A stretch of DNA of 64,000 nt from Planococcus donghaensis. GTDB lineage: Bacteria > Bacillota > Bacilli > Bacillales_A > Planococcaceae. Positions 1-64,000 of this stretch are shown here, piece after piece (the first letter of the stretch is position 1; each line of letters starts with the position of its first letter). The translations under genes were made by a program, and so were the position numbers. The notes below the pieces were generated by a model. The model did no database searches. It saw only the letters and a list, made by a program, of their open reading frames with translations, and was not told the origin of the DNA. The stretch spans positions 3,100,001 to 3,164,000 of the forward strand of contig NZ_CP016543.2 of assembly GCF_001687665.2 (NCBI RefSeq), written 5' to 3'.

Positions 1-958
1 GCTTTGCCATTGAAATATTTTCTTTTAAAAATTCATCGTACACTTGATGCCATGATCGATCTAAAGATTTTTTATCTAACCGAACAGAACAAGTATCACA
101 TTGGAATTCATTATACATTTTTTTCTCAGTAGTATTGACTGCAACGTCCCAATAAATAATTTCACTAGAACATGAAGGACAAGTGAATACATCACTCCAA
201 ACTGTATAATTAATATTCTCTTTGGAATTGGATTGATCAGAGTTTTTATACAACCACTTACATTCTTGCTCAACAATATCAATAATTTTATTAGCTTCTT
301 GCTCAAATTCAATTATATTAAAGTCATTATTGTAGTTTTGACTGATTAGACTTGCTGCTGGTGACAAATCTGATAAAATTATATTTCTTTCACCAAGTTT
401 ACTAATTAATTCGTCACTTGCTTTGACATCTAATTCATCGATACTATAACCAAGTTTCTCAATTTCTGATGGATCCGCACATCTTTTAGCGGCTACACCC
501 GTCATACCTGTACCTGAAAAACCGTCAAACACTAAATCTCCGGGTTCGGTATAGTGAAGTATGTATCGCATAATTGCTTTGTAAGGTACTTTTGTATGAT
601 AACTATGCGCATTATATACAGCATCATTTTTCCCCTCAACTATATCACCAATATAAGGAGTTTTATTATATGGACTTTGTTGCTCAACCTTCATTTCTTT
701 AGCTATAACTTCACCTAGCCATGGATTTGGACAAGCAGTGTAGTACGGTGGATCGGATAAAGCAATAATATCTTCATCTTCCCCAATTGGATATCCCTCA
801 ATTACTTTTAACTCAGGTAGTTTTTTTCGCAGTTCTTCCCTAAAATAATTTCTACGTACTTCTTCGCTTTCAAATGTCATGCCTAAGCAGACAACGGGTG
901 CGTTGTCTGCAGCAGATTTTTCATCTAAGAAAGAAAGCTGATTGTCTTTTTGGGACAT
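1..958 (-). CDS. pglX: BREX-type adenine-specific DNA methyltransferase (PglX-like), 3' end cut off by window edge
   Basis: This is an N6-adenine DNA methyltransferase expected to mark the host chromosome for a BREX system. About 319 codons are visible and the frame stays open to base 1, so the C-terminus is missing. Read on the minus strand it shows the catalytic DPPY motif early (LSDPPYYTACPNPW, about residue 66) and then the SAM-binding loop (FDGFSGTG, about residue 145). This gives the beta-class order, catalytic motif before SAM motif. A zinc ribbon follows (CPSC and CDTC, about residues 265-290), as in the Zn-ribbon methyltransferases of type 3 BREX loci. The ATG at 958 has a GAGGAG site lying over the end of brxC, so the two genes are translated in tandem. 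Membership of type 3 BREX rests on the brxF-brxC neighbours; pglZ and the helicase would lie beyond the left edge. Confidence 0.85.
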   Translation of the reverse strand, partial: MSQKDNQLSFLDEKSAADNAPVVCLGMTFESEEVRRNYFREELRKKLPELKVIEGYPIGEDEDIIALSDPPYYTACPNPWLGEVIAKEMKVEQQSPYNKTPYIGDIVEGKNDAVYNAHSYHTKVPYKAIMRYILHYTEPGDLVFDGFSGTGMTGVAAKRCADPSEIEKLGYSIDELDVKASDELISKLGERNIILSDLSPAASLISQNYNNDFNIIEFEQEANKIIDIVEQECKWLYKNSDQSNSKENINYTVWSDVFTCPSCSSEIIYWDVAVNTTEKKMYNEFQCDTCSVRLDKKSLDRSWHQVYDEFLKENISMAK

Positions 959-968
959 GTGCGTCTCC

Positions 969-3900
969 TCATTTCTTTAACATAATACGTACTTGATTTG
1001 TTGGCGTGTTACCAACAGTTTTTGCAATAAGTTCTTCGAATCGTTTGCGCAACTCATCGACTGCTAACGGGTGTCCATTTGCCATCATTTCTTCGATATC
1101 TGAAATGGATAATTCGACTTTATGGATTCCTTTTAATAAGTCATTGATTGCCTGGATTAAGCGAATATCTAACGGTAAAGAGAATTCTCGGTTTGCAATG
1201 AGTGTTTCCACGAGTTGTTGTTGTTCAGGTTTTAGTAGTGAAATATTTTCTTTTACAGATGGATCATTAAAGTTCGTAAGTAATGTTTCTGTCCAGTTTG
1301 TCAGCATTTCAGGAAGCTCGTCTTGCATTTTCTTCAAAGTAGCTTTTTCGTTTGTTGCAATTTCTGTAGGACGGAATTTACACTCGGAGCACACAGGGCT
1401 ATGTTCTAACTTCTCTTTCGTCACGTGATAGCAAGTCTTTAATTGAGTTAATGTACGTTCCCAACTAAATAGCTCCTCTTTAGGTAATATTGAAATATGC
1501 GCAGATAATTCTTTTAATGCCATTGTCTGTGAATCGTTTAATAATGCATTTTTCACCATATTTTCTGAAGCATTTAAACGGGATTGATCATGTGCTTCAA
1601 TATACAACTGGACATATTCTTTTTTCAATATGTCGAGAGTATTGAGTTCTTTAGTTGTATCTTGATGTTCTTTTAACGCGTCCTGTAATTCATCCAACGC
1701 ATCATCTACACGCGAAGACCATTCAGACTGGCTGCCAACGTTTGGTTGCGCAATTTGCAAGTAACTTACACGCTGTTGAATTTCTTTAATTTGATGTTCT
1801 AACTTTGCAAATGAAGCGAGTTTATTAATGGCTTTTTTTTGCTTTTCAATTATTTCAAGATCATATTTTAAATTACGCATTTTGGCAGGTGTATCATACC
1901 GTTTCAGACCTTCACAGAAGTCTTTGTATTCCTCGAGTAGAGTCACATTCTCTTGAATTTCGGCAGGTTTTAATAATGGTCCATCCCATGTAGGAAATCC
2001 TTTTTTCACGATTTGAATGGTGTTTAACGCGTCAAGAATCGCATTATTTGCTTTGCCTGCAATCGTCGTAATGGTGCGCTTTAACATTTCATCTTCATAG
2101 TTAGGGATGCGCTCGTCAAAGAGATCAGCTACAGCATTTAACTCCGCAATAGGAAGTCCAGTCGGCTTTTTGATATGGCTGAATTGAGCGAGCTTCGGCA
2201 AAGGAAGTTGAATGTACTCTTGTAAATTAGAGGCATTATATGTCTTCCCTTCAACTGTCACTTCGACTGTCCCTGTATAAATCATTGCGCCAAATAGAAC
2301 GACCAAAAGCTCAGGTTCTAGATGAAACTGTTTTGTATATTGAAGGTCTTCAACCCCACGAATAAATACGGTTTCAATAAGTTCATTATGATTAACAACC
2401 TGGCCATGTCCTTTTTGTTCTAACAAGTCTACTACCCATGCAGCATATCCAGATTGTTTAATTGACACTTTACCGGCTGGATCAAGTAGAACTAAGCCAT
2501 CTAAGATAGCTTCCCCTTGCTTCGTTTCTTTTCCATTGAAATAGTAGAGTGCATCACGCACATACGTTTCTAAGTTGTTTTTGGATAAATAAGAACCTTG
2601 AATTTTTCTGAACGAAGGATAGTCTTCATATTTTTGCGCAAACCAATCCGTTAAAATCCCCTCTGAAATGATATTGATAATTTCTTGAATGGTAACGTTT
2701 GCGGGTAAAAACATTCCGAATTCGAGCACACTTCCCTTTTTCCCTTTATAAGTAATTTCAAATGAGTGTACAAAGTTATCATTTAGCCATTTATTGATTT
2801 CTTTAAAGTAACTTTCTATTTTCCTGGTGTATAAATTTCTTGTTGCAGATGCAGATTCTGCTTTCAAATCGTTGGCAGCTGCGTATAAGCGTAACAACTG
2901 TGTAAAATGTTCATCTTTTTGATTGAGTTCGAAAAAGAGCTCATCAGGCTTTTGTTCATCTTTAAAAGGTGTTTTTAGGAAAGGACGTAGCATGTAGATA
3001 TAAAAATCGCGTTCAGGCTGCGCAGTTGAGCGTTCATTTGGTGCACCAAAAAACAAGTATCCTTGCCGAGTAATACGACGTGCATCCCAAGGAAGATTGT
3101 GTCGCCAGATTTTATATCCGGATACATACGTATTGTCATCGAGCGTAATCGCTTGCTTTAAAATATCGTAGTAGAAGCGATCTAATTTATCATCCTCAAT
3201 TTTTTCGGCTTTTTGCTGAATTAAGCTATCAATATCAATATCCTTTTTCAGATCCAAATAATATTGCCCATTCGACTCGTTTGCAGATAGATACTGGTAA
3301 CTAACTGTTTTTTGGATCTCTCTAACTGCTGCATCGACATTGGTTTTTAAGAAGTCTGACGCATCATCTAAATCCTTTAGAAGATCCATTCCTCCTGGAG
3401 GTGTTAATAGCAATTCATCTCTCAATTCTTCAGCGGTTAAACCAACCTTGTCATAAATATCGGATGTAGATAAACGATATAATGACAGTGCATTAATGAT
3501 TCTTAAAGACATCGGTTTATAAGTACGCTTCTCCAGAGCATTCTGTACACGGTCTTTCAATATTTTTGCTTTATCCATAACTTCTTTAACATCTGGATTT
3601 GATTTGTAGGAAGGATCTTCCTCGATGAATTTCCAGTAGCTATCATATGAAATGAGCCCTGGCTCTTCTTCAGGTAGTTCCTTTTCAAGAATGCCATTCA
3701 TCTCTATGCTTATTGTCTTTAACGCTACACGTTTTTCTATACCGTTTACTTTTTCAAATGCACTCAAGTACGCAGGGTGAATTGGGAAAAGGTTTACGTA
3801 TGCTTCCATATCTTCATTTAATCGTCCGTATAGCGTCGTGAATTTAGAGAGGTGCTCCCGAATTAACGCTTTTTGCTCTTCGTTCTTTTTTAATAGTCTC

Positions 3901-4670
3901 TCTGATACGACATGTGCGATATCTTCCCGAACGATACGAACTTGCTCAAAGCGTTCTTTTACACGACGTAATGGTTCGGCTACAAAATTGAAACTAGGAT
4001 TATCGAAGAGCATTTCCTGAATACCAGCTATGAAGCGAAGACGCGTCTTACTGCAAATCTCTCCTAATTCACGTAAGAACCCTAAATCCAGTGTGATTTC
4101 TTGTTCTTTTCTGCCGCGTAAATAATCAAGTAACTCATCTACTACGATAAGTAGCCCGTGCTTGGGATACTTTTCATTGAACAGCCCCATCATTTCTTCG
4201 AGTGCATCTTTATTATTTGTAATTTGATCGAATGAAGGGAATGTAAAATTGACATCCATTTCAGCAAGTCCATCTTCAATGTTGGATACTAAAATATCAC
4301 GTAAAGATGTACCTACGCTTCCGATTTCCAAGCGAATTACTTTGAATTTCCCTTCGATATCTTTAGATTTCTCTGCAACAGAAGGATTTGAAATATGAGC
4401 ACTGGCCCCTTCGCGTTCTGCAATCGTAGAAATGACGCTCATTAAGTGGGATTTACCTGTACCGTAGTTACCGACAATGAGTAATCCCTTATTATCAATA
4501 GATCGATCAAATTGAAGTTGATTGATGATCATATCATTTAATTGTTCGGCCATACGTTCAGAGATTACATATGTATCTAGTAATTGAAACGCGCGATCTT
4601 TGTCATTAGCATCTTTTAATTGGATAACTGATTCGATTGGTTCGAATTGTAATAGATCCTTATATTGCAT
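969..4670 (-). CDS. brxC: BREX system large P-loop ATPase BrxC/PglY-like (DUF6079-type)
   Basis: A 1233-residue P-loop protein of the BrxC/PglY kind, the large ATPase of BREX phage-defence complexes. Walker A is GNYGTGKS near residues 67-74 and Walker B is LLIVVDELLDYL near 174-184. The remaining ~1000 residues are long helical segments with one CSEC pair near the C-terminus. The length matches the family (about 1200 residues). An upstream GTG is in frame, but AAGGAG sits correctly only for the ATG at 4670, which is used here. It lies 14 nt after brxF and 10 nt before the methyltransferase, all on the minus strand, so this is one operon. The exact BREX subtype is inferred from gene order. Confidence 0.85.
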   Translation of the reverse strand: MQYKDLLQFEPIESVIQLKDANDKDRAFQLLDTYVISERMAEQLNDMIINQLQFDRSIDNKGLLIVGNYGTGKSHLMSVISTIAEREGASAHISNPSVAEKSKDIEGKFKVIRLEIGSVGTSLRDILVSNIEDGLAEMDVNFTFPSFDQITNNKDALEEMMGLFNEKYPKHGLLIVVDELLDYLRGRKEQEITLDLGFLRELGEICSKTRLRFIAGIQEMLFDNPSFNFVAEPLRRVKERFEQVRIVREDIAHVVSERLLKKNEEQKALIREHLSKFTTLYGRLNEDMEAYVNLFPIHPAYLSAFEKVNGIEKRVALKTISIEMNGILEKELPEEEPGLISYDSYWKFIEEDPSYKSNPDVKEVMDKAKILKDRVQNALEKRTYKPMSLRIINALSLYRLSTSDIYDKVGLTAEELRDELLLTPPGGMDLLKDLDDASDFLKTNVDAAVREIQKTVSYQYLSANESNGQYYLDLKKDIDIDSLIQQKAEKIEDDKLDRFYYDILKQAITLDDNTYVSGYKIWRHNLPWDARRITRQGYLFFGAPNERSTAQPERDFYIYMLRPFLKTPFKDEQKPDELFFELNQKDEHFTQLLRLYAAANDLKAESASATRNLYTRKIESYFKEINKWLNDNFVHSFEITYKGKKGSVLEFGMFLPANVTIQEIINIISEGILTDWFAQKYEDYPSFRKIQGSYLSKNNLETYVRDALYYFNGKETKQGEAILDGLVLLDPAGKVSIKQSGYAAWVVDLLEQKGHGQVVNHNELIETVFIRGVEDLQYTKQFHLEPELLVVLFGAMIYTGTVEVTVEGKTYNASNLQEYIQLPLPKLAQFSHIKKPTGLPIAELNAVADLFDERIPNYEDEMLKRTITTIAGKANNAILDALNTIQIVKKGFPTWDGPLLKPAEIQENVTLLEEYKDFCEGLKRYDTPAKMRNLKYDLEIIEKQKKAINKLASFAKLEHQIKEIQQRVSYLQIAQPNVGSQSEWSSRVDDALDELQDALKEHQDTTKELNTLDILKKEYVQLYIEAHDQSRLNASENMVKNALLNDSQTMALKELSAHISILPKEELFSWERTLTQLKTCYHVTKEKLEHSPVCSECKFRPTEIATNEKATLKKMQDELPEMLTNWTETLLTNFNDPSVKENISLLKPEQQQLVETLIANREFSLPLDIRLIQAINDLLKGIHKVELSISDIEEMMANGHPLAVDELRKRFEELIAKTVGNTPTNQVRIMLKK

Positions 4671-4684
4671 AATAGTCACTCCTT

Positions 4685-5137
4685 TTATTTGATAACAATT
4701 GCATCTTTTGTAGAATACTTAGTGTACTCTGGGTGGCCGGGTTCAGCATAAATAAAATAGTCGCCTTCAATTCTGCCTCGCCAAGTAATAATTAACGTTT
4801 TATTTCTACTTAGATTGGTAAATAAATCAAATGGATTAACTCCTAAAGATGGTTCAAATAACATTTCATAATAATCAATACAGACAATTTCAGAATCTAC
4901 CTTATTAATTAATTCATTTAAAATCTCTGCTACTTTATAAGGTCTTCTTTTCTGAGCTACGGTTTTGATTCTTTCGGATAACAACAAATTTATATTCATT
5001 AAGGGATAATGATTAGCCTGACTAAAATACTCTACGCTATTACCTCGCTCATATTCATATACATAAACTTGTTTATAATAAAGTTGAGAAATATTCTGCA
5101 GCTTAACGCTAAGATTGTTTAATACAGAAATATTCAA
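4685..5137 (-). CDS. brxF: BrxF-like BREX type 3 protein lacking a P-loop
   Basis: A 150-residue protein whose C-terminal half resembles BrxF of type 3 BREX. It has a predicted Walker B-like strand (IVCIDYYEMLFEPSLG, about residues 83-98), then LFTNLSRNKTLIITWRG, and ends with the AEPGHPEY block. BrxF is described as a small P-loop protein, but here the N-terminal position expected to hold GxxGxGKT reads QVYVYEYERGNSVEYF, with no Walker A. It may therefore be a structural rather than an ATP-hydrolysing subunit. The start is a TTG with a GGGGG site 10 nt upstream. It is the first BREX gene after the ribbon-helix-helix gene. The assignment rests on motif memory plus position next to brxC. Confidence 0.7.
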   Translation of the reverse strand: MNISVLNNLSVKLQNISQLYYKQVYVYEYERGNSVEYFSQANHYPLMNINLLLSERIKTVAQKRRPYKVAEILNELINKVDSEIVCIDYYEMLFEPSLGVNPFDLFTNLSRNKTLIITWRGRIEGDYFIYAEPGHPEYTKYSTKDAIVIK

Positions 5138-5178
5138 TTTAGTAAAACCCCCAAGTGAATGTTTTTGATAATAAACGA

Positions 5179-5394
5179 TTAAGCTTTTAGATGATTTCTT
5201 AAAGCTTCTTCCACTATTTCCAACATTGTCTTATCCTGTTCAACTGCAGCCGTTTTCAAACGTTTATGCAAATCTGCAGGCAACATAAAAGTTGCTTTTT
5301 TCGTTATTTTTTTTTGAGAGACTTCGTAAATTTTTTGATTAGAAAAATCATAGTCCCCGTCTAAATTGTTACTATCGTTATTTTTAGTTGGCAT
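5179..5394 (-). CDS. Ribbon-helix-helix DNA-binding protein heading the BREX operon
   Basis: A 71-residue protein with a disordered polar N-terminus (about 35 residues rich in N, D, K) and a C-terminal ribbon-helix-helix fold: strand KKATFMLPADLHKRL, then helix AAVEQDKTMLEIVEEALRNHL. Such Arc/CopG/ParG-type proteins bind DNA as dimers and commonly autoregulate their own operons. It lies 41 nt upstream of brxF on the same strand with a GGGGATG site before its ATG, so it is probably co-transcribed. I infer a BREX operon regulator. An orphan antitoxin or partition protein is the alternative; no toxin or ParA partner adjoins it. Confidence 0.7.
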   Translation of the reverse strand: MPTKNNDSNNLDGDYDFSNQKIYEVSQKKITKKATFMLPADLHKRLKTAAVEQDKTMLEIVEEALRNHLKA

Positions 5395-5582
5395 ATTTAA
5401 ACATCCCCTAAACGAATTAAATTATTAGATATTCATATCTGTCAAAAGAAACCTTTTTTGAATCTAAAGTACTTATAAAATTGTACCAAGAAACCTGATG
5501 GACATAAAGCTGTATTTACAGAAACACAGTTTCATACTTAATGAGGGAGAAACAAAATAATTTAATAAGTGGGCGTGAGGAC

Positions 5583-5614
5583 AAAAAAGAATGTCATTTA
5601 AATTGACATCCTTT
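5583..5614 (-). terminator. Intrinsic terminator after the 5630-5974 membrane protein gene
   Basis: Read on the minus strand, arms GGATGTCA and TGACATTC pair around an AT loop and are followed by six T. It lies 16 nt past the stop of the membrane protein gene and separates it from the RHH-brxF operon. Confidence 0.75.
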
Positions 5615-5629
5615 TGATTCATTCACTTA

Positions 5630-5974
5630 TCAAATTCTTGTTTGGCGATTTGAATGTGTTCTTTGAGCTTTTTTTATTTCTTTCTTTTTCTTCTTGTAAT
5701 TGTATTTAAAAGTATAATGAAGAACCAACATTAAGAAAATATATCCCAAAACTAGAGGAATCATTTGTTTCCAAAAACCAATTATTAATACTGATTCGGC
5801 ACCGTAAAAAGCTTGACGATCATATAAATATGCTAAATCGCTCACCAATGCTGCACCTAAAAGTAAGGAAACGAGCGTTAATAATATTTGTAGAACCACC
5901 CCAATCATATAAAGATTTCTTAAATGTCCTACACTTAAAAATCCATTTGCCATTAACCAATCTACTCCTATCAT
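5630..5974 (-). CDS. Small integral membrane protein of unknown function
   Basis: A 114-residue protein with two clear hydrophobic segments (about residues 21-47, MIGVVLQILLTLVSLLLGAA, and about 66-86, QMIPLVLGYIFLMLVLHYTF). A very basic cytoplasmic tail follows (KKKKKEIKKAQ). No family was recognised. The ATG at 5974 has only a weak purine-rich site; an internal ATG after GGAG is possible but would remove just a few residues. It sits alone between the BREX operon and a long non-coding stretch. Its monocistronic layout gives no functional hint. Confidence 0.55.
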   Translation of the reverse strand: MIGVDWLMANGFLSVGHLRNLYMIGVVLQILLTLVSLLLGAALVSDLAYLYDRQAFYGAESVLIIGFWKQMIPLVLGYIFLMLVLHYTFKYNYKKKKKEIKKAQRTHSNRQTRI

Positions 5975-6411
5975 CTTTTACTCTCTTCATCGGCATATTA
6001 AGCTTATTTATTAACTAGAGGAGATGCTCACTAATTACATAAGCCATATATGTTTAATATAGAACTCAATTCATTTGAGGAGGTCTAAGTTGAACATAGG
6101 AACACTCTTTCAACTTTAATTACAGTTGAAAAGATCCTTCACCTATTTATCTTGTTTCACCAAATTGCTAAGTGAAAGGTCTCCTCAAAAATGATAAAAT
6201 TTTTTCATTTAATTTCTTGCAAGATCAGAAGAAAGTTAGGATGTAAATTAGTTGTAACAATCCTCTACTTTCTATATTAAATGAGATTATCAAAGGTTGC
6301 GTTTTCAAAATTCTTATACGCCCCTGCTGGTTAAATAAATATTCTTTTTTCTAATAATGACATGCCACATACTTTATAAAATTATATATGAGAAGACAGA
6401 GTACTTAAAAC
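5975..6411. other. Non-coding stretch with a 9-codon open frame behind a good ribosome site
   Basis: AT-rich DNA without a substantial gene. Near 6079 GAGGAGG is followed by TTG and a frame of only nine codons (MNIGTLFQL), which could be a leader peptide or the dead start of a lost gene. Nothing else was recognised. Confidence 0.4.
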
Positions 6412-6450
6412 GAACCAAGGTAGATCTTTTAAAAGATCCTACCTTGGTTC
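6412..6450. terminator. Bidirectional terminator hairpin after the McrBC-like operon
   Basis: A near-perfect inverted repeat with arms of 19-20 bases (GAACCAAGGTAGATCTTTT against its complement, one base bulged). It lies 45 nt past the stop of the nuclease gene, with T-rich flanks on both sides. Confidence 0.8.
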
Positions 6451-6495
6451 GTTTCTTCTATATATACGCTCACCATTAAAAGAACCTTCTAACAT

Positions 6496-8490
6496 TTAAA
6501 GATTTATTCGATTTCCAAATAAATTTAAATTTAAAATGTTTCTATTGTAATCTCTCCAACAGATTGGACAGTGCACGTCCCAATTATTTTGAACTTGATT
6601 ATTGTAATTAAGCGATGCATATTTCATTAGTCTAATATCTTGTGTCCGGTGATAATCCCATCTTGAACCACATTTATTAGAGACCCAGACCTCGCCTTCT
6701 TCAGCACAAATGTACACCATTTTATGCTTATCTTTTACGCCTTTCACAACCTTACCGCAACTAGGACATATTTCTTCGAGTTCGAAAAAGTAATGAAGTA
6801 GCCTTGTCATATAAATTTCTAAATTACCTAATTCTCCTGGAAGCACAGAAAAATGACTAGTTTTATAAATCGAGTCAGAATCTATATTCCAATGAGTAGA
6901 TTGCTTATCAATATGCACTAAAGCCGCACTTCTCATAGTAGTATTGTCAATATTGATCTGACGATAATATCTTCTACAAGAACGTTCCAAATCATATTCA
7001 AATATTTCTACAGCGAAGTCAGAATAAGGTTTATATTTAGCATCGAGCGAATGAACTTGCCATATATCTGATTTAGAACGACGGTAACATATTAAATAGT
7101 CGGGTTTGAGTAAACCATTATCTTCTCCTCTAAGGTTCGGTTCATAGTAAATCCAAAATTCTCCTTGGTTTTGCAAAGAGGGAAGATGACAATTCCAGCC
7201 ATTTATCTTCTTCTCTCTAGTGTATTTCTCAACTAGGCTCTCCCATACTTGCGAGCAATCAAATTGAAGCCGTCTAAACTGATGAATTAACTGAAGAAGC
7301 ATCCACACTTCATATAGATGGGGTGAATTCATCATTGCTTCTATAAAATCCTGCTCATGTAATTGAATCTTAGGCGTTAACAAATCAATTTCTTCCAACA
7401 AATCAAATGTTGCCATATAAGATGGTTCACTAGAGAACAAATGAGTAAATTCTTTTTCTATTGGTGTAACTTGAAAAATCGGTTCTTCTAAAAAGGCTTC
7501 TACCTTTGTTAAGCATCCTATCCAGTCCTCTTGTCTTTGCTCGAGGATTCCAATGTCTCGTCGAATTAAGGAGCAACGGAGTTCCATTTCTTTTTTAAAA
7601 GAATTGTTATCTTTTGAAAGAGCTTCAATACGTTTAATTAAATCACTATTCAAGTTAACAAGCATTGATTCTTCCACTTCTTTATCTTGAAGTATTCTAC
7701 TTTTAATCATATCTAACATGCCGCGGATCATCCCGTGCTCCATTAGGTTGGTATCTTTTAGTGTTTCCCTAACTGAAATCTTTTCGCGATATGGATAAAT
7801 TGTTTTTTCAATAATCGCCTGACTATCCCATCTTTTAATTTGACTCTGAACTTTTTTTGTTCTTACATGCTCTAATTGTTCCATCGGATTTTCAATTATT
7901 TTATTCATCCATGGGTCTAATTCTATTAAAAGAGACTTCAAACGGCGAATTGGATACATTACAATTTGGGATTCTCTTAAGATAGTACCGGCTTCTTCTG
8001 TACGATTAAATGCAAGAACTTCAAATAAACTCTTTACTTCCTTTTGCATTAATTGGTATTGCTGAAAAGTAAAGTGCTTTGGAAGAACAACAACTTGTTG
8101 TTTTGCAATAGGTTTGTCGGACTCATCAAAAGCTGTTATTTCAAAGTTTCCACAAGCATTCATTCCAAAGCGAGATTCCGAACGAATAAAAAAACCGTTT
8201 TCAATCCATCGTTTAGACGGTTCATACCAAATTTCCGGTCTGTTTTTAGAACGAACTAATTCTATACTTTTATTTCCCATAGCTACTGAAATCCGTTTAG
8301 CTTCTAGTGATTCTACGCCAATTTGGAGCAGCTGATTATTCTCCCTACTATATTCTTTCATTACATATTGATGTTTTTCTTTTGGTAACTCATCAATTAC
8401 TTTCGTTTCTAATTCTAAATAAATAGGGGATGTTCTATTTACCGGCTCTTGTTCTCTTACATATATTTCATACAGTTTCATATTCATCAC
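6496..8490 (-). CDS. McrC-like nuclease subunit: DUF2357 with PD-(D/E)XK domain and C-terminal zinc ribbon
   Basis: A 664-residue partner of the McrB-type ATPase just upstream. The N-terminal and middle parts resemble DUF2357 proteins. The nuclease core is visible as KPDYLICYRR then HSLDAKYKPY (about residues 460-495), giving PD...DxK of the PD-(D/E)XK fold, the architecture found in McrC subunits. A C-terminal zinc ribbon follows (CPSC near 575, CPIC near 640), unusual for classical McrC and perhaps used to contact DNA. The stop of the ATPase gene overlaps this start (ATGA), so the subunits are translationally coupled. Predicted role: cleavage of modified foreign DNA as a type IV-like restriction complex. 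The substrate modification cannot be read from sequence. Confidence 0.8.
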   Translation of the reverse strand: MMNMKLYEIYVREQEPVNRTSPIYLELETKVIDELPKEKHQYVMKEYSRENNQLLQIGVESLEAKRISVAMGNKSIELVRSKNRPEIWYEPSKRWIENGFFIRSESRFGMNACGNFEITAFDESDKPIAKQQVVVLPKHFTFQQYQLMQKEVKSLFEVLAFNRTEEAGTILRESQIVMYPIRRLKSLLIELDPWMNKIIENPMEQLEHVRTKKVQSQIKRWDSQAIIEKTIYPYREKISVRETLKDTNLMEHGMIRGMLDMIKSRILQDKEVEESMLVNLNSDLIKRIEALSKDNNSFKKEMELRCSLIRRDIGILEQRQEDWIGCLTKVEAFLEEPIFQVTPIEKEFTHLFSSEPSYMATFDLLEEIDLLTPKIQLHEQDFIEAMMNSPHLYEVWMLLQLIHQFRRLQFDCSQVWESLVEKYTREKKINGWNCHLPSLQNQGEFWIYYEPNLRGEDNGLLKPDYLICYRRSKSDIWQVHSLDAKYKPYSDFAVEIFEYDLERSCRRYYRQINIDNTTMRSAALVHIDKQSTHWNIDSDSIYKTSHFSVLPGELGNLEIYMTRLLHYFFELEEICPSCGKVVKGVKDKHKMVYICAEEGEVWVSNKCGSRWDYHRTQDIRLMKYASLNYNNQVQNNWDVHCPICWRDYNRNILNLNLFGNRINL

Positions 8491-10367
8491 CAAAAACGAA
8501 TGATTCGTTCGTCTTCCAACATACTCTCTAACTTTTGTAAAGAACGCGGATAATTTTTTATACTTGCTTTAAAGTTATTTATTGCTTCTGTACCGTCTGA
8601 ATCTCGTCTAGATAGTTCAATTCTAGGTAAAATTTTAGTGAATACTAATTGGTCAGTATATTTACTTTCTATTTCAAGAGTACGTTCTTGCTCTGGTGTT
8701 CTACTTAAGTAACCAACTAATTGCTTGTATCCTCTGCTATTCAAAGGAGCATTGGGAACCGCGTCTAGTTGATGAGATAAATCCATAATTTTTTGGGCTT
8801 CACTTTTTATAGTTTCTTCGTCATGAAGAGGTTTCGAGAATTCTTCCAATGAAAGATCAATAGCACCCACATTTACGTAAGTCTTTAATTCTCTTTCGAT
8901 TCTTTCTCTGTTTCTTCTTTCTAAGTGGCCTAATTCAATAATAAAACTGCGGTCGATTACTTTAGGACTTAACGGTTTGACGGTATGATCCATATTTACA
9001 GTTCCAATAAACCGGACATTTTTAGGAATTGAGAAATCATAAGTATAGCGTTCGATTAATTCAGCAGCATTCACATATTTCTCTTCTAATTTATTTTCAG
9101 CTGTCATACTGTTGAGTAATGATTTTGCACTTATAAAATACCGTTTACTATATAAACGAATAGAAGGCTTTTCCTTCTCTCGGGCACTCAAGAATTCAGA
9201 GAAATAGTATTCTACATGAGCTAGATTCATTTCATCCAGGCAAATCAAATGAAGATTTTCTGAATCTTGTTTTGCATCTGCTAAAGCTTCCATAAAGGGA
9301 GATGCCACATAACACTTATCAATCGGGTTAAAGTATCCGAGTAAATCTTGTGTATCTGTCCAACTTGATTGAACAGGAATCATATGAACTTTAGCCCCTT
9401 TGATGGCCTCTCCCATCGCTGAAACAATACTTGACTTACCCGTGCCAGAAGGACCACTAAGAACAACCATTGTATTTGATTGGATTCCCCTTATAAATTG
9501 TTCAATTATTACTTCGTCGTATATTAAATCATCATCTGAATTATGATAAATCAACGATTGCAGTAGACTAATCATTTTTTGCGGTTCTTCAAGAGAATAT
9601 GTTTCTTTTCTTACTTCTTCAACTACCTCATCGAGCTCCCTCAACTCTAAAACTCTATTAAAAATTTTTAGCCATTCTTTGTTTTTATTATCTAATAACA
9701 CTTCTCGGTTCTCGTATTCTTGCTCTAGAGCAGTTAACTGTTTGGTTAATTGTTGAATTTTCTTTTTTTCTCTACTTATATCTTTTTGAACATCTTTAGA
9801 CAGTAGTATCAATCTTTCAGTAAGGACTTTTTCCATGTCGCTTTCTAACTCGTTAAGTGCTTGAATATATAAAGTATCGCCTCCGAATCTTTTTAGAACT
9901 TCTTCGAAAGACTTTTCTATGCTTTTAAATTTATGAAGGTCAATAGAAAAAATACTAGTCGATGCGATTTTAGGATGTCGTATTTTATAAACTGTATTGA
10001 ATAACATACCTTCAACTAAAGGTTCACTTAGCTTTTCTTTTTTAATCGTAGCCTTCACTTCCCATTTTTCATTAGGAAGTAGTGGATTAGAGCAATATTG
10101 ATACTTGCTTCCTTCCATTTGCATGATGTAAGCAGTGATGACATAAAAATTAGTTTCTGTTACATGAAAATTTTTAATTTTACACGTTAGAGTGTTTCCT
10201 AAAGGGCCCTCACTTAATAATTCTACAAATCGAGTAATATCTTCCTCAGTAGCACTTTCATTCAACAAAGCTTCTCTTAAGTCATCTATGTCTGCCTTAC
10301 CATCGGTTTCCATCCATTGTTCGAACGAATATGTTTGATTTACTTCTTCTACAGTAACAACATCCAT
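8487..10367 (-). CDS. McrB-type AAA+ NTPase of a type IV-like restriction system
   Basis: A 626-residue AAA+ motor. Residues 1-150 form a target-recognition-like N-terminal domain. A coiled coil with many E and K runs about 175-260. The AAA core has Walker A GPSGTGKSS (about 305-313), the McrB-like VQSSWTDTQDLLGYFNP stretch, Walker B LICLDEMNLAHVEYYFSEFL, and the sensor region GTVNMDHT...IDRSF. McrB proteins assemble as GTP-driven hexamers that activate McrC. The ATG at 10367 is preceded by GGGGGATTTAAG and is preferred over an upstream in-frame start. It forms a two-gene operon with the DUF2357 nuclease. It lies 3.1 kb from brxF, and type IV enzymes are known companions of BREX loci. Confidence 0.85.
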   Translation of the reverse strand: MDVVTVEEVNQTYSFEQWMETDGKADIDDLREALLNESATEEDITRFVELLSEGPLGNTLTCKIKNFHVTETNFYVITAYIMQMEGSKYQYCSNPLLPNEKWEVKATIKKEKLSEPLVEGMLFNTVYKIRHPKIASTSIFSIDLHKFKSIEKSFEEVLKRFGGDTLYIQALNELESDMEKVLTERLILLSKDVQKDISREKKKIQQLTKQLTALEQEYENREVLLDNKNKEWLKIFNRVLELRELDEVVEEVRKETYSLEEPQKMISLLQSLIYHNSDDDLIYDEVIIEQFIRGIQSNTMVVLSGPSGTGKSSIVSAMGEAIKGAKVHMIPVQSSWTDTQDLLGYFNPIDKCYVASPFMEALADAKQDSENLHLICLDEMNLAHVEYYFSEFLSAREKEKPSIRLYSKRYFISAKSLLNSMTAENKLEEKYVNAAELIERYTYDFSIPKNVRFIGTVNMDHTVKPLSPKVIDRSFIIELGHLERRNRERIERELKTYVNVGAIDLSLEEFSKPLHDEETIKSEAQKIMDLSHQLDAVPNAPLNSRGYKQLVGYLSRTPEQERTLEIESKYTDQLVFTKILPRIELSRRDSDGTEAINNFKASIKNYPRSLQKLESMLEDERIIRFW

Positions 10368-10404
10368 CTTAAATCCCCCAATCACAGGTATATATACCTT
10401 TTTT

Positions 10405-10473
10405 TATAATATTACTTAGTAGTATTATAAACACTTCCCACTAAATAATATACATTTTTTAGTAATATAATAG
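10405..10473 (-). promoter_or_regulatory. Candidate operator repeats upstream of the McrB-like gene
   Basis: TATAATATTACT and AGTAGTATTATA form an inverted repeat around TAG (about 10405-10430), and AGTAATATAATAG recurs at 10461-10473. This cluster 40-105 nt upstream of the ATG is a plausible repressor or promoter region. No regulator can be named. Confidence 0.35.
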
Positions 10474-10787
10474 TTATTTGTTTACTATACTTATTAATAA
10501 TTTTTTAAAATTTAATGAAAGAAATTATAATGCTTTTCTTGTAATAAGTGAGTCAAAACTCTTATTGAAATTTTATTTACAATTTTAATTCACAAAAAAT
10601 TATTCAAAAGATAATGAAAGTAGCGTAGATAAGAAATTTTAATTTTCCAGTAGGTGTTTCCCTACTATTTTCTCCTGAAATATCTATTAAAATTGTCGTT
10701 CCAATTACTCGAAAGCGGCCAGTATATTTGATTCGTTTTTTAATATTAATCTTTATACATTGAAATTCAGAGATTTTAATCATAACA

Positions 10788-10841
10788 ATGAGCCAACACA
10801 AAATTAAACCTCGGTTCCAAGAACGTGCAACAGTTATTTAA
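10788..10841 (+). pseudogene. Truncated remnant of the HAIQRFQERV small-protein family inside a stem-loop
   Basis: An ATG frame of 17 codons reads MSQHKIKPRFQERATVI before TAA. It matches the first ~18 residues of the intact paralogues at 11199 and 14330 (QH..I..RFQER.T). No ribosome site or continuation is seen, so it looks like a dead copy or an excised 5' end. It is bracketed by a perfect 14-base inverted repeat (10794-10807 and 10838-10851) with a 30-base loop. Confidence 0.5.
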
Positions 10842-10929
10842 TTTTGTGTTGACGAACCGATAATCTTAAGTGAATCAAAATGCTCTATAAGAATTAATTA
10901 AATAAACCACTTTTTTTTTGAACTACCAA

Positions 10930-11029
10930 GTAGAGACTACCGTCTCTACTTTTTTATTTCTCCTAATTTATATAGATAGAGGCTACCGCCTCTACTTTTA
11001 ATGAATTAAAGAGAATAAAGGCTAACGCC
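10930..11029 (+). repeat. Tandem mini-hairpins with compensatory stem changes, leader of the 11199 gene
   Basis: Hairpin 1 is GTAGAGAC-TACC-GTCTCTAC (10930-10949) followed by six T. Hairpin 2 is TAGAGGC-TACC-GCCTCTA (10977-10994) followed by CTTTT. A third, weaker one is GGC-TAAC-GCC (11020-11029). Centres 1 and 2 are 46 bases apart. The stem pair A-T in hairpin 1 becomes G-C in hairpin 2 with the loop unchanged, which points to selection for structure. The first could act as a terminator. Confidence 0.6.
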
Positions 11030-11198
11030 ATATCGAGTGAGGGGTGAATAAAACGTGTTTTTTATCTTGCAATACATATTCAGAGGCAATTAGGAATTTC
11101 ATCTTTCTGTATTGTCACAGCGTAAAAAACCAGTATATTCATCACTTTGATAAAAAAATCACTCACCTAAAAAAAATAGAAATTTGGAGGTTTTTATC

Positions 11199-11417
11199 AT
11201 GACAATTAGTCAACATGCAATACAACGATTCCAAGAACGAGTAACAAATGAATCACCTGAATTTATCCGCCTATTTATCATAAGCGATATTCAATCCAGT
11301 ACTTTTCTATACAGTGTAGAGGATATAGCTACCTTAGAATGTAATGGCATCACGTATATCGTGGACTATCGGAACGCATCGAATCCATTTGTGAGAACGG
11401 TATATCTATCAGCATAA
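11199..11417 (+). CDS. Small HAIQRFQERV-motif protein (possibly DUF4258-like), copy 1
   Basis: A 72-residue protein starting MTISQHAIQRFQERV and ending VRTVYLSA. The ATG at 11199 follows GGAGG at 11186-11190; an in-frame TTG further upstream would place that site inside the gene and is rejected. The layout (N-terminal H.A..RF.ER helix, a central G-x-x-Y/F-x-V strand, a terminal TVY strand) recalls DUF4258/BrnT-like small proteins, but this is weak fold-level similarity. It is clearly paralogous to the gene at 14330 (about half the residues shared). It lies downstream of tandem mini-hairpins and upstream of an unrelated 167-residue gene. Function unknown; an RNA-binding or toxin-like role is only speculation. 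Confidence 0.7.
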   Translation: MTISQHAIQRFQERVTNESPEFIRLFIISDIQSSTFLYSVEDIATLECNGITYIVDYRNASNPFVRTVYLSA

Positions 11418-11494
11418 ATTCAAATACCGATTGATAGATATACCTTTTACAAACCCATAACTAAACAAGAAGAATTAGAAGGAGCTGTTGTGTC

Positions 11495-11998
11495 ATGTTA
11501 AGTAACGAAGATCAAAAAGGGTTCGCACAGATATTTGAAGAAACATTTGGGTATTTACTAAATGAATTCGAGGAACAGCAAGAAGAAGTACCAAAAAAAT
11601 TCGCAGTTGTGCGAAAAGGCCTGCAGATCAAAAATTTTAAGAGTAAGCAACTACTCCCACCGCTAAGCAAGGCACAAGAGTCTCGTGCAATTTCAATTGC
11701 ACTTCAAGAGATTCGAAAAACGAGAGAATACACACTTACGATTTTCGATCACCAAACCACTGAATTGAATCGTGTATATGCTAGTTACCCACTCCTCTTA
11801 GCTAAAAAGTTCGATAAAATTTATTCGGAAGCTTTTCAAAGCATTCAAAACGTAACGAGTAACGCGGAGCATTTCATTACTGGAGATTTTCATAATATCG
11901 AAGCTGTAAGAAATGATTTAAGACTAATTCCATCATTAAAGGAAAAACGTTTATCCGTTTTATCTAGCATTCTAGACGTCTACAATCAAAAAAGATAA
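11495..11998 (+). CDS. Hypothetical protein, helical, 167 residues
   Basis: No family recognised. The protein is soluble, lacks cysteine, and is predicted mostly helical. An acidic N-terminal stretch (NEFEEQQEEV, about 24-33) is followed by a basic patch (VRKGLQIKNFKSKQ), then long amphipathic helices to the end. A clear site (GAAGGAG) precedes the ATG at 11495. It follows the small HAIQRFQERV gene by 77 nt on the same strand and probably shares its transcript. A minus-strand helicase-like gene converges on it across a terminator. Confidence 0.65.
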   Translation: MLSNEDQKGFAQIFEETFGYLLNEFEEQQEEVPKKFAVVRKGLQIKNFKSKQLLPPLSKAQESRAISIALQEIRKTREYTLTIFDHQTTELNRVYASYPLLLAKKFDKIYSEAFQSIQNVTSNAEHFITGDFHNIEAVRNDLRLIPSLKEKRLSVLSSILDVYNQKR

Positions 11999-12029
11999 CT
12001 CTCATAACGCTTCATTAATCGATATGAAA

Positions 12030-12063
12030 AAACAGAGCCCATCATTTAATGTTGAGCTCTGTT
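12030..12063 (-). terminator. Intrinsic terminator of the helicase-like gene
   Basis: Arms AACAGAGC and GCTCTGTT, followed on the minus strand by six T, 14 nt beyond the stop of the 12077-14005 gene. It also sits between two convergent genes. Confidence 0.7.
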
Positions 12064-12076
12064 CCACTATTATCAC

Positions 12077-14005
12077 CTATGACTTTGAAAAATAAATTAC
12101 CTCTTTATTCACTTTCCCACCTTGTACTGATTTTTCAATAATATCGAGTTCATTTCGTCGAAAAACCGCTGTGATAATCTTTCTTTTCTTTGGGTCATGC
12201 CAATGTTGATTTAATAAGTTCTTCAGTGCACTTCCGTTCGTAACTTTCCCTACTGCTGCGGGCAACTTAATATTTTCATTTATAATTTTCTCAGCTGCCT
12301 CTTTAACTTTTTCGTCTAATCTCGCCTCAAACTTCGAATCTTTTTCTACGTCCGTTTGAATCAAGCTGACTTTCCCATCAAACATCTTCATCATTCCTTC
12401 AATTAAATGATCAAAATTAGTTGCTATGAATATGTGCACGGTCTCATCAGATGAAACCGATAAATTGCGGATATTACTTCGGCTAATTATTTGAAACAGT
12501 TCTGCCCGCAAACTTTCTTCATAGATTTTTTCAATTCGTTCATCAGCAAACCAAGCGTTCTTGTTCTTCTTGTCTTTCACTTCCATTGAAAAATCGAGTG
12601 GCAAAACCGCGTTCTCATATAAGCTAATCGCCATGGCTTTGTAATAGCTGGCAGTCCTATTGGGTAATGACGTTAAGTACAAACTGTTTTGATCTGACAG
12701 GTAATTTTTCCCAACTGTATTCAATAAGTTAATCGGTAACGTAGAATCATCTGAGTCAGATATTTGGAAGTAGGTTTCAAAATTTTCTTTACTAATCACG
12801 TTCAATTTCACGTATTCCTTAATCTCAAATTTACTCATAATTGGAAACGGTACAATGCCTAAATTCTGCTGTATCTTTTGAATATCACTTGCTATTAACT
12901 TTTGGGTTGAGAACCCTCTCATGATTCTTCTCTTTCTAGCAGAAGTGTTTATACGTTGTTGGTGAATCGTTAATCGTTCATACTTCGTGTGATTGACCGA
13001 GGAATGAAGCCTATATTCTTTATTGTAGATTTCTCGCGTATGGGAAGCCGTTCCATCAAGAATCAGAATTGAACAGCCTGACTTTCGATAATCAATTCTC
13101 CTGCTACAAATAATCTTTTTATGATCCGAATAGCTTTCTGAGTAAAAACCTGTGTCTATGTATCCTGTCGCATCCACGTAAACCAATTTCTTAAACCACT
13201 GAAAAATCCCTATACTCTCTGCTTTACTCATCTTTTCCATGTGATTTTCTACTATTTCAAAAAACTTTATTAGCACTTCTCGATATATCTCACTATCTAA
13301 GTGAGATATCAGTGCTTTAGTTTTAACTTCTTTATTTTGCAGAAATTCTCTGGCCAATAGAATTTGAATTAAGCTACGAATCATGATTTGTTGTTCACTA
13401 GTAAAAATATGGCCACCGGCTTTGAAACAATCATCTAGCCACTCCAACCCTTTGCCTAATTCGAATGTAGTACTGTCAACAAACACTGGAGCTTCATCAA
13501 TAATTAGGACTCTTTTTCGGTCTTTCCAAACTTTAAATGCTGACAAGTGATTGGTTGTTCCCTCATTCAAAATTAAATTTTTCAATCGTTCATGAGTAAT
13601 GATGACAAATTGATAGTCTGAAATGAACGCTTTCACCTGATGGTAATTTTCACTATCCACATATAAAACTCCATTTGGATACCCTTCTGCAAAAGACGCT
13701 AATTCTTTTATTTGTTTTTTTTCACGCAAAACAATCAAGCCGCTAACTGAGCTTCGATTTTCCAGATTTTTTTTGATAAATATTTTCAATGCAGTTGTCT
13801 TCCCATGCCCTGGTAAAGCATTTAAGACCTCATAAACTGAATCAATCTCGCTTCTCTCCATAAACGTGTCAAAAAATTCTAAACTCTCTATTAATGCTTC
13901 CGTTTTCAACGTTTTTAAATACTCTTTCGAAAAATCTCTTTCCCATCCGGTATACCACTTTTCTTTTATCTCTAGCATCGATTGTCCCATCCATTCATTT
14001 AACAT
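12077..14005 (-). CDS. Orphan helicase-like P-loop ATPase
   Basis: A 642-residue protein not assigned to a named family. Walker A is ALPGHGKTTA (about residues 63-72) and Walker B is RVLIIDEAPVF (about 165-175). A segment CSILILDGTASHTREIYN (about 310) is placed and shaped like superfamily 2 motif III. The second half (VHIFIATNFDHLIEGMMKMF, about 535, onwards) may hold the second RecA-like lobe, but conserved motifs V/VI are not obvious. The start is uncertain: the ATG at 14005 lacks a good site, and an ATG nine codons downstream sits behind GGATGG. It is monocistronic inside the island between the two hairpin-led small genes. Roles in plasmid-type replication or defence are both possible. 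Confidence 0.7.
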   Translation of the reverse strand: MLNEWMGQSMLEIKEKWYTGWERDFSKEYLKTLKTEALIESLEFFDTFMERSEIDSVYEVLNALPGHGKTTALKIFIKKNLENRSSVSGLIVLREKKQIKELASFAEGYPNGVLYVDSENYHQVKAFISDYQFVIITHERLKNLILNEGTTNHLSAFKVWKDRKRVLIIDEAPVFVDSTTFELGKGLEWLDDCFKAGGHIFTSEQQIMIRSLIQILLAREFLQNKEVKTKALISHLDSEIYREVLIKFFEIVENHMEKMSKAESIGIFQWFKKLVYVDATGYIDTGFYSESYSDHKKIICSRRIDYRKSGCSILILDGTASHTREIYNKEYRLHSSVNHTKYERLTIHQQRINTSARKRRIMRGFSTQKLIASDIQKIQQNLGIVPFPIMSKFEIKEYVKLNVISKENFETYFQISDSDDSTLPINLLNTVGKNYLSDQNSLYLTSLPNRTASYYKAMAISLYENAVLPLDFSMEVKDKKNKNAWFADERIEKIYEESLRAELFQIISRSNIRNLSVSSDETVHIFIATNFDHLIEGMMKMFDGKVSLIQTDVEKDSKFEARLDEKVKEAAEKIINENIKLPAAVGKVTNGSALKNLLNQHWHDPKKRKIITAVFRRNELDIIEKSVQGGKVNKEVIYFSKS

Positions 14006-14210
14006 CCATATTTAAAGAGCTAGTCGACCATAGCATTATGAAATGGAACTCTTCACAGCGCGGTTAAAATTTAACCTCTTCTTTCTTCTATATCGGCGTA
14101 CAGCACACATTTTTTAACTTCGAAAATCAAAAAGAATGCATTAAAAAGTGAATCAAATGACTTTATAGAAATGATCAATATCCATCCACTTTTTTGAGAA
14201 TGAATATGTA
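14006..14210. other. Non-coding leader region between divergent genes
   Basis: This stretch separates the divergent helicase-like gene and the 14330 gene and should contain both promoters. No clear -35/-10 pair could be chosen. Confidence 0.4.
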
Positions 14211-14285
14211 GTCTTTTTGTTCCTCCGGGAAATGATGGGATAGTGAAATATGTTAGTCTCTTTTGCCCCTCCGGGGGACTTAGGG
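14211..14285 (+). repeat. Tandem UNCG-loop mini-hairpins, leader of the 14330 gene
   Basis: TTCC-TCCG-GGAA (14220-14231) and CCCC-TCCG-GGGG (14266-14277) are 4-bp stems capped by the same UCCG tetraloop. Their centres are 46 bases apart. Two T-A pairs become C-G pairs between the copies. Flanks also repeat (TAGTCT...TTTTG before, GGGATAGTGA / AGGGTGAT after), so the unit is a diverged tandem repeat of about 46 bases. Confidence 0.6.
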
Positions 14286-14329
14286 TGATTTAAAAATTAT
14301 TTATTACAAAAATCGAGGAGGAATTCGTA

Positions 14330-14545
14330 ATGTCAATTACAAACCATGCAATTCAACGTTTTCAAGAAAGAGTCACAGAAGAGTCCGAAAGTTTTATTCG
14401 TTCTTATATTTGCTCTGCTGTAAAAGCTAGTACGCTGCTTTATAGAATAAATGGGATTGAAAAATGGGAATTTGAAGGTATTGTTTTCATAATTGATTCA
14501 AAAAGTGGGAATACTCCCGTAGTGCGTACGGTTTATCTTGCTTAA
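14330..14545 (+). CDS. Small HAIQRFQERV-motif protein (possibly DUF4258-like), copy 2
   Basis: A 71-residue paralogue of the 11199 product, sharing the N-terminal HAIQRFQERVT.ES..FIR block and the C-terminal VVRTVYLA. The central region (KASTLLYRINGIEKWEFEG) keeps the pattern of a beta hairpin ending in G-I-V-F-I-I-D. GAGGAGG lies just before the ATG. It follows a pair of UNCG-type mini-hairpins by about 50 nt and is followed by another hairpin and a zinc-ribbon gene. Function unknown. Two intact copies plus one remnant within 4 kb suggest duplication inside a mobile or defence island. Confidence 0.7.
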   Translation: MSITNHAIQRFQERVTEESESFIRSYICSAVKASTLLYRINGIEKWEFEGIVFIIDSKSGNTPVVRTVYLA

Positions 14546-14553
14546 ATTGTTGA

Positions 14554-14581
14554 GATCGGGCGACTTTTCTGTTGTCCGGTC
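14554..14581 (+). terminator. Hairpin after the second small-protein gene
   Basis: GATCGGGCGAC and GTTGTCCGGTC pair over 11 positions with three G-U wobbles around a TTTTCT loop. The tail is TTATATATATT, not a clean T run. It could be a weak terminator or an RNA-processing stem between the 14330 and 14627 genes. Confidence 0.5.
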
Positions 14582-14626
14582 TTATATATATTATGACTAA
14601 ATTAATTATCCTTAGGAGGAATTCAT

Positions 14627-15001
14627 ATGTTACTTATGCCGCGTAAAGAATACGTAGTACATTGCAGAGATATAGACCAAATAGAGTATCGATGGCACTT
14701 AGATATGCAACCTGGGAAAAAGTCCTGGCTGGTTGTCAATAAAATAATCGAACCGGGACTTATTTTTAAAGACCACTTAATATTGTCAGTTGAAGAGTTA
14801 ATAGCTCCTCAATCAAGTTCTACTTTTTATAATTCAACTAAAAAAGCGATTTCAAAAAATGAATTCGACTTTGCTAGTGATACATCAGATTTTATTCACG
14901 CTGGCAACCCTTTGTATGGTGATGCTTACAGATGTCACATTTGCGATGGTGTAGTAACAAATAATCGCTGTTCTAGCTGCATGTTTGATTGGGACGATTA
15001 A
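14627..15001 (+). CDS. Hypothetical protein with C-terminal zinc ribbon
   Basis: A 124-residue protein of unknown function. The C-terminus carries CHIC (about residues 103-106) and CSSC (about 115-118), a compact zinc ribbon, then an acidic end (FDWDD). The N-terminal ~70 residues look like a beta-rich domain (YVVHCRDIDQIEYRWHLDM..KKSWLVVNK). GGAGGAATTCAT precedes the ATG; the same leader wording (GAGGAGGAATTC) precedes the 14330 gene, hinting at shared ancestry of the two start regions. It probably forms the distal gene of the 14330 unit. Confidence 0.65.
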   Translation: MLLMPRKEYVVHCRDIDQIEYRWHLDMQPGKKSWLVVNKIIEPGLIFKDHLILSVEELIAPQSSSTFYNSTKKAISKNEFDFASDTSDFIHAGNPLYGDAYRCHICDGVVTNNRCSSCMFDWDD

Positions 15002-15013
15002 GTAAATAAAAGA

Positions 15014-15042
15014 AATGGGAAGAGTCTATTCGACTCCTCCCA
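15014..15042 (+). terminator. Hairpin downstream of the zinc-ribbon gene
   Basis: ATGGGAAGAGTC pairs with GACTCCTCCCAT (one bulge), 12 nt after the stop. There is no T run, so termination strength is uncertain. Confidence 0.5.
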
Positions 15043-15190
15043 TCCTACTACAACGCTAACCAACTGAGGAACAAATTTAAAAACGAGCTCGATAGAATAT
15101 CAAACTTAGGCATAGCTTTTTAATTTTAAATCCCATTTTTTACTTCAAATCATTCTTTACCAACAATATGAGCCAAATGAGCCAAATAAT

Positions 15191-16135
15191 TTACTTATGG
15201 TATATAACCGCATCCATGGAAGGGAGTGTAATTTGATGTCCTACTACTGATTCATATGTGTTGGATCCTGTTAGTTCTCCATAAACAGTAATTGTATCTC
15301 CATCATAAATGCCTTCCATTCCTCCCCACCTTTGGGAAGTCACATATAATATTTCGTCAGGACGGCCATCAATTTGCAAGCGTAGAAACGTGTTGGTGGT
15401 ACTTCTACCTAGTTCATTCACTCCCTCCTCTTCTTGAATTTGTAAGACTTGCCCAGTGAAAGAAGTAGGAGTCTCATTAAATTTAAAAGGGTTTTTTTCT
15501 AACTCTTTATAAAGAATTTTTTCCTTTGCATAATATGCGTATACTTCTTCTATTTCATGAGCTTCATTTACTTCAAAACTATCATCGAATCTAAAATCAT
15601 ACCCTACTCCATCTACAGCTGTACTGAACCAAAAAGTAGTTGATGCAGGGAATTTTTCATTAAAATCTTCTTCCGTAGAGATTTCATCTTGTATAAAAGA
15701 ATTTTTCGCTTTTGTTACGGGTATTCTTATTAGCGTATATATCATAGAGCTAGGTAATGGCAAACTATTGAAATGGGCGTCATCGAATGTATAACTTATC
15801 AGTCCACCTGTTACTGTTGTCTCTACTTCTTTATAAGACAATCGCTCTACATACTCATCAAGTACGTCATATTTTTCTCCCCAGCTGTCTGGGTGACCAC
15901 TATTCAATATTATTTCTACTATTGTGCCTTCAGGCAATGCTGTTTCGTATTCAATATGCAATGAATTTTCTTCTTTGTTAAACTCCGAAGTCTTCAAGTC
16001 AATATCCAGACTTTTTTCATTAAGCAGTGTTTTTTCTTCCTGTTCTTCAACCTCAATTTGATTTGACACTGTTTCTACTGATCCGCACCCTGCTACTATT
16101 AGCATACAGAATACTACAACGATAATCTTCTTCAT
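15191..16135 (-). CDS. Lipoprotein with C-terminal OB-fold-like domain
   Basis: A 314-residue exported protein starting MKKIIVVVFCMLIVAGC, a type II signal peptide with lipobox IVAGC, so it is anchored to the outer face of the membrane. A linker rich in E follows. The middle domain resembles beta-sandwich domains of Bacillota lipoproteins. The C-terminal ~85 residues (FTGQVLQIQEE ... YDGDTITVYGELTG) look like an OB fold of the tRNA_anti-like type seen in other lipoproteins. AGGTGG before the ATG at 16135 decides the start over an in-frame GTG nine bases upstream. Function unknown. Confidence 0.75.
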   Translation of the reverse strand: MKKIIVVVFCMLIVAGCGSVETVSNQIEVEEQEEKTLLNEKSLDIDLKTSEFNKEENSLHIEYETALPEGTIVEIILNSGHPDSWGEKYDVLDEYVERLSYKEVETTVTGGLISYTFDDAHFNSLPLPSSMIYTLIRIPVTKAKNSFIQDEISTEEDFNEKFPASTTFWFSTAVDGVGYDFRFDDSFEVNEAHEIEEVYAYYAKEKILYKELEKNPFKFNETPTSFTGQVLQIQEEEGVNELGRSTTNTFLRLQIDGRPDEILYVTSQRWGGMEGIYDGDTITVYGELTGSNTYESVVGHQITLPSMDAVIYHK

Positions 16136-16249
16136 AATAACCACCTAAAATGTATTTTTGGGACTTCGTTCCTTTTCTAGCTTACTATTTTTCTCCTTAA
16201 ACTAAAACAAAGAATATAACTTATTTAGTTTAAATTATTTATTTTAAAG

Positions 16250-16432
16250 GTTATTATTGGAAGATTTTATGATTTACAGGCAGAAGAAGCTTCAAAGCTC
16301 GCTTTATTACTATGGCCAGATCATACATTAGAGGAATTTGTTCAAGAAATGAATCAGCTTATTATTTAGGACGACTCCACTATTTTCTTAGCCTATCGCA
16401 ACAACGAAGTAATTGGATTTGTACAATGTTAA
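16250..16432 (+). pseudogene. Dead GNAT acetyltransferase fragment (AAC(6')-like N-terminus)
   Basis: The frame reads IIGRFYDLQAEEASKLALLL then WPDHTLEEFVQEM...LII, a TAG stop, and then continues DDSTIFLAYRNNEVIGFVQC before a TAA. This is the recognisable first third of an aminoglycoside 6'-N-acetyltransferase-like GNAT protein, with an internal stop, no start and no acetyl-CoA-binding region. It is a relic, not a working resistance gene. Confidence 0.7.
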
Positions 16433-16506
16433 CTACGAAATAATTAGATTGAAGAGACAAGTTCAAATCCTGTTGGGTATTTAGAGAAGAGTAGCTCGGT
16501 GGTGCA

Positions 16507-16541
16507 CCCCAGAAGTTAGAATTCAAACCTAACTTTTGGGG
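16507..16541. repeat. Inverted repeat resembling an insertion-sequence end
   Basis: CCCCAGAAGTTAG and CTAACTTTTGGGG form an imperfect 13-base inverted repeat, preceded by GGTGCA. The wording resembles termini of IS3-family elements, but no transposase remains. A terminator is the other reading. Confidence 0.35.
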
Positions 16542-16604
16542 GGATTTAATAGCAAAGATTAATCAATACTTTTAAAAAGTTATTTCTTGTAAATTGTCTC
16601 TTCT

Positions 16605-16967
16605 CTAATCGATAGCTGAAATGGAGACGACTTCACGAACTGAGACGCTTCTTCTTTTGTTGACCTCCGCATAAATTAATACTTGATTTCGAAAATCGAT
16701 GTCGATAATGACTCCTTCATGATCATGAAATTCCCCTTCTCTCCACGTTTGAATGCAAATCGAACACTTTCTTTTCATCGCCAGTTCCATTTCTTCTTGG
16801 ATCAGTTGCAAATCCATTTCGGTTAAATCTGGCTTCGCTACCTTTTCTTCTTTTCCTCGCCATGCTTTAATCAGTTCGACATGGTCGGTCAAAAACATCC
16901 CTTGCCACTTAATGATTCCACGGTCTTTGATTTCGCCCACGTGTTTCATGTGTTTATTCCGTTTCAT
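16605..16967 (-). CDS. yolD: YolD-like protein under SOS control
   Basis: A 120-residue YolD-family protein with the typical N-terminal RGIIKWQGMFLTDHVELIKAW and the C-terminal beta region HEGVIIDIDFRNQVLIYAEV. YolD proteins are usually encoded beside Y-family DNA polymerases (UvrX/YqjW) and belong to the SOS regulon; their molecular role is not settled. Here no polymerase gene adjoins it. GGGAGGTGATTGC precedes the ATG at 16967, which removes nine residues of the longest frame. A canonical LexA box lies 21 nt upstream of the start. Confidence 0.85.
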   Translation of the reverse strand: MKRNKHMKHVGEIKDRGIIKWQGMFLTDHVELIKAWRGKEEKVAKPDLTEMDLQLIQEEMELAMKRKCSICIQTWREGEFHDHEGVIIDIDFRNQVLIYAEVNKRRSVSVREVVSISAID

Positions 16968-16988
16968 GCAATCACCTCCCAAAAATAA

Positions 16989-17000
16989 GAACATACGTTC
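16989..17000 (-). promoter_or_regulatory. LexA (SOS) box of yolD
   Basis: GAACATACGTTC matches the Bacillus LexA/DinR consensus GAAC-N4-GTTC, with A before and T after the core. It lies directly upstream of the yolD ribosome site. Confidence 0.85.
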
Positions 17001-17045
17001 TTAATATACCGCTTAAATTCTATTTCTAAGCATGGGTTTTTAAAT

Positions 17046-17083
17046 AAAAAAAGACCCAAAGAATGAATTCACTCTTCGGATCT
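17046..17083 (-). terminator. Intrinsic terminator after the AbrB-type gene
   Basis: On the minus strand AAGATCCGAAGAGTGA pairs with TCATTCTTTGGGTCTT, followed by a T run. It lies 69 nt past the stop of the 17152 gene. Confidence 0.65.
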
Positions 17084-17151
17084 TACTACATGGGTATTCA
17101 GTTCACTCTTTTTTCAAGACAATCTTCAAGTACCGTCACAGCGTACGTTCA

Positions 17152-17403
17152 TTATTCACTACTCATGTACTGCACAATTTGTTTCAATCCTTCTTTACTA
17201 ATCCACGCTTCGCCAATTCGAATGGCTTCATCGGCAACTTTTCCCGTTACAGCGCACACGTATCGCTGACGATGAGGTTCAATGATGATTTGGCGTTCAT
17301 TGTGTGTGATGTCGACTTGGTCGCCCTCATGCAACTGAAAAATATCCAGAATTTCTTTTGGTATAACCAAACGTCCTGCGTTGTTAATTCGTTTTGTATG
17401 CAC
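17152..17403 (-). CDS. AbrB/SpoVT-family transition-state type regulator
   Basis: An 83-residue protein with the N-terminal swapped-hairpin AbrB DNA-binding domain (KRINNAGRLVIPKEILDIFQLHEGDQVDI, about residues 4-32). A C-terminal region with CAVTGK follows, as in AbrB and Abh, probably used for multimerisation. The start is a GTG behind AAGGGGGG. It follows a coiled-coil gene by 11 nt, so the two are co-transcribed. A second AbrB-type gene lies at 29786. Targets are unknown; AbrB proteins act as global or local growth-phase repressors. Confidence 0.85.
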   Translation of the reverse strand: MHTKRINNAGRLVIPKEILDIFQLHEGDQVDITHNERQIIIEPHRQRYVCAVTGKVADEAIRIGEAWISKEGLKQIVQYMSSE

Positions 17404-17414
17404 GATTTCCCCCC

Positions 17415-17705
17415 TTACTCTGCCTTCACACTTTCTTCGACTGCTTGATTGAGTTCTTTTAAGCGTGCTTCATATTTCTTTACTGCTTTTTTATCTTTTT
17501 CTTTGGCTAACGCTTCTTCAATTTGCTGTTTCTCTGTTCGCCATTCCTTTAACGCGAGTGCCTTCTTTTCGGCTTCGAGCACCTGGCTCATCCATGCTTC
17601 CTCGGTTAAACTGTGTTTTTCAAGAAAACCTTTAGCTCCTTGGAAATCCTTTTCTTCAACAAATGCTTCGATGACGGTTTCAATCCGACAATCTGTTAAA
17701 TCCAC
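17415..17705 (-). CDS. Small coiled-coil protein upstream of the AbrB-type gene
   Basis: A 96-residue protein without a known domain. Residues 1-40 are acidic and helical; residues 43-96 form a K/E/A-rich coiled coil (EAEKKALALKEWRTEKQQ onward). It starts at GTG with AAGGGGAC somewhat far upstream (about 18 nt); an in-frame CTG nearer that site is a less likely start. Being first in a two-gene unit with an AbrB-type regulator, it may be a partner of that regulator, but this is inference from order alone. Confidence 0.6.
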   Translation of the reverse strand: MDLTDCRIETVIEAFVEEKDFQGAKGFLEKHSLTEEAWMSQVLEAEKKALALKEWRTEKQQIEEALAKEKDKKAVKKYEARLKELNQAVEESVKAE

Positions 17706-17898
17706 TTGATTCTGCAGTTCTACCGTCCCCTTTCAATTTACACCTATAGGATTTAGAAAGGTCTAGCCACAGACAACTCTGGGAATATATAGGTAGACTC
17801 TCGTATTGTCCTGCTTTATCGTTAATCTAGGATTGGCAATGAAAAGACAAGCCCAAATGCTATTCAACAAAACCAAACAACAGAAAGGTGGCAACCCG

Positions 17899-18939
17899 AT
17901 GAAAGCTATTCAAGTGACAGGATATGGTGATGTAGACAAGCTCAAGCTGGTGGAACTGCCGATTCCAGAACCTGGAGACAACGACGTGCTCATCAAAGTA
18001 AAAGCTTGCGCCATTAATAATACGGAAATTTGGATGAGAGAAGGAGCTTATGGGACTGACGCGAAGTCCGGATGGCGCCCAGAAGGTGTTCACTTTCCGA
18101 GAACACCCGGTTCAGATATAGCAGGCACAATCGTAAAAGCAGGAAAACGCGTAGACAAATCCATGATTGGAAAAGATGTTGTCATATTCCCCTTCACCTC
18201 GAGTGGACAGGAAGGAACGGAACATATCTCAGAAGACATGTCATTTATCGGGTCGGAATATGATGGTGGATATGCGGAATACGTAGTCTGGCCGGCTGAC
18301 CTTTGTTTTGATATGCCGCTCGCGGACTACACAGAAAGTGCTGTTTTTTCTGTTAGTGGGATGACTGCCTGGCATATGGCAGAACAAATTCAAGCTCATT
18401 CTGGTGAGACCATTGTGGTGACTGGCGCAAACGGAGGGGTTGGATCGTTAAACGTCCAAATTGCCTCTAACGTATTTGGCGCGAAGGTCATTGCGATCGT
18501 TGGCGACCTAGCTTTAACCGACCGAGTAAAAAAGCTGGGGGCAACACACGTCTTGTCTTATAAATCACCGAACCTCGCCGAAGACATACTCGAGGTAAAT
18601 GGCGGCCCCGTGGATTCAGTCTTAGATGTTGTTGGCGACGCCTTGTTCTCCACTTCTCTTCAAGTCTTGAAAAAAGGCGGGAAATTTTGTACTTCTGGCT
18701 CTGCAGGTGGACAACACACAAACCTGGACTTTAGAACCTTGTACTTAAAACACCTTACGCTTTACGGATCTGTTTTGGGCACGATAGAAGAATTCAAACG
18801 GATGCTCAAAGCCATTTCAGAAGGCAAAATCAAACCCGTCATCGACCGGACTTTCCCTCTCGAACAAGCTCCAGAAGCTCAAGTGTACTTTAAGAAATCA
18901 GGAAAACTAGGGAAAATTGTCTTGCTGCCAGAAGAATGA
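17899..18939 (+). CDS. Zinc-independent medium-chain alcohol dehydrogenase/quinone oxidoreductase
   Basis: A 346-residue MDR-superfamily oxidoreductase. The N-terminal GroES-like domain (MKAIQVTGYGDVDKLKLVEL..PGDNDVLIKVKACAINN) lacks the catalytic-zinc ligands. The Rossmann domain shows VTGANGGVGSLNVQIA near residues 173-188, the NADP-binding loop. Such proteins reduce quinones, enones or aldehydes with NADPH. AAAGGTGG before the ATG at 17899 sets the start and discards a 31-residue upstream extension. It is monocistronic with a strong terminator about 90 nt after the stop. The substrate cannot be told from sequence. Confidence 0.85.
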   Translation: MKAIQVTGYGDVDKLKLVELPIPEPGDNDVLIKVKACAINNTEIWMREGAYGTDAKSGWRPEGVHFPRTPGSDIAGTIVKAGKRVDKSMIGKDVVIFPFTSSGQEGTEHISEDMSFIGSEYDGGYAEYVVWPADLCFDMPLADYTESAVFSVSGMTAWHMAEQIQAHSGETIVVTGANGGVGSLNVQIASNVFGAKVIAIVGDLALTDRVKKLGATHVLSYKSPNLAEDILEVNGGPVDSVLDVVGDALFSTSLQVLKKGGKFCTSGSAGGQHTNLDFRTLYLKHLTLYGSVLGTIEEFKRMLKAISEGKIKPVIDRTFPLEQAPEAQVYFKKSGKLGKIVLLPEE

Positions 18940-19344
18940 GTAAGTACGGATAAAAGAAGTTTGAGATTGTCTGATGATGAATGGATTCACCATGAATTAT
19001 GCAAATCCGCTCTTATAAACATACAGAAGCGACCCTCCAAATCAGTTAACCTGATTGAGGGTCGCTTTTTCGTCATGCACTTTTGATGAATAGCTGGTAC
19101 GTCAACACTAAATCAAACAACGTTTTAGGGCTACGTTTCGATAAAGGCCGGATATCAAAATTCAGGATTTCATCCCCCAATATCTCTCACTGATGTCATC
19201 CGGATTCAATGAGAATAAAGAGCGTCCAATTTATTACCAAATAAAATATTGTTATTTCCTTACATTCCCCCCTTATTACATGGTATATTTTGGACTAGAA
19301 ATTAGAGAGAAAGATTTATAGAGAAATAATAGGGGGATTTTTAA
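18940..19344. other. Intergenic stretch
   Basis: Apart from the terminator at 19026-19070, I see no gene, repeat or clear regulatory motif. The promoter of the nuclease gene should lie in its last 100 bases. Confidence 0.4.
19026..19070 (+). terminator. Strong intrinsic terminator after the oxidoreductase gene
   Basis: AAGCGACCCTC and GAGGGTCGCTT with further pairing CAAATCAG/CTGATT inside, followed by T5. Confidence 0.85.
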
Positions 19345-20502
19345 ATGGATATCGTTTTTGGTTTATTACTATTTGTTGCCTTAGTGGCTTTAGTCGCTAG
19401 TATCGTGATGCTACTGGTCAGTTCAATATTTAAAAAGGGATGGACGACAAAACAAGCAGGTTTAGCTACAGGGGTTTCATTTGCAATCATGGTTGGTTCT
19501 TTTATTGGCCTGGGCTTTACGATCGAAGAAGTACAGACTACAGAAGAAGTTGAAAGTGAGCCTACAGTAGCGGATTCAGAGAAAGAAAAGGAAGAACTTC
19601 TAGCTCAGGAAAATGCTGAAAAGCAGGCTGCCGAAGAAAAGAAAAAAGAAGAAGCACGTCTCTTAGCTGAGAAAGAAGAAAAAGAAAAAGCTGAGGAGCT
19701 TTTGAAAGAGCAAGAAGAAGAACGTTTGGCTAAAGAAAAAATTGCAGAAGAGGAAGCTTTAGCAAAACAAAACAATGACTTATTCGCCGGATACAGACTC
19801 ATCGAAGTCGATGGCGGAGATCAATCCGGACATCGCGAGGCAAACGTAGTCGTCGAAGTCGGGTTTGGTGACCGGGAATATTGGGCGTTCACGAACGAAT
19901 ACGGCCAATTAGAACGGGTTGTAGCGGACGAAATCGTTTTGCAAGATGACGATAATGAACCTGTATTGGCGTCTGGCCGATATTATTCGGATGAAGCCAA
20001 AGTTCCGGGTGTGGAAAGTGATGTGTTAGATGAAGGACACGTACTTGCCGATTCGCTTGGTGGGGTATCGAACGCTTATAATATCACGCCACAAGAAAGT
20101 ACGCTCAACCGACATGGCGATCAAGCCTATATGGAAGATGCGATTCGCAAAGCAGGTGGTGCGACCCATTTTGAAGCAATCATCACCTATGCGGATACAG
20201 AAACGCAGATTCCTTCAAGTTATCAATATACGTATACGATAATGGGGAACGAAGTTGTTGATACTTTTGATAACATAAACCCTGATGAACTAAATGCATC
20301 GCTCGGTTTAACCCAAAGCGAGCCGACAGAGTCCAGTAGTCCAACGACAACCGAAGATGTTTCGAGTGTAGATACAAACGGCAATGGACAAGTAACGATA
20401 GCAGAAGCCAAAGCAGCCGGCTTTAGTATGCCAATCATGCGTGATCATTGGTTATACCCGCATATGCGAGATAACGACAATGATGGTATGGTCGGCGAGT
20501 GA
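19345..20502 (+). CDS. Membrane-anchored DNA/RNA non-specific endonuclease with C-terminal calcium-binding motif
   Basis: A 385-residue protein. Two N-terminal membrane helices (about residues 1-28 and 39-60) are followed by an E/K/A-rich coiled coil (about 65-150). Residues 150-300 form an EssD-like non-specific nuclease domain: DEGHVLADSLGG (the (D/E)RGH-type catalytic region, here EGH), then YNITPQESTLNRHGDQAYME, and ITYADTETQIPSSYQYTY. The C-terminus has an EF-hand-like loop DTNGNGQVTIAE and an Excalibur-like end RDNDNDGMVGE, suggesting calcium binding. It may degrade extracellular DNA at the cell surface. It is not next to type VII secretion or immunity genes, so a toxin role is not supported. 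Confidence 0.8.
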   Translation: MDIVFGLLLFVALVALVASIVMLLVSSIFKKGWTTKQAGLATGVSFAIMVGSFIGLGFTIEEVQTTEEVESEPTVADSEKEKEELLAQENAEKQAAEEKKKEEARLLAEKEEKEKAEELLKEQEEERLAKEKIAEEEALAKQNNDLFAGYRLIEVDGGDQSGHREANVVVEVGFGDREYWAFTNEYGQLERVVADEIVLQDDDNEPVLASGRYYSDEAKVPGVESDVLDEGHVLADSLGGVSNAYNITPQESTLNRHGDQAYMEDAIRKAGGATHFEAIITYADTETQIPSSYQYTYTIMGNEVVDTFDNINPDELNASLGLTQSEPTESSSPTTTEDVSSVDTNGNGQVTIAEAKAAGFSMPIMRDHWLYPHMRDNDNDGMVGE

Positions 20503-20543
20503 TTTTTTAACTTGCGAATAGCACTCTACTTTTTCGAACGAAT

Positions 20544-20592
20544 AAAGCCGCAATCAAAAACTTACTTGTTTTTGATTGCGGCTTTATTTTTT
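20544..20592. terminator. Strong bidirectional terminator
   Basis: AAAGCCGCAATCAAAAAC and its complement around TTACTT, then T-rich DNA. It lies between the convergent nuclease and YesL-like genes. Confidence 0.85.
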
Positions 20593-20706
20593 TACTTCAG
20601 TCCTTTTATAAAATCGTGCTCGAGGTCTCTCCATAAAGTTCTGGTCATTCCTATTGTGTTTCTATGCTAATGTTCAATTACTTCTTTGTTGAATCGTGAA
20701 TGCCTA

Positions 20707-21312
20707 TTAAACTTCTTTCTTTGAAAAAGACAAATAGGAGAATTTCATCAATACAAAACTAATTAAACTTATTCCAAATAGAAATAGCAACACGGGTAAT
20801 TGTAGATATAAAAATGAGATAGCCCCTATACTAATTGCCATGATCAAAGTATGCAAGGGGCGGGCAATAACAAGGATAAATGCATGTTTTGGATACTGTG
20901 AAAGCTTTAAATCGTAGTGAACAAATACAGAGAAGATATACATTAAACTAAGAAGATATACGAATATAACAACCATAGTGGCACTCATCAGAATTGTATA
21001 AAGTGTATCCTGATTTATATAATGTAATGCTTTAAAATCTGCATATAATACTAGTCCAATAAACAACATAATATAGCCTACAATATTGGCTGCTACGAAT
21101 TCCGATTTAAATTTGGTCCAAAATAATTTTGTGATGGAACTACTGTCTGACTCCATGATAATAAGCCTCATAACCGCAAATAACGCTGCAGTTGCAGGGA
21201 AAATCCCTACTATAAACAAACCGAAAAAAGAAAACACAATCCATAAAAAATTTAACAATACTAAATTAAATCCAAGATTCCCTATTCGCATGTACCATTG
21301 TGTTCCATACAT
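20707..21312 (-). CDS. YesL-family (DUF624) membrane protein
   Basis: A 201-residue protein with about five to six membrane helices, starting MYGTQWYMRIGNLGFNLVLLN. The N-terminal W-x-x-G/NL pattern and FLWIVFSFFGLFIVGIFPAT are typical of YesL/DUF624 proteins, common at the end of Bacillota sugar-ABC clusters with unproven function. GGGGGTCCAGG upstream favours the ATG at 21312 over one six codons earlier. It is the last gene of the sucrose/fructan cluster, 62 nt after fructokinase, and may be read through from it. Confidence 0.8.
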   Translation of the reverse strand: MYGTQWYMRIGNLGFNLVLLNFLWIVFSFFGLFIVGIFPATAALFAVMRLIIMESDSSSITKLFWTKFKSEFVAANIVGYIMLFIGLVLYADFKALHYINQDTLYTILMSATMVVIFVYLLSLMYIFSVFVHYDLKLSQYPKHAFILVIARPLHTLIMAISIGAISFLYLQLPVLLFLFGISLISFVLMKFSYLSFSKKEV

Positions 21313-21374
21313 AATTACCTGGACCCCCATTTAAGCCGGCAAAATTAAATCTTCAGCTGATGTTATTCTCTATA

Positions 21375-22331
21375 TTAGATGACTTCGTCTAAAGTTGGAA
21401 TAGCAGAAATTGCCCCTATTCTAGTACAAACAATCGCCCCAACTTTATTGCTTATAGAAGTTATTTTTTTGATCTCCTCAAAATTCTCTAGCGTTTTTTT
21501 CACATCTTTTTCTTTAGCCAACTGGTAGAGCATTGCACCCACAAACGCATCTCCCGCACCCGTCGTATCTATAGAATCTATTGTAATACTTGGAATGACT
21601 TCTTGCTTATCGTCATTCGAAATTAACGTTCCTTCCTTGCCAAGGGTAAGTGCAATTAAGCTTGCTCCCATTTGGTGTAGAAGTTGAATCCCTTTGCTAA
21701 AATCTTTTGTACCAGTAATAATCTCTAATTCTTCTTGACTGACTTTCACAAAATCAGCTATTGCAATCCCTTGTTTTGCTAGCTCTATAAAACTAGGTTT
21801 ATTGTTTTTCCAAAGATCGGATCTGTAATTGGGATCAAACGAAACAAATTGTCCATTTTCCTTTGCCAACTTCATAGTATTTAAATATGTAGATTGAAAC
21901 GGTCCTTCTAGTAAAGCAGTTGCAGATCCAAAATGAAGAATAGCAGATTGTTGTAATTTCGTCTTATCCAACTCTTCTTCTTTTAAAAATGCATCGGCGC
22001 CTCTGTTAAAAACAAAATCTCTTTCTCCACTTTCCATCAACGAAACAAAGGCTAATGTAGTCGGGTGACTATCATCAACTACCAGCATAGAAGTATCGAC
22101 ATTTATAGCTTCCAACGTGTTTTTCAGAAATTCCCCAAACGGATCGTTTCCTACTTTCCCACAGAATAAAGCAGTTCCACCTAACTTTACAATGGTCGCA
22201 CATACATTAGCAGGTGCTCCGCCAGCCTGTTTTTCAAAAATATTTCCGTCCACTAAATGATCGCCTGCATCTTTACAGTAAAAATCGATTAACAACTCTC
22301 CGATACAAACTACGGATGTATTTTTACTCAT
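21375..22331 (-). CDS. PfkB-family fructokinase
   Basis: A 318-residue ribokinase-superfamily sugar kinase. N-terminal [11 protein letters not shown] and [18 protein letters not shown] form the substrate lid and first PfkB signature. The C-terminal second signature is [14 protein letters not shown] (about residues 251-264) with catalytic Asp257. It probably phosphorylates the fructose freed by the adjacent GH32 enzyme to fructose 6-phosphate. GAGGGGAG precedes the ATG. A terminator hairpin separates it from the GH32 gene upstream, so its expression may partly depend on readthrough or its own promoter. Confidence 0.88.
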
Positions 22332-22377
22332 ACCTTTACTCCCCTCGTCAATGTACCAATTATTCTCTTCTTAAACT

Positions 22378-22415
22378 TTAAAAAGAGGAAACAATCAAAT
22401 GTTTCCTCTTTTTTA
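22378..22415 (-). terminator. Hairpin between GH32 and fructokinase genes
   Basis: AAAAAGAGGAAACA and TGTTTCCTCTTTTTT pair around ATCAAA. On the minus strand it would attenuate transcription into the kinase and YesL genes. Confidence 0.75.
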
Positions 22416-22443
22416 GGTAACCAAACACTATTTAACTTCATGA

Positions 22444-23907
22444 TTATCCCGTTACATTTTTAGCGGGAATTGCTACATAACCATCCTCAACAATCATACG
22501 TCCACCTTGACTATAAAGTATTATGCTTTCACAAGTTTCATCCGGATATACTAAACTTGTAATGGCATACGTGCCATCATTGATAAAGATTTCAATGGAA
22601 TACTTTTCAATAATCACGCGTAATTGAATATGATTTCTCTCACTCATTTCAAGTTCTTGATCGGTCGAAAACATTTCGGAAAACTCCACATTTCCAGAAT
22701 TTCTTCTTTTTAATAAGATCACTTGATTTATTGCATCATACTCGATGGTGGTGATGTGGGTTGACGTATGATTCAACGCCACACCAAACCGATCCGCCTC
22801 ATTATTGATATCCAAAAACAAGTCCACATATCGCTCATTCACTTCAAATTTCTTTGAATTAGAAGGGTTTACTTCACAATCTTTAATGGCTTCACTTATT
22901 TCAAAATAAGAAGTTAACTCTTCTACCGGATATTGAATAACTTTATAGCTGCCTTCTATGTTCCGAAGGTAAAGTTCTCGCGGAATCGTCATCTGATTTC
23001 TCCATCCATCCGTCGGAACCACATTGGCATATCTCCAGTTGCTCATCCATCCCAAGTAAATTCGCCGTCCATCTTCCTCCGGGATATCCGAAAAACTTAC
23101 ACCTGCATAATTGTCTCTTCCATGGTCTAGCCACCTAATGTCCTCATGTTCCGGCGTAAAGACAGAACCATTAAACGTACCCACAAAATACTGTGTGCGC
23201 GAACCCATTGTTGATATTCCATTGTCTCCAATGCTGACTATCAAAACCCACTTTTCTTCTCCTGTATCTTCTACCTTTAGTTTAAATAGGTCAGGACATT
23301 CCCATACCCCATCATGGGATCCGCAATTATCCCCAAACTCACTTTCAAATTCCCAATCTATTAAATTTGATGAGGAATAAAAAGAAATAGATTGACCTGT
23401 TGCTAATGACATAATCCATTTACCTGTTTCGATGTGGTGAAAAACTTTAGGATCTCTGAAATCACTTTTTGTCGCATGAGAAAGTACAGGATTGCCTTCA
23501 TACTTCACCCACGTTCTGCCATCGTCTTTGCTATACGCTAGACTTTGTGTTTGTTTTTGTGCTATTTCAGCACTGCCATCTTGGTGATGTGTAAAAATGG
23601 CTACTAAGCCTGGTTCATCTGGAAAGAACCCTGTCGTATTATTCCAATCTACTACTATACTTCCAGAGAAAATAGTTCCGTTCTCATCGGGATATAATGC
23701 TATTTCAAGTTCTTCCCAAGTAATCAAGTCCTTGCTGACAGCATGCCCCCAGTGCATAGGTCCCCATATATTGTCATTCGGATTATGTTGAAAAAACAAA
23801 TGATATTCACCTTTAAAATAGACTAATCCGTTTGGATCGTTTAACCAATTTTTCTTCGTTGCAAAGTGCAAACTAGGTCTGTATTGTAGCAATTCTTGTT
23901 TTATCAA
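22444..23907 (-). CDS. Glycoside hydrolase family 32 sucrase/fructanase, cytoplasmic
   Basis: A 487-residue GH32 enzyme. It has the nucleophile motif WLNDPNG (about residues 21-27 of this start), the RDPKVF block and the ECPDLF acid/base motif, in the right order for the five-bladed propeller, plus a C-terminal beta sandwich. There is no signal peptide, so it acts inside the cell on imported sucrose or fructo-oligosaccharides. GGGGGAG lies 6 nt before the TTG at 23907, which I prefer; an ATG at 23922 that overlaps the upstream stop (TAATG) would add five residues. It follows the binding-protein gene directly. Confidence 0.88.
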   Translation of the reverse strand: MIKQELLQYRPSLHFATKKNWLNDPNGLVYFKGEYHLFFQHNPNDNIWGPMHWGHAVSKDLITWEELEIALYPDENGTIFSGSIVVDWNNTTGFFPDEPGLVAIFTHHQDGSAEIAQKQTQSLAYSKDDGRTWVKYEGNPVLSHATKSDFRDPKVFHHIETGKWIMSLATGQSISFYSSSNLIDWEFESEFGDNCGSHDGVWECPDLFKLKVEDTGEEKWVLIVSIGDNGISTMGSRTQYFVGTFNGSVFTPEHEDIRWLDHGRDNYAGVSFSDIPEEDGRRIYLGWMSNWRYANVVPTDGWRNQMTIPRELYLRNIEGSYKVIQYPVEELTSYFEISEAIKDCEVNPSNSKKFEVNERYVDLFLDINNEADRFGVALNHTSTHITTIEYDAINQVILLKRRNSGNVEFSEMFSTDQELEMSERNHIQLRVIIEKYSIEIFINDGTYAITSLVYPDETCESIILYSQGGRMIVEDGYVAIPAKNVTG

Positions 23908-23921
23908 TTGGTTCTCCCCCA

Positions 23922-25523
23922 TTAGCTATCAGTTCGATCATAACCTTTTTGTTTAATTTCTAACCATTCTTGTAACCCAAGACGATCTAGCTCCGTCAAG
24001 TACTCGTCCCATTCTTCTTCTACCGTTCCCTTTGCAATCCATTCAGCTTTTTTCCGTTGAATATACGGTATCAAATCTGCTTCGATTGTAGATAGACGCT
24101 CTAATTCTTCTAGACTGAAAAACACTTTTGGGTATATATTATCCGCCTTCATATGTGGAACCATTACTTCTTTCATTAAATCCAATCTCCAAGCAGCATC
24201 ATCGGGCTTTGTTGTTACTTTTCCATAATAGCTGTCCAAAATCGCCAACGGGCCGCCAACTGAAGTTCTTTCTCGTAATTCAACAGGTGCAGTTCCTTCA
24301 AGACTGAGGTGTTTTAACATATCTTCCTCTTTATCAAATTCAAAGATATTCTGCATGTCTTCGTCTCCATACGTCCCCCAGTTGTTTTGTACAGATTGGT
24401 GAGGGGCATAAAATTCATCTACCCATTTTGCCGTTAATTCAAGATTTTGATTGGCACCAGTGATCACCATTTTTGAACGATCAAAACCTAAACCATTTGT
24501 TCTAGCGACATTTTTTTGACCATTCGGCCCTTCCAAAGGTGGCATAAGTTCATAGTCGTCATTCATACCTGAAATATTGGCTTTATCCCATGTAAAGTAC
24601 ATTCCATATCGTCCCTCTTGGCCTTTAGCTACATACGTAGACCACTCTTGTTCAAAGGCTTCGATATCAATTAGCTCTTCCTTGTGCAATTCATTCATAA
24701 ATTTGATAGCTTCTTTGTATCCAGCTTCGCTAGATGTCAATTTAACTTCTCCATCATTTGTCACAACGGTGTGATCCCAATTATCACCTAGACCAAAAGA
24801 GCCGAATAAGAATCCAGGATCCTGTCCTCCGTCATTGATAATAAATGACATCGGAATTGTTTGTCCGTTACCTGCAAGGTCATTCTCTTTAAAAGCGATT
24901 AACACTTCTTTTAGTTCTTGCGTTGTTGTAGGCATTTCTAAGCCCAGTTCTTTTAACCATGTGACGTTTATCCACGGGAAATTATCTACAGAGTGAATAC
25001 TTTCTTTTCCTTGACCCAGTTCTTCTATCCAAGGAAATGCATAGATATTTCCGTCTGGGGCAGTCATCATCTCTCTATATTCTGGAACTTCTTCTAGAAC
25101 TGCTTGCAGATTAGGCATATGACTGTCTATTAAATCGTTCAGAGGAATAATAGCACCATCTTCTGCCAAATTTAATAATTCATAGTCACTGTAACCAGCA
25201 TTATTAATTGCATCTGGCATATCTCCACTAGTCATTGCTAGATTTCTTTTCTCTCCAAATGTTTCCCCTGTAAAGTTTCTCCATTCAATATGAACGTTTG
25301 TTTCCTCTTCTAATCGCTGATTAATCAACTTTTCATTTGGGTCTTCAGGTGCTAACGGAGAACTTTGTGTCATGATTTTTAGGGTCACTTTTTCCTCTAA
25401 AGGAAATTCAACGTCCGAAAGTCCATAATCCTCTGACCAAGTATTTTTGTCATTGCCGCTACACCCTGAAACTACTGCTCCGATAATCAGCAGCGATGAA
25501 ACTGCTTTTAATGCTTTTTTCAT
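23922..25523 (-). CDS. ABC transporter sugar-binding lipoprotein
   Basis: A 533-residue extracellular solute-binding protein of the LplA/YtcQ type, larger than typical CUT1 binding proteins. The signal peptide ends with lipobox VVSGC (Cys at about residue 21). The mature part shows LKIMTQSSPLAPEDPNEK, NLAMTSGDMPDAI and FPWINVTWLKELGLEMPTT, features of this group. Its partners are the two permeases directly upstream. No ATPase is encoded here, so a shared MsmK-type ATPase elsewhere is expected. Given the GH32 neighbour, the ligand is probably a fructose-containing oligosaccharide. Confidence 0.88.
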   Translation of the reverse strand: MKKALKAVSSLLIIGAVVSGCSGNDKNTWSEDYGLSDVEFPLEEKVTLKIMTQSSPLAPEDPNEKLINQRLEEETNVHIEWRNFTGETFGEKRNLAMTSGDMPDAINNAGYSDYELLNLAEDGAIIPLNDLIDSHMPNLQAVLEEVPEYREMMTAPDGNIYAFPWIEELGQGKESIHSVDNFPWINVTWLKELGLEMPTTTQELKEVLIAFKENDLAGNGQTIPMSFIINDGGQDPGFLFGSFGLGDNWDHTVVTNDGEVKLTSSEAGYKEAIKFMNELHKEELIDIEAFEQEWSTYVAKGQEGRYGMYFTWDKANISGMNDDYELMPPLEGPNGQKNVARTNGLGFDRSKMVITGANQNLELTAKWVDEFYAPHQSVQNNWGTYGDEDMQNIFEFDKEEDMLKHLSLEGTAPVELRERTSVGGPLAILDSYYGKVTTKPDDAAWRLDLMKEVMVPHMKADNIYPKVFFSLEELERLSTIEADLIPYIQRKKAEWIAKGTVEEEWDEYLTELDRLGLQEWLEIKQKGYDRTDS

Positions 25524-25541
25524 AATGATTCCCCGCTTTCT

Positions 25542-26438
25542 TTATTTTAATGAGCCGACCATTACACCTTTTTCGAAATACTTTTGGAAAAAAGGATACA
25601 TAATCAATAGTGGTAAGCTTGAAACTACAATAGAAGAATACTTTATCATTTCGGCAATTTTTTGAATCTCGGCTCTTGCAAGCTGATCTGCAATCATCCC
25701 CGGCTGTACTTCGTTCTGGATCAGAATTTCACGTAACACTAGCTGCAACGGATAAAGTGATTGATCTTCGAGATAAATCATTGCATTGAAATAAGAGTTC
25801 CACTGACCTATAAAAGCATATAAAGCTAATACAAAGATAATCGGCTTAGACAGCGGCAAAATAATCGTTAAAAATATTTTGAAATCTGAAGCACCATCAA
25901 TTCTTGCTGCTTCCTTCAGTTCATTCGGTAACCCTTTAAAATAAGTTCTAGAAAGGATAATATTCCACACACTTACAGCCCCTGGCAATATGATTGCCCA
26001 AGGTGTATTGATCATGCCTAACTCTTTAATGAGTAAGTATGTAGGGATCATTCCCCCATTGAAGAACATGGTTACAATAAAGAAGAGCATAAAGTATTTT
26101 TTTCCAACTAAGTTGTCTACGGATAAAGCGTATCCAGCAAGAACTGAAAATAAAACAGAAACGATAGAAAATCCACCTGCATAGAGAATCGAGTTAAGAA
26201 ACCCTCTGACGATGGTGCCGTCTTCAAATATTCTTCTATAACTATCCAGCGTCCAGTCATCGGGATTAAATGACATCCCTTTTGTCAGCAATACATTGGG
26301 ATGAAGAAACGAGCCGAACAACACATACAAAAGTGGAACCGTAATAATGAGCACCATTAAAATTAAAATGATTTTGTTAATCAAGAGAAGCATTCTATCT
26401 GCTTTAGAATTATTTACAAGGTCAATTTTGGATTTCAT
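25542..26438 (-). CDS. ABC sugar permease, LplC/YtcP type
   Basis: A 298-residue inner-membrane permease with six predicted helices. The EAA loop reads ELKEAARIDGASDFKIFLTIILPLSKP (about residues 178-204), the contact site for the ATPase. The N-terminal sequence ILMVLIITVPLLYVLFGSF is a typical first helix. It lies 15 nt after the LplB-type permease and 18 nt before the binding-protein gene. The partner permease forms the heterodimeric channel. Confidence 0.88.
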   Translation of the reverse strand: MKSKIDLVNNSKADRMLLLINKIILILMVLIITVPLLYVLFGSFLHPNVLLTKGMSFNPDDWTLDSYRRIFEDGTIVRGFLNSILYAGGFSIVSVLFSVLAGYALSVDNLVGKKYFMLFFIVTMFFNGGMIPTYLLIKELGMINTPWAIILPGAVSVWNIILSRTYFKGLPNELKEAARIDGASDFKIFLTIILPLSKPIIFVLALYAFIGQWNSYFNAMIYLEDQSLYPLQLVLREILIQNEVQPGMIADQLARAEIQKIAEMIKYSSIVVSSLPLLIMYPFFQKYFEKGVMVGSLK

Positions 26439-26453
26439 TGATTGTGCTCCCTT

Positions 26454-27404
26454 CTAGTAAAGTGTTTCACCATTTAGTTTTTTGACAACAGTATTAGCAA
26501 TTACTAGAAGAAGCAAACTAATAACCGAATTGAATAATCCTACAGCAGCTCCAAATGACCAATCCCCTGCTTGTAAACCTCTTTTATATACATACGTATC
26601 AATAATTTCTGAAGCAGGTAGGTTCATATCGGTTTGAAGTAAGTATGCTTTTTCAAAACCAATCCCCATGATCCCACCGATTGCTAAAATAAACAGGACC
26701 GCTATAGTCGGTTTAAGCACTTGCAGATCAATATGAATAATTCTTTGAAAAAGGGAAGCACCATCAATCGTAGCAGCATCATGAAGTTGAGGATCAACAT
26801 TCGAAAGTGCAGCAACATAAATAATGGATGAAAAACCTGCTACTTGCCAAACACTAGATGCAATGAATACGCTTCTAAAATACGATGGGTCTGTTAAAAA
26901 GGACACTGGCTCATCTCGAAACAAAGTCAAAAATTCATTAATCGGTCCTGCGGGAGATAGAAAGATGAATAACATCCCCGATATGACGACTGTAGAAAGA
27001 AAATATGGTGCATAAATAATTAATTGGATATGCTTTTTAACTTTGGCTCTCCTCAGCTGATTTAACATCAGTGCCAAAATAATTGGAATGGGAAAGCCGA
27101 TGAGCAATTCAAAAGCACTCAACTTTATCGTATTTGTAAATATTTGTTGAAAGTTAGGCGACTGTAAGAAATTAATGAAATGGTCGAAACCAACCCATTC
27201 ACTCCCCATAATCCCTTTGATCGGACTAAAATCTTTGAAAGCAATTGTAACCCCATACATTGGTATGTAATTGAACACGAACACTAGCACAACTGCTGGC
27301 AGCAAAAATAAATACAAAAGGAAATTATTTTTGATGTAGTTTTTATGGCTTTCTTTGCTTTTTGTTGCTTGAACTGTTTTCTCAAATACTGCTTTAGCCA
27401 CGAT
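26454..27404 (-). CDS. ABC sugar permease, LplB type
   Basis: A 316-residue permease and the first structural gene of the operon. Six helices are predicted; the EAA-like loop is DPQLHDAATIDGASLFQRIIHID (about residues 211-233). I place the start at the GTG at 27404 because AAGAAGGAGG lies 8 nt upstream; the longer frame's ATG at 27428 has no site. The promoter at 27556-27583 and the LacI-type operators control it. Confidence 0.87.
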   Translation of the reverse strand: MVAKAVFEKTVQATKSKESHKNYIKNNFLLYLFLLPAVVLVFVFNYIPMYGVTIAFKDFSPIKGIMGSEWVGFDHFINFLQSPNFQQIFTNTIKLSAFELLIGFPIPIILALMLNQLRRAKVKKHIQLIIYAPYFLSTVVISGMLFIFLSPAGPINEFLTLFRDEPVSFLTDPSYFRSVFIASSVWQVAGFSSIIYVAALSNVDPQLHDAATIDGASLFQRIIHIDLQVLKPTIAVLFILAIGGIMGIGFEKAYLLQTDMNLPASEIIDTYVYKRGLQAGDWSFGAAVGLFNSVISLLLLVIANTVVKKLNGETLY

Positions 27405-27465
27405 CCCTTCCTCCTTCTTATGTTTCATAAATAAACACAGTTTAAAATTCCATTGGCGATGAGCA

Positions 27466-27480
27466 AGTTAACGCTTTCAT
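27466..27480 (-). promoter_or_regulatory. Catabolite-responsive element (cre) of the sugar operon
   Basis: Minus-strand ATGAAAGCGTTAACT fits the CcpA consensus WTGNAANCGNWNNCW at every position. It lies about 75 nt downstream of the predicted transcription start, where CcpA would block elongation or open-complex formation. Confidence 0.8.
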
Positions 27481-27520
27481 AAACGGTTAAAATAACAAAA
27501 GACCGAGCTTTTTTTGAATA

Positions 27521-27593
27521 TGTTAACCGGTTGACATATCGTCTTATGAATCTGATTATAAGTAAATCCCTTTTTTATGTCAACCGGTTATCA
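27521..27593 (-). promoter_or_regulatory. SigmaA promoter flanked by two LacI-type operators
   Basis: Minus-strand TTGACA (27578-27583) and TATAAT (27555-27560) are separated by exactly 17 bases, a consensus promoter. Operator-like AACCGGTT palindromes sit over the -35 (TGTCAACCGGTTATCA, 27578-27593) and just downstream of the start (TGTTAACCGGTTGACA, 27521-27536). Their centres are 57 bp apart, suited to looping by a LacI-family tetramer or double dimer. Confidence 0.85.
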
Positions 27594-27634
27594 TAAAAAA
27601 ACAAAAAATTTTAAATATTGACTAATCTTTTGTT

Positions 27635-28621
27635 TTATGTTGTTTCACTTTCAATTAACTTGACCGGGAGCTTCCATTCCATTTCCGATTCCCTCTCACC
27701 ATTAATTTGCTTTAATAACAGTTCTACCGCTAACTCTGCTATTTCTTTTACTGGTTGCTGAATCGTAGTTAGTTCCGGTAACAACATTCTAGTTACTTCT
27801 GAACCATCATAACCAACCACTTTCAAATCACCGGGTATATTTATGTTTCTTTTCTTTGCTTCTTTTATCACACTTGATGCTATCAGATCATCACTTGCAA
27901 AAATCCCATCCATGTTGAGATTCTCATCAAAAATAGTTTCTATAACATTTCCCCCCATTATGTAACTCTGAGGAAGATACTGATTTTCTCTCATTGTATC
28001 TTCATACGCTTCTCTTCTTAAATTCGCAGGGGTTTCCAAAGAAGGAGAACCGTTTATATGAATAATCTTTTTACAACCTTTATCAATTAATAATTGGGTA
28101 GCCTTTTTCCCGCCATCATAATTATCACCGGATACAACGGGAGTATTTTTAGATAAATAACGATCAATACCTACCAACGGGAGATTTGGGTTGTCATATT
28201 CTAAAATCCCTCGGTTATGAGACCCTGCTATAATTCCATCCACCTGGTGTCTTTGCAACATCTCCAAGTAACTCTTTTCTTTATCTTCACGACCTTGACT
28301 GTTGCATAATAATACTTTATAGCCTAAAGATTCACATGTGTTTTCTAAATGGAAAATCAATTGTCCATAAAAAGGATTGCTTGTAGTTGGAAAAATAAGG
28401 CCAATGATAAAGGTCTTATTAATAAAGAGGGACCTCGCAATTTCATTTGGATGATAATTTAACAGTTCCACTGCTTCATGTACTTTCTTTCTTGTTTTTT
28501 CGCTTATATATCCCCGATTGTTTAACACCCTTGAGACAGTTGTCTTAGAGACTCCAGCTTCGGTAGCAACATCATCTAATTTCACTTTTTGATTTAAGCT
28601 TTCGTTTGGATTACTCACCAT
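27635..28621 (-). CDS. LacI-family repressor of the sucrose/fructan operon
   Basis: A 328-residue regulator. The N-terminal helix-turn-helix is KLDDVATEAGVSKTTVSRVLNNRGYIS (about residues 14-40) with the hinge helix YHPNEIARSLF. The C-terminal periplasmic-binding-like domain binds an effector sugar. It lies upstream of the transport operon on the same strand, with its stop 42 nt from the nearer AACCGGTT operator, so it can also be affected by that site. The central CG of AACCGGTT is typical of LacI-family operators. Confidence 0.9.
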   Translation of the reverse strand: MVSNPNESLNQKVKLDDVATEAGVSKTTVSRVLNNRGYISEKTRKKVHEAVELLNYHPNEIARSLFINKTFIIGLIFPTTSNPFYGQLIFHLENTCESLGYKVLLCNSQGREDKEKSYLEMLQRHQVDGIIAGSHNRGILEYDNPNLPLVGIDRYLSKNTPVVSGDNYDGGKKATQLLIDKGCKKIIHINGSPSLETPANLRREAYEDTMRENQYLPQSYIMGGNVIETIFDENLNMDGIFASDDLIASSVIKEAKKRNINIPGDLKVVGYDGSEVTRMLLPELTTIQQPVKEIAELAVELLLKQINGERESEMEWKLPVKLIESETT

Positions 28622-29007
28622 TCATCACCCCTACTATACTATTTGCTAATTCAGCTTTTACTAAAACAAATTAAAATACAATTAAATAAGTTTCACTCGT
28701 TAGTTGAAAGCATTCACCTCATCATTCTTATATCTTTTGATAAGCACTTCTTAAATAGAGCTTCTCTTCTTAATCATAGCTTCCAAAAATAAAAAAAGGT
28801 GAGTACTATTCAAGGAATAATAAGTATAGGAAGATTCCTTTAAACATCATATCCAACGGGGCATAACGGTGCAACTTTTTTACAACCCAACTACAGCATT
28901 CTTCTGACTGAGTCGCGCTGCCATTTCTCCAACATTTGTGGAAAGAGTCCGAAAGTAGAACTGTGAATGTGAAGTGAAACTAACTAAAGAAAGGATGTGT
29001 AAATAGA
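28622..29007. other. Intergenic stretch without recognisable content
   Basis: A divergent promoter region for the LacI and acetyltransferase genes. No convincing hairpin, operator or small gene was found. Confidence 0.4.
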
Positions 29008-29571
29008 ATGATCTATCTAGGAGATAAACCACTACTCGTAGGCGAAAAAGTAATTCTTAGACCGTTTAAGGATGAGGATTTCCCTTTTATAGAGGAATGT
29101 TTAAAAGATCCCGAAGTATTAAAACTGACAGGAAGCAATTCCGATTTTAATCAGGAAGTGACTCGCCATTGGTACAAAACGAGAAATAGCCAGACGGATC
29201 GGTTGGATCTTGCGATTGTGGACTCGTCTAATGACTTTTTAGTCGGAGAAGTGGTGATTAATGCATACGATGAAGAAAATCACAGCATGAATTTCAGAAT
29301 TCTCATTGGTCCAAGAGGAAGAAATCAAGGATTCGGAACAGAAGCCACTCAACTGATCATTGATTATGTATTTGAAAATACGACACTCACCCAACTAACT
29401 TTAAGCGTCTTCGATTTTAACCCAAGAGCCAAACATGTTTACAAAAAGCTAGGCTTTGTACAATATGGCATTGATAAAAACGATTTGGAGTTCGAAGGCA
29501 ACTGGATTGATTCGATTAATATGAAGTTAACAAGAGAGAATTGGCGTGACAGACGCAAAAAAGATTGTTGA
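29008..29571 (+). CDS. GNAT acetyltransferase, RimJ/RimL type
   Basis: A 187-residue N-acetyltransferase. It begins with the RimL-like ILRPFKDEDFPFIEECLKDPEVLKLTGS. Motif A for acetyl-CoA binding is RILIGPRGRNQGFGTEATQLIIDYVF (about residues 91-116), followed by LTLSVFDFNPRAKHVYKKLGF (about 131-151). The substrate is unknown; relatives modify ribosomal proteins, amino-sugars or antibiotics. The gene is monocistronic with AAAGGATG before the ATG. Confidence 0.85.
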   Translation: MIYLGDKPLLVGEKVILRPFKDEDFPFIEECLKDPEVLKLTGSNSDFNQEVTRHWYKTRNSQTDRLDLAIVDSSNDFLVGEVVINAYDEENHSMNFRILIGPRGRNQGFGTEATQLIIDYVFENTTLTQLTLSVFDFNPRAKHVYKKLGFVQYGIDKNDLEFEGNWIDSINMKLTRENWRDRRKKDC

Positions 29572-29694
29572 ATGAAAATGGTGTAGCGACTTCTTTCTTA
29601 AACGGCTGATCCAAGTGTTAGAAAAAGCGATACATGAAAAAACAGTTAAAATAACTTTTTTGCACATGAGTAGCATTGTTAAGTGCATCTTTTG

Positions 29695-29737
29695 AAAAAG
29701 AGTCACCAAGTGGTGCACTCCTGGCGACTCTTTTTCA
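29695..29737. terminator. Bidirectional terminator
   Basis: AAAAAGAGTC and GACTCTTTTT arms around a second small stem (CACCAAGTGGTG). It lies between the convergent acetyltransferase and AbrB-type genes. Confidence 0.8.
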
Positions 29738-29785
29738 CTTTTTTGTATGGAAGTGAATGCCGCAACTTTTTTTAAGTCGTTTTAT

Positions 29786-30064
29786 CTAAGATTCGCTTTT
29801 TTTGTTTTGCAGCTCATGCAAGAGAACGCGCGCGCCCTCTAGACTTAATGTGAGCCCCGGCGCAAATTCTTTATTTTCTGCTAACACTTCACCTGTTACT
29901 AAACAAGCACCCACAGCTTGGGATTTCCTTAACATAATCACGTCTTCTTCTACTAAAACCTCTACTGGATCTCCAACGTTTATCTCCATTCCTCTTCTCA
30001 ATTCTTTCGGAATGACGATGCGTCCCAGTGGGTCGGTGTTTCTCACGATTCCTGTAGTTTTCAT
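29786..30064 (-). CDS. AbrB-family regulator, second copy
   Basis: A 92-residue AbrB/Abh-type protein. The DNA-binding domain reads KTTGIVRNTDPLGRIVIPKELRRGMEINVGDPVEVLV, nearly the family consensus. The C-terminal half with GACLVTGEV is typical of AbrB/Abh multimerisation regions. AAAAGGAGAG precedes the ATG. It is closer to canonical AbrB than the 17152 copy. A perfect LexA box lies 127 nt upstream, which is unusual for an AbrB-type gene. Confidence 0.88.
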   Translation of the reverse strand: MKTTGIVRNTDPLGRIVIPKELRRGMEINVGDPVEVLVEEDVIMLRKSQAVGACLVTGEVLAENKEFAPGLTLSLEGARVLLHELQNKKSES

Positions 30065-30190
30065 GGTTCGACTCTCCTTTTAATACATACATGTTTTGAT
30101 CAAATTCATTTCGTGACAAGCATCAACTTGTATTTCTTGAATGCCTGATTTGCTTTTTGTATTCGTAGTATTCAAAACTCCCGCCAAAAA

Positions 30191-30202
30191 GAACGTACGT
30201 TC
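30191..30202 (-). promoter_or_regulatory. Perfect LexA (SOS) box upstream of the AbrB-type gene
   Basis: GAACGTACGTTC is a fully symmetric match to GAAC-N4-GTTC. On the minus strand TATGAT, a possible -10, lies immediately upstream of it, so LexA would cover the transcription start. Confidence 0.75.
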
Positions 30203-30450
30203 CTATCATATCATTTAATCTCTACTTTTACACATAAAATTTGGTGAAAAAATTGAAGAAATCAATACTTTTCCAAACCTCTTTCATCGAGTGTGTGTTT
30301 TCTATTTTCCTCTTATTTATATTTGTTCTTTACTAAAAACAGTGAAACAAAAGCAAAGCTGACTCGTACTAAGGTTATAGGCATTAAAAAACGGTTCAAT
30401 TTTTACTAAAGGTGGGAAATCTACCCCCTATTCAAAAGGAGGTTACGGTA

Positions 30451-30852
30451 TTGCGAAAAAGTTTATCGGTAATTTTATTGGTCATTTTCTTAAGTGCGTG
30501 TAACCCAGTTAAGGATAGCGATATTGAATTCGAGCAAGGGGAAATCATAACTAATTCGGAGAAATTTGAAGCATTTATCGAAAATCTTAAAAATGGAAAA
30601 GAAGATAAAATCCGTATTGTTCAAAGAACGACAGAAGGCGATCCAATTTTTGATACGTTAGATTATAATGGCGAAAATATTACGTATACGTACGATAATT
30701 CTCATGATGAACATGGAGGTTTAAATAAAGGAACACAAAGTGGGACTTGCGAAAACCTAGACAGTGAACAAAGTGAAAACGGAAGAATATACCGCCTAAG
30801 TGGCTGTTCTTCTGAAATTGGAAAGTATTTTGAACTTGAAGTTTCAGAATAA
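30451..30852 (+). CDS. DUF4362 lipoprotein
   Basis: A 133-residue secreted lipoprotein. It begins LRKSLSVILLVIFLSAC with the lipobox Cys at about residue 17. The mature domain matches the DUF4362 pattern: EKFEAFIENLKNGKEDKIRI, then RTTEGDPIFDTLDYNGENITYTYDN. Two further cysteines near the end (TCENL, SGCSSE) may form a disulfide. The start is a TTG at 30451 with AAAGGAGG upstream; a longer frame starting at 30412 lacks a site. Function unknown. Confidence 0.8.
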   Translation: MRKSLSVILLVIFLSACNPVKDSDIEFEQGEIITNSEKFEAFIENLKNGKEDKIRIVQRTTEGDPIFDTLDYNGENITYTYDNSHDEHGGLNKGTQSGTCENLDSEQSENGRIYRLSGCSSEIGKYFELEVSE

Positions 30853-30903
30853 CTTTTTTATATTGTGGCCATCATTAACGAACTTTTAAAGAGGAGTGGT
30901 TTC

Positions 30904-31647
30904 ATGACTAATTTAACGAATAACGTCATTCTTGTCACTGGAGCTAATCGCGGTCAAGGAAAGGCAATTGCCGAGCACCTTACTACATTAGGCGCCGTAG
31001 TCGGAGTTGGTGCTCGGAATTACGACGAAGCGAAAAGAGTCGCTGAGATGATTGGCGAACGTGCCTTCCCGGTTCAGTTAGATGTTACAAAAGAGCCGGA
31101 GTGGCAATCAGCGGTTGAAACGATGGTCAACAAATTCGGCAAACTGGATGTGTTAGTGAATAATGCTGGCGCACTGACGCGCAAATCGTTTCGAGAGACA
31201 ACGCTTGATGATTTCCAACAATTGATCAGCGTTAACCAACTCGGTGTTTTTCTTGGCATGCAAGCGGTACTTCCGCAAATGGAAAAGCAGCGAAAAGGTT
31301 CGATTGTCAACAACATCTCGATTTCTGCATTTTCCCCTATTGCGAAATCCGCCGCTTATGCAGCAACAAAAGCATCTGTCGTGGCCATATCTAAAGTGGC
31401 CGCTATTGAACTCGGTTCACTCGGAATCCGCGTAAATATGGTCCACCCAGGCGGAATCGAAACGGACATGGCTACTGGCGGAAAAGAAGTTCCTGCCTTT
31501 TACGATTCTGTTCCATTAGGGCGTATTGGCCAACCCATTGAAATCGCAAAAGCAGTCGCCTTTCTCGCTTCTGACGACAGCTCTTATTGCACGGGCACGG
31601 AGATTGTTGTTGATGGTGGGATGACGCTTGGGGTTGCGGATGAGTGA
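30904..31647 (+). CDS. Short-chain dehydrogenase/reductase
   Basis: A 247-residue classical SDR. The cofactor loop is [16 protein letters not shown] (about residues 10-25), followed by NNAG (about 84-87), catalytic Ser in NNISISAF (about 138) and YAATK (about 150-154). The C-terminus [10 protein letters not shown] is typical of 3-oxoacyl-ACP reductase-like and sugar-alcohol dehydrogenases. AGAGGAG before the ATG at 30904 removes 13 residues from the longest frame. It follows the DUF4362 gene on the same strand by about 50 nt. The substrate is unknown. Confidence 0.87.
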
Positions 31648-31727
31648 GTGTCACCCGACTAATAGTGGATCAAAAGCTCTTATCCAATAAATGAGTTTTG
31701 AAAAATAGCGTGATTTTTTATTTCTTA

Positions 31728-31970
31728 TGCCTATATTTGCGAGTTGAATATAGAAGGATTTTGGGTTTTGTAATTCTTTTACTAATGACTTTAAATAGCG
31801 AATGAATTCCTGGCGATGCCGCTACGATATTAATTATTTGTACTTGTATCACGAAGTTTTTTCCATATATTTGGATATACTGTCCGAATTAGTCGAAATA
31901 CTGTCCGATTTGTCTTAAATACTGTCCAAATTGAACTGAATACTGTCCAAATCAACTCATTTACTAGCGA
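31728..31970 (+). repeat. Dispersed intergenic element with 21-bp tandem repeats, copy 1
   Basis: Units start at 31877, 31898, 31919 and 31940, each ATACTGTCC followed by 12 variable bases, and close with TTACTAGCGA at 31961. The period is exactly 21. Upstream, 31728-31790 resembles 42126-42185 (both contain CGAGTTGAATA), so the element extends left of the repeats. Confidence 0.75.
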
Positions 31971-32025
31971 ACGAAATTTTTCAGAGGTCAATCAAATTTT
32001 CTATAAAGAGATTCCCATTCAAAAC

Positions 32026-32061
32026 AGCCACAGATACCTCTTCTTAAGAGATTTTGTGGCT
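32026..32061 (+). terminator. GCCACA-type hairpin after repeat element copy 1
   Basis: AGCCACA and TGTGGCT with an inner TCTT/AAGA pair, followed by ATTTTC. Its wording matches the hairpins at 34641 and 40553. Confidence 0.6.
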
Positions 32062-32288
32062 ATTTTCATTCGACAACTACTCTTATACGTTCTTTCTTAT
32101 TTTATAAATTCTTATAGTTGTCTTAATTAACAGAATAAAATGATAATTAAATGACATTTTGATGAATTTATTGTATAATCCCCCTAACTATTTATAAGCG
32201 CGGTATGCAATTTCCGAGTAGAAATTAAGAAGCTATCAAGTCAGTTATGGAATTTTGGTTATCTGCACTTCGAAAAGGAGGAGTAACC

Positions 32289-33248
32289 ATGAAGAAAATA
32301 CTCTCTATTGATGGCGGAGGCGTTCGCGGCGTCATTCCTGCACTTGTCTTAGCGGAAATTGAAAAACGTACAGGCAAACCCATCTCTGAGCTTTTTGACT
32401 TAATTGCGGGTACATCGACGGGCGGACTTCTTACTTTGGGTCTTGTGAGCCCAAACAAAAATGCGACGACCATGTATACGGCACTGGAACTGGTGCAGTT
32501 GTATGAAAATGAACGTAAAGTAATTTTTGCTAATTCGTTTCAACACCGACTCCTTTCACTTGGTGGACTTTTGGATGAGCGGTACCCTTCCACAGGAGCT
32601 GAATCTGTATTTGAGAAATATTTTGGTGACGCAAAACTTTCTGAAGCTTTGACGGATGTCATTATCACGAGTTACGAAATTGAAACCCGTACTTCTTGGT
32701 TTTTTAAAAGTAGGAAAGCCAAAATGAAAGATCAACAAAATCGAGATGCCTATATGAAGGACGTTGCGAGAGCGACTTCCGCAGCTCCAACCTATTTCGA
32801 ACCAAAGCAAATCAAAATGCACGACACATTTAGTTTTATCGATGGTGGTGTTTTTGCAAACAACCCTGCTATGTGTGCATACGTTGAAGCTAAATGCACT
32901 TATTTGAATGAAGAAAATTTTTTAGTCGTTTCTTTAGGAACAGGCGAACAGCAAGATCCCATTTTATATAAAGATGCAAAAGATTGGGGTCTTGCCGAAT
33001 GGGCCGGTCCGTTATTGAATGTTGTATTTGATGGAGTCAGTGACACGGTTGATTATCAGCTCAGAAATCTTTTGCCCCATCAAGAAGGTTTTGAGCGATA
33101 TTACCGTTTTCAAACAGATTTAGATACAGTAAGTGACAAATTGGATGATTCTTCCGATGAGAACTTTTATGCGTTGGTTGGTTTAGCAAAAGATTTGATT
33201 GCACGGAATGACCAACAGATTACGGCTTTATGTGAGCAGTTAAAATAA
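32289..33248 (+). CDS. Patatin-like phospholipase
   Basis: A 319-residue patatin-family lipid acyl hydrolase. It has the oxyanion loop DGGGVRGVIP (about residues 8-17), the nucleophile elbow GTSTG (about 43-47, Ser45) and the catalytic Asp in FIDGGVFANNP (about 182-192), a complete Ser-Asp dyad. AAAGGAGGAG before the ATG at 32289 sets the start. Cytoplasmic patatins of this size occur both as housekeeping lipases and as CBASS effectors. No cyclase or nucleotide-sensor gene adjoins it, so a defence role has no support here. Confidence 0.88.
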   Translation: MKKILSIDGGGVRGVIPALVLAEIEKRTGKPISELFDLIAGTSTGGLLTLGLVSPNKNATTMYTALELVQLYENERKVIFANSFQHRLLSLGGLLDERYPSTGAESVFEKYFGDAKLSEALTDVIITSYEIETRTSWFFKSRKAKMKDQQNRDAYMKDVARATSAAPTYFEPKQIKMHDTFSFIDGGVFANNPAMCAYVEAKCTYLNEENFLVVSLGTGEQQDPILYKDAKDWGLAEWAGPLLNVVFDGVSDTVDYQLRNLLPHQEGFERYYRFQTDLDTVSDKLDDSSDENFYALVGLAKDLIARNDQQITALCEQLK

Positions 33249-33396
33249 TTTTTGCTAACTAGCTTATTTTTATTAATTTTATATTTAAATAAAAAGGAAA
33301 TTAATATTAAAATCAATTAGACTTATTATTACAATCGTGCATTCGGGCGATAAGACTCTACTATATAGCAGAAGTCGATAGATTAAAGTAATTTAA

Positions 33397-33436
33397 GAGA
33401 CCACTAACTCATTTGGTTAGTGGTCTCTGTTTTTTT
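33397..33436. terminator. Intrinsic terminator between patatin and the 33478 gene
   Basis: AGAGACCACTAAC and GTTAGTGGTCTCT around TCATTTG, then a run of T. It lies between convergent genes. Confidence 0.85.
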
Positions 33437-33477
33437 AGACTATTAAATTACCCATGCAAGAGCATCTTAATTATGCA

Positions 33478-33987
33478 TTAAAATAAATCATCTAACCAAT
33501 CAGCAATTTTGTCAGAAAGATCTGTCTCCTCGTCAATTTTTGTGCCAATCGCCCAACCAAGCTCAAAAGCACCAATCAATAAACCTCCTACACTTGGTTT
33601 GCCACTTGACTTCCCACTTTTTTTGTACATTGTGGTAACTTTCCCTTGATCATTGTTAGTCAAATCCTGCATATCTTGTAGTCTGCCAACGGTAATTGGA
33701 ACCAATGGCTCTACTAAGATTTTCAAATCTTTATCCACTTGATATGATAAAATTTCAGCATCTCCATGTCTTTTACCCGTACCCTCTTGTTTTGTCCCAG
33801 TCGGAAGCCATATAATTATGTCTTCTAACTTGTCACAAGGGCATGGTTCTGTCACGCATATACAGTTAGGAAATGGCCGAATAGGAAACCAACCTTTATA
33901 CGGCTCTTTTTGAAGAGGGATTCCCCTAATCTCAGTTAAAGTGACTTTTTGTAACAGCTCTTCTTTCGTGTTTCTATAATCTCCCAT
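33478..33987 (-). CDS. Hypothetical protein with Cys cluster and glycine-rich C-terminal helix
   Basis: A 169-residue protein, not recognised. Residues 40-53 hold a tight cysteine cluster (NCICVTEPCPCDK) that could bind metal or form disulfides. Residues 115-130 are K/S/G-rich linker. The end (GGLLIGAFELGWAIGTKIDE then SDKIADWLDDLF) looks like a membrane-active or glycine-zipper helix followed by an acidic amphipathic helix. There is no signal peptide. AAGGGAGTG precedes the ATG. The tail recalls helices in bacteriocin-like or secreted effector proteins, but no transporter or immunity gene adjoins it. Confidence 0.6.
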   Translation of the reverse strand: MGDYRNTKEELLQKVTLTEIRGIPLQKEPYKGWFPIRPFPNCICVTEPCPCDKLEDIIIWLPTGTKQEGTGKRHGDAEILSYQVDKDLKILVEPLVPITVGRLQDMQDLTNNDQGKVTTMYKKSGKSSGKPSVGGLLIGAFELGWAIGTKIDEETDLSDKIADWLDDLF

Positions 33988-34715
33988 ATACTTTTCACTC
34001 CCTTTCTTGATAATTTTAAACTTTTGTAAAACCTATCCTATATTTAACGTAGCATTTGATAAATGCGGCTAACACACGTTAAATTAATTTAAACCACTGA
34101 TTAAAAAAGGAGTTACGAAAGTATTTTTAGCGTAAGGTTTTTCTATTATTTGAGATGAGTTATTTAATTCTCTTTGTCCTTCGAATTCAATGTGATAATT
34201 CAATAAATCCTTTATCATATACGACTTTAATGTCTCTGCGCTGCTAACTGTATTTCAGCAAATCTTAAATCGCATGGCTACATTAGTCGTCATTGAAGTA
34301 CCCTTATGAACACCAGAAATAAGAAATTAAACTACCAAATATATCTATGAATTTTACCTTATGTATGATATTTATTATATTTTTGATTTTTTTACTAATT
34401 AATTGTTTATTTGTTCACGGCCCATTATACACCGATAAAAAGAAGATGCAATGAAAAGCACTTATTTTTTTAAATATTTAGAAAACTTTTCGCTCTTCGT
34501 ATTTTATTTATCTTTTATTCAATTTATGAAAGTTATTAAAAAAGCCTGAAGAATAGACTTATTCTTCATGTTTAGACTCCGAAAATACTAACTTTCACAG
34601 GATTTACAACTTTTTAATTTTTATCTAGCAAAAAACGAAAAACCAGCCACAAAATTCTCTTTAAAAGAAATTTTGTGGCTGGTTTCATTTAGCTAAAGTA
34701 TTTCTTTATTCACCC
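33988..34715. other. Long AT-rich intergenic region with two minus-strand hairpins
   Basis: No gene is visible. GAAGAATA and TATTCTTC (34548-34567) make a hairpin followed by T6 on the minus strand, and the gntP terminator lies at 34641-34684. The rest is featureless AT-rich sequence. Confidence 0.5.
34641..34684 (-). terminator. Terminator of the gntP operon (GCCACA type)
   Basis: AACCAGCCACAAAATT and its complement pair perfectly over 16 bases, T-rich on both sides, 32 nt past the gntP stop. Confidence 0.85.
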
Positions 34716-36059
34716 TTAAAGTCCTGGCAATATTCCCGCAAACAAGTTTAAGATAAACACCGTGATTAAAGCAGTCACGCCTGCAACAAATCCTCCACCT
34801 GTCCATGCTAGTAGAGTTTGTGGAATTGTCAGCTTACCAAAACGGTTAACGACCCAAAAGCCGGAATCGTTTGGCAGTGATAGACCAATACCCCCCGCAC
34901 AAATTGCAAGACCTAGTAGAATTGGCGAAACGCCAAGTTCCCCGACCATTGGTCCAAGAATACTCGATGTCGTAACCAGTGCCACCGTTGCTGAACCAAG
35001 TGAAGCACGCAAAATTTGAGAAAAGATAAATGCTAGTAACAGAACTGGAATGCTCCAACTTTGCATTGTCGCAATCAAGTGATCGCCAATTCCACTGCTG
35101 TTAATAACTGCACCGAACGCACCACCTGCACCGGTGATCAAAATGATCATTCCTGCTGAGTTGATCGCGTCAGAATACAAACGATTGTTTGGAATTGCGA
35201 TGTACGGGCGTAAAAAGATAATGGCTGCGAACACACTGATTAAAAGTGCTACGTTTTTCTCTCCAACAAAACCGAAGAAACTGGCAATTGCGGTACCCGG
35301 CAACAATAGTTGAGAAACTGTATTTGTTAAGATTAAAACGATTGGTAAAGCTAACATCATGAAGCTTAAGCCTGTGCTAATTTCTTTTTTCGGTAAATCT
35401 GCTTTTTCGATGACAATTTCTTCTACTTCTCCTGAATGTTTAATGCGCTTTCCAATAAACATCCCGTATAAGTAACCTCCAACTAACGTAGCTGGAATGG
35501 CGACGATAATGCCGTAGATGATAAAGAGACCAAGTTCTGCCCCTGTATTTTCTGCAACCACCAGTGGCCCTGGAGTTGGAGCAATCATATTATGTGACAC
35601 GATCAAGCCGACACCAAGTGCCGTTACAAAGCTAACGACCGAAATGCCTGTTTTTGTAGCAAGCGAACGAATCAACCCACTTAAAATAACAAATGCGGCG
35701 TCAAAAAATACTGGAATCGAAACAGCTGTACCTGTTAATGCTAGACCTGCGGAAGATCGTTTAATCCCAAATACATTTAAGACAGCTTGTGCAATTTTTT
35801 CAACCGCACCTGATGCACCTAAAAATTGACCAAAAATCACGCCAAGACCAATTAAGATCCCGACACCCGCGAGCGTATTTCCGAATCCTGCTGTAACAGT
35901 CGAAGCGACTTCTTTTAAAGGCATGCCAATAGATAATGCAGTTAAAATAGCGATTGTGATTAACGCGAGAAACGGTTCGATTTTCAGCTTAAGAATTGCA
36001 AAAAACAAAATAGCCAGTGATAGAACAAAAATCAAAATCAACAAATTACCAGTAATCAT
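34716..36059 (-). CDS. GntP-family gluconate/acid-sugar permease
   Basis: A 447-residue proton symporter with about 12-14 membrane helices. It starts with ILIFVLSLAILFFAILKLKIEPFLALI and contains the family stretches GFGNTLAGVGILIGLGVIFGQ and HNMIAPTPGPLVVAE. GntP relatives carry gluconate, D-serine, or C4 acid sugars. The catabolic neighbours point to threonate/erythronate-type acids. It is the last gene of the cluster. A cre site in front of it suggests separate catabolite control. Confidence 0.88.
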   Translation of the reverse strand: MITGNLLILIFVLSLAILFFAILKLKIEPFLALITIAILTALSIGMPLKEVASTVTAGFGNTLAGVGILIGLGVIFGQFLGASGAVEKIAQAVLNVFGIKRSSAGLALTGTAVSIPVFFDAAFVILSGLIRSLATKTGISVVSFVTALGVGLIVSHNMIAPTPGPLVVAENTGAELGLFIIYGIIVAIPATLVGGYLYGMFIGKRIKHSGEVEEIVIEKADLPKKEISTGLSFMMLALPIVLILTNTVSQLLLPGTAIASFFGFVGEKNVALLISVFAAIIFLRPYIAIPNNRLYSDAINSAGMIILITGAGGAFGAVINSSGIGDHLIATMQSWSIPVLLLAFIFSQILRASLGSATVALVTTSSILGPMVGELGVSPILLGLAICAGGIGLSLPNDSGFWVVNRFGKLTIPQTLLAWTGGGFVAGVTALITVFILNLFAGILPGL

Positions 36060-36124
36060 GGAAACCTCTCCCTTTTCAATTCAGTTTTTATGAGGTATAG
36101 CTAGTGAAACTACAGTTAAAAAAA

Positions 36125-36139
36125 TGATAACGGTTTCAT
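36125..36139 (-). promoter_or_regulatory. cre site between the aldolase and gntP genes
   Basis: Minus-strand ATGAAACCGTTATCA matches WTGNAANCGNWNNCW fully. It lies 66-80 nt upstream of the gntP ATG. Confidence 0.7.
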
Positions 36140-36214
36140 TGAATTTAACCCTTATCTTCTGAGGCATGCGCGCTATGGCTTCTGCTCGTGAGAAAAGGAT
36201 TTTCACTCGGGTTG

Positions 36215-37048
36215 TTATTTTTTGAGCACTTGGATAAATTTCGCTATTACCGGCTCTATTGCTTGTTGCATACCTGCCATGACATCTGAGAGATGCATTG
36301 TTTCTTCCTCTTTCAAAACTTGCTTGAGGTAAGAAGTCGCGGCCATCGAGACTTCTGTATTAACATTCACTTTGCAAATTCCTTTTTCAACTGCTCTTTT
36401 CATCACATGTTCTGGCGTCCCAGAACCCCCGTGTAAAACTAACGGGATGCTGACAGACTGTTGAATTTCTTCTAACAGCGCTAAGTTAATATTCGGCTCC
36501 CCTGTATACATGCCGTGAACCGTACCAATCGCGGCTGCCAAAAAATCAACGCCTGTTTCTTCTACAAACTTCTTAGCATCCTGTGGATTGGTCAATGTGC
36601 CATCGCCGTCTTCTTCATCTGAAAACGCACCACGCGCAACTGATCCAATTTCAGCTTCTACACTAACTCCTGCCATATGGGCAATTTTTACGATTTCTTT
36701 TGTGTAGCTTATATTTTTTTCAAGATTGTGTTTAGAACCATCAAACATCACCGAAGTAAATCCACAGTTGATCGCTCGAATAACTGATTTTTTTTGATAA
36801 GCATGATCTAAGTGAAGCGCAATCGGAATGGCCGATTTTTCAGCCAAGACTTTGGTTAAAGCGGCAAAGCCCTCTACGTCTACCGTATCGAAGTATCTTT
36901 CGCCTAACGCAATAATTACTGGATGATTTTCTGCTTCTGCTACGCGAATGACTGCCTGCAAAGTCTCAAGACTGTAAACATTAAAAGCGGCTACGCCGTA
37001 CTGTTCTTTTTGAGCTGTTAAAAGAATATCTTTTGTATTTAGTAACAT
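36215..37048 (-). CDS. Class II fructose-bisphosphate aldolase-family enzyme
   Basis: A 277-residue zinc aldolase of the GatY/KbaY/FbaA group. Zinc-site histidines are visible in ALHLDHAYQ (about residues 78-86), AIGTVHGMY (about 173-181) and LHGGSGTPEHVM (about 204-215), with VEAEIGS between. The family cleaves ketose phosphates to DHAP plus an aldehyde. Beside a C4 acid-sugar kinase it may act on an oxo-tetronate phosphate, where an AraD-like decarboxylating aldolase is more usual. The gene is 52 nt after the kinase gene. Substrate is inferred. Confidence 0.85.
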   Translation of the reverse strand: MLLNTKDILLTAQKEQYGVAAFNVYSLETLQAVIRVAEAENHPVIIALGERYFDTVDVEGFAALTKVLAEKSAIPIALHLDHAYQKKSVIRAINCGFTSVMFDGSKHNLEKNISYTKEIVKIAHMAGVSVEAEIGSVARGAFSDEEDGDGTLTNPQDAKKFVEETGVDFLAAAIGTVHGMYTGEPNINLALLEEIQQSVSIPLVLHGGSGTPEHVMKRAVEKGICKVNVNTEVSMAATSYLKQVLKEEETMHLSDVMAGMQQAIEPVIAKFIQVLKK

Positions 37049-37100
37049 TCACAGTCCACCTTCTCCTTGTATTTGCTTGCCATACGTATGAACATTCAAT

Positions 37101-38540
37101 TTATTGGTGCAATAGTTCAGCTACTTCTTTTAAGGTTGTTTTCGAACCGACATTCCCTGGGAAAATAACATAAGCTAAGCCTGGAAACTTACTTTCACTG
37201 CCAGTCAGCCATACCGGAATTCCTGGCTTGATTTGGCCGGCAACTGTTGCTCGCTTTACGCCAAGTCCATTCGTTCCAATATCACTAGAGGTAATGCCCC
37301 CTTTGGCAATAATAAAGCTCGGTCTTGTTTGAATGTTTTTAACGATACTTGTGACAGCATCCGAAATTTTCACAGACAACAACAACTCTTCTTCTTTTTT
37401 ATCTTCACCAAGATCGAGCCGCTCCCGCTTCGTATATACGGCAACCGTCTTTCCTTTTTGAATCAGTTGTTCGCTTTTTTGAATGACTCGTTGAATTTCG
37501 GTTTCAAACTTCTCTGGATCTAATACTAAATGAACATCGAACTCGATAAATTCTATAAACTTGCATGTTTGCAGTACGTTAAACTGTTCGGTTGTTTTTT
37601 TCACATGGGAGCCAATCATTATTAACCCGCCATTTCCAGAATGATCTTTTACCAATTCGTCTCCTGTTAAAAGCGCTTTGTCTTCAATACCGCCAATAAT
37701 TTTCGTTAATGCGGCAGCACTTCGGAACATAAAATTCTTTCCTGCTTTCATCGCGAGAATAAGAGCGATTACGACAACTTTCACGTCCACATAGTGTGTC
37801 GCATTGACAATTACTTTGTTAAAGTCTTCTACTGCCATAAGCTGCTCTACCAGACGGTCAATTTCGAGACCCCGTATGTCTTCTAAAGAAAGATATGTCG
37901 CATCGGATGCTTTAAAGGCACCAGCTGACTTTTCTTCTGCCCATTCTCCAAGATGCGAAGACGCATAACCAAATGTGCGATCTTTTGCAAATTCGGTTTC
38001 CCCTGCCGGAATTAATTGATCTTCATCTTGCACGTAATGAATATTTTCGATTGTGAAACGTCCGCCTTCTTTGAAAAACGGCATAATCACTTCTCCATCA
38101 AATAGACGATTTGATTGCGCTTCTATCGTATTTTTTAATACTTCTGTTTCAAGCGGATAATGACCACGTAATGTCGAGTCCCCACGACTAATGATCATAT
38201 AGTCTTTTTGTTGTTGCTCCGCCGTTTGAAGAATCGTCTTCGCTATTTCTTCGTGTGCGACTTTTGTTTCCGCAGCTGTAAACCCTCTTGAGTTGGTTAA
38301 GATAAAAAACATCGAGTTTTCTTCAGCAAAACCTGCTTCTATGCTTTCAGCTGTCCAATCTGTGTAAACCGAAATGCCGTGTACGGTTTGAACGCCTGTC
38401 GGATCGTCATCTAGCACAATGATTTTTTTGTTGAAACTTTGCAATTCATTTGCGAGTAGTTGATTTACTTTTTCTTCATCCGGGACGGATGGCAGATGGC
38501 TAAGTGTTTCGGATGCATTTAAAGTTGTAGAATTGGCCAT
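37101..38540 (-). CDS. Four-carbon acid sugar kinase (OtnK/DtnK, DUF1537 family)
   Basis: A 479-residue kinase. The N-terminal substrate domain reads IIVLDDDPTGVQTVHGISVYTDW, the family's DDPTG motif, and ISRGDSTLRGHYP follows. The C-terminal nucleotide domain ends with FIIAKGGITSSDIG, VKRATVAGQIKPGIPVW and VIFPGNVGS. Such enzymes phosphorylate 2- or 3-oxo-tetronates at C4 during threonate/erythronate breakdown. It is about 60 residues longer than typical OtnK, chiefly at the N-terminus. It sits 7 nt after the dehydrogenase gene in one operon. Confidence 0.88.
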   Translation of the reverse strand: MANSTTLNASETLSHLPSVPDEEKVNQLLANELQSFNKKIIVLDDDPTGVQTVHGISVYTDWTAESIEAGFAEENSMFFILTNSRGFTAAETKVAHEEIAKTILQTAEQQQKDYMIISRGDSTLRGHYPLETEVLKNTIEAQSNRLFDGEVIMPFFKEGGRFTIENIHYVQDEDQLIPAGETEFAKDRTFGYASSHLGEWAEEKSAGAFKASDATYLSLEDIRGLEIDRLVEQLMAVEDFNKVIVNATHYVDVKVVVIALILAMKAGKNFMFRSAAALTKIIGGIEDKALLTGDELVKDHSGNGGLIMIGSHVKKTTEQFNVLQTCKFIEFIEFDVHLVLDPEKFETEIQRVIQKSEQLIQKGKTVAVYTKRERLDLGEDKKEEELLLSVKISDAVTSIVKNIQTRPSFIIAKGGITSSDIGTNGLGVKRATVAGQIKPGIPVWLTGSESKFPGLAYVIFPGNVGSKTTLKEVAELLHQ

Positions 38541-38547
38541 GATCAGG

Positions 38548-39438
38548 TTACCCCCTTTTTACTTCAACGTTTGCCAATTTTTCGTAGTATTGAATGATGC
38601 CGCCATGATCATCGCCAGCTTTTCCATCTACTTTTAATGCATGAAAAATTTCAAGCAATTGGCTCGTAAGTGGTAAAGGCACGCCAATATCATGTGCTGT
38701 TTCCATTACGTTTGTAATATCTTTTAAGTTGATGTCAATTCGTCCACCTGCTACGAAGTTGCGATCTAATATTAAAGGCACTTTCGCATCTAGTACCGCA
38801 CTTCCAGCAAGTCCGCCTCGAATTGCTTGATACATTTTTTCAATATCAATGCCTGCTTTTGCAGCAAGAATAAGGGCTTCAGACATTGCTGCGATGTTTA
38901 GGTTTACGATAATTTGATTTGCCAATTTGGCTGTGACACCGCTTCCACTTTTGCCAACGAGTGTAATGTCTGAACCTACCGCTTGCAGTACGGGTTTCAC
39001 GGATTCGAATACCGTTTCTTTACCGCCTACCATAATCGATAGCGTGCCATCGATTGCTTTTGGCTCTCCACCACTTACCGGAGCATCTAGCATTTCGACG
39101 CCTCGTTTTGCAGCCTCGTTAGAAATTTCAACCGAAGCCACAGGAGAAATGGAACTCATATCTATAATGACAAGTCCTTCTTTTGCCGTTTTCAAAATGC
39201 CATTTTCCCCAGTCACTACTTGTTTCACATGCTGAGAAGCTGGCAACATCGTAATAATTACCTTACACACAGATCCCATTTCCTGCGGCGTACCTGCTGT
39301 TGCTCCAGCTTCTACTAGTGCATTTACACTTTCTGTATTGAGATCATTTACCATTACCTTGTATCCTGCTTTAAGTAGGTTCAGTGACATCGGCTTCCCC
39401 ATTATTCCTAAACCAATAACTCCAATAGTCTGTGCCAT
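38548..39438 (-). CDS. 3-hydroxyacid dehydrogenase family enzyme (GarR/LtnD-like)
   Basis: A 296-residue NAD(P)-dependent dehydrogenase. The Rossmann loop is IGVIGLGIMGKPMSLNLLKAG (about residues 4-24). The substrate motif DAPVSGGEPKAIDGTLSIMVGG lies at about 117-138, and catalytic Lys in GVTAKLANQ near 171. GarR reduces tartronate semialdehyde; LtnD oxidises L-threonate in the kinase-linked pathway. The neighbouring OtnK-type kinase favours the second role. It is the first gene of the operon, behind a cre and GntR-type operators. Confidence 0.88.
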   Translation of the reverse strand: MAQTIGVIGLGIMGKPMSLNLLKAGYKVMVNDLNTESVNALVEAGATAGTPQEMGSVCKVIITMLPASQHVKQVVTGENGILKTAKEGLVIIDMSSISPVASVEISNEAAKRGVEMLDAPVSGGEPKAIDGTLSIMVGGKETVFESVKPVLQAVGSDITLVGKSGSGVTAKLANQIIVNLNIAAMSEALILAAKAGIDIEKMYQAIRGGLAGSAVLDAKVPLILDRNFVAGGRIDINLKDITNVMETAHDIGVPLPLTSQLLEIFHALKVDGKAGDDHGGIIQYYEKLANVEVKRG

Positions 39439-39475
39439 TTCAATTTCCCCTTTCAGTCTTTAAATAGATTTCTTT

Positions 39476-39557
39476 AGATAGCGCTTTCATAACTCTTAAA
39501 ATGAATTGTACACACAATTTTATATTTTGTATACATTTTATTTTAAATTGTATACAA
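39476..39557. promoter_or_regulatory. Divergent control region with cre and three GntR-type operators
   Basis: A cre (minus-strand ATGAAAGCGCTATCT, 39476-39490) matches the consensus fully. Operator-like palindromes follow: AATTGTACACACAATT (39504-39519), TTTTGTATACATTTT (about 39525-39539) and TTGTATACAA (39548-39557). The shared core TTGTATACAA fits a FadR/VanR-type GntR regulator. They lie between the dehydrogenase operon and the divergent regulator gene. Confidence 0.75.
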
Positions 39558-39633
39558 AATCTCCGCCCTTTTAAATTTTGGTTATTAAACTTATACTTTA
39601 AAATAAGACAACTTACTTTAGGAGACGATTAGA

Positions 39634-40251
39634 TTGACAAAAAAACCAACACAACTTGCTTACGTCCATGCTTATGAATATATACGGGATCGAATTTTAA
39701 GTGGAGAGCTCGAGCGCGGAACAAAGTTGGTTGAGGAACGGCTAGCGGAAGAGATGGGCATTAGCCGTACGCCGGTGCGAGATTCTATACGGAAGCTTGA
39801 ACAAGAAGGTTTGATCAAACAAAAATGTGTTGTAAATCCTAGCGATATGGATCTTCGCCACGTCTTTCAAGTTCGTACGTTACTAGAAGGTTTTGCGGCG
39901 AACTATTGTGCTACTTATATAACAGATGAGGCATTGGCTAAACTGAAAAACTGTGTAGACATCGGTCGAACAGGTACAATCGAAGAAGTCATGGCGGCAA
40001 ATAAAGAATTTCATGAAATCATTGTAGGCGCTACCAACAACCCTGTAATGATTGATATATTTGACCGCATGCAGTCGATTATTTACTTGTTCCGAAAAAC
40101 AGTAGTCCTTCACAAGCGTCCACTATTAATCGAAGAACATCATGATATTTATGAGGCTATCCGACAACACCATGCGGATGAAGCAGAGCGGTTGATGAAA
40201 GAACACCTGCAACTCGATTTGGAGTTTTGTCTAAATCGAATGAAAGGCTAA
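39634..40251 (+). CDS. GntR-family regulator (FadR/FCD subfamily) of the C4 acid-sugar operon
   Basis: A 205-residue regulator. The winged helix-turn-helix is YIRDRILSGELERGTKLVEE..AEEMGISRTPVRDSIRKLEQEGLI (about residues 16-62). The C-terminal FCD domain carries metal-ligand candidates EFHEII (about 127) and EEHHDIYEAI (about 168). It starts at TTG with AGGAGACG upstream. It is transcribed divergently from the operon it presumably represses, with palindromes in between. Confidence 0.88.
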   Translation: MTKKPTQLAYVHAYEYIRDRILSGELERGTKLVEERLAEEMGISRTPVRDSIRKLEQEGLIKQKCVVNPSDMDLRHVFQVRTLLEGFAANYCATYITDEALAKLKNCVDIGRTGTIEEVMAANKEFHEIIVGATNNPVMIDIFDRMQSIIYLFRKTVVLHKRPLLIEEHHDIYEAIRQHHADEAERLMKEHLQLDLEFCLNRMKG

Positions 40252-40270
40252 CAGATTTGTTAGACGCATG

Positions 40271-40314
40271 AAAAAAGAGCATGGCTTGAGTGAATTCAAG
40301 CCATGCTCTTTTTT
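40271..40314. terminator. Strong bidirectional terminator after the GntR gene
   Basis: AAAAAAGAGCATGGCTTGA and TTCAAGCCATGCTCTTTTTT pair almost perfectly. Confidence 0.88.
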
Positions 40315-40369
40315 GCGTATTTTTTGTTCATTTAGTGATTATGAAGACTTTTGCTATGAATTTTGGAGA

Positions 40370-40546
40370 GAATCCTTTTGAAATCACTGCTTTTCGCATG
40401 CTTAGCTCGTGTTATTTCCAGTTAATTGGACATACTGTCGGGTTTAGTAGAAATACTGTCCATTTCACAGCAAATACTGTCCAAATGAGGCTAAATACTG
40501 TCCAAATGAGGCTAAATACTGTCCAAATCACGCTATTTACTAGCGA
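40370..40546 (+). repeat. Dispersed intergenic element with 21-bp tandem repeats, copy 2
   Basis: Five units start at 40432, 40453, 40474, 40495 and 40516, then the closing TTACTAGCGA at 40537. Units 3 and 4 are nearly identical (CCAAATGAGGCTAA), a sign of recent unit duplication. The left flank (GAATCCTTTTGAAATC) matches copy 3. Confidence 0.8.
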
Positions 40547-40552
40547 AAAATA

Positions 40553-40598
40553 AAACCAGCCACAAAATCGCTTCAAAAGAGACGGTGTGGCTGGTTTT
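40553..40598 (-). terminator. GCCACA-type terminator after the TspO-like gene
   Basis: AAACCAGCCACA and TGTGGCTGGTTT pair around a variable loop; it is related to the hairpins at 32026 and 34641. Confidence 0.8.
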
Positions 40599-40610
40599 AT
40601 TTAACTACAT

Positions 40611-41420
40611 TTAGTGATTGGTTTTCGGAAAAAGCCCTTTATCATTTTTAACAAATGTCCACGCACTGGCACTTAGCAATAAGACGATCCCGCCGACTAA
40701 CACGGCTTGAATCGTTGTTGCCATCGTTGCGTCTAAGACCCCGCTTGCATATGCGCTATAGATGCCAAAGAAAGCCCAGGCGATAGGAAGCGGGAATGCG
40801 GCGTTTTTGTATAGCGCTAAGTAGAAAAATGCAAATCCAATGGCGACAAACAAGATGACCATTGTCCAAATTGAATCAGATAGTCCAAAGCCACCCCACT
40901 CTTGCTGCACTAAAAATAACGATGTGTTGACGATTGAGGCAATGAAAACCCATGAGCTGTAGAGTGTAAAACTGATGCCTGCTAATGTACTTGGAAATTG
41001 AGAACGATTGTTGGTGATTCGTTTGACGATCAAAATTAACGAGAACAGCAATCCCAAAATCAGTAGCGTGGAAAGCCCGAGTAATTCGTATGAGAACACG
41101 ATAATCCACGCCATATTAAATATAGCGCTGGCGATAAACAAAGGCGATACCAATCGAATGAGCTTACCGACGCGTTGATCTTTTCGTTTAATAAAGAAAT
41201 AAATTAACGTTGCCAGCAGCAGCGTGTAGATCACGCCCCAAATTGAAAACGTGAACGGCGCTGGTGAGATGAGTGTCATGTATTTGTCTGACAGGTCTTT
41301 TTGACTCATGCCATTAAAAAATCCCGATGACCCGAGATAGTTTACCCCTAAGGTTAGGAAGTAAAAAACTAAATTCAAGATGGAGAAAAACTTTGTTTGC
41401 TTGCGTGTTTTATCGTCCAT
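40611..41420 (-). CDS. TspO/MBR-related tryptophan-rich membrane protein
   Basis: A 269-residue protein with about seven to eight membrane helices. The motif SPAPFTFSIWGVIY (about residues 52-65) is typical of TspO/MBR-related proteins, which sense or bind porphyrins and other hydrophobic ligands. It is longer than classical TspO (about 160 residues) and belongs to the extended form found in Bacillota. CAGGAGGCG precedes the ATG. The function in this group is not established. It is monocistronic, with a GCCACA hairpin terminator. Confidence 0.75.
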   Translation of the reverse strand: MDDKTRKQTKFFSILNLVFYFLTLGVNYLGSSGFFNGMSQKDLSDKYMTLISPAPFTFSIWGVIYTLLLATLIYFFIKRKDQRVGKLIRLVSPLFIASAIFNMAWIIVFSYELLGLSTLLILGLLFSLILIVKRITNNRSQFPSTLAGISFTLYSSWVFIASIVNTSLFLVQQEWGGFGLSDSIWTMVILFVAIGFAFFYLALYKNAAFPLPIAWAFFGIYSAYASGVLDATMATTIQAVLVGGIVLLLSASAWTFVKNDKGLFPKTNH

Positions 41421-41524
41421 TAGGATTGCGCCTCCTGATTTTTAGTTTTCAAAATGCATCGCTTTAATAAGTTTTCCCTTATGTATGCTCTACTAAACAA
41501 AACCTCGATTCTAGCCCCTCTGTT

Positions 41525-41827
41525 TTAAGTTGGCATTTGATCATCATTCGACAGTTTCGTCATAAATGGATACAGTCCTAAAAACACAATCATTAACGCG
41601 GCCGCAAGCAAGAAAATGCCCCACCCATCGAGGTCTAAAATTAGCGTCAGTGCAATAATGAGTAAAGTAGGAATGTAACTGAAAATGGCAGTTAGTTTTC
41701 TTGATTTTGGTTTAAGGTATTGAGTTTTTTCGCAATAAGGACATTTGGCTTTATTGGTAAACTTCATTGTATTTTTCACTACTGTTTTCCACGGCCATTT
41801 TTGACCACAATTTTCACAGTTCGGCAT
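41525..41827 (-). CDS. Small membrane protein with N-terminal zinc ribbon (TIGR04104-like)
   Basis: A 100-residue protein starting MPNCENCGQKWPWK. The two pairs CENC and CPYC, 21 residues apart, match the cxxc_20_cxxc family. Two membrane helices follow (about residues 48-66 and 70-90). AAGGAGCG before the ATG at 41827 sets the start; a longer frame overlaps the upstream gene too deeply. It overlaps the upstream membrane protein gene by 14 nt, so the two are co-translated. Function unknown. Confidence 0.75.
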   Translation of the reverse strand: MPNCENCGQKWPWKTVVKNTMKFTNKAKCPYCEKTQYLKPKSRKLTAIFSYIPTLLIIALTLILDLDGWGIFLLAAALMIVFLGLYPFMTKLSNDDQMPT

Positions 41828-42107
41828 GATTTCGCTCCTTATTTGATTGATTTTCCTTATGATCTGTTTGCGTATAGCGAATAAAGTAAGCACCGGTAAT
41901 TAACAATGCCACGGTTAGCACCATAGTGAACACACCAAGTAAGTCGAACCAGTAGCCAACTAAGTTAACACCACTAATTAGAAAAAAACACATTGCGGTT
42001 ACTCTACTTTGGGGATCTGTATTGGATGTTTTTTTCGCTTTTATGATTTTATTGATTGAGATGCCTAATGCTACAATTGCTAGTAACGTAAAGACGATTG
42101 GCCACAA
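41814..42107 (-). CDS. Small membrane protein, first gene of a two-gene unit
   Basis: A 97-residue protein with three predicted helices, starting LWPIVFTLLAIVALGIS. I place the start at the TTG at 42107 because AAGGGGGG lies 7 nt upstream. The longer frame to 42191 would run into the dispersed repeat element on its antisense strand and is not credible. No family recognised. It overlaps the zinc-ribbon membrane protein gene. Confidence 0.6.
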   Translation of the reverse strand: MWPIVFTLLAIVALGISINKIIKAKKTSNTDPQSRVTAMCFFLISGVNLVGYWFDLLGVFTMVLTVALLITGAYFIRYTQTDHKENQSNKERNHAEL

Positions 42108-42125
42108 AACAGCGCCCCCCTTATT

Positions 42126-42356
42126 TCTTATACCAGTATTTACGAGTTGAATACGGAGAAGTTTCGGTTTTTTAAGGATTTTACTTCGCATATGTGGGTG
42201 AATCTTCTTTGAAATCGACGCTTTTTGCTTATGGTCCGCCGTCTATTTCCAGTTATTTGGATATACTGTCCAATTTAGTGGAAATACTGTCCGATTCGCA
42301 TCAAATACTGTCCAAATGGGACCGAATACTGTCCGATTCGTGGCATTTACTAGCGA
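42126..42356 (+). repeat. Dispersed intergenic element with 21-bp tandem repeats, copy 3
   Basis: Four exact 21-base units start at 42263, 42284, 42305 and 42326, then TTACTAGCGA at 42347. The left part (CCAGTATTTACGAGTTGAATA) matches copy 1, and the segment just before the repeats (TTCCAGTTATTTGGAT) matches copies 2 and 4. It lies immediately upstream of the 42107 start, in the opposite direction. Confidence 0.8.
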
Positions 42357-42411
42357 ACGACGCTTTTTAAGCAATTAATATAAAGTAATAGCTCGATATT
42401 CTTGGAAACGT

Positions 42412-42452
42412 AAAAAAGACTGCCAGCTTTAAATAGCCTGGCAGTCTTTTTG
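42412..42452. terminator. Intrinsic terminator after the aldo/keto reductase gene
   Basis: AAAAAAGACTGCCAG and CTGGCAGTCTTTTT around TTTAAATAGC, 77 nt past the reductase stop on the minus strand. Confidence 0.8.
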
Positions 42453-42528
42453 GGGTACTCATTATAATACATGAATTCCCTAGTCTCTTCTTTATTAAAC
42501 CATTTTTTTATTTTATTGAATGAATCGA

Positions 42529-43599
42529 CTAGTCATCGATGCCCATCGATTGTTTATACCCGGTTAAATATGTTTTTTCAGATGCACTGCCCATGTCAAA
42601 CGAGTTCATGGCGCGGTGCCAGTTCGGATACAGCGGCGCTGGTCGCGCGACCGATTCAATCTGGTCGTGCTCTTCTTTTGTTAACTCGATTTCAAAAGAA
42701 GCGATGTTTTCTTTTAGCTGCTCTTCGTTGCGTGCCGCGATAACTATCGGACCGACATTTGGCCGGTCTCGTACCCATGCATAAGCGATTTGCGGCACTG
42801 ACGCATTGTGGTTGGCTGCGACTCTTTCTAACGCATCAATTACTTGGTAAAGTCTCTCCTGATCTTGTACCCATGGCTCTGGCCATCCAGCTCCTTGGCG
42901 TGTATTCGCCGGTGCTTGTTTGTTGCGGCCGATTTTGCCGTTTAGCAGCCCTTCTCCGAGCGGACTCCAAATCATTGAGCCAATGCCGAGCTCACTGCCT
43001 GCAGGAAGTAGTTCATATTCCGCTTCTCTGGCTTCTGGTGTGTAATAGATTTGTTGCGTAATCGGTGGAATAAAACCAGATTGCTCAGCGACCGTGAACG
43101 TTCGGGCCAATGCCCAGCCGCTATAATTTGAGACACCCCAATGGCGGATTTTACCGGATTTGACGAGGCTCGTCATCGTTTCGACTGTTTCCTCAACCGG
43201 TGTCTGCCCGTCCCATAAATGAACAAAATAGACGTCGAGGTAATCTGTGCCTAAACGTTCCAGTGATTGGTCAATGGAGGTTAAGATATTGCTTCTCGAA
43301 GCTCCCCTAGCGTTAGGATTTTCACCTAATGGAAATCCGGTTTTCGAAGTTAGCAATAGCTCGTCACGGCGTCCTTTAATAGCCGCACCCAATACACGTT
43401 CTGCATCGCCTTTTGAGTACAAATTGGCAGTATCAAACATGTTGATGCCAGCTTCAAGTGACATGTCTACCATGCGTCGAGCTGTGTCTTCATCAATGTT
43501 CCCTGCAGCGTTAAAACCATTCGTTCCACTAAAAGGAACTGTTCCGAGTATGTACTTTGGAACCCGCAAACCTGAGTTTCCTAAATAGATATAATCCAT
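42529..43599 (-). CDS. Aldo/keto reductase
   Basis: A 356-residue TIM-barrel NADPH reductase related to the YhdN/voltage-channel beta-like group. The catalytic tetrad is visible: Asp and Tyr in FDTANLYSKG (about residues 55-64), Lys in LLTSKTG (about 85) and His in YFVHLWDG (about 129). The cofactor region VGPIVIAARNEEQL lies near 285. AGAAGGAGG precedes the ATG. It is transcribed divergently from the alpha/beta hydrolase. The substrate is unknown; relatives reduce aldehydes such as methylglyoxal. Confidence 0.88.
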   Translation of the reverse strand: MDYIYLGNSGLRVPKYILGTVPFSGTNGFNAAGNIDEDTARRMVDMSLEAGINMFDTANLYSKGDAERVLGAAIKGRRDELLLTSKTGFPLGENPNARGASRSNILTSIDQSLERLGTDYLDVYFVHLWDGQTPVEETVETMTSLVKSGKIRHWGVSNYSGWALARTFTVAEQSGFIPPITQQIYYTPEAREAEYELLPAGSELGIGSMIWSPLGEGLLNGKIGRNKQAPANTRQGAGWPEPWVQDQERLYQVIDALERVAANHNASVPQIAYAWVRDRPNVGPIVIAARNEEQLKENIASFEIELTKEEHDQIESVARPAPLYPNWHRAMNSFDMGSASEKTYLTGYKQSMGIDD

Positions 43600-43758
43600 A
43601 ATTGCCTCCTTCTGAATATGTATTTTCTACTAATTAGATTCCCCCGACCATCTCCAGCTAAACTGAAAAGACAAGCTTTCCATTTCCAGTTGTTTACTTT
43701 AATTCGACAACGGGAAGTTCTACACTAATACCGTTTTACATTAAAGGAGGAGAACTAG

Positions 43759-44577
43759 TTGGGACATTATATTGAAGTGGAAGATGGCGTGAACGTTTAT
43801 GTAGAAGATATCGGATCGGGGCAACCGGTTGTCTTTATTCACGGTTGGCCTTTAAACAGCAAAGCATTTGAGTCACAAGTGAGCGTGCTTGCAGAGCAAA
43901 ACTTCCGATTTATTGGCATTGACCTTAGAGGTTACGGGAAATCGGACAAGCCATGGTCGAGCTATGATTACGACATGGCAGCAAATGACGTGAAAGCTGT
44001 CGTTGATTACTTGAAGCTTGATCATTTTGTGCTTGCCGGATTTTCCATGGGCGGACCGATTGCCATTCGGTACTTAACAAATTTCGATCAGCAAGGCGTT
44101 GATAAATTAATGCTGTTAGCAGCGGCGGCTCCGGTGTTTACGCAACGTGATGATTTCCAACACAACTTAAAACCCGAAGAAGTCGATGGCATTATCGACC
44201 AACTTAAACAAGACCGTCCCGCTTTTCTTGGTCAATTCGCGGATATGTTCTTTGAACAAGAAAAATCACCGGAATTTATACACTGGTTCCAAACTCTTGG
44301 ACTCGAAGCCGGTGCTCACTCAACTATTAAATCAGCGATTGCTTTACGAGACGAGGACTTGCGCGATGAGTTAGCTAGCATCACTGTGCCAACGGCTATT
44401 TTCCACGGGAAAAAAGACCAAATTTGTACGTATGAATTAGCTGAAGAACTGGACAAACAAATCTCCAACTCCGTGCTCGTTTCGTTTGAAGACAGCGGAC
44501 ATGGCATCAACGCCGATGAGCCAGAACGTTTTAACAGTGAGTTGTTGAAGTTCTTGAAGGGTTCTGATGCAAAATAA
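43759..44577 (+). CDS. Alpha/beta hydrolase (haloperoxidase/esterase type)
   Basis: A 272-residue hydrolase. It has the oxyanion HGWP motif in VVFIHGWPLNSKAFE (about residues 23-37), the nucleophile elbow GFSMGG (about 93-98), Asp in the FHGKKDQICTYE region (about 214) and the catalytic His in DSGHGINADEPERF (about 245). These are features of non-heme haloperoxidase-like esterases. It starts at TTG behind AAAGGAGGAG. It precedes an aldo/keto reductase gene by 114 nt. Confidence 0.87.
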   Translation: MGHYIEVEDGVNVYVEDIGSGQPVVFIHGWPLNSKAFESQVSVLAEQNFRFIGIDLRGYGKSDKPWSSYDYDMAANDVKAVVDYLKLDHFVLAGFSMGGPIAIRYLTNFDQQGVDKLMLLAAAAPVFTQRDDFQHNLKPEEVDGIIDQLKQDRPAFLGQFADMFFEQEKSPEFIHWFQTLGLEAGAHSTIKSAIALRDEDLRDELASITVPTAIFHGKKDQICTYELAEELDKQISNSVLVSFEDSGHGINADEPERFNSELLKFLKGSDAK

Positions 44578-44691
44578 AGACTTTATGCAGCATGGAAGTT
44601 GTTAGGCAATTAGATGACCCATCGTGATGTCTTGTTCCAGACCTAGTTGCTAACTCAAAAGGATCATTAAGAAAGAGGAGGAAATGTTTTA

Positions 44692-45513
44692 ATGGCTAAC
44701 GAGCAGTTTTTCACATTTCACAACGGCGTACCAATTCCCAAGATTGGTTTTGGTACGTGGCAAATTCCAAACGAAGAAGCTTACGACGCAGTAACGATTG
44801 CGTTGAAAACTGGCTATACGCACATTGATACGGCGTTAGCATATAAAAATGAAGAAAATGTCGGGAAAGCAATCAAAGATTTTAATATTTCCCGGGAAAA
44901 CGTCTTTATTACAAGTAAGCTACCAGCCGAAACAAAAGGATATGAAGAGACTTTGAAGGCTTTTGAAGAAACGATTTCAAATCTTGGCGTGGATTTCTTG
45001 GATCTTTATTTGATTCATGCGCCGTGGCCTTGGGATGACATTGGCAAAGATTGCACAGCAGCCAATATTGAATCGTGGAAAGCGATGGAGAAGCTTTATA
45101 AAGAAGGCAAAATCCGTGCCATCGGCGTTTCCAATTTTGCGGAAAGCGATATTCAAGCACTTGTTGATGCTTGCGAGATCGTGCCAATGGCCAACCAAAT
45201 TCCGTTTTATGTCGGTCGCGACCAAAAGAGCTTGCTGCAGTTTTGTGCAAAGCATGACATTGTGGTCGAAGCGTATTCGCCACTTGCAACGGGTCAAGTT
45301 TTGGACAGTCTTGAACTCAAGGAAATGGCCGCTAAATATGATGTTACGCCTGCGCAGTTGTGCATTCGTTACTGTTTAGAAAAAAATACATTGCCCCTTC
45401 CGAAATCGACAAACGAAGATCGCATTTTAGAAAATAGCCAATTGGATTTCTCGATTTCTCCAGAAGATGTGGAAGCACTCGATGCATTTGAAGATGTTCG
45501 CGCTAAATCGTGA
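44692..45513 (+). CDS. Aldo/keto reductase, AKR5-like
   Basis: A 273-residue reductase. The tetrad is visible in HIDTALAYKNEENVGKAI (Asp and Tyr, about residues 43-60), FITSKLPAETKG (Lys, about 75) and YLIHAPWPWDD (His, about 108). The C-terminal phosphate-binding part is PLPKSTNEDRILEN (about 234-247). This fits the AKR5 group (2,5-diketo-D-gluconate reductase/methylglyoxal reductase YvgN-like). GAGGAGG precedes the ATG. A terminator follows directly after the stop. Confidence 0.88.
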   Translation: MANEQFFTFHNGVPIPKIGFGTWQIPNEEAYDAVTIALKTGYTHIDTALAYKNEENVGKAIKDFNISRENVFITSKLPAETKGYEETLKAFEETISNLGVDFLDLYLIHAPWPWDDIGKDCTAANIESWKAMEKLYKEGKIRAIGVSNFAESDIQALVDACEIVPMANQIPFYVGRDQKSLLQFCAKHDIVVEAYSPLATGQVLDSLELKEMAAKYDVTPAQLCIRYCLEKNTLPLPKSTNEDRILENSQLDFSISPEDVEALDAFEDVRAKS

Positions 45514-45514
45514 T

Positions 45515-45541
45515 AAAAACCGCCCTCGGGCGGTTTTTTTA
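45515..45541 (+). terminator. Intrinsic terminator after the AKR5-like gene
   Basis: AAAACCGCCC and GGGCGGTTTT with a short loop and T7 tail. Confidence 0.88.
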
Positions 45542-45567
45542 GAGAGAATTCGCGTATATTTCGCATG

Positions 45568-45681
45568 AATTTCCCAGTTAATTGGATATACAGTCCAATT
45601 AACTGGAAATACTGTCCGATTTAGATCAAATACTGTCCGATTGAGACTAAATACTGTCCAAATCACTCTATTTACTGTCGA
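45568..45681 (+). repeat. Dispersed intergenic element with 21-bp tandem repeats, copy 4
   Basis: Units start at 45588 (ATACAGTCC, one change), 45609, 45630 and 45651, and the closing unit is TTACTGTCGA at 45672. The lead TTCCCAGTTAATTGGAT is the same as in copies 2 and 3. It starts about 30 bases after a terminator and ends about 100 bases before the MPATG protein gene. Confidence 0.8.
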
Positions 45682-45778
45682 AATAAAATTCCTAACTATT
45701 TTTTACCGAAAATGTGATCTAAACTTCAACTCTCTCCGTTATGTCCATAACAGATTAAAAAACGAGGAGTGTTTTTAT

Positions 45779-47113
45779 ATGAAATGGAATAAAATCTTAG
45801 CACCTGTATTAGGGGCAACGCTTTTAATACCGGGCATGGCAACAAACGTATTAGCAGCTGAAGTATCACCAACTGAAACGACAGGCGTGGAACTTCGCGC
45901 AACATTGGATTCATTATTATCCGAGCATTACGCATTAGCAGTAGATTCAATGATGAAAATTTATGACGAAGACGAAGCAGCAGAAGCAGCAATTGCAGCG
46001 CTTGACGCCAACGCAGCAGACATGGAGCCTGTTATTGCTTCTGTTTACGGTGAAGAAGGTGGCGCAGCATTCACGGAAATTTTTGACAAGCACAATACTG
46101 GGACAGATGATTATGCCGCAGCGGTTAGAGATGGCGATGACGCAATGAAAGAAGAAGCGTTAGACGAAATTCAATCTTTTGTTGACGACATGGGCGCATT
46201 TCTTGGTACAGCGACAGAAGGCAACCTTCCTGAAGATGGTGCCACTGCAGCTCTTCGTGAACACGAAGATTTTGTTCAAAACACATTTGACCTTTATGTA
46301 GAAGGAGATTATGTTGCGGCTTATACCTCTTACTTAGATGGATTCACACAAATCTTTGGAGCTGGTGGCGCAATTAGTGGCGCTATTTCAACTCAGTTTC
46401 CCGATCAGTTTTCAGATCCAAATACGCCAGCTGGTGACTTCCGTTCGACAGTAAACCGGATTGCGGCTGAGCATTTCGCGTTAGCACAGTTGAGCATGCA
46501 AAAAGGCTATAATGGTTCTGAAGACTTTGATTTTGCCGATTGGGCGCAAGATCAAAATACAGAAGAATTCCGTGCAGCACTTGCTACGGTTTATGGTGAA
46601 GAAGCAAGCAACGAATTTGTTCAACTGTGGAACAACCAACACATTTCTGTTCAAGGTGACTTAGTGATTGCTGTAGCAGCTGATGATAAAGAAGCGGCTG
46701 AAGAAGCAACAAATACATTAACAAGTACATTTGCAAAAGACTTAGGAACATTTTTAAACACAGCGACAGAAGATCGCATGCCTTTGGATGAAACCATTGC
46801 AGGTGTGAAAGCTCACGAAACGTCAGTTATCGATACGTTCCAACAATACGTATCTGGTGATTACACCACTTCTTATGAAACATACCGTTCAGGCTATGCG
46901 ATTATGTTCGACATTGGTAAAGGATTGAGCGGCGCAGTTGTTGATCAGTTCCCTGAGAAATTCGAAAACACAGCACCTGAAAAAATGCCTGCTACAGGAC
47001 TTGGCGGCATGGCCAACCAATCAAACACAATGGTTCTTTGGATCACATTGAGCATGATGATTTTATTGGCAGCTGGAACGATTACTTATCGCCAAACGAA
47101 AAACCAACAGTAA
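45779..47113 (+). CDS. Cell-wall-anchored protein with duplicated helical domain and MPATG sorting signal
   Basis: A 444-residue exported protein. The signal peptide is KILAPVLGATLLIPGMATNVLAA. Two related helical domains follow (about residues 35-210 and 215-395). Both share EH(Y/F)ALA, (V/A)YGEE, AF/LNTATE, the DGT/DYTTSY block and QFP(D/E)(Q/K)F. The end has MPATG (about 402-406), a membrane helix (TMVLWITLSMMILLAAGTIT) and a short positive tail, a sortase sorting signal with M replacing L. GAGGAG before the ATG at 45779 sets the start; the longer frame runs through the repeat element. The adjacent sortase is its probable anchor enzyme. Ligand unknown. Confidence 0.8.
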   Translation: MKWNKILAPVLGATLLIPGMATNVLAAEVSPTETTGVELRATLDSLLSEHYALAVDSMMKIYDEDEAAEAAIAALDANAADMEPVIASVYGEEGGAAFTEIFDKHNTGTDDYAAAVRDGDDAMKEEALDEIQSFVDDMGAFLGTATEGNLPEDGATAALREHEDFVQNTFDLYVEGDYVAAYTSYLDGFTQIFGAGGAISGAISTQFPDQFSDPNTPAGDFRSTVNRIAAEHFALAQLSMQKGYNGSEDFDFADWAQDQNTEEFRAALATVYGEEASNEFVQLWNNQHISVQGDLVIAVAADDKEAAEEATNTLTSTFAKDLGTFLNTATEDRMPLDETIAGVKAHETSVIDTFQQYVSGDYTTSYETYRSGYAIMFDIGKGLSGAVVDQFPEKFENTAPEKMPATGLGGMANQSNTMVLWITLSMMILLAAGTITYRQTKNQQ

Positions 47114-47172
47114 AACTTATTAGAGAGAGCCTCAAGCTCTCTCTGTTCCCGATTAGAAAGGAGGAATGACAA

Positions 47173-48141
47173 ATGAAGCAGCTTGTTACCATTGGAACTG
47201 CGTTAGTTTTATGTCTCGCTTTGTTTATCATATTAAAGCCTTTGGCCGCTAGTCCCACTTTTGAAGAGCAAATTGAACAGGTCAAAAAAGTGGAAGAAAA
47301 AGAGCCGATTAAAAAAGAAGAAGTGACTGGCAACTATGTAGACAAGATTGCGGAGTTTCCCATTCTTCCAGAACAACGCGAAAAGCTACAAATGTTGCAA
47401 CGCGAACGACAAGAAAGCATTAAGGGCATGGAGCCTTTTCAAATTAAAATTCCTTCCATCGGCGTTGACGCAGCAATCGAGTCGACTGGTATTTTAGACA
47501 ACGGTGAAATGGGTGTACCTGAAGATGTAGACCAAGTTGGCTGGTTTGAGCCTGGTTATAAAGTGGGCGCAAAAGGCCATGCAGTTTTAGCAGGACACGT
47601 TGACAGCTTGACAGGACCCGCCGTGTTTTATGAACTGGAAAATATAAAAATTGGTGAAACCGTTACGGTAACAGGTCCAGACGGACGCGAAATGGTCTAT
47701 AAAGTGACGGACTTAACGAGCTACGTAACAGATGATGCACCGATTGAAAAAATATTCGGTAGTTCAGACAAACGTCTCTTGAGTTTGATCACGTGTACTG
47801 GCGATTATAACCGCGACATCGGTTCACACGAAGAGCGTCTAGTTGTAACGGCTGAATTGATTTCTGATTCAAGCGTTACTGATAAACAACCTGAACCACC
47901 GGCAAATGTTTTTGCTACAGCATTCAACATTTCTTGGCACGCAGTGCGTGACGATGCGATTATCGGCTACCGCATTTACGAAGAAGACATCCAAACTGGT
48001 GAAATGACAAAAATCGAAACGGTTTCGTTGTTTGACCGCAAAAAAGTAGACATTCAAAAAGATGATACAAAGCGTTATTTTGTTACTTCAGTTGATGTTG
48101 ATTTGAATGAATCGAAAAAAGCATTAGCAGAAACGAAATAA
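47173..48141 (+). CDS. Class F-like sortase with C-terminal fibronectin III-like domain
   Basis: A 322-residue membrane-anchored transpeptidase. After an N-terminal helix, the catalytic core shows IKIPSIGVDAAIESTGI (about residues 94-110), catalytic His in AVLAGHVDS (about 141), Cys in SLITCTGDY (about 199) and Arg in EERLVV (about 213). The last ~90 residues (PPANVFATAFNISWHAVRDD..GYRIYEED) look like a fibronectin type III module, uncommon in sortases. AGAAAGGAGG precedes the ATG, 59 nt after the MPATG protein gene. I infer a dedicated sortase-substrate pair. Confidence 0.85.
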   Translation: MKQLVTIGTALVLCLALFIILKPLAASPTFEEQIEQVKKVEEKEPIKKEEVTGNYVDKIAEFPILPEQREKLQMLQRERQESIKGMEPFQIKIPSIGVDAAIESTGILDNGEMGVPEDVDQVGWFEPGYKVGAKGHAVLAGHVDSLTGPAVFYELENIKIGETVTVTGPDGREMVYKVTDLTSYVTDDAPIEKIFGSSDKRLLSLITCTGDYNRDIGSHEERLVVTAELISDSSVTDKQPEPPANVFATAFNISWHAVRDDAIIGYRIYEEDIQTGEMTKIETVSLFDRKKVDIQKDDTKRYFVTSVDVDLNESKKALAETK

Positions 48142-48235
48142 GTTTTATAGTAGAAAAAATCGTTCTAGCTGGACGCTTCCAAGGGTCACGGCTCACGCAA
48201 TTAGCCTTTGGACGCACCCTCGCTTAGAAAAACCT

Positions 48236-48281
48236 AAAACCTGAGAAAGAAAAGCCCTCCACTTTTCTCTCTCAGGTTTTT
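48236..48281. terminator. Intrinsic terminator after the sortase gene
   Basis: AAAACCTGAGAAAGAAAAG and CTTTTCTCTCTCAGGTTTTT pair with minor bulges. Confidence 0.8.
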
Positions 48282-48304
48282 AAGTATAAGCTGATTGAAC
48301 AACA

Positions 48305-48351
48305 AAAAAGCTGTCCCAAAAATCATTCACACGATTTTCGGGACAGCTTTT
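48305..48351 (-). terminator. Intrinsic terminator of the ada operon
   Basis: AAAAGCTGTCCC and GGGACAGCTTTT with extra inner pairing (AAAAATC/GATTTT), 12 nt past the ogt stop on the minus strand. Confidence 0.85.
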
Positions 48352-48362
48352 CGATGTCATCA

Positions 48363-48854
48363 TTAAACTGATTGATTGTCACTGCATGCTTTTTCGTGAC
48401 GCAGTAGCCATTCTTTTCGCGGCAATGTGCCGGCGTAGCCTGTTAGTTTGCCGTTTGCGCCAATAATGCGGTGACACGGCACGACAATGCTTAGTTTATT
48501 TTTGCTGTTGGCGTTGCCTACTGCTCTGACCGCTTTTTCACTGCCGACAGCTTTAGCAATCGCACCGTAAGACACGGTTTCTGCATACGGCACATCGGTT
48601 AACGCCGTCCACACTCTTTGCTGAAATTCTGTTCCTGCAGACTCACACGCAAATGTGAAATCCATGCGCTTCCCTTGAAAATATTCTTCAAGTTGCTGTT
48701 GGCAATCTTTTAACACTTGCGGGCTATCTGGAGAGAGCGGCATTGTCACTCTACTTTTTTCACTAAACAAAATCGATCGAATGGCTTTGTCGGTTCCGGT
48801 GATTTCTACGATGCCGATAGGTGATTGAAATTCAATTTGATGCACGTGATTCAT
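48363..48854 (-). CDS. ogt: Methylated-DNA-protein-cysteine S-methyltransferase
   Basis: A 163-residue suicide repair protein that removes methyl groups from O6-methylguanine. The active site is IVPCHRIIG (about residues 128-136), and the DNA-binding helix region is EFQQRVWTALTDVPYAETVSYGAIAKAVG (about 77-105). GGAGGTCATT decides the ATG at 48854, which overlaps the alkA stop by 4 nt. It is the third gene of the alkylation-repair operon and corresponds to AdaB of Bacillus. Confidence 0.92.
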   Translation of the reverse strand: MNHVHQIEFQSPIGIVEITGTDKAIRSILFSEKSRVTMPLSPDSPQVLKDCQQQLEEYFQGKRMDFTFACESAGTEFQQRVWTALTDVPYAETVSYGAIAKAVGSEKAVRAVGNANSKNKLSIVVPCHRIIGANGKLTGYAGTLPRKEWLLRHEKACSDNQSV

Positions 48855-49747
48855 AATAATGACCTCCATAAATAGAATGTGGCATAGGCTTCCCACCCGC
48901 TCCAATTGGTCGAAAGCTCGGTAATTTCTGCGAGTGTTGGTTTTCGTTCCATGTTTAATTGAAATTTTAGGGCATTATGCAGCCCAACATCTGCAAGCGG
49001 AAAAGCAGATGCATCGTGCAAACATTTCATCATGACGTAATTGGCCGACCATGCGCCGACTCCTCGAATTTCTAACAATTTACTTTCCATGTCTGGCTCT
49101 TCTAGCAATCGCTCTTTGTTTAAATCACCGGTCGCCATCATAGATGCAATGCCTAAAATATATTCTGATTTCCGTCCCGTTAACTGTAACGCTCTCAATT
49201 CTTCAAGCGTCAATGCCGCGATTGTTTCAGGATGCGGGAAAGTCCAATACGTTTCCTCTTCGTAAACAACTGAATCTCCATAACTTTCGACAAATCTTTT
49301 CTTTAAAGTATACGCAAATGTTAAATTGATTTGCTGCCCCATGACAGCCCACACCAATGCTTCGAACAAGTCCGGGACACCTATTATACGCAAGCCGTAA
49401 TATTGTTGGACTACTGGATTTAAGACAGAATCCGTTTCCGCCATTTCGTAAAATCCTCGCAAATCGGTGTTCAAATCAAACCAGTCTTCTATATATGCAA
49501 CGACTTGCTCCCTTTCATCTGGAGTAGGTGTACTTAGCGGAAACTCAATGCGTAAAGCTCCCGGAACTGCTGTTAGTTGAAACAGCACCCGTTCTCCGTT
49601 TATGTTGAGCAACTTGATCACTTTGTCTTTTTTAATCCGGTATAAGTTTTCTTGCGAAGACCTGCCAAGATGCACGAGACATTCTTCATAATTAAAATCA
49701 GCAGGTGTTGAGATTTCTATATAGTGCGTACTTTGTACAGGCTTCAT
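48851..49747 (-). CDS. alkA: DNA-3-methyladenine glycosylase II
   Basis: A 298-residue base-excision glycosylase. The helix-hairpin-helix is LEIRGVGAWSANYVMMKCL (about residues 226-244) followed by the catalytic Asp in FPLADVGLHNAL (about 253). FEALVWAVMGQQINLTFAYTLKKRF (about 127-151) is the preceding conserved region. The N-terminal ~110 residues form the AlkA_N-like domain. It overlaps adaA (upstream) and ogt (downstream) by 4 nt each. It excises alkylated purines. Confidence 0.92.
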   Translation of the reverse strand: MKPVQSTHYIEISTPADFNYEECLVHLGRSSQENLYRIKKDKVIKLLNINGERVLFQLTAVPGALRIEFPLSTPTPDEREQVVAYIEDWFDLNTDLRGFYEMAETDSVLNPVVQQYYGLRIIGVPDLFEALVWAVMGQQINLTFAYTLKKRFVESYGDSVVYEEETYWTFPHPETIAALTLEELRALQLTGRKSEYILGIASMMATGDLNKERLLEEPDMESKLLEIRGVGAWSANYVMMKCLHDASAFPLADVGLHNALKFQLNMERKPTLAEITELSTNWSGWEAYATFYLWRSLL

Positions 49748-50304
49748 AGAAGAACCAACTCACTTTGCTTTCGATATTCTGATGGTGAATGGTTTGTTAG
49801 CTTACGAAATACTTTATAGAAGTTTGATGGGCTTTGAAACCCCACTTCTAGCGCGACTTCAAGGTTTGATAAATCGGTACTTGTTAATAAGCATAACGCT
49901 TTATCGATGCGAATTTTTTCAAGACAGGCATGTGGCGTTTCTGCAGTTTCTTCTTTGAAAATGCGCTCTAAGTATGACGGACTCATGCCGACATGGTGTG
50001 CGATTTGTTGAAGACTAACCCGCTCTTTATAATTGGCAGTCAAATAAGTCATAACGTTACGCGTAAGTTCTTCAGCAGGAGAATATTCCGTTTCTGGCTG
50101 ACAACGTTTGCATGCGCGGAATCCGTTTGCCTCTGCCTCTTCTATCGTCAGACAAAATTCCACGTTCACTTTTTTCGGCTTTCGAGAACGACAAGAAGGG
50201 CGGCAGTAAATTTTGGTGGTTTTCACGCATGTGTAAAAAAGACCGTCGTACTTACGATCGCAAGCTATTACTTTGTTCCACATTTCATCAAAAGATAACC
50301 CCAT
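49744..50304 (-). CDS. adaA: AdaA: methylphosphotriester-DNA methyltransferase and transcriptional activator
   Basis: A 186-residue regulator. The N-terminal Ada zinc domain reads ACDRKYDGLFYTCVKTTKIYCRPSCRSR, then GFRACKRCQPE, providing four cysteines including the methyl acceptor. An AraC-type HTH follows (VSLQQIAHHVGMSPSYLERIFKEET and a second HTH, about residues 97-180). Methyl transfer from phosphotriesters turns it into an activator of its own operon. The ATG at 50304 follows GGGAG. It heads adaA-alkA-ogt; the compact 4-nt overlaps indicate one transcript. Confidence 0.9.
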   Translation of the reverse strand: MGLSFDEMWNKVIACDRKYDGLFYTCVKTTKIYCRPSCRSRKPKKVNVEFCLTIEEAEANGFRACKRCQPETEYSPAEELTRNVMTYLTANYKERVSLQQIAHHVGMSPSYLERIFKEETAETPHACLEKIRIDKALCLLTSTDLSNLEVALEVGFQSPSNFYKVFRKLTNHSPSEYRKQSELVLL

Positions 50305-50443
50305 ACTCTCACTCCCGTTCACACTGTTTTAAAGTTTTGCTGCTCCCCAACGCTTGATCTTTAGTTTATCTCTTTTGACTAAAAAGATGCATCCTCAATC
50401 TTGCCTTTACAGTCTATAATGACTTTATCAAACCAATTAAGCT

Positions 50444-50490
50444 AAAAAATCACTCTAACATCGATTACACGATTGCAGAGTGATTTTTTT
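50444..50490 (-). terminator. Intrinsic terminator after the fusB-type gene
   Basis: AAAAAATCACTCT and AGAGTGATTTTTTT, directly behind the 50493 stop and close to the adaA promoter region. Confidence 0.8.
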
Positions 50491-50492
50491 GG

Positions 50493-51173
50493 TTACCTTT
50501 GGAATTGCCCCACAAATTCACCCAGCGAATCCAGAGTTTTAATATTGCCATTGCACACCGTAGCATCTTGGCAAATGTAATTGCCCCGCTTAACAAATTG
50601 CTCGTTCCCTGAGTTTTTCGTCTTGGCGACAAACAGCCCTACTTCACTATGGTGATTGCAGACTTTGCAAATCCCTTGTTTTTGGCTGCGTGTGAAACTG
50701 CCTTGAAGACCTATCAATTGATCATTTAACTCCACAACCAAATAGCGCAAGTTGGAGCTTTCCGTCCAGCTTAAATAAGAAGTTTTATGGAAATTAATGA
50801 TCTCCGTGTTCGGCCCTTTCAGCTTTTTGGCTTTGGGGAATAATTTTTTCAAGTTTTGCTCGGTAACTGCTTTAAAAGAAATAAGATATGGTTGCAGTTG
50901 TTCTAAAAAGCTCTCTGCCTCACTTAATTCTTTTATCTGGACGAGTGGCTGAAGAATTTTCTTTTGTTTTTCGGTCAAAACAGGAAATAGATTCTGAACT
51001 TTTTCATACGCCAAATGTTTTAGGACATGCAATACTTCAACGTCATTCGTGCTAGTTTGTGCCGTTAACAAAATTTTTGTTTGGTCTTTAATGAAGTTAT
51101 ATTGGTCATTTCGAATAAACGCTTTCGAATGCTCACCATGCTGATTTTCTATTGTTTCTTTTGCCTGAATCAT
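50493..51173 (-). CDS. FusB/FusC-family elongation factor G-binding protein
   Basis: A 226-residue protein. The N-terminal helical bundle (ENQHGEHSKAFIRNDQYNFIKDQ ...) is followed by a C-terminal zinc-finger domain with CKVCNHHSEVGLFVAK and YICQDATVCNGNI (about residues 167-210), the four-cysteine site that contacts EF-G. FusB proteins rescue stalled EF-G and confer fusidic acid resistance. Chromosomal homologues are common in Planococcaceae and Listeria, where resistance is low or absent. GGAGTGGG precedes the ATG at 51173. Confidence 0.87.
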   Translation of the reverse strand: MIQAKETIENQHGEHSKAFIRNDQYNFIKDQTKILLTAQTSTNDVEVLHVLKHLAYEKVQNLFPVLTEKQKKILQPLVQIKELSEAESFLEQLQPYLISFKAVTEQNLKKLFPKAKKLKGPNTEIINFHKTSYLSWTESSNLRYLVVELNDQLIGLQGSFTRSQKQGICKVCNHHSEVGLFVAKTKNSGNEQFVKRGNYICQDATVCNGNIKTLDSLGEFVGQFQR

Positions 51174-51343
51174 TAACACCCACTCCTTACGTTTTGATAC
51201 TTGCCCTTTACGGAAGAAAGAGGTTTTCTACATAACAATTTCTGTTACTCACCATGGTTACTTATGATTTCATCATACTTTATCCATTGTTTCTTTTCCA
51301 TCCATCAGATTTTAGTTGCCCCTATCTGTATCAAAAATGCCCA

Positions 51344-51372
51344 TTAAAAAAAGCTGCATAGCGCAGCTTTTT
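51344..51372 (-). terminator. Intrinsic terminator after the SDR gene
   Basis: AAAAAGCTGC and GCAGCTTTTT around ATAGC, 12 nt beyond the stop. Confidence 0.82.
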
Positions 51373-51383
51373 GAGTCTACCGT

Positions 51384-52127
51384 CTATTGAGTTGTATAGC
51401 CGCCATCCACCATAATCGTAGTGCCTGTAACAAATTCGTTTTCAACTAAAAAGACAATGGCATGTGCGATTTCTTCCGGCTGACCAATTCTACCGACAGG
51501 ATGCCTAGCGATTACAACATCATAAAGCTCACCTAAGGTTTCTCTATTGACCAATCCCGTTTCTACATACCCCGGGGCTACTGCATTCACACGAATTTTA
51601 TGCTCAGCATATTGTAACGCCAAAGACTTAGTCATAAGATTCACAGCGCCTTTTGAAGCGTTGTAAGCAAACGCACCACCTTCTCCGACCGACCCCAAAA
51701 TTGACGAAGTATTAACGATGGCACCCCCTTCTCCGTGTTCAAGCATTTTCTTAATGGCGTGCTTAGCACCGAAAAAGACGCCATCCTGATTGACAGCAAT
51801 CACCTTATGATAATCTTCATACGTCAGTTCATGTGTTACGCTAAATTCCCCAATGCCCGCATTGTTCACAATAATATCCACTCTGCCAAAACGTTCGACA
51901 GTGGCTGAGACCATTTTCTCCACTGACTCTTCACGTGAGACATCGACGCTAACAAATGCTACCTCGTCGCTGCTTTCCTTTAATTGTTGCTCGGCTTGCT
52001 GCCCGCCTTCTTCATTGTAGTCACCAATCACCACTTTTGCGCCTTTATCTAGAAATGCTTTCGCTGTTGCAAAACCAATACCAGATGCTCCGCCAGTTAC
52101 AATTGCTACTTTTCCTGCAAGTTCCAC
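51384..52127 (-). CDS. Short-chain dehydrogenase/reductase
   Basis: A 247-residue SDR with the cofactor loop VTGGASGIGFATAKAF (about residues 10-25), NNAGIGEF (about 89), catalytic Ser in NTSSILGSVG (about 142) and YNASKGAV (about 155). The C-terminus VTGTTIMVDGGYTTQ is typical. It is most like 3-oxoacyl-ACP reductase or acetoin/diol dehydrogenase relatives. It starts at GTG behind AAGGAGGCGG. Monocistronic; substrate unknown. Confidence 0.87.
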   Translation of the reverse strand: MELAGKVAIVTGGASGIGFATAKAFLDKGAKVVIGDYNEEGGQQAEQQLKESSDEVAFVSVDVSREESVEKMVSATVERFGRVDIIVNNAGIGEFSVTHELTYEDYHKVIAVNQDGVFFGAKHAIKKMLEHGEGGAIVNTSSILGSVGEGGAFAYNASKGAVNLMTKSLALQYAEHKIRVNAVAPGYVETGLVNRETLGELYDVVIARHPVGRIGQPEEIAHAIVFLVENEFVTGTTIMVDGGYTTQ

Positions 52128-52220
52128 TCGTTCCGCCTCCTTGTATTGGAAAGATGTTACCTCCTATTAAACATCAATTATCTGAATATTACAATTTTAA
52201 TAACTATTTATGAATGACAC

Positions 52221-52266
52221 AAAAAAAATCTAACCGAAGATCTTTTCACGGTTAGAATTTTTTATT
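52221..52266 (-). terminator. Intrinsic terminator of the pab operon
   Basis: Minus-strand AAATTCTAACCGTG and CGGTTAGATTTTTT, 10 nt after the pabB stop. Confidence 0.75.
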
Positions 52267-52275
52267 TCATTGTAT

Positions 52276-54021
52276 TTACTTACTTAACTCTACAGCGAGC
52301 CATCCTCGCACACCATTGATAAACCAAATAGCATCATACTCTTTTAACTCTTCTTTTAAAATGATTTTTTCTTCAATTTTTTGTTGATCTAATAGGTGCT
52401 GCCTAAAAGTGCCTGCTAACAAACCACATTCTACTGGTGGCGTGAAAAATCGACCGTCTTTTTCGACTATCACATTGCCAATGGTGAATTCGGTAATTTG
52501 CTGTTTTTCATTCCATAATAAGACTGAAAAGAACTCTTTTGAATGTTCAACACTTGCCTGTTCATAAACTTCACGGTGCGTGGTTTTATGAAAAAAAAAT
52601 GGGTTTTTGCTATTTATAGGAGAACTAGCTAAGGCACATGTTACCGGTTCCTTCATCGGAGTTGTTTCTTGCGCTTGCAGTTCCAGTTCACCTTTACGAT
52701 CTACTAAAAGACGCACTTTGTAAGTTCCTTGTGGATATTGTTGGGTCAGTTTGCCCAATTCAGCTTTTACTTTTTCACTATTTCCCGGGAAATGAAAATA
52801 ATCCGAAGAGTCTTTTAGACGCGCCAAATGATACGACAACAACGGGTACTCCCCATTTTCAAGTTTTAACGATTCGAGCAATTTAAATACAGGACGTTTT
52901 GCAGTAAGTACTTCTGCTTTAGTCTGCAACTCTCGGTATTCTCCCTCAGCTGTTGAATCCCACGTAATGCCGCCGCCCACTCCGTAACGTGCTACACCTT
53001 TTTCTGCGTCAATCACAACGGTCCGGATAGGTACGTTAAAAACTGCTTCCTTTTTTGGTGTGATAAACCCGATAGCTCCGCAATAAACTTCTCTTGGTGT
53101 TTGTTCTAATTCGGCTATGTATTTCATCGTACTAATTTTCGGAGCTCCAGTAATCGAGCCACATGGGAACAGTGCATGAAACCAATCCCAAACTGTTGTG
53201 TTGTCTTTTAAATCAGCAGTGACCGTTGAAGTTAGTTGATGAACTGTTGGATAAGTCTCTACTGTGAAAAGAGGATCTGCTTTTACGCTTCCTTTTTCGG
53301 CTAAGCGACTCATGTCGTTTCGCAACAAATCCACAATCATTACGTTTTCAGCTTTTTCTTTTTCAGACGACAACAAGGTTTTTATGTGTTCTTGGTCTTC
53401 TTGTGTCGTTCGTCCTCTTGGCGCTGTGCCTTTCATGGGCTTCGCGATTAACTTGCCCTCTTCGACTTTGAAAAACAGTTCTGGCGATGCCGATAATAAA
53501 CGAAAGCGCCCTAAGTTTAAGTAAGCTCCGTAATCTGCTTGTTGGTTTCTTGCTAGCTGGTGATAAAATGCTAAGTCATCGCCAGTAAATTTTGCAGACA
53601 AGCGTTCTGTATAATTCACTTGATACGTATGGCCTTCTTCGATGGCTGTTTTGATTTGTTGGATGCCGGTTTTGTACTGTTCTACCGAACTCGCCATTTC
53701 CCAATCCGATACACGATAGGTTTCTTGTTCTTTAAAGACTAAAGGCGTTTTTTGCGGCTCTTTAAAAATGCCAAACCAAAGAAGCGGCAGTTCACCTGCC
53801 GATTGAACTTGCATTTCCGGTCGAAAAGCTGGAGCTGCTTCGTACGCCACATAACCTGCTGCATAAAATCCTTTATTCACTGCTCGTTCGACTTCCGCTA
53901 AAATATCAGCGACTTTTTCCAGTTCGTGTGTTTCAAAAACCTTGACCGGATCACTAAAATACAGCGGTTCGATGTCTCCAACACTGTTTTTAAACTCATA
54001 CAGTAGGTGAGGGTTCGTCAT
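52276..54021 (-). CDS. pabB: Aminodeoxychorismate synthase component I fused to a PabC-like lyase
   Basis: A 581-residue bifunctional enzyme of p-aminobenzoate (folate) synthesis. Residues 1-370 are the chorismate-binding PabB domain, with KPMKGTAPRGRT (about 217), LLRNDMSRLAEKGSV and PCGSITGAPKISTM (about 288). Residues ~380-581 are an aminotransferase class IV domain like aminodeoxychorismate lyase (LLSYHLARLKDSSDYFHF, ITEFTIGNVIV, ECGLLAGTFRQHLL). The fusion joins two steps of the pathway in one chain. GGGAGG before the ATG at 54021 removes 16 residues of the longest frame. The gene overlaps pabA by 26 nt. Confidence 0.9.
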   Translation of the reverse strand: MTNPHLLYEFKNSVGDIEPLYFSDPVKVFETHELEKVADILAEVERAVNKGFYAAGYVAYEAAPAFRPEMQVQSAGELPLLWFGIFKEPQKTPLVFKEQETYRVSDWEMASSVEQYKTGIQQIKTAIEEGHTYQVNYTERLSAKFTGDDLAFYHQLARNQQADYGAYLNLGRFRLLSASPELFFKVEEGKLIAKPMKGTAPRGRTTQEDQEHIKTLLSSEKEKAENVMIVDLLRNDMSRLAEKGSVKADPLFTVETYPTVHQLTSTVTADLKDNTTVWDWFHALFPCGSITGAPKISTMKYIAELEQTPREVYCGAIGFITPKKEAVFNVPIRTVVIDAEKGVARYGVGGGITWDSTAEGEYRELQTKAEVLTAKRPVFKLLESLKLENGEYPLLSYHLARLKDSSDYFHFPGNSEKVKAELGKLTQQYPQGTYKVRLLVDRKGELELQAQETTPMKEPVTCALASSPINSKNPFFFHKTTHREVYEQASVEHSKEFFSVLLWNEKQQITEFTIGNVIVEKDGRFFTPPVECGLLAGTFRQHLLDQQKIEEKIILKEELKEYDAIWFINGVRGWLAVELSK

Positions 54022-54619
54022 ATTCAGTACCTCCCTTGTTTGTTTCTTTCCACTTTTTAGCTTGCTCATAACTATTTTTCAGCATTTGAAAGCCTTCCAC
54101 CGTTAATATAGATTCCGGATGAAACTGGATGCCTTCCACTGGCAATTGGCGATGGCGAACGGCCATAATCACACCGTCTTCAGAACGAGCCGTCACTAGT
54201 AAGCATTCCGGTAGCGTATTTTCGGCCACTAACGAATGATAGCGAGTAACCGATGTTGGATTGGTGATTTTTTTAAAAAGTCCTTTTCCATCATGTGTTA
54301 GGCTAGAAACTTTGCCGTGCATGGGCTGATGGCCTTTTGTCACTATGCCGCCGAAATGTTCCACGATGGTTTGGTGCCCGAGACAAACGCCTAGTATCGG
54401 CACGTGTCCACTTAAGTTTGTTAATACGCGCTTGCTCGCTCCACTTGTTGCAGGTCGCCCCGGTCCTGGAGACAGGACGATTAAATCGGGATTTAGCGCT
54501 TCTAATTGTTTTTCTATCAATTCATCGTTTTGAAATATACGGACGGATGGATCTAGTTGCTCAAAATAATGAACCAGATTATAAGTAAATGAATCTTGGT
54601 TATCGATGATGACAATCAT
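53996..54619 (-). CDS. pabA: Aminodeoxychorismate/anthranilate synthase glutamine amidotransferase
   Basis: A 207-residue class I glutamine amidotransferase. It starts MIVIIDNQDSFTYNLVHYFEQL. The oxyanion strand is LSPGPGRPATSG (about residues 50-61), the nucleophile GVCLGHQTI has Cys near 77, and His-Glu of QFHPESILT lies near 169. It supplies ammonia to PabB; in many Bacillota the same protein also serves TrpE. AGGTG lies before the ATG at 54619; an in-frame GTG three codons upstream is less likely. Confidence 0.9.
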   Translation of the reverse strand: MIVIIDNQDSFTYNLVHYFEQLDPSVRIFQNDELIEKQLEALNPDLIVLSPGPGRPATSGASKRVLTNLSGHVPILGVCLGHQTIVEHFGGIVTKGHQPMHGKVSSLTHDGKGLFKKITNPTSVTRYHSLVAENTLPECLLVTARSEDGVIMAVRHRQLPVEGIQFHPESILTVEGFQMLKNSYEQAKKWKETNKGGTEYDEPSPTV

Positions 54620-54707
54620 GGAGCACACCTCTTACCTTCGCTTTTATAAAATCAATCAGGTGTTTTTATTATACGCTGTAGACCGCCTCAGATGGAAATG
54701 TATGCAT

Positions 54708-54747
54708 TAAAAAAGCCGGTTGTGTATCATCACAACCGGCTTTTTCA
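54708..54747. terminator. Intrinsic terminator upstream of the pab operon
   Basis: AAAAAAGCCGGTTGTG and CACAACCGGCTTTTT around TATCAT. It ends the ribT-like unit read on the minus strand. Confidence 0.85.
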
Positions 54748-54796
54748 TCGTTTTTTGTCAAATTCATCATTTGGGTTTGTGTTATTTCTAGTGTTA

Positions 54797-55144
54797 TTAA
54801 ACTCTGCACTTCATTAAAAACGCCTTTGTTGCTTCAGATGGTCTTGGTTTGCGATTGCCCATCAGTTTTTCGACACTTTCTACCATTTTATGGCCAATTC
54901 CTTCTCCTCTAAACGATGGAATGACAGTAATGTGCTGCACCGTAAAAAACTCGTCGTCTTCTATATGAACACCAATGATGCCTACGTAATAATCATTGGC
55001 CTTCCAAAAGAAAAGCTGCCAATCTGGGTGGTCATTGTATAGTTCCATCGTTTTCCTTAGTTGTTTTACATTTCGCTCTTCGGGCATGAATGCCAGCAAG
55101 CCCATCGCCACTTTTTCATGCGACCGTTTGTATCTAGTTAGCAT
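54797..55144 (-). CDS. RibT-like GNAT acetyltransferase
   Basis: A 115-residue GNAT protein resembling RibT of the Bacillus riboflavin operon: MLTRYKRSHEKVAMGLLAFMPEERNVKQL, a central FFWKANDYYVGIIGV, and acetyl-CoA motif HITVIPSFRGEGIGHKMVE (about residues 72-90). RibT is a predicted acetyltransferase of unclear role in riboflavin synthesis. No rib genes are nearby here. GGGGGAGAG decides the ATG at 55144. It follows the DUF1259-like gene by 22 nt. Confidence 0.8.
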   Translation of the reverse strand: MLTRYKRSHEKVAMGLLAFMPEERNVKQLRKTMELYNDHPDWQLFFWKANDYYVGIIGVHIEDDEFFTVQHITVIPSFRGEGIGHKMVESVEKLMGNRKPRPSEATKAFLMKCRV

Positions 55145-55166
55145 TACACTCTCCCCCATTCAGTTG

Positions 55167-55574
55167 TTACTTTACTAGTGAATTTTGCTCTATCGCGTTA
55201 AATACAGCAGATAATCTGGTAGCGAAATCTTCAGGTGATTCTTCTGAAGACATATAGATGCATACAATATTCGGGTTTATGTCCACACGTTGTTGATAGT
55301 TTATCGGCAACGGAATAGCCTGCTGGTGAAGCGTGTCTGTAAAAAGAGCTAGCTCTTCCGGGAGTAACAATATTCCTGCCTCATTAAGCGCAGTGCCATC
55401 TTCTTTAAGGTTTTTAAACGAAATATCATGATCGAGCACACAATTGAAATTTTTGTTTTGAGAAGAAATATTGATGGCCCTCGTTTTTTTGATTAGGCAT
55501 TCGCCATTTTGTACTTCTACTTCTGCATTCAGCAACACGCCAACTTGTTCGGCCAATCGCTCGAATCTATCCAC
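55167..55574 (-). CDS. DUF1259-like protein
   Basis: A 135-residue protein weakly resembling the second half of DUF1259 (LppY/LpqO) proteins: NFNCVLDHDISFK, ALNEAGILLLPEELALFTDTL, and PNIVCIYMSSEESPEDFATRLSAVFNAI near the end. The family's usual His-rich site (HNH-like) is replaced here by PLPINYQQRVD, so any metal function may be lost. AGGAGGG lies 8 nt before the GTG at 55574, which I use instead of the longer frame. It is probably co-transcribed with the ribT-like gene. Confidence 0.6.
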   Translation of the reverse strand: MDRFERLAEQVGVLLNAEVEVQNGECLIKKTRAINISSQNKNFNCVLDHDISFKNLKEDGTALNEAGILLLPEELALFTDTLHQQAIPLPINYQQRVDINPNIVCIYMSSEESPEDFATRLSAVFNAIEQNSLVK

Positions 55575-55639
55575 CCGGTTCACCCTCCTGTTTTCCCATA
55601 TCAATTTATATGGGATATTAAAATATTGTAGACACGAAA

Positions 55640-55674
55640 ACACCGAAAAGAATCCTTAGACTCTTTTCGGCGTT
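55640..55674. terminator. Hairpin upstream of the DUF1259-like gene
   Basis: ACACCGAAAAGA and TCTTTTCGGCGT pair around ATCCTTAGAC. No T run on either side is perfect. Confidence 0.55.
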
Positions 55675-55933
55675 CCTTACAGCCAAAATCATTAATGGAT
55701 TGTATGTTGTTGCGCTTTTAATTCTTGATCGAAAAGATGGTGTAAACGAAAACGCCGATTTCTCATTTAGCTATCTTTTCATAAATACTATAGGTGTAAA
55801 GTGTTTACAGACGATAAAAATTCACGACAAAAAGTTCCACCGGTTTCTGCAGCTGGAAATAGTAAGAATCTGCTTTCTCGTTCTTTTCTATCCTATACCC
55901 CGTTTTTAAAAAATAAACACTTATAAGCAAAAA
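55675..55933. other. Intergenic stretch without a credible gene
   Basis: A 69-codon plus-strand frame (55700-55909) has no ribosome site and no recognisable protein character. Nothing else was found. Confidence 0.4.
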
Positions 55934-55960
55934 TAAAAAACCGCCTCTCGGCGATTTTTC
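55934..55960 (-). terminator. Intrinsic terminator of the nrd operon
   Basis: Minus-strand CGCC-GAGA-GGCG followed by GTTTTTT, 5 nt beyond the flavodoxin stop. Confidence 0.85.
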
Positions 55961-55965
55961 ATCTT

Positions 55966-56406
55966 CTATTTAAGGAGTGCTACTAATTTCTCACAGCGAA
56001 TCACGTCTTTTGGTTGAGGCATCAATTCCACTTTCAAGCTAGCTATCAGCAATGTTTTGACGTATAACATATCTCGAAAACGATCGACCGCTCCACAAAA
56101 TTCTGCAAAAAAACGATCTCCCGTTCCGAAAACTGCTGTTTGTAACTCTTTGTTACCAAGCTGTTCAATCGCTTGATACAATCCATACATTTCTTTTGGA
56201 ATTTCACCGCTTCCCCATGTATAAGTGCCAATCAACACTTGAGCAAAATAGGGCAGTTCATCAAGCAAAAATTCTTCTACTCGGTAAAGCTCAACTGGAA
56301 TCCCTTGATTTAGCAGGGCTGTTTGCAGCATTTCTGCCAAGTGTTCTGTATTCCCAGTAACTGAAGTATAAACGATTGCTGTTCTTGGCTTATAGCTCGT
56401 CAAAGC
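55966..56406 (-). CDS. Flavodoxin at the NrdI position of the ribonucleotide reductase operon
   Basis: A 146-residue flavodoxin. The FMN phosphate loop is YTSVTGNTEHLAEML (about residues 13-27), and the isoalloxazine loops are GTYTWGSGEIP (about 61-71) and VFGTGDRFFAEFCGAVDRF (about 91-109). This is closer to ordinary flavodoxins (YkuN/YkuP) than to NrdI. It may nevertheless supply the reduced flavin needed to activate or maintain the NrdF cofactor. It overlaps the 3' end of nrdF by 17 nt with the ATG at 56406. No good ribosome site is seen, so translation is probably coupled. Confidence 0.75.
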   Translation of the reverse strand, partial: ALTSYKPRTAIVYTSVTGNTEHLAEMLQTALLNQGIPVELYRVEEFLLDELPYFAQVLIGTYTWGSGEIPKEMYGLYQAIEQLGNKELQTAVFGTGDRFFAEFCGAVDRFRDMLYVKTLLIASLKVELMPQPKDVIRCEKLVALLK

Positions 56407-57436
56407 CATTTGACTGCGACACTTTTGTGTAGGTTCTAGACTTTTGTTCAAAAAAGTCAGATTTGGTATCGTTCATCATGTCATCGCCAAACACTTGAAT
56501 CCAAGGCATTGGATTGTTGCGTTCTTCATATAAATTGTCGAGACCAAGCTGACGCAATCGTTTGTTAGCTAAGTATTCCACGTAACCTTCAAACTCTACC
56601 AAATCCAACCCTTCAATATCAGCTAAGATATAGTGTGCCCACTCTTTTTCAAGCTGCACTGCTTTATCAATGGTCGTATAAATGTATTGAATGTTTTCGT
56701 CCGTATTCAAGTCCGGATTTTCCGTCAGCATGATGCGGATAAACTGTGCGATAAAATACGCATGCTGCATTTCATCGCGTTGAATATAGCTGATCATCGT
56801 GCTGGTTTTCAGCATTTTTTGCTGACGCGCCAAATGATAGAAAAACGCAAAGCCGGCATAAAAATAAATGCCTTCTAAATTAATCGAATTGACGCTTAGC
56901 TTAAACAAGTTTTGCGGCGTTGGATTTTGACGAAATTCTTCGTATGCATCCAAAATCAACTCATTGCGTTTTTGAACAACCGGATCGCTTTTTGCTTGAT
57001 TGAAGCGTGCGTTTTGTTCACTCACGGAAACAAGTGAACTTAAAATATACGAATACGACTCGGTATGAACGGCTTCTTGTTGAGAAATTACCGCAAATAT
57101 TGCTTTAAAGCTCGAATCGGTCACGTAGTCCATTGCTTGACTCATCGTTGGTGTTTGCAAACTGTCGAGTGATGCGAGTTGTGTATTGATACGTAAAAAG
57201 ACGTCTTTTTCCACACTGCTCAAGCTATCCCATTGCTTTATATCGTCTTGCATATTGATTTCTTGCGCTTTCCAAAAGTTTGCCAACAACGCTTGGTACA
57301 AATCGTACATTTGCGGATACGCAATGTCGTTCCAATTCAATAACCCCGAAGACTGACCGTTTAACACGCCAGTCGATTTATTTGGATGTTCTGGATTTAA
57401 TAATTTAATTTTTTTTAATGGTTCATGTATTGTCAT
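56390..57436 (-). CDS. nrdF: Ribonucleotide reductase class I small (beta) subunit
   Basis: A 348-residue di-metal subunit. All metal ligands are present: Asp in ASLDSLQ (about residue 88), Glu and His in QQEAVHTESY (about 118-127, radical Tyr at +4 from His), Glu in NLEGIYFYAG (about 189) and Glu-His in QRDEMQHAYF (about 222-226). The C-terminus (QSNGFDEL) should dock on the alpha subunit. AAGGAG before the ATG at 57436 sets the start. The gene is 12 nt after nrdE. The family match does not settle whether it is class Ia or Ib; metal is Mn or Fe. Confidence 0.9.
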   Translation of the reverse strand: MTIHEPLKKIKLLNPEHPNKSTGVLNGQSSGLLNWNDIAYPQMYDLYQALLANFWKAQEINMQDDIKQWDSLSSVEKDVFLRINTQLASLDSLQTPTMSQAMDYVTDSSFKAIFAVISQQEAVHTESYSYILSSLVSVSEQNARFNQAKSDPVVQKRNELILDAYEEFRQNPTPQNLFKLSVNSINLEGIYFYAGFAFFYHLARQQKMLKTSTMISYIQRDEMQHAYFIAQFIRIMLTENPDLNTDENIQYIYTTIDKAVQLEKEWAHYILADIEGLDLVEFEGYVEYLANKRLRQLGLDNLYEERNNPMPWIQVFGDDMMNDTKSDFFEQKSRTYTKVSQSNGFDEL

Positions 57437-57448
57437 GATCATTCTCCT

Positions 57449-59734
57449 TTAGCTTTGACATGCTTCGCATTCTTCGATCTCCGCTTGTGATGTACTGCGG
57501 ACATAATAAGTCGTTTTTAAGTTTTGCTTCCACGCTTCTAAATGCAAATCCAGTAATTCTTTTGCTTTAATCGTGTGCGGCACATAAAAGTTAAAGCTAA
57601 TCGATTGATCAATATGGCGTTGACGTGCTGCATTTTGACGAATGCTCCATTTTTGATCCAGTACGTGACGAGAACGACGGTAGAAATCATACGTATGGTG
57701 ATCCAAGTCAGGCGCAGTCACTTTAAATTTGAAGTTCTTTTTCTCTTCAGCGTATTCAACAGCATAGAGCGGATCGATGCCGTCTGTTGAACCACCGATT
57801 TTCGCAGTTGATGAGTTTGGCGCAACGGCCATCATCCAGCCATTTCGAACTCCTGTTGTTGCTACTTGCTGTTGCAAGTCGTTCCAACGCTCACTCGTGT
57901 AGTTGCGGCGTTCAAAATACTCGCCTGTGTGCCATTCTGATCCGGAAAATTGACTGAACGCCCCTTTTTCTTCCGCTAATTGCATAGAAGCACGAATCGT
58001 TTGATAAGCAATTTCTTCGTATAACTTATCGGCAAACTCAACTGCTTTTTCGCTTTCCCAATGAATGCCTTCAAGCGCAAGCAAGTGGTGCCATCCAAAT
58101 GTTCCTAAACCAATTGCGCGGTATTTTTTATTTGTTACTTCAGCTTGTCCAACCGAAATCGTATTTAAATCAATAACGTTATCGAGCATGCGCGTTTGAA
58201 TCGGCACTAAACGCTCTAATACGTCTGCTTTAATTGCTCTTGGCAAGTTGATTGATGACAAATTACACACCACAAAATCGCCTGGTTTGCGAATCATAAC
58301 AAGATTGCCGTCTTCATCAGTATATTCTTTAACAATGGTTGTAGCTGACATGTTTTGCATAATTTCTGTACACAAATTACTGCAATAAATCGATGTTAAC
58401 CCGCGACCTCTCGTGTGCTTGTTCGGATTTTGACGATTGACTTCGTCGCGATAAAACATGTACGGTGTGCCGGTTTCTAGTTGCGACACCATAATGCGCG
58501 CCATAATTTCCATTGCGCGGTACGTTTTGCGCGGCAATAATGGGTGATCAACTGCCTCTTGGTATTTATCGCTAAAGTATTTGGTGTCTTTTTCATCGTA
58601 AAAATCTTCGAGTCCTAATGCGTTGCCATTCGCATCTTTCCACCCCATCACTTGCTTGACTTGATGCGGACAGAACGTATGCCACTCCCCAATGCTGCGC
58701 CCATTTTCATCTTTTTCTTGCAAACGTTCCATAAACAAATCTGGAATTGATACGCCTGTAAAAATGTCGTGTGCTTTACGACGCTCATCGCCATTGTTTG
58801 TTTTCAAATCCAAAAAGCCGTTCATGATGTCTTTATGGAAAACATCTAAGTAAATCGCGACAGCACCTTGACGCTGACCAAGCTGATCGACACTGACCGC
58901 CGTATCGTTAAGCAAACGAATCCACGGCACGACGCCTGAAGAATTGCCTTTGAATTTTTTAATATCTGAGCCTAACGCGCGCACTTTGCCGTAATAAATG
59001 CCGATGCCGCCCCCGTCTTTACTAAGACGGGCGATATCCCAATTGTTTAAATAAATACCGTCTAAAGAATCGTCTACCGTATCGATAAAGCACGATGACA
59101 ACTGCCCAAAACTTTTACCAGCATTTGATAAAGTTGGTGTAGCAACCGTCATATACAAATGACTCATCGCCCAGTATGCTTCTTTTACTAGTTCTAAGCG
59201 CTGTTCTTTTGGTTCGTTTTGCATCAATGTCATGGCAATGACCAAAAAGCGCTCTTGTGGCAGTTCAAACAAACGCCCTTCGTAATCTTTGGCTAAATAA
59301 CGGTCTGCTAACAAAAACAAGCCAATGTAATTAAACAGTAAGTCTCGCTCCGCATCGATTTCTTGTCCAAGTTCTGTGATTTCTTCTTGTGTATAAGCAG
59401 ACAGTAATTCTGTCGAATAAATCCCAACTTGCGTTAGCTCTTGAATAAGTTTGTAAAAATCGCCGTATTTCTCAGAAGCGGAATACTCCCGATGTTCTGC
59501 AGCTTTTTTGTATAAATCACTTGCATACAATTCAGCAGCTACATAGGTCCAATCGGGCTGATCCATCGTAATATGGTTTAGCGCATACAATAACGATTGT
59601 TCGCCTTTTGCTTGTTCCGCTAGTTCTCCTGCTCGCTCAAGTAGCTCTCGTGTATCTAAACCGTATACTTCTGTTGCCCGTTCAAGCGCTTTTTCGACTG
59701 AGGATATTTCCGCCGTCTCAATTTTCATGTTCAT
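57449..59734 (-). CDS. nrdE: Ribonucleotide reductase class I large (alpha) subunit
   Basis: A 761-residue catalytic subunit that reduces ribonucleotides for DNA synthesis. Visible active-site parts are SSCFIDTVDD (redox Cys, about residue 215), CSNLCTEI (radical Cys with Asn and Glu, about 425), VVCNLSSINL (second redox Cys, about 450), and the radical-transfer tyrosines in TYYVRSTSQ near 745. The tail ends CEAC-QS, the re-reduction cysteine pair. The N-terminus lacks an obvious ATP-cone, so overall activity control by dATP may be absent. Its ATG begins one base after the thioesterase stop; its AAAGGAG site lies inside that gene. Confidence 0.9.
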   Translation of the reverse strand: MNMKIETAEISSVEKALERATEVYGLDTRELLERAGELAEQAKGEQSLLYALNHITMDQPDWTYVAAELYASDLYKKAAEHREYSASEKYGDFYKLIQELTQVGIYSTELLSAYTQEEITELGQEIDAERDLLFNYIGLFLLADRYLAKDYEGRLFELPQERFLVIAMTLMQNEPKEQRLELVKEAYWAMSHLYMTVATPTLSNAGKSFGQLSSCFIDTVDDSLDGIYLNNWDIARLSKDGGGIGIYYGKVRALGSDIKKFKGNSSGVVPWIRLLNDTAVSVDQLGQRQGAVAIYLDVFHKDIMNGFLDLKTNNGDERRKAHDIFTGVSIPDLFMERLQEKDENGRSIGEWHTFCPHQVKQVMGWKDANGNALGLEDFYDEKDTKYFSDKYQEAVDHPLLPRKTYRAMEIMARIMVSQLETGTPYMFYRDEVNRQNPNKHTRGRGLTSIYCSNLCTEIMQNMSATTIVKEYTDEDGNLVMIRKPGDFVVCNLSSINLPRAIKADVLERLVPIQTRMLDNVIDLNTISVGQAEVTNKKYRAIGLGTFGWHHLLALEGIHWESEKAVEFADKLYEEIAYQTIRASMQLAEEKGAFSQFSGSEWHTGEYFERRNYTSERWNDLQQQVATTGVRNGWMMAVAPNSSTAKIGGSTDGIDPLYAVEYAEEKKNFKFKVTAPDLDHHTYDFYRRSRHVLDQKWSIRQNAARQRHIDQSISFNFYVPHTIKAKELLDLHLEAWKQNLKTTYYVRSTSQAEIEECEACQS

Positions 59735-59735
59735 A

Positions 59736-60221
59736 TCAGCACAACTCCTTTGAGTATTCGTTTACTTGCATGCGTCGTTGTTTTCGTTCTTGTGCACTTT
59801 GGAATAACTTTTTCTCTGCGTCCGTTTCAGGGATTACGCCTTTAACAGGGATTGGTTTGCCGTCACTATCGACTGCAACCATTGTCAATATTGCGGTTGT
59901 TGTTAAATTGGTCACGCCCGTTTCAATTTGTTGGCATTCTGCTTTCACATAAACTTCCATCGATGTTCTTCCTGTCGAAATGACGACTCCTTCTAAAATA
60001 AAGATGTCTCCTACTTTGGCAGAAGATAAAAAGTTCACGGTATCGATTGAAGCGGTCACAACTGCTTCTCCACTGTGCCTCATTGCGGTAATCGCCGCGA
60101 TTTCATCTATGTATGCGAGTACCGTTCCTCCAAATATTGTGCCTAAATGATTGGTATCTGGTGGCAACACCAATTTTGTTTGAACTGTTCTAGCCACGCT
60201 TGCAGCTAATGCTTCTGTCAT
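59736..60221 (-). CDS. Hotdog-fold acyl-CoA thioesterase
   Basis: A 161-residue YciA/BFIT-type thioesterase. The hotdog helix motif reads NHLGTIFGGTVLAYIDEIAAITAMRH (about residues 21-46), with catalytic Asp in YIDE. ASIDTVNFLSSAKVGDIFIL follows. It hydrolyses acyl-CoA esters. GGAGG lies 10 nt before the ATG at 60221, which is used. Its stop abuts the nrdE start, so it is the first gene behind the cobalamin riboswitch. This link to nucleotide reduction is unusual. Confidence 0.87.
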   Translation of the reverse strand: MTEALAASVARTVQTKLVLPPDTNHLGTIFGGTVLAYIDEIAAITAMRHSGEAVVTASIDTVNFLSSAKVGDIFILEGVVISTGRTSMEVYVKAECQQIETGVTNLTTTAILTMVAVDSDGKPIPVKGVIPETDAEKKLFQSAQERKQRRMQVNEYSKELC

Positions 60222-60249
60222 ACCTTCCATTCCTCCATCTCTACAAAAC

Positions 60250-60283
60250 AAAAAACCCATCCTCTCAAGGAGAGGATGGGTTT
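60250..60283 (-). terminator. Intrinsic terminator between riboswitch and thioesterase-nrd operon
   Basis: Minus-strand AAACCCATCCTCTC-CTTG-AGAGGATGGGTTTTTT, 29 nt upstream of the thioesterase ATG. It is the likely expression platform of the riboswitch. Confidence 0.85.
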
Positions 60284-60378
60284 GAAAACGCAGAATAACA
60301 TACCAAGACAGCTGAACTTAACTGCTTGCGCATCATATCTTCGTTATCCCTCTCTACTCCCGGAGAAGATCATAAACT

Positions 60379-60542
60379 TGTAACGAAGACAGGTCTCCTG
60401 GCTCGTGCGTCATCCTTTGCTATCTCCTTCCCGTCCATTGGACAGTGGGTTGTGATAGCTCGTCAGCACTTACAGTTGCGGGTACAGCTCCGGAGTTTCA
60501 CCGGATTCCCTATTAAGCCTATTTAGGCACCTTCGTTATCGA
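60379..60542 (-). ncRNA. Cobalamin (B12) riboswitch
   Basis: Read on the minus strand the aptamer shows the conserved blocks in order: GGTGCC, then GGGAATCCGGTGAAACTCCG, GCTGTACCCGCAACTGTAA, CCCACTG and the B12 box AGCCAGGAGACCTG. P1 is closed by TAACGAAG (60531-60538) with CTTCGTTA (60382-60389). A second TAACGAAG lies downstream at 60340-60347 and can compete for the same CTTCGTTA strand, so the aptamer can refold when ligand is absent. With the terminator at 60250 this predicts repression of the thioesterase-nrdEF operon by B12. Confidence 0.92.
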
Positions 60543-60898
60543 TTTCTACTATATATAGTTTTTTTTTAGAATAAAACACTAAATATTGTACTTAATAAAC
60601 TATAAACCACTTTTCCACTTTAAACAAGGGGATGATTTTAATTAGCTGTTAACTATTGTTTTAAAGTTTATTTCACAGCATTTATAGTTTTTAACGGGTT
60701 AAATTTTACACGTATCGAAAACTTTTATTCCCTAATAAGTTTCCAAAATATCTGAATGATTCTTTTATTTACAGTTATATTTCAACCCATATTAGAACAA
60801 AGATGTGTGCTATGATAATAAATTGTGATTTTAGAATATTTTTTGATACTAATTTTGGAAATATAGTAACCAAGTGTTACAGCAATTGGAGATGCACT
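60543..60898. other. AT-rich promoter region between riboswitch and MFS gene
   Basis: No gene is visible. It must contain the leftward riboswitch promoter and the rightward MFS promoter; no unambiguous pair was chosen. Confidence 0.4.
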
Positions 60899-62203
60899 AT
60901 GAAACAATTAACAGGAAACGCTTTTCATTATGGCTGGGTCATTATCGCGATCGCTGCCTTGTCTCAATTTTTCTCTGGACCTGGACAAACATATTCTAAT
61001 TCGATTTTCATCGACTACTATATAGAGGAATTCGGTTGGAGCCGCTCGACGGTTTCGGGAATCTACTCAGCTGCGACATTAACTGCAGGGTTTATGTTAT
61101 TTTTTGTCGGCCGCCTAATTGACCGAAACGGTTCGCGAAAAATGGCTGTGACCGTTTCCATCGCCTTGGCAGTGGCTTGCTTTTTCAACAGTTTCGTTAC
61201 CAGTTTGGTTATGTTGTTTATCGGCTTCTTTTTTATACGGCTCCTTGGTCAAGGTTCTATGGCACTTATTTCAAGCTCACTTATCCCTCAATGGTTTGTT
61301 AAAAAGAGAGGGCGCGCTATTAGCATTGCCGCAATTGGTGGATTAGTCAGCTCGGCGGCTTTTCCTTTACTAAATGTCTGGCTAATTGAAGCATTTGGCT
61401 GGCGCAGTTCATGGCTGATTTTAGGTGCCATCATTGTTGTCTGCTTTACGCCTCTCGCTCTTTTTCTGATTCAAAATTCACCTGAAGAAATGGGCTTATT
61501 GCCCGATAATGGGGAAATCCTTAAAAACAAACTCCCCAAAAAAGAAGCGGTTGAAGTTAGTTGGGCAGTAAAGGAAGCTTCTAAAACCCGCGCTTTTTGG
61601 TTATTGTTGCTATGTGCCGCTATACCCGGAATCGTTAATACCGGATTAACCTTCCATTTGGTATCGATCTTCGCTGAAAAATCTTTATCGTTAGAAACAG
61701 CTGCTGGTATCTTAAGCTTAACAGCATTGATTGGCTTGCCGATTACTTTTATCACAGGTATCTTGTTGGAAAAAGTAAAAGTCCAGTACATGCTTGCAGT
61801 CGTTTTTGCAGGGGAACTTTTTTCTATATTGCTTCTTCAAAAAGTAGATGTTTTCGCTGGGGCCGTTATTTTCGGTTTAGTTTGGGGCATTAGTATGGGG
61901 ATTGAGCGGATTGTCATGGCTGTGGTATGGCCAAATTATTTTGGCAGAAAACATATCGGGAGTTTAAGTGGTATTGCAATGGCTATGGTTGTTACTGGTT
62001 CCGCACTCGGACCATTGCCGCTCGGCATTGCTTTTGACTTTTTTGGTGGATATGTAGAAATCTTGTGGATTTTAATGATTTTCCCGGCCTTTGGCATGCT
62101 TGCCGCTTTGCTAGCACACCCGCCTGTAAAACAGGATGAAGGCATCCAAAAACGGGTTGACCATACAAATCGACCTGCTAAAAACCCTTTACTCATGGAG
62201 TAA
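60899..62203 (+). CDS. MFS transporter, oxalate/formate-monocarboxylate type
   Basis: A 434-residue 12-helix permease. It begins MKQLTGNAFHYGWVIIAIAAL and shows the MFS loop 2-3 motif GRLIDRNGSRK (about residues 69-79) and its counterpart near residue 285. The N-terminal FHYGWVII..SQFFSGPGQTYSNSIFID resembles the OFA/monocarboxylate porter group. TTGGAGATGCACT before the ATG at 60899 sets the start and discards 32 residues of the longest frame. The substrate is unknown. It is transcribed divergently from the B12-riboswitch operon and carries no riboswitch itself. Confidence 0.85.
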   Translation: MKQLTGNAFHYGWVIIAIAALSQFFSGPGQTYSNSIFIDYYIEEFGWSRSTVSGIYSAATLTAGFMLFFVGRLIDRNGSRKMAVTVSIALAVACFFNSFVTSLVMLFIGFFFIRLLGQGSMALISSSLIPQWFVKKRGRAISIAAIGGLVSSAAFPLLNVWLIEAFGWRSSWLILGAIIVVCFTPLALFLIQNSPEEMGLLPDNGEILKNKLPKKEAVEVSWAVKEASKTRAFWLLLLCAAIPGIVNTGLTFHLVSIFAEKSLSLETAAGILSLTALIGLPITFITGILLEKVKVQYMLAVVFAGELFSILLLQKVDVFAGAVIFGLVWGISMGIERIVMAVVWPNYFGRKHIGSLSGIAMAMVVTGSALGPLPLGIAFDFFGGYVEILWILMIFPAFGMLAALLAHPPVKQDEGIQKRVDHTNRPAKNPLLME

Positions 62204-62213
62204 AGGGTTTTTT
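62180..62213 (+). terminator. Intrinsic terminator overlapping the MFS gene end
   Basis: AAAACCCTTTACT and AGTAAAGGGTTTTTT; the first arm encodes the last residues of the transporter. Confidence 0.85.
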
Positions 62214-62278
62214 AGAAACTTCCGCTCTGCCACACACAAAAAAAAGGATGCCCTTTTGGACAACCCTCGACATTTTAT

Positions 62279-62464
62279 CTATGCATCGACCCATACAGAA
62301 GCTTTTTCTTTATCTGTTTTCGGTTCGTCCGCTTTTTTGTTATTTTTGCTAGTATACGGTTTGAAACTCTTTGCTTTGTTTGCGCCAGATTTCCAGCGAG
62401 TCCAGCCTTTTTTGCCAGTTCCTTGACCCGTACCACTTTTTGCTTTCGCTTTTGCTTTGCTCAT
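62279..62464 (-). CDS. Small basic DUF3934-like protein
   Basis: A 61-residue, very basic protein. The N-terminus MSKAKAKAKSGTGQGTGKKG is followed by WTRWKSGANKAKSFKPYTSK, matching the short DUF3934 family of Bacillota. Its charge suggests nucleic-acid or ribosome association, but no function is known. TGGAGTG before the ATG at 62464 is preferred over the start three codons upstream. It is monocistronic. Confidence 0.75.
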   Translation of the reverse strand: MSKAKAKAKSGTGQGTGKKGWTRWKSGANKAKSFKPYTSKNNKKADEPKTDKEKASVWVDA

Positions 62465-62540
62465 TTTAATCACTCCATTACTGCTACGATGATGTACAGC
62501 TTATCACATCACGGCCTCTAGTGAAACAGAAACCTTTTCG

Positions 62541-63020
62541 TTAAGAGCGAGTAAGTACTTTTTCGATGTCTTTTCTAAACGACTCCGGCGTATCTTTTGG
62601 AGAAAAACGGGATACAATATCGCCATTTGCGTCCACTAAAAACTTCGTGAAATTCCATTTGATATCACTTGTTAAAAACCCTTTTGTATTGCTCGTTAAA
62701 TACTTAAAAAGTGGATGCGCATCGCTTCCGTTCACTTTCACTAAATCATGCATCGGGAACGTCACCCCATAGGTCATACGGCAAGCTTCTTGTGCTTGTG
62801 CCCCTGTAGCTTCTTCTTGCTTAAACTGATTCGACGGGAACCCTAGAACGACTAGCCCTTGTTCTTTGTATTCTTCGTATAATTTTTCGAGACCATCAAA
62901 CTGATCGCGTAGTCCGCATTTTGTTGCAGTGTTCACAATTAACAGGGTTTTGCCTTTATATTCACTTAATGAGTACTCTTCACCGTTTGGTTTTGATACT
63001 TCAATATCGTAAATAGTCAT
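62541..63020 (-). CDS. Glutathione peroxidase-family thiol peroxidase
   Basis: A 159-residue peroxidase. The peroxidatic motif is VNTATKCGLRDQFDGLE (about residues 27-43), with Cys in place of selenocysteine. GFPSNQF (about 60-66) and the WNFTKFLVD motif (about 128-136) supply the Gln, Trp and Asn of the active site. The second Cys at EACRMTYG fits a thioredoxin-dependent two-Cys mechanism. AAGGAGTG before the ATG at 63020 sets the start. It lies just after ohrR on the same strand and may be co-transcribed. Confidence 0.9.
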   Translation of the reverse strand: MTIYDIEVSKPNGEEYSLSEYKGKTLLIVNTATKCGLRDQFDGLEKLYEEYKEQGLVVLGFPSNQFKQEEATGAQAQEACRMTYGVTFPMHDLVKVNGSDAHPLFKYLTSNTKGFLTSDIKWNFTKFLVDANGDIVSRFSPKDTPESFRKDIEKVLTRS

Positions 63021-63056
63021 CTTGCTCACTCCTTATTTACTGATTCACGCGACTTT

Positions 63057-63494
63057 TTACAAATTCATTGTTTTAAACGCTGCGTTCAACTCTTTTAAGT
63101 TCTGCATTAACGTCATTGCATTTATGCCCATAAAATTGCAACTCTCCACTTTTTCAAAAACGGCTCTTTCGATAGCCGATTGTTCGTTTTGCGCTTTTTC
63201 GGTCAACGCAATTACAAATGCACGTTTATCTTTTTCCGATTGTTGTTTCGATAAATGGCCATTATCAATCATTCGTTTAATGATTGGATTTAATGTACCA
63301 GTTCCTAGTCCCAACCGTTCCCCGATATCTTTCGACAGCAATTCGGGCTCCTCCCACAGAACAAGAAGCACCAAGTATTGTGAAAAAGTTAAATTGAAGG
63401 GTTCTAATGCTCTTGCATACATTTTTGAAAAATTGCTAGAAGCTTTGTACACTTCAAAACACAGTTGTTGCTCGAGTTTCGTCGGTTTCTCCAT
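63057..63494 (-). CDS. ohrR: OhrR-type MarR-family peroxide sensor
   Basis: A 145-residue MarR-family repressor. The N-terminal sensing cysteine lies in LEQQLCFEVYKAS (Cys12), the position used by OhrR proteins. The winged helix region is LSKDIGERLGLGTGTLNPIIKRMIDNGHL (about residues 53-81). It is a one-Cys type: no second conserved Cys near the C-terminus of the dimer interface is seen except Cys in VESCNFMG. Organic peroxides oxidise the Cys and release DNA. It lies 23 nt after ohr, on the same strand. Confidence 0.9.
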   Translation of the reverse strand: MEKPTKLEQQLCFEVYKASSNFSKMYARALEPFNLTFSQYLVLLVLWEEPELLSKDIGERLGLGTGTLNPIIKRMIDNGHLSKQQSEKDKRAFVIALTEKAQNEQSAIERAVFEKVESCNFMGINAMTLMQNLKELNAAFKTMNL

Positions 63495-63517
63495 TTACAT
63501 CTCACCTATACTGGTTA

Positions 63518-63937
63518 TTATAGAACAGTTATTTCTACATCTACAGATCCTGCAATCGCTTTTGAATACGGGCAGGTTTTATGCGCTTTTTCTACATATT
63601 CTTGTTTTAGTTCTTCATCAATGCCAGTTATATCGACTACCAGTTTGACCGCTAGTTTTACGCCGCCATTTGCTTTGTCTCCGATTAACGCAACAGTTGC
63701 TGTTACTTCACTTTTCTCTATCTCCACTTTACCAGCTTCAAGTACTAATTCCAACGCGCTGTTAAAGCAGGCGCTATAGCCAGCCGCAAAAAGTTGTTCT
63801 GGATTTGTCGCAGTTGTAGCAGATCCACCAAGCGCTTGAGGTTTTGCTACGTCCATATAAAAAATATTGTCCGGAGAATACACCGCTCCGTCTCTTCCGC
63901 CTGTATTGGTCATTGTTGTTTCAAATAATGTTTTCAT
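63518..63937 (-). CDS. ohr: Organic hydroperoxide resistance protein
   Basis: A 139-residue OsmC/Ohr-family peroxidase. Both catalytic cysteines are present: AAGYSACFNSALELV (about residue 55) and HKTCPYSKAI (about 119). The N-terminus LFETTMTNTGGRDG and the loop SPDNIFYMDVAKPQALGG are typical. It reduces organic hydroperoxides with lipoyl thiols. AAGAGGAGG precedes the ATG. Two operator-like repeats upstream indicate OhrR control. Confidence 0.93.
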   Translation of the reverse strand: MKTLFETTMTNTGGRDGAVYSPDNIFYMDVAKPQALGGSATTATNPEQLFAAGYSACFNSALELVLEAGKVEIEKSEVTATVALIGDKANGGVKLAVKLVVDITGIDEELKQEYVEKAHKTCPYSKAIAGSVDVEITVL

Positions 63938-63960
63938 TGTATGTAGTCCTCCTCTTATTT

Positions 63961-64000
63961 ATATCGCACACGACTTACATTAAACTATATCGTACACGAT
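63961..64000 (-). promoter_or_regulatory. Candidate OhrR operator pair upstream of ohr
   Basis: ATATCGCACACGAC (63961-63974) and ATATCGTACACGAT (63987-64000) repeat at a distance of 26 bases; each core (ATCGTACACGAT) is nearly palindromic. The second runs to the window edge. Confidence 0.6.

Follow-up and report, generated by a model that had tools for sequence, protein, structure and literature searches.

A predicted cobalamin riboswitch and NrdR-box-like pair precede a thioesterase and class I ribonucleotide reductase operon in Planococcus donghaensis

Cobalamin riboswitches mostly control genes for uptake or synthesis of the cofactor, or B12-free isozymes. Streptomyces carries a B12 riboswitch on the class Ia genes nrdAB; its class I ribonucleotide reductase (RNR) is repressed by B12, a class II RNR exists, and NrdR acts too. 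We know of no thioesterase as the first gene of the Streptomyces operon. The locus described here resembles that system in having a class I RNR under a B12 riboswitch, a class II RNR and NrdR, but belongs to another phylum. Within the Bacillota, cobalamin riboswitches lie ahead of nrdEF and metE in Priestia megaterium (PMC8390425), which shares with our locus the placement of such a riboswitch before B12-independent RNR genes and has metE as a sister target. Because the available text of that paper states B12-riboswitch control of nrdEF, the RNR part of the present arrangement is not new; the same text, however, leaves an NrdR layer unmentioned, and the word thioesterase is absent from its main text.

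The operon lies in a 64-kb stretch of DNA, hereafter the window, from a genome of 3.3 Mb. Its genes run in the order initially annotated, thioesterase, RNR alpha, RNR beta and flavodoxin, all on the minus strand. The thioesterase open reading frame covers 60260-59736, and its likeliest start is an ATG at 60221, ten bases past a GGAGG that suggests a gene at 59736..60221; searches were run with 60218-59736, one codon shorter than this predicted gene. One base separates its end from the start of the alpha gene (57449..59734), which has AAAGGAG upstream. The beta gene (56390..57442) and a flavodoxin (55966..56451; PF00258, 64.0 bits against a cut-off of 25) follow. The flavodoxin frame overlaps the 3′ end of the beta gene, and the true flavodoxin start is probably later than the start of the frame. 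Downstream of the flavodoxin, at 55167-55643 (-), lies a DUF1259 protein (PF07485, 27.1 bits against a cut-off of 25), relatives of which adjoin several Planococcus RNR operons.

The RNR genes had been named nrdE and nrdF, but the curated models point to another subclass. Alpha exceeds NF006665 (1225.6 bits against a cut-off of 1057) and beta exceeds NF007184 (400.5 against 310), and the nearest solved structures are 7agj and 2rcc, respectively. We rejected a class Ib identity (nrdE, nrdF, nrdI): alpha reaches 358.8 of 750 bits with TIGR04170 and beta 161.1 of 355 with TIGR04171, both under half the cut-off, and the flavodoxin falls under both NrdI cut-offs (PF07972, 25.5 of 27; TIGR00333, 21.2 of 74.65). 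Judged by these models, the reductase is a class I, NrdA/NrdB-like enzyme. Among the matches listed, the nearest alpha is that of Planococcus halocryophilus (97%).

Upstream of the thioesterase gene, Rfam identifies a cobalamin riboswitch aptamer (RF00174) at 60549-60371 (-), with 120.8 bits against a gathering threshold of 31.5 (E 9.2e-30) over positions 1-189 of the 189-position model. It is the sole gathering-level Rfam match in the window. The aptamer is thus complete, as had been claimed, and the match moves its boundary from 60542 to 60549. The intrinsic terminator proposed downstream is also present, as 14 pairs at 60283-60253 (-) followed by a T-rich tail, the one terminator-like site in 60180-60900 against 0.3 expected from shuffles; the picture of a cobalamin riboswitch and terminator ahead of a B12-independent RNR operon therefore holds. 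The same interval contains three promoter-like sites (2.5 expected), all upstream of the aptamer, and no promoter-like site that might uncouple the operon was found between the terminator and the thioesterase gene.

A hairpin at 60335..60371 (-) follows the aptamer, and its 3′ side is the antiterminator strand predicted from folding and from partner swaps in 37 leaders. RNA running from 60375 to 60268, the end of the terminator's 5′ arm, is predicted to form a helix of -29.6 kcal/mol (-31.0 with the aptamer's last strand), in which the hairpin's 3′ side pairs with the terminator's 5′ arm, a stretch ending in CCCAUCCUCUCCU. When the leader is extended through the terminator, the hairpin and the terminator are preferred, at -49.1 kcal/mol (-51.7 with the aptamer's last strand). 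These alternative folds of the truncated and complete leader agree with the competing strand of the initial annotation. Across the 37 leaders, the mean duplex energy is -17.0 kcal/mol with a leader's own partner, -14.8 with a swapped one and -13.9 with a shuffled one, and the own pairing beats the swapped pairing in 28 of 37, moderate comparative support for the predicted antiterminator. A terminator-like hairpin is present in 37 of 37 leaders in our own scan, which was run without a shuffle control.

We propose that the leader would work as a cobalamin riboswitch acting by transcription attenuation, silencing a backup operon for B12 starvation when adenosylcobalamin is present; we infer both the ligand and the direction of switching, from ligand to termination, from the riboswitch family. 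With B12, the aptamer and the following hairpin would form, sequestering the antiterminator strand and letting the terminator form, and NrdJ would supply deoxyribonucleotides. Without B12, the antiterminator would pair with the terminator's 5′ arm, and transcription would read through into the thioesterase, alpha, beta and flavodoxin genes. NrdR, acting on the same promoter, would add repression at high dATP.

Such a scheme predicts a class II nrdJ elsewhere in the genome, and one is found. PF02867 detects two alpha genes in the window's genome, the operon alpha and an 852-aa protein at G000:C1:1476182-1478731 that matches NF005991 (vitamin B12-dependent RNR) with 1643.4 bits against 854. Other B12-dependent enzymes accompany it: methylmalonyl-CoA mutase and MeaB score over their cut-offs, MetH (982.8 of 1010.85 bits) and IcmF (981.5 of 1500 bits) fall below theirs with both frames cut by locus ends, and a CarH-like protein is under its cut-off. 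The genome therefore holds nrdJ together with further users of B12.

A cobalamin riboswitch precedes the alpha gene on its own strand in 67 of the best 80 of 470 relatives of alpha, in one of them (L067) weakly at 63 bits. Our model R1 was built from 11 sequences, the window and relatives among them, and these match it by construction; on part of the loci, Rfam was run independently of R1. The 13 loci that lack the riboswitch comprise 12 from Gracilibacillus, Amphibacillus, Natronobacillus and Paraliobacillus, plus Bacillus sp. OK048 (L038). At about 5870-5960 of L038, an NrdR-box-like sequence and the aptamer's first bases are kept, and a T/A run then replaces the aptamer; either the switch was lost naturally or the assembly is flawed here. 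We drew a 50-genome set from the 80, made up of the 13 loci without a match to the riboswitch on the strand of alpha, L067 with its weak match, and 36 others. nrdJ occurs in 37 of 37 riboswitch-bearing genomes (34 over the cut-off, three as pieces only) against 5 of 13 riboswitch-less ones, namely four Gracilibacillus genomes and Bacillus sp. OK048. As all but one of the 13 genomes without the riboswitch are closely related, this association counts few events; it fits the backup logic, and the five exceptions are real.

The nrdJ matches come in several pieces in, for example, the genomes of L019, L029, L034, L038, L043 and L067, some of which share a single long open frame (994-1347 aa) whereas others are separated by stops, a pattern expected of inteins or introns. 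Separately, eight loci have a second riboswitch, divergent from the first, between the RNR operon and a divergent gene (L019, at 5334-5515 and 5663-5840; L020; L023; L025; L030; L033; L035; and L038, with the divergent copy only). The divergent gene is metE in both loci tested (L019, L038), and metE stands in tandem in L055, so that in 3 of 3 loci tested, from Neobacillus and relatives, the neighbouring riboswitch gene encodes another B12-independent enzyme.

The first gene of the operon encodes a hot-dog thioesterase with a 4HBT domain (PF03061, 68.3 against 20.6 bits). Its nearest solved structure is the acyl-CoA hydrolase 1vpm, over residues 8-150, and the motifs P.DTNH and [AS]Y[IV]D[EK], which we take to be catalytic, occur in 33 and 32 of 34 riboswitch-linked thioesterases, respectively. 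The best structural relative and the shared motifs liken it to the acyl-CoA hydrolases 1vpm and 3sps and to YciA/ACOT-type hot-dog thioesterases; as a YciA equivalog it misses the NF007970 cut-off, with 55.1 of 162 bits. A second copy, about 60% identical, is found in the window's genome and in 16 Planococcus genomes that have the operon gene, and no riboswitch was detected at the six loci of the second-copy type that were scanned (L109, L110, L118, L141, L152, L153).

That a thioesterase leads the operon had been considered unexpected. The gene does come first, and relatives of it prove to be riboswitch targets also where RNR genes are missing. In six genomes a relative of the thioesterase follows a riboswitch and a terminator while the sequence fetched around it holds no RNR gene: Alkalihalobacillus bogoriensis (L107), Virgibacillus ndiopensis (L111), V. 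oceani (L112), G439 (L133), G168 (L137) and G159 (L229). Each of the six aptamers is confirmed by Rfam, with scores of 115.1-124.6 bits. The genomes of A. bogoriensis, V. ndiopensis and V. oceani have a separate riboswitch ahead of their RNR (L048, L054 and L042). In genome G159, NF005122 detects a different type of B12-dependent RNR (1264 of 859 bits), and the class I RNR has no riboswitch match within the 4.7 kb fetched, so in this genome the thioesterase is under the switch and the RNR, within the sequence seen, is not. No constant partner gene accompanies the stand-alone thioesterases, the downstream genes differing among L107, L111/L112, L133, L137 and L229. In A. bogoriensis, a frame that we presume to be ribokinase-like (L107, 2007-2927) overlaps the end of the thioesterase gene. 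Because relatives follow cobalamin riboswitches both with and without RNR genes, the thioesterase would be B12-controlled in its own right.

A survey of 398 genomes of the class yielded 146 with a thioesterase match at E 1e-40 or better, and we examined 110 places in 101 of these for a riboswitch (30 loci, including the window's own, and 80 further regions). A riboswitch lies upstream at 17 of the 110 places, in 14 cases with RNR alpha next and in three alone; the other 93 places have none. A tree of 134 proteins, reduced from 144 by dropping identical sequences and those under 120 aa, contains one 30-row clade (support 100/88) in which every row is riboswitch-linked, with L108, identical to the L072 operon, counted as linked. 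Three further branches also carry linked thioesterases, L111/L112 and L137 in the sister group of this clade and L229 on a long branch. The simplest reading of the tree is that the thioesterase was recruited to a riboswitch more than once, although for L111/L112 and L137 an ancestral linkage followed by losses may also account for the pattern. In the full-text literature, a body that leaves out most subscription papers, we found no published B12 link of this thioesterase family, and the available text of PMC8620254, PMC13194489, PMC2700814 and PMC4465626 contains no link between cobalamin riboswitches and thioesterases. As far as we searched, the thioesterase is undescribed as a recurrent cobalamin-riboswitch target.

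MetE and class I RNR stand in for enzymes that need B12, and other users of adenosylcobalamin (AdoCbl) in the window's genome are methylmalonyl-CoA mutase and an IcmF-like protein. The thioesterase may hydrolyse acyl-CoAs that accumulate when AdoCbl-dependent acyl-CoA mutases are without cofactor, freeing CoA. We tentatively regard hydrolysis of acyl-CoAs piling up behind cofactor-starved mutases as its likeliest job, and the enzyme is a plausible drain for substrates of a stopped methylmalonyl-CoA mutase or IcmF-like protein. By extension, it may possibly join MetE and class I RNR as a third kind of backup that needs no B12, an overflow valve for acyl-CoA that cobalamin riboswitches recruited repeatedly in Bacilli. 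A PF01642 mutase is present in 36 of 37 riboswitch-bearing genomes of the 50-genome set against 1 of 13 riboswitch-less ones. Every genome with a linked thioesterase that we examined encodes an acyl-CoA mutase, namely all 24 of the 50-genome set and all 17 of the class set. Identical coordinates show that the two sets share five linked genomes (G274, G161, G372, G380, G398) and one unlinked genome (G139), which leaves 36 distinct linked genomes (24 + 17 - 5).

The same counts leave room for a second account, which we also hold as a possibility short of an even chance: when B12 is scarce, the thioesterase may serve some other need, for example the balance of membrane lipids or of CoA in general, unlinked to stalled mutases. 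The 4HBT thioesterase family hydrolyses many acyl-CoAs, and mutase presence fails to separate linked from unlinked genomes. In the class set, 116 of 129 other thioesterase-bearing genomes have a mutase as well (Fisher p 0.36 against the 17 of 17), including 78 of the 84 that were scanned for a riboswitch, and we rejected mutase presence as a discriminating test. Nor is the methylcitrate-pathway family PF03972 (PrpD/MmgE) clearly rarer where the thioesterase is linked: it passes the cut-off in 9 of 32 linked genomes, against 5 of 13 mutase-bearing genomes without linkage, and has no match in the window's genome. Against this broader role stands the mutase found in all linked genomes of both sets.

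It is unlikely that the thioesterase is a passenger caught between the leader and the RNR genes, with the switch serving the RNR alone. In favour of this, 46 of the 67 riboswitch-bearing relatives lack an intact thioesterase between riboswitch and alpha, and only remnants remain in L011, L018 and L028, from which we conclude that the gene was lost from those three operons and that the RNR operon does without it. An intact gene is found in that position in the other 21 loci, 16 from Planococcus and five from Bacillaceae. The passenger account is largely rejected by the six stand-alone riboswitch-thioesterase units, three of them in genomes with a separate RNR riboswitch, and the 30-row clade that is linked throughout also argues against it.

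It seems improbable that the thioesterase helps to take up, make or remodel corrinoids, as the other common group of cobalamin riboswitch targets does. The window's genome has two other cobalamin riboswitches, upstream of a BtuF-like gene and of an adenosyltransferase-like gene that is followed by a second gene for a binding protein, and these neighbours suit such a role, though both labels tested score below curated cut-offs. The stretches read around the stand-alone thioesterases hold no recognisable corrinoid gene, however, and the operon partner is RNR in all 21 intact cases among the 67. We know of no acyl-CoA ester step in corrinoid pathways, which we count against this role.

A second layer, predicted to act at the promoter and absent from the initial annotation, lies at the upstream edge of the aptamer. 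Two NrdR-box-like sites lie on the minus strand at 60576..60591 (the upstream site) and 60546..60561, each agreeing with 13 of 16 consensus positions and set 30 bases apart, and the second overlaps the first bases of the aptamer model. We scored pairs of 16-base boxes, 29-33 bases apart, near 39 aptamers, using what we take to be the NrdR consensus; shuffle controls preserved base composition only (mononucleotide). The window's pair (60546-60591, spacer 14 bases) scores 26, matched by 0 of 200 shuffles. Such pairs occur in 31 of 31 RNR-linked cobalamin leaders, where at most 1 of 200 shuffles does as well, and in none of the eight other cobalamin leaders (the six stand-alone thioesterase leaders and the two others in the window's genome), where 28 to 200 of 200 shuffles are as good. 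The promoter layer thus follows the RNR genes, and the RNA layer follows B12.

The best-scoring pair is displaced from its usual position in L007 and L039; in L007, the distance between the sites at 5135 and 5176 is 41 bases, and their 25-base spacer exceeds that of the other Planococcus leaders by one helix turn. NrdR-box-like sites (14 and 11 of 16 positions, 32 apart) also lie upstream of nrdJ in the window's genome (L005, 858-905). That genome encodes nrdR (TIGR00244, 227.2 against 124.65 bits), so that both paired boxes with a 14-base spacer and the gene for the repressor are found. NrdR proteins bind paired boxes with spacers of 14-17 and 24-27 bases, according to the available text of PMC12051234; the spacers here, 14-16 bases, are inside the first range, whereas riboswitches go unmentioned in that paper's main text. 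We predict NrdR binding at the paired sites. That the riboswitch is a relic and NrdR alone governs the operon is very improbable: 12 riboswitch-less RNR leaders do keep NrdR-box-like pairs (scores 24 to 28, without shuffles), so NrdR control can stand alone, but here the aptamer is complete at 120.8 bits, the terminator and alternative pairing are intact, and the arrangement is kept across relatives.

As read from sequence, the evidence comprises the aptamer, the terminator, the alternative pairing, the NrdR-box-like pair, nrdR, nrdJ, the mutases and the recurrent linkage of riboswitch and thioesterase. We consider it probable that an attenuating cobalamin riboswitch and an NrdR-controlled promoter act together on this backup operon and that the thioesterase is B12-controlled in its own right. 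The leader would then bring together, in little space, the sensing of nucleotides and of a cofactor for a single operon. The recurrent linkage suggests an unrecognised role for the thioesterase in coping with B12 shortage. If it is indeed an overflow valve, it would take over the draining of acyl-CoAs that is normally the work of adenosylcobalamin-dependent mutases, and B12 starvation would not lock up the CoA pool. A thioesterase found repeatedly behind cobalamin riboswitches, alone or with class I RNR, indicates that starvation for B12 carries a cost, perhaps because acyl-CoA mutases are blocked, and that bacteria may have an active means of relieving it. This question of physiology becomes testable, and an enzyme family known mainly by annotation gains a concrete condition under which to test it.
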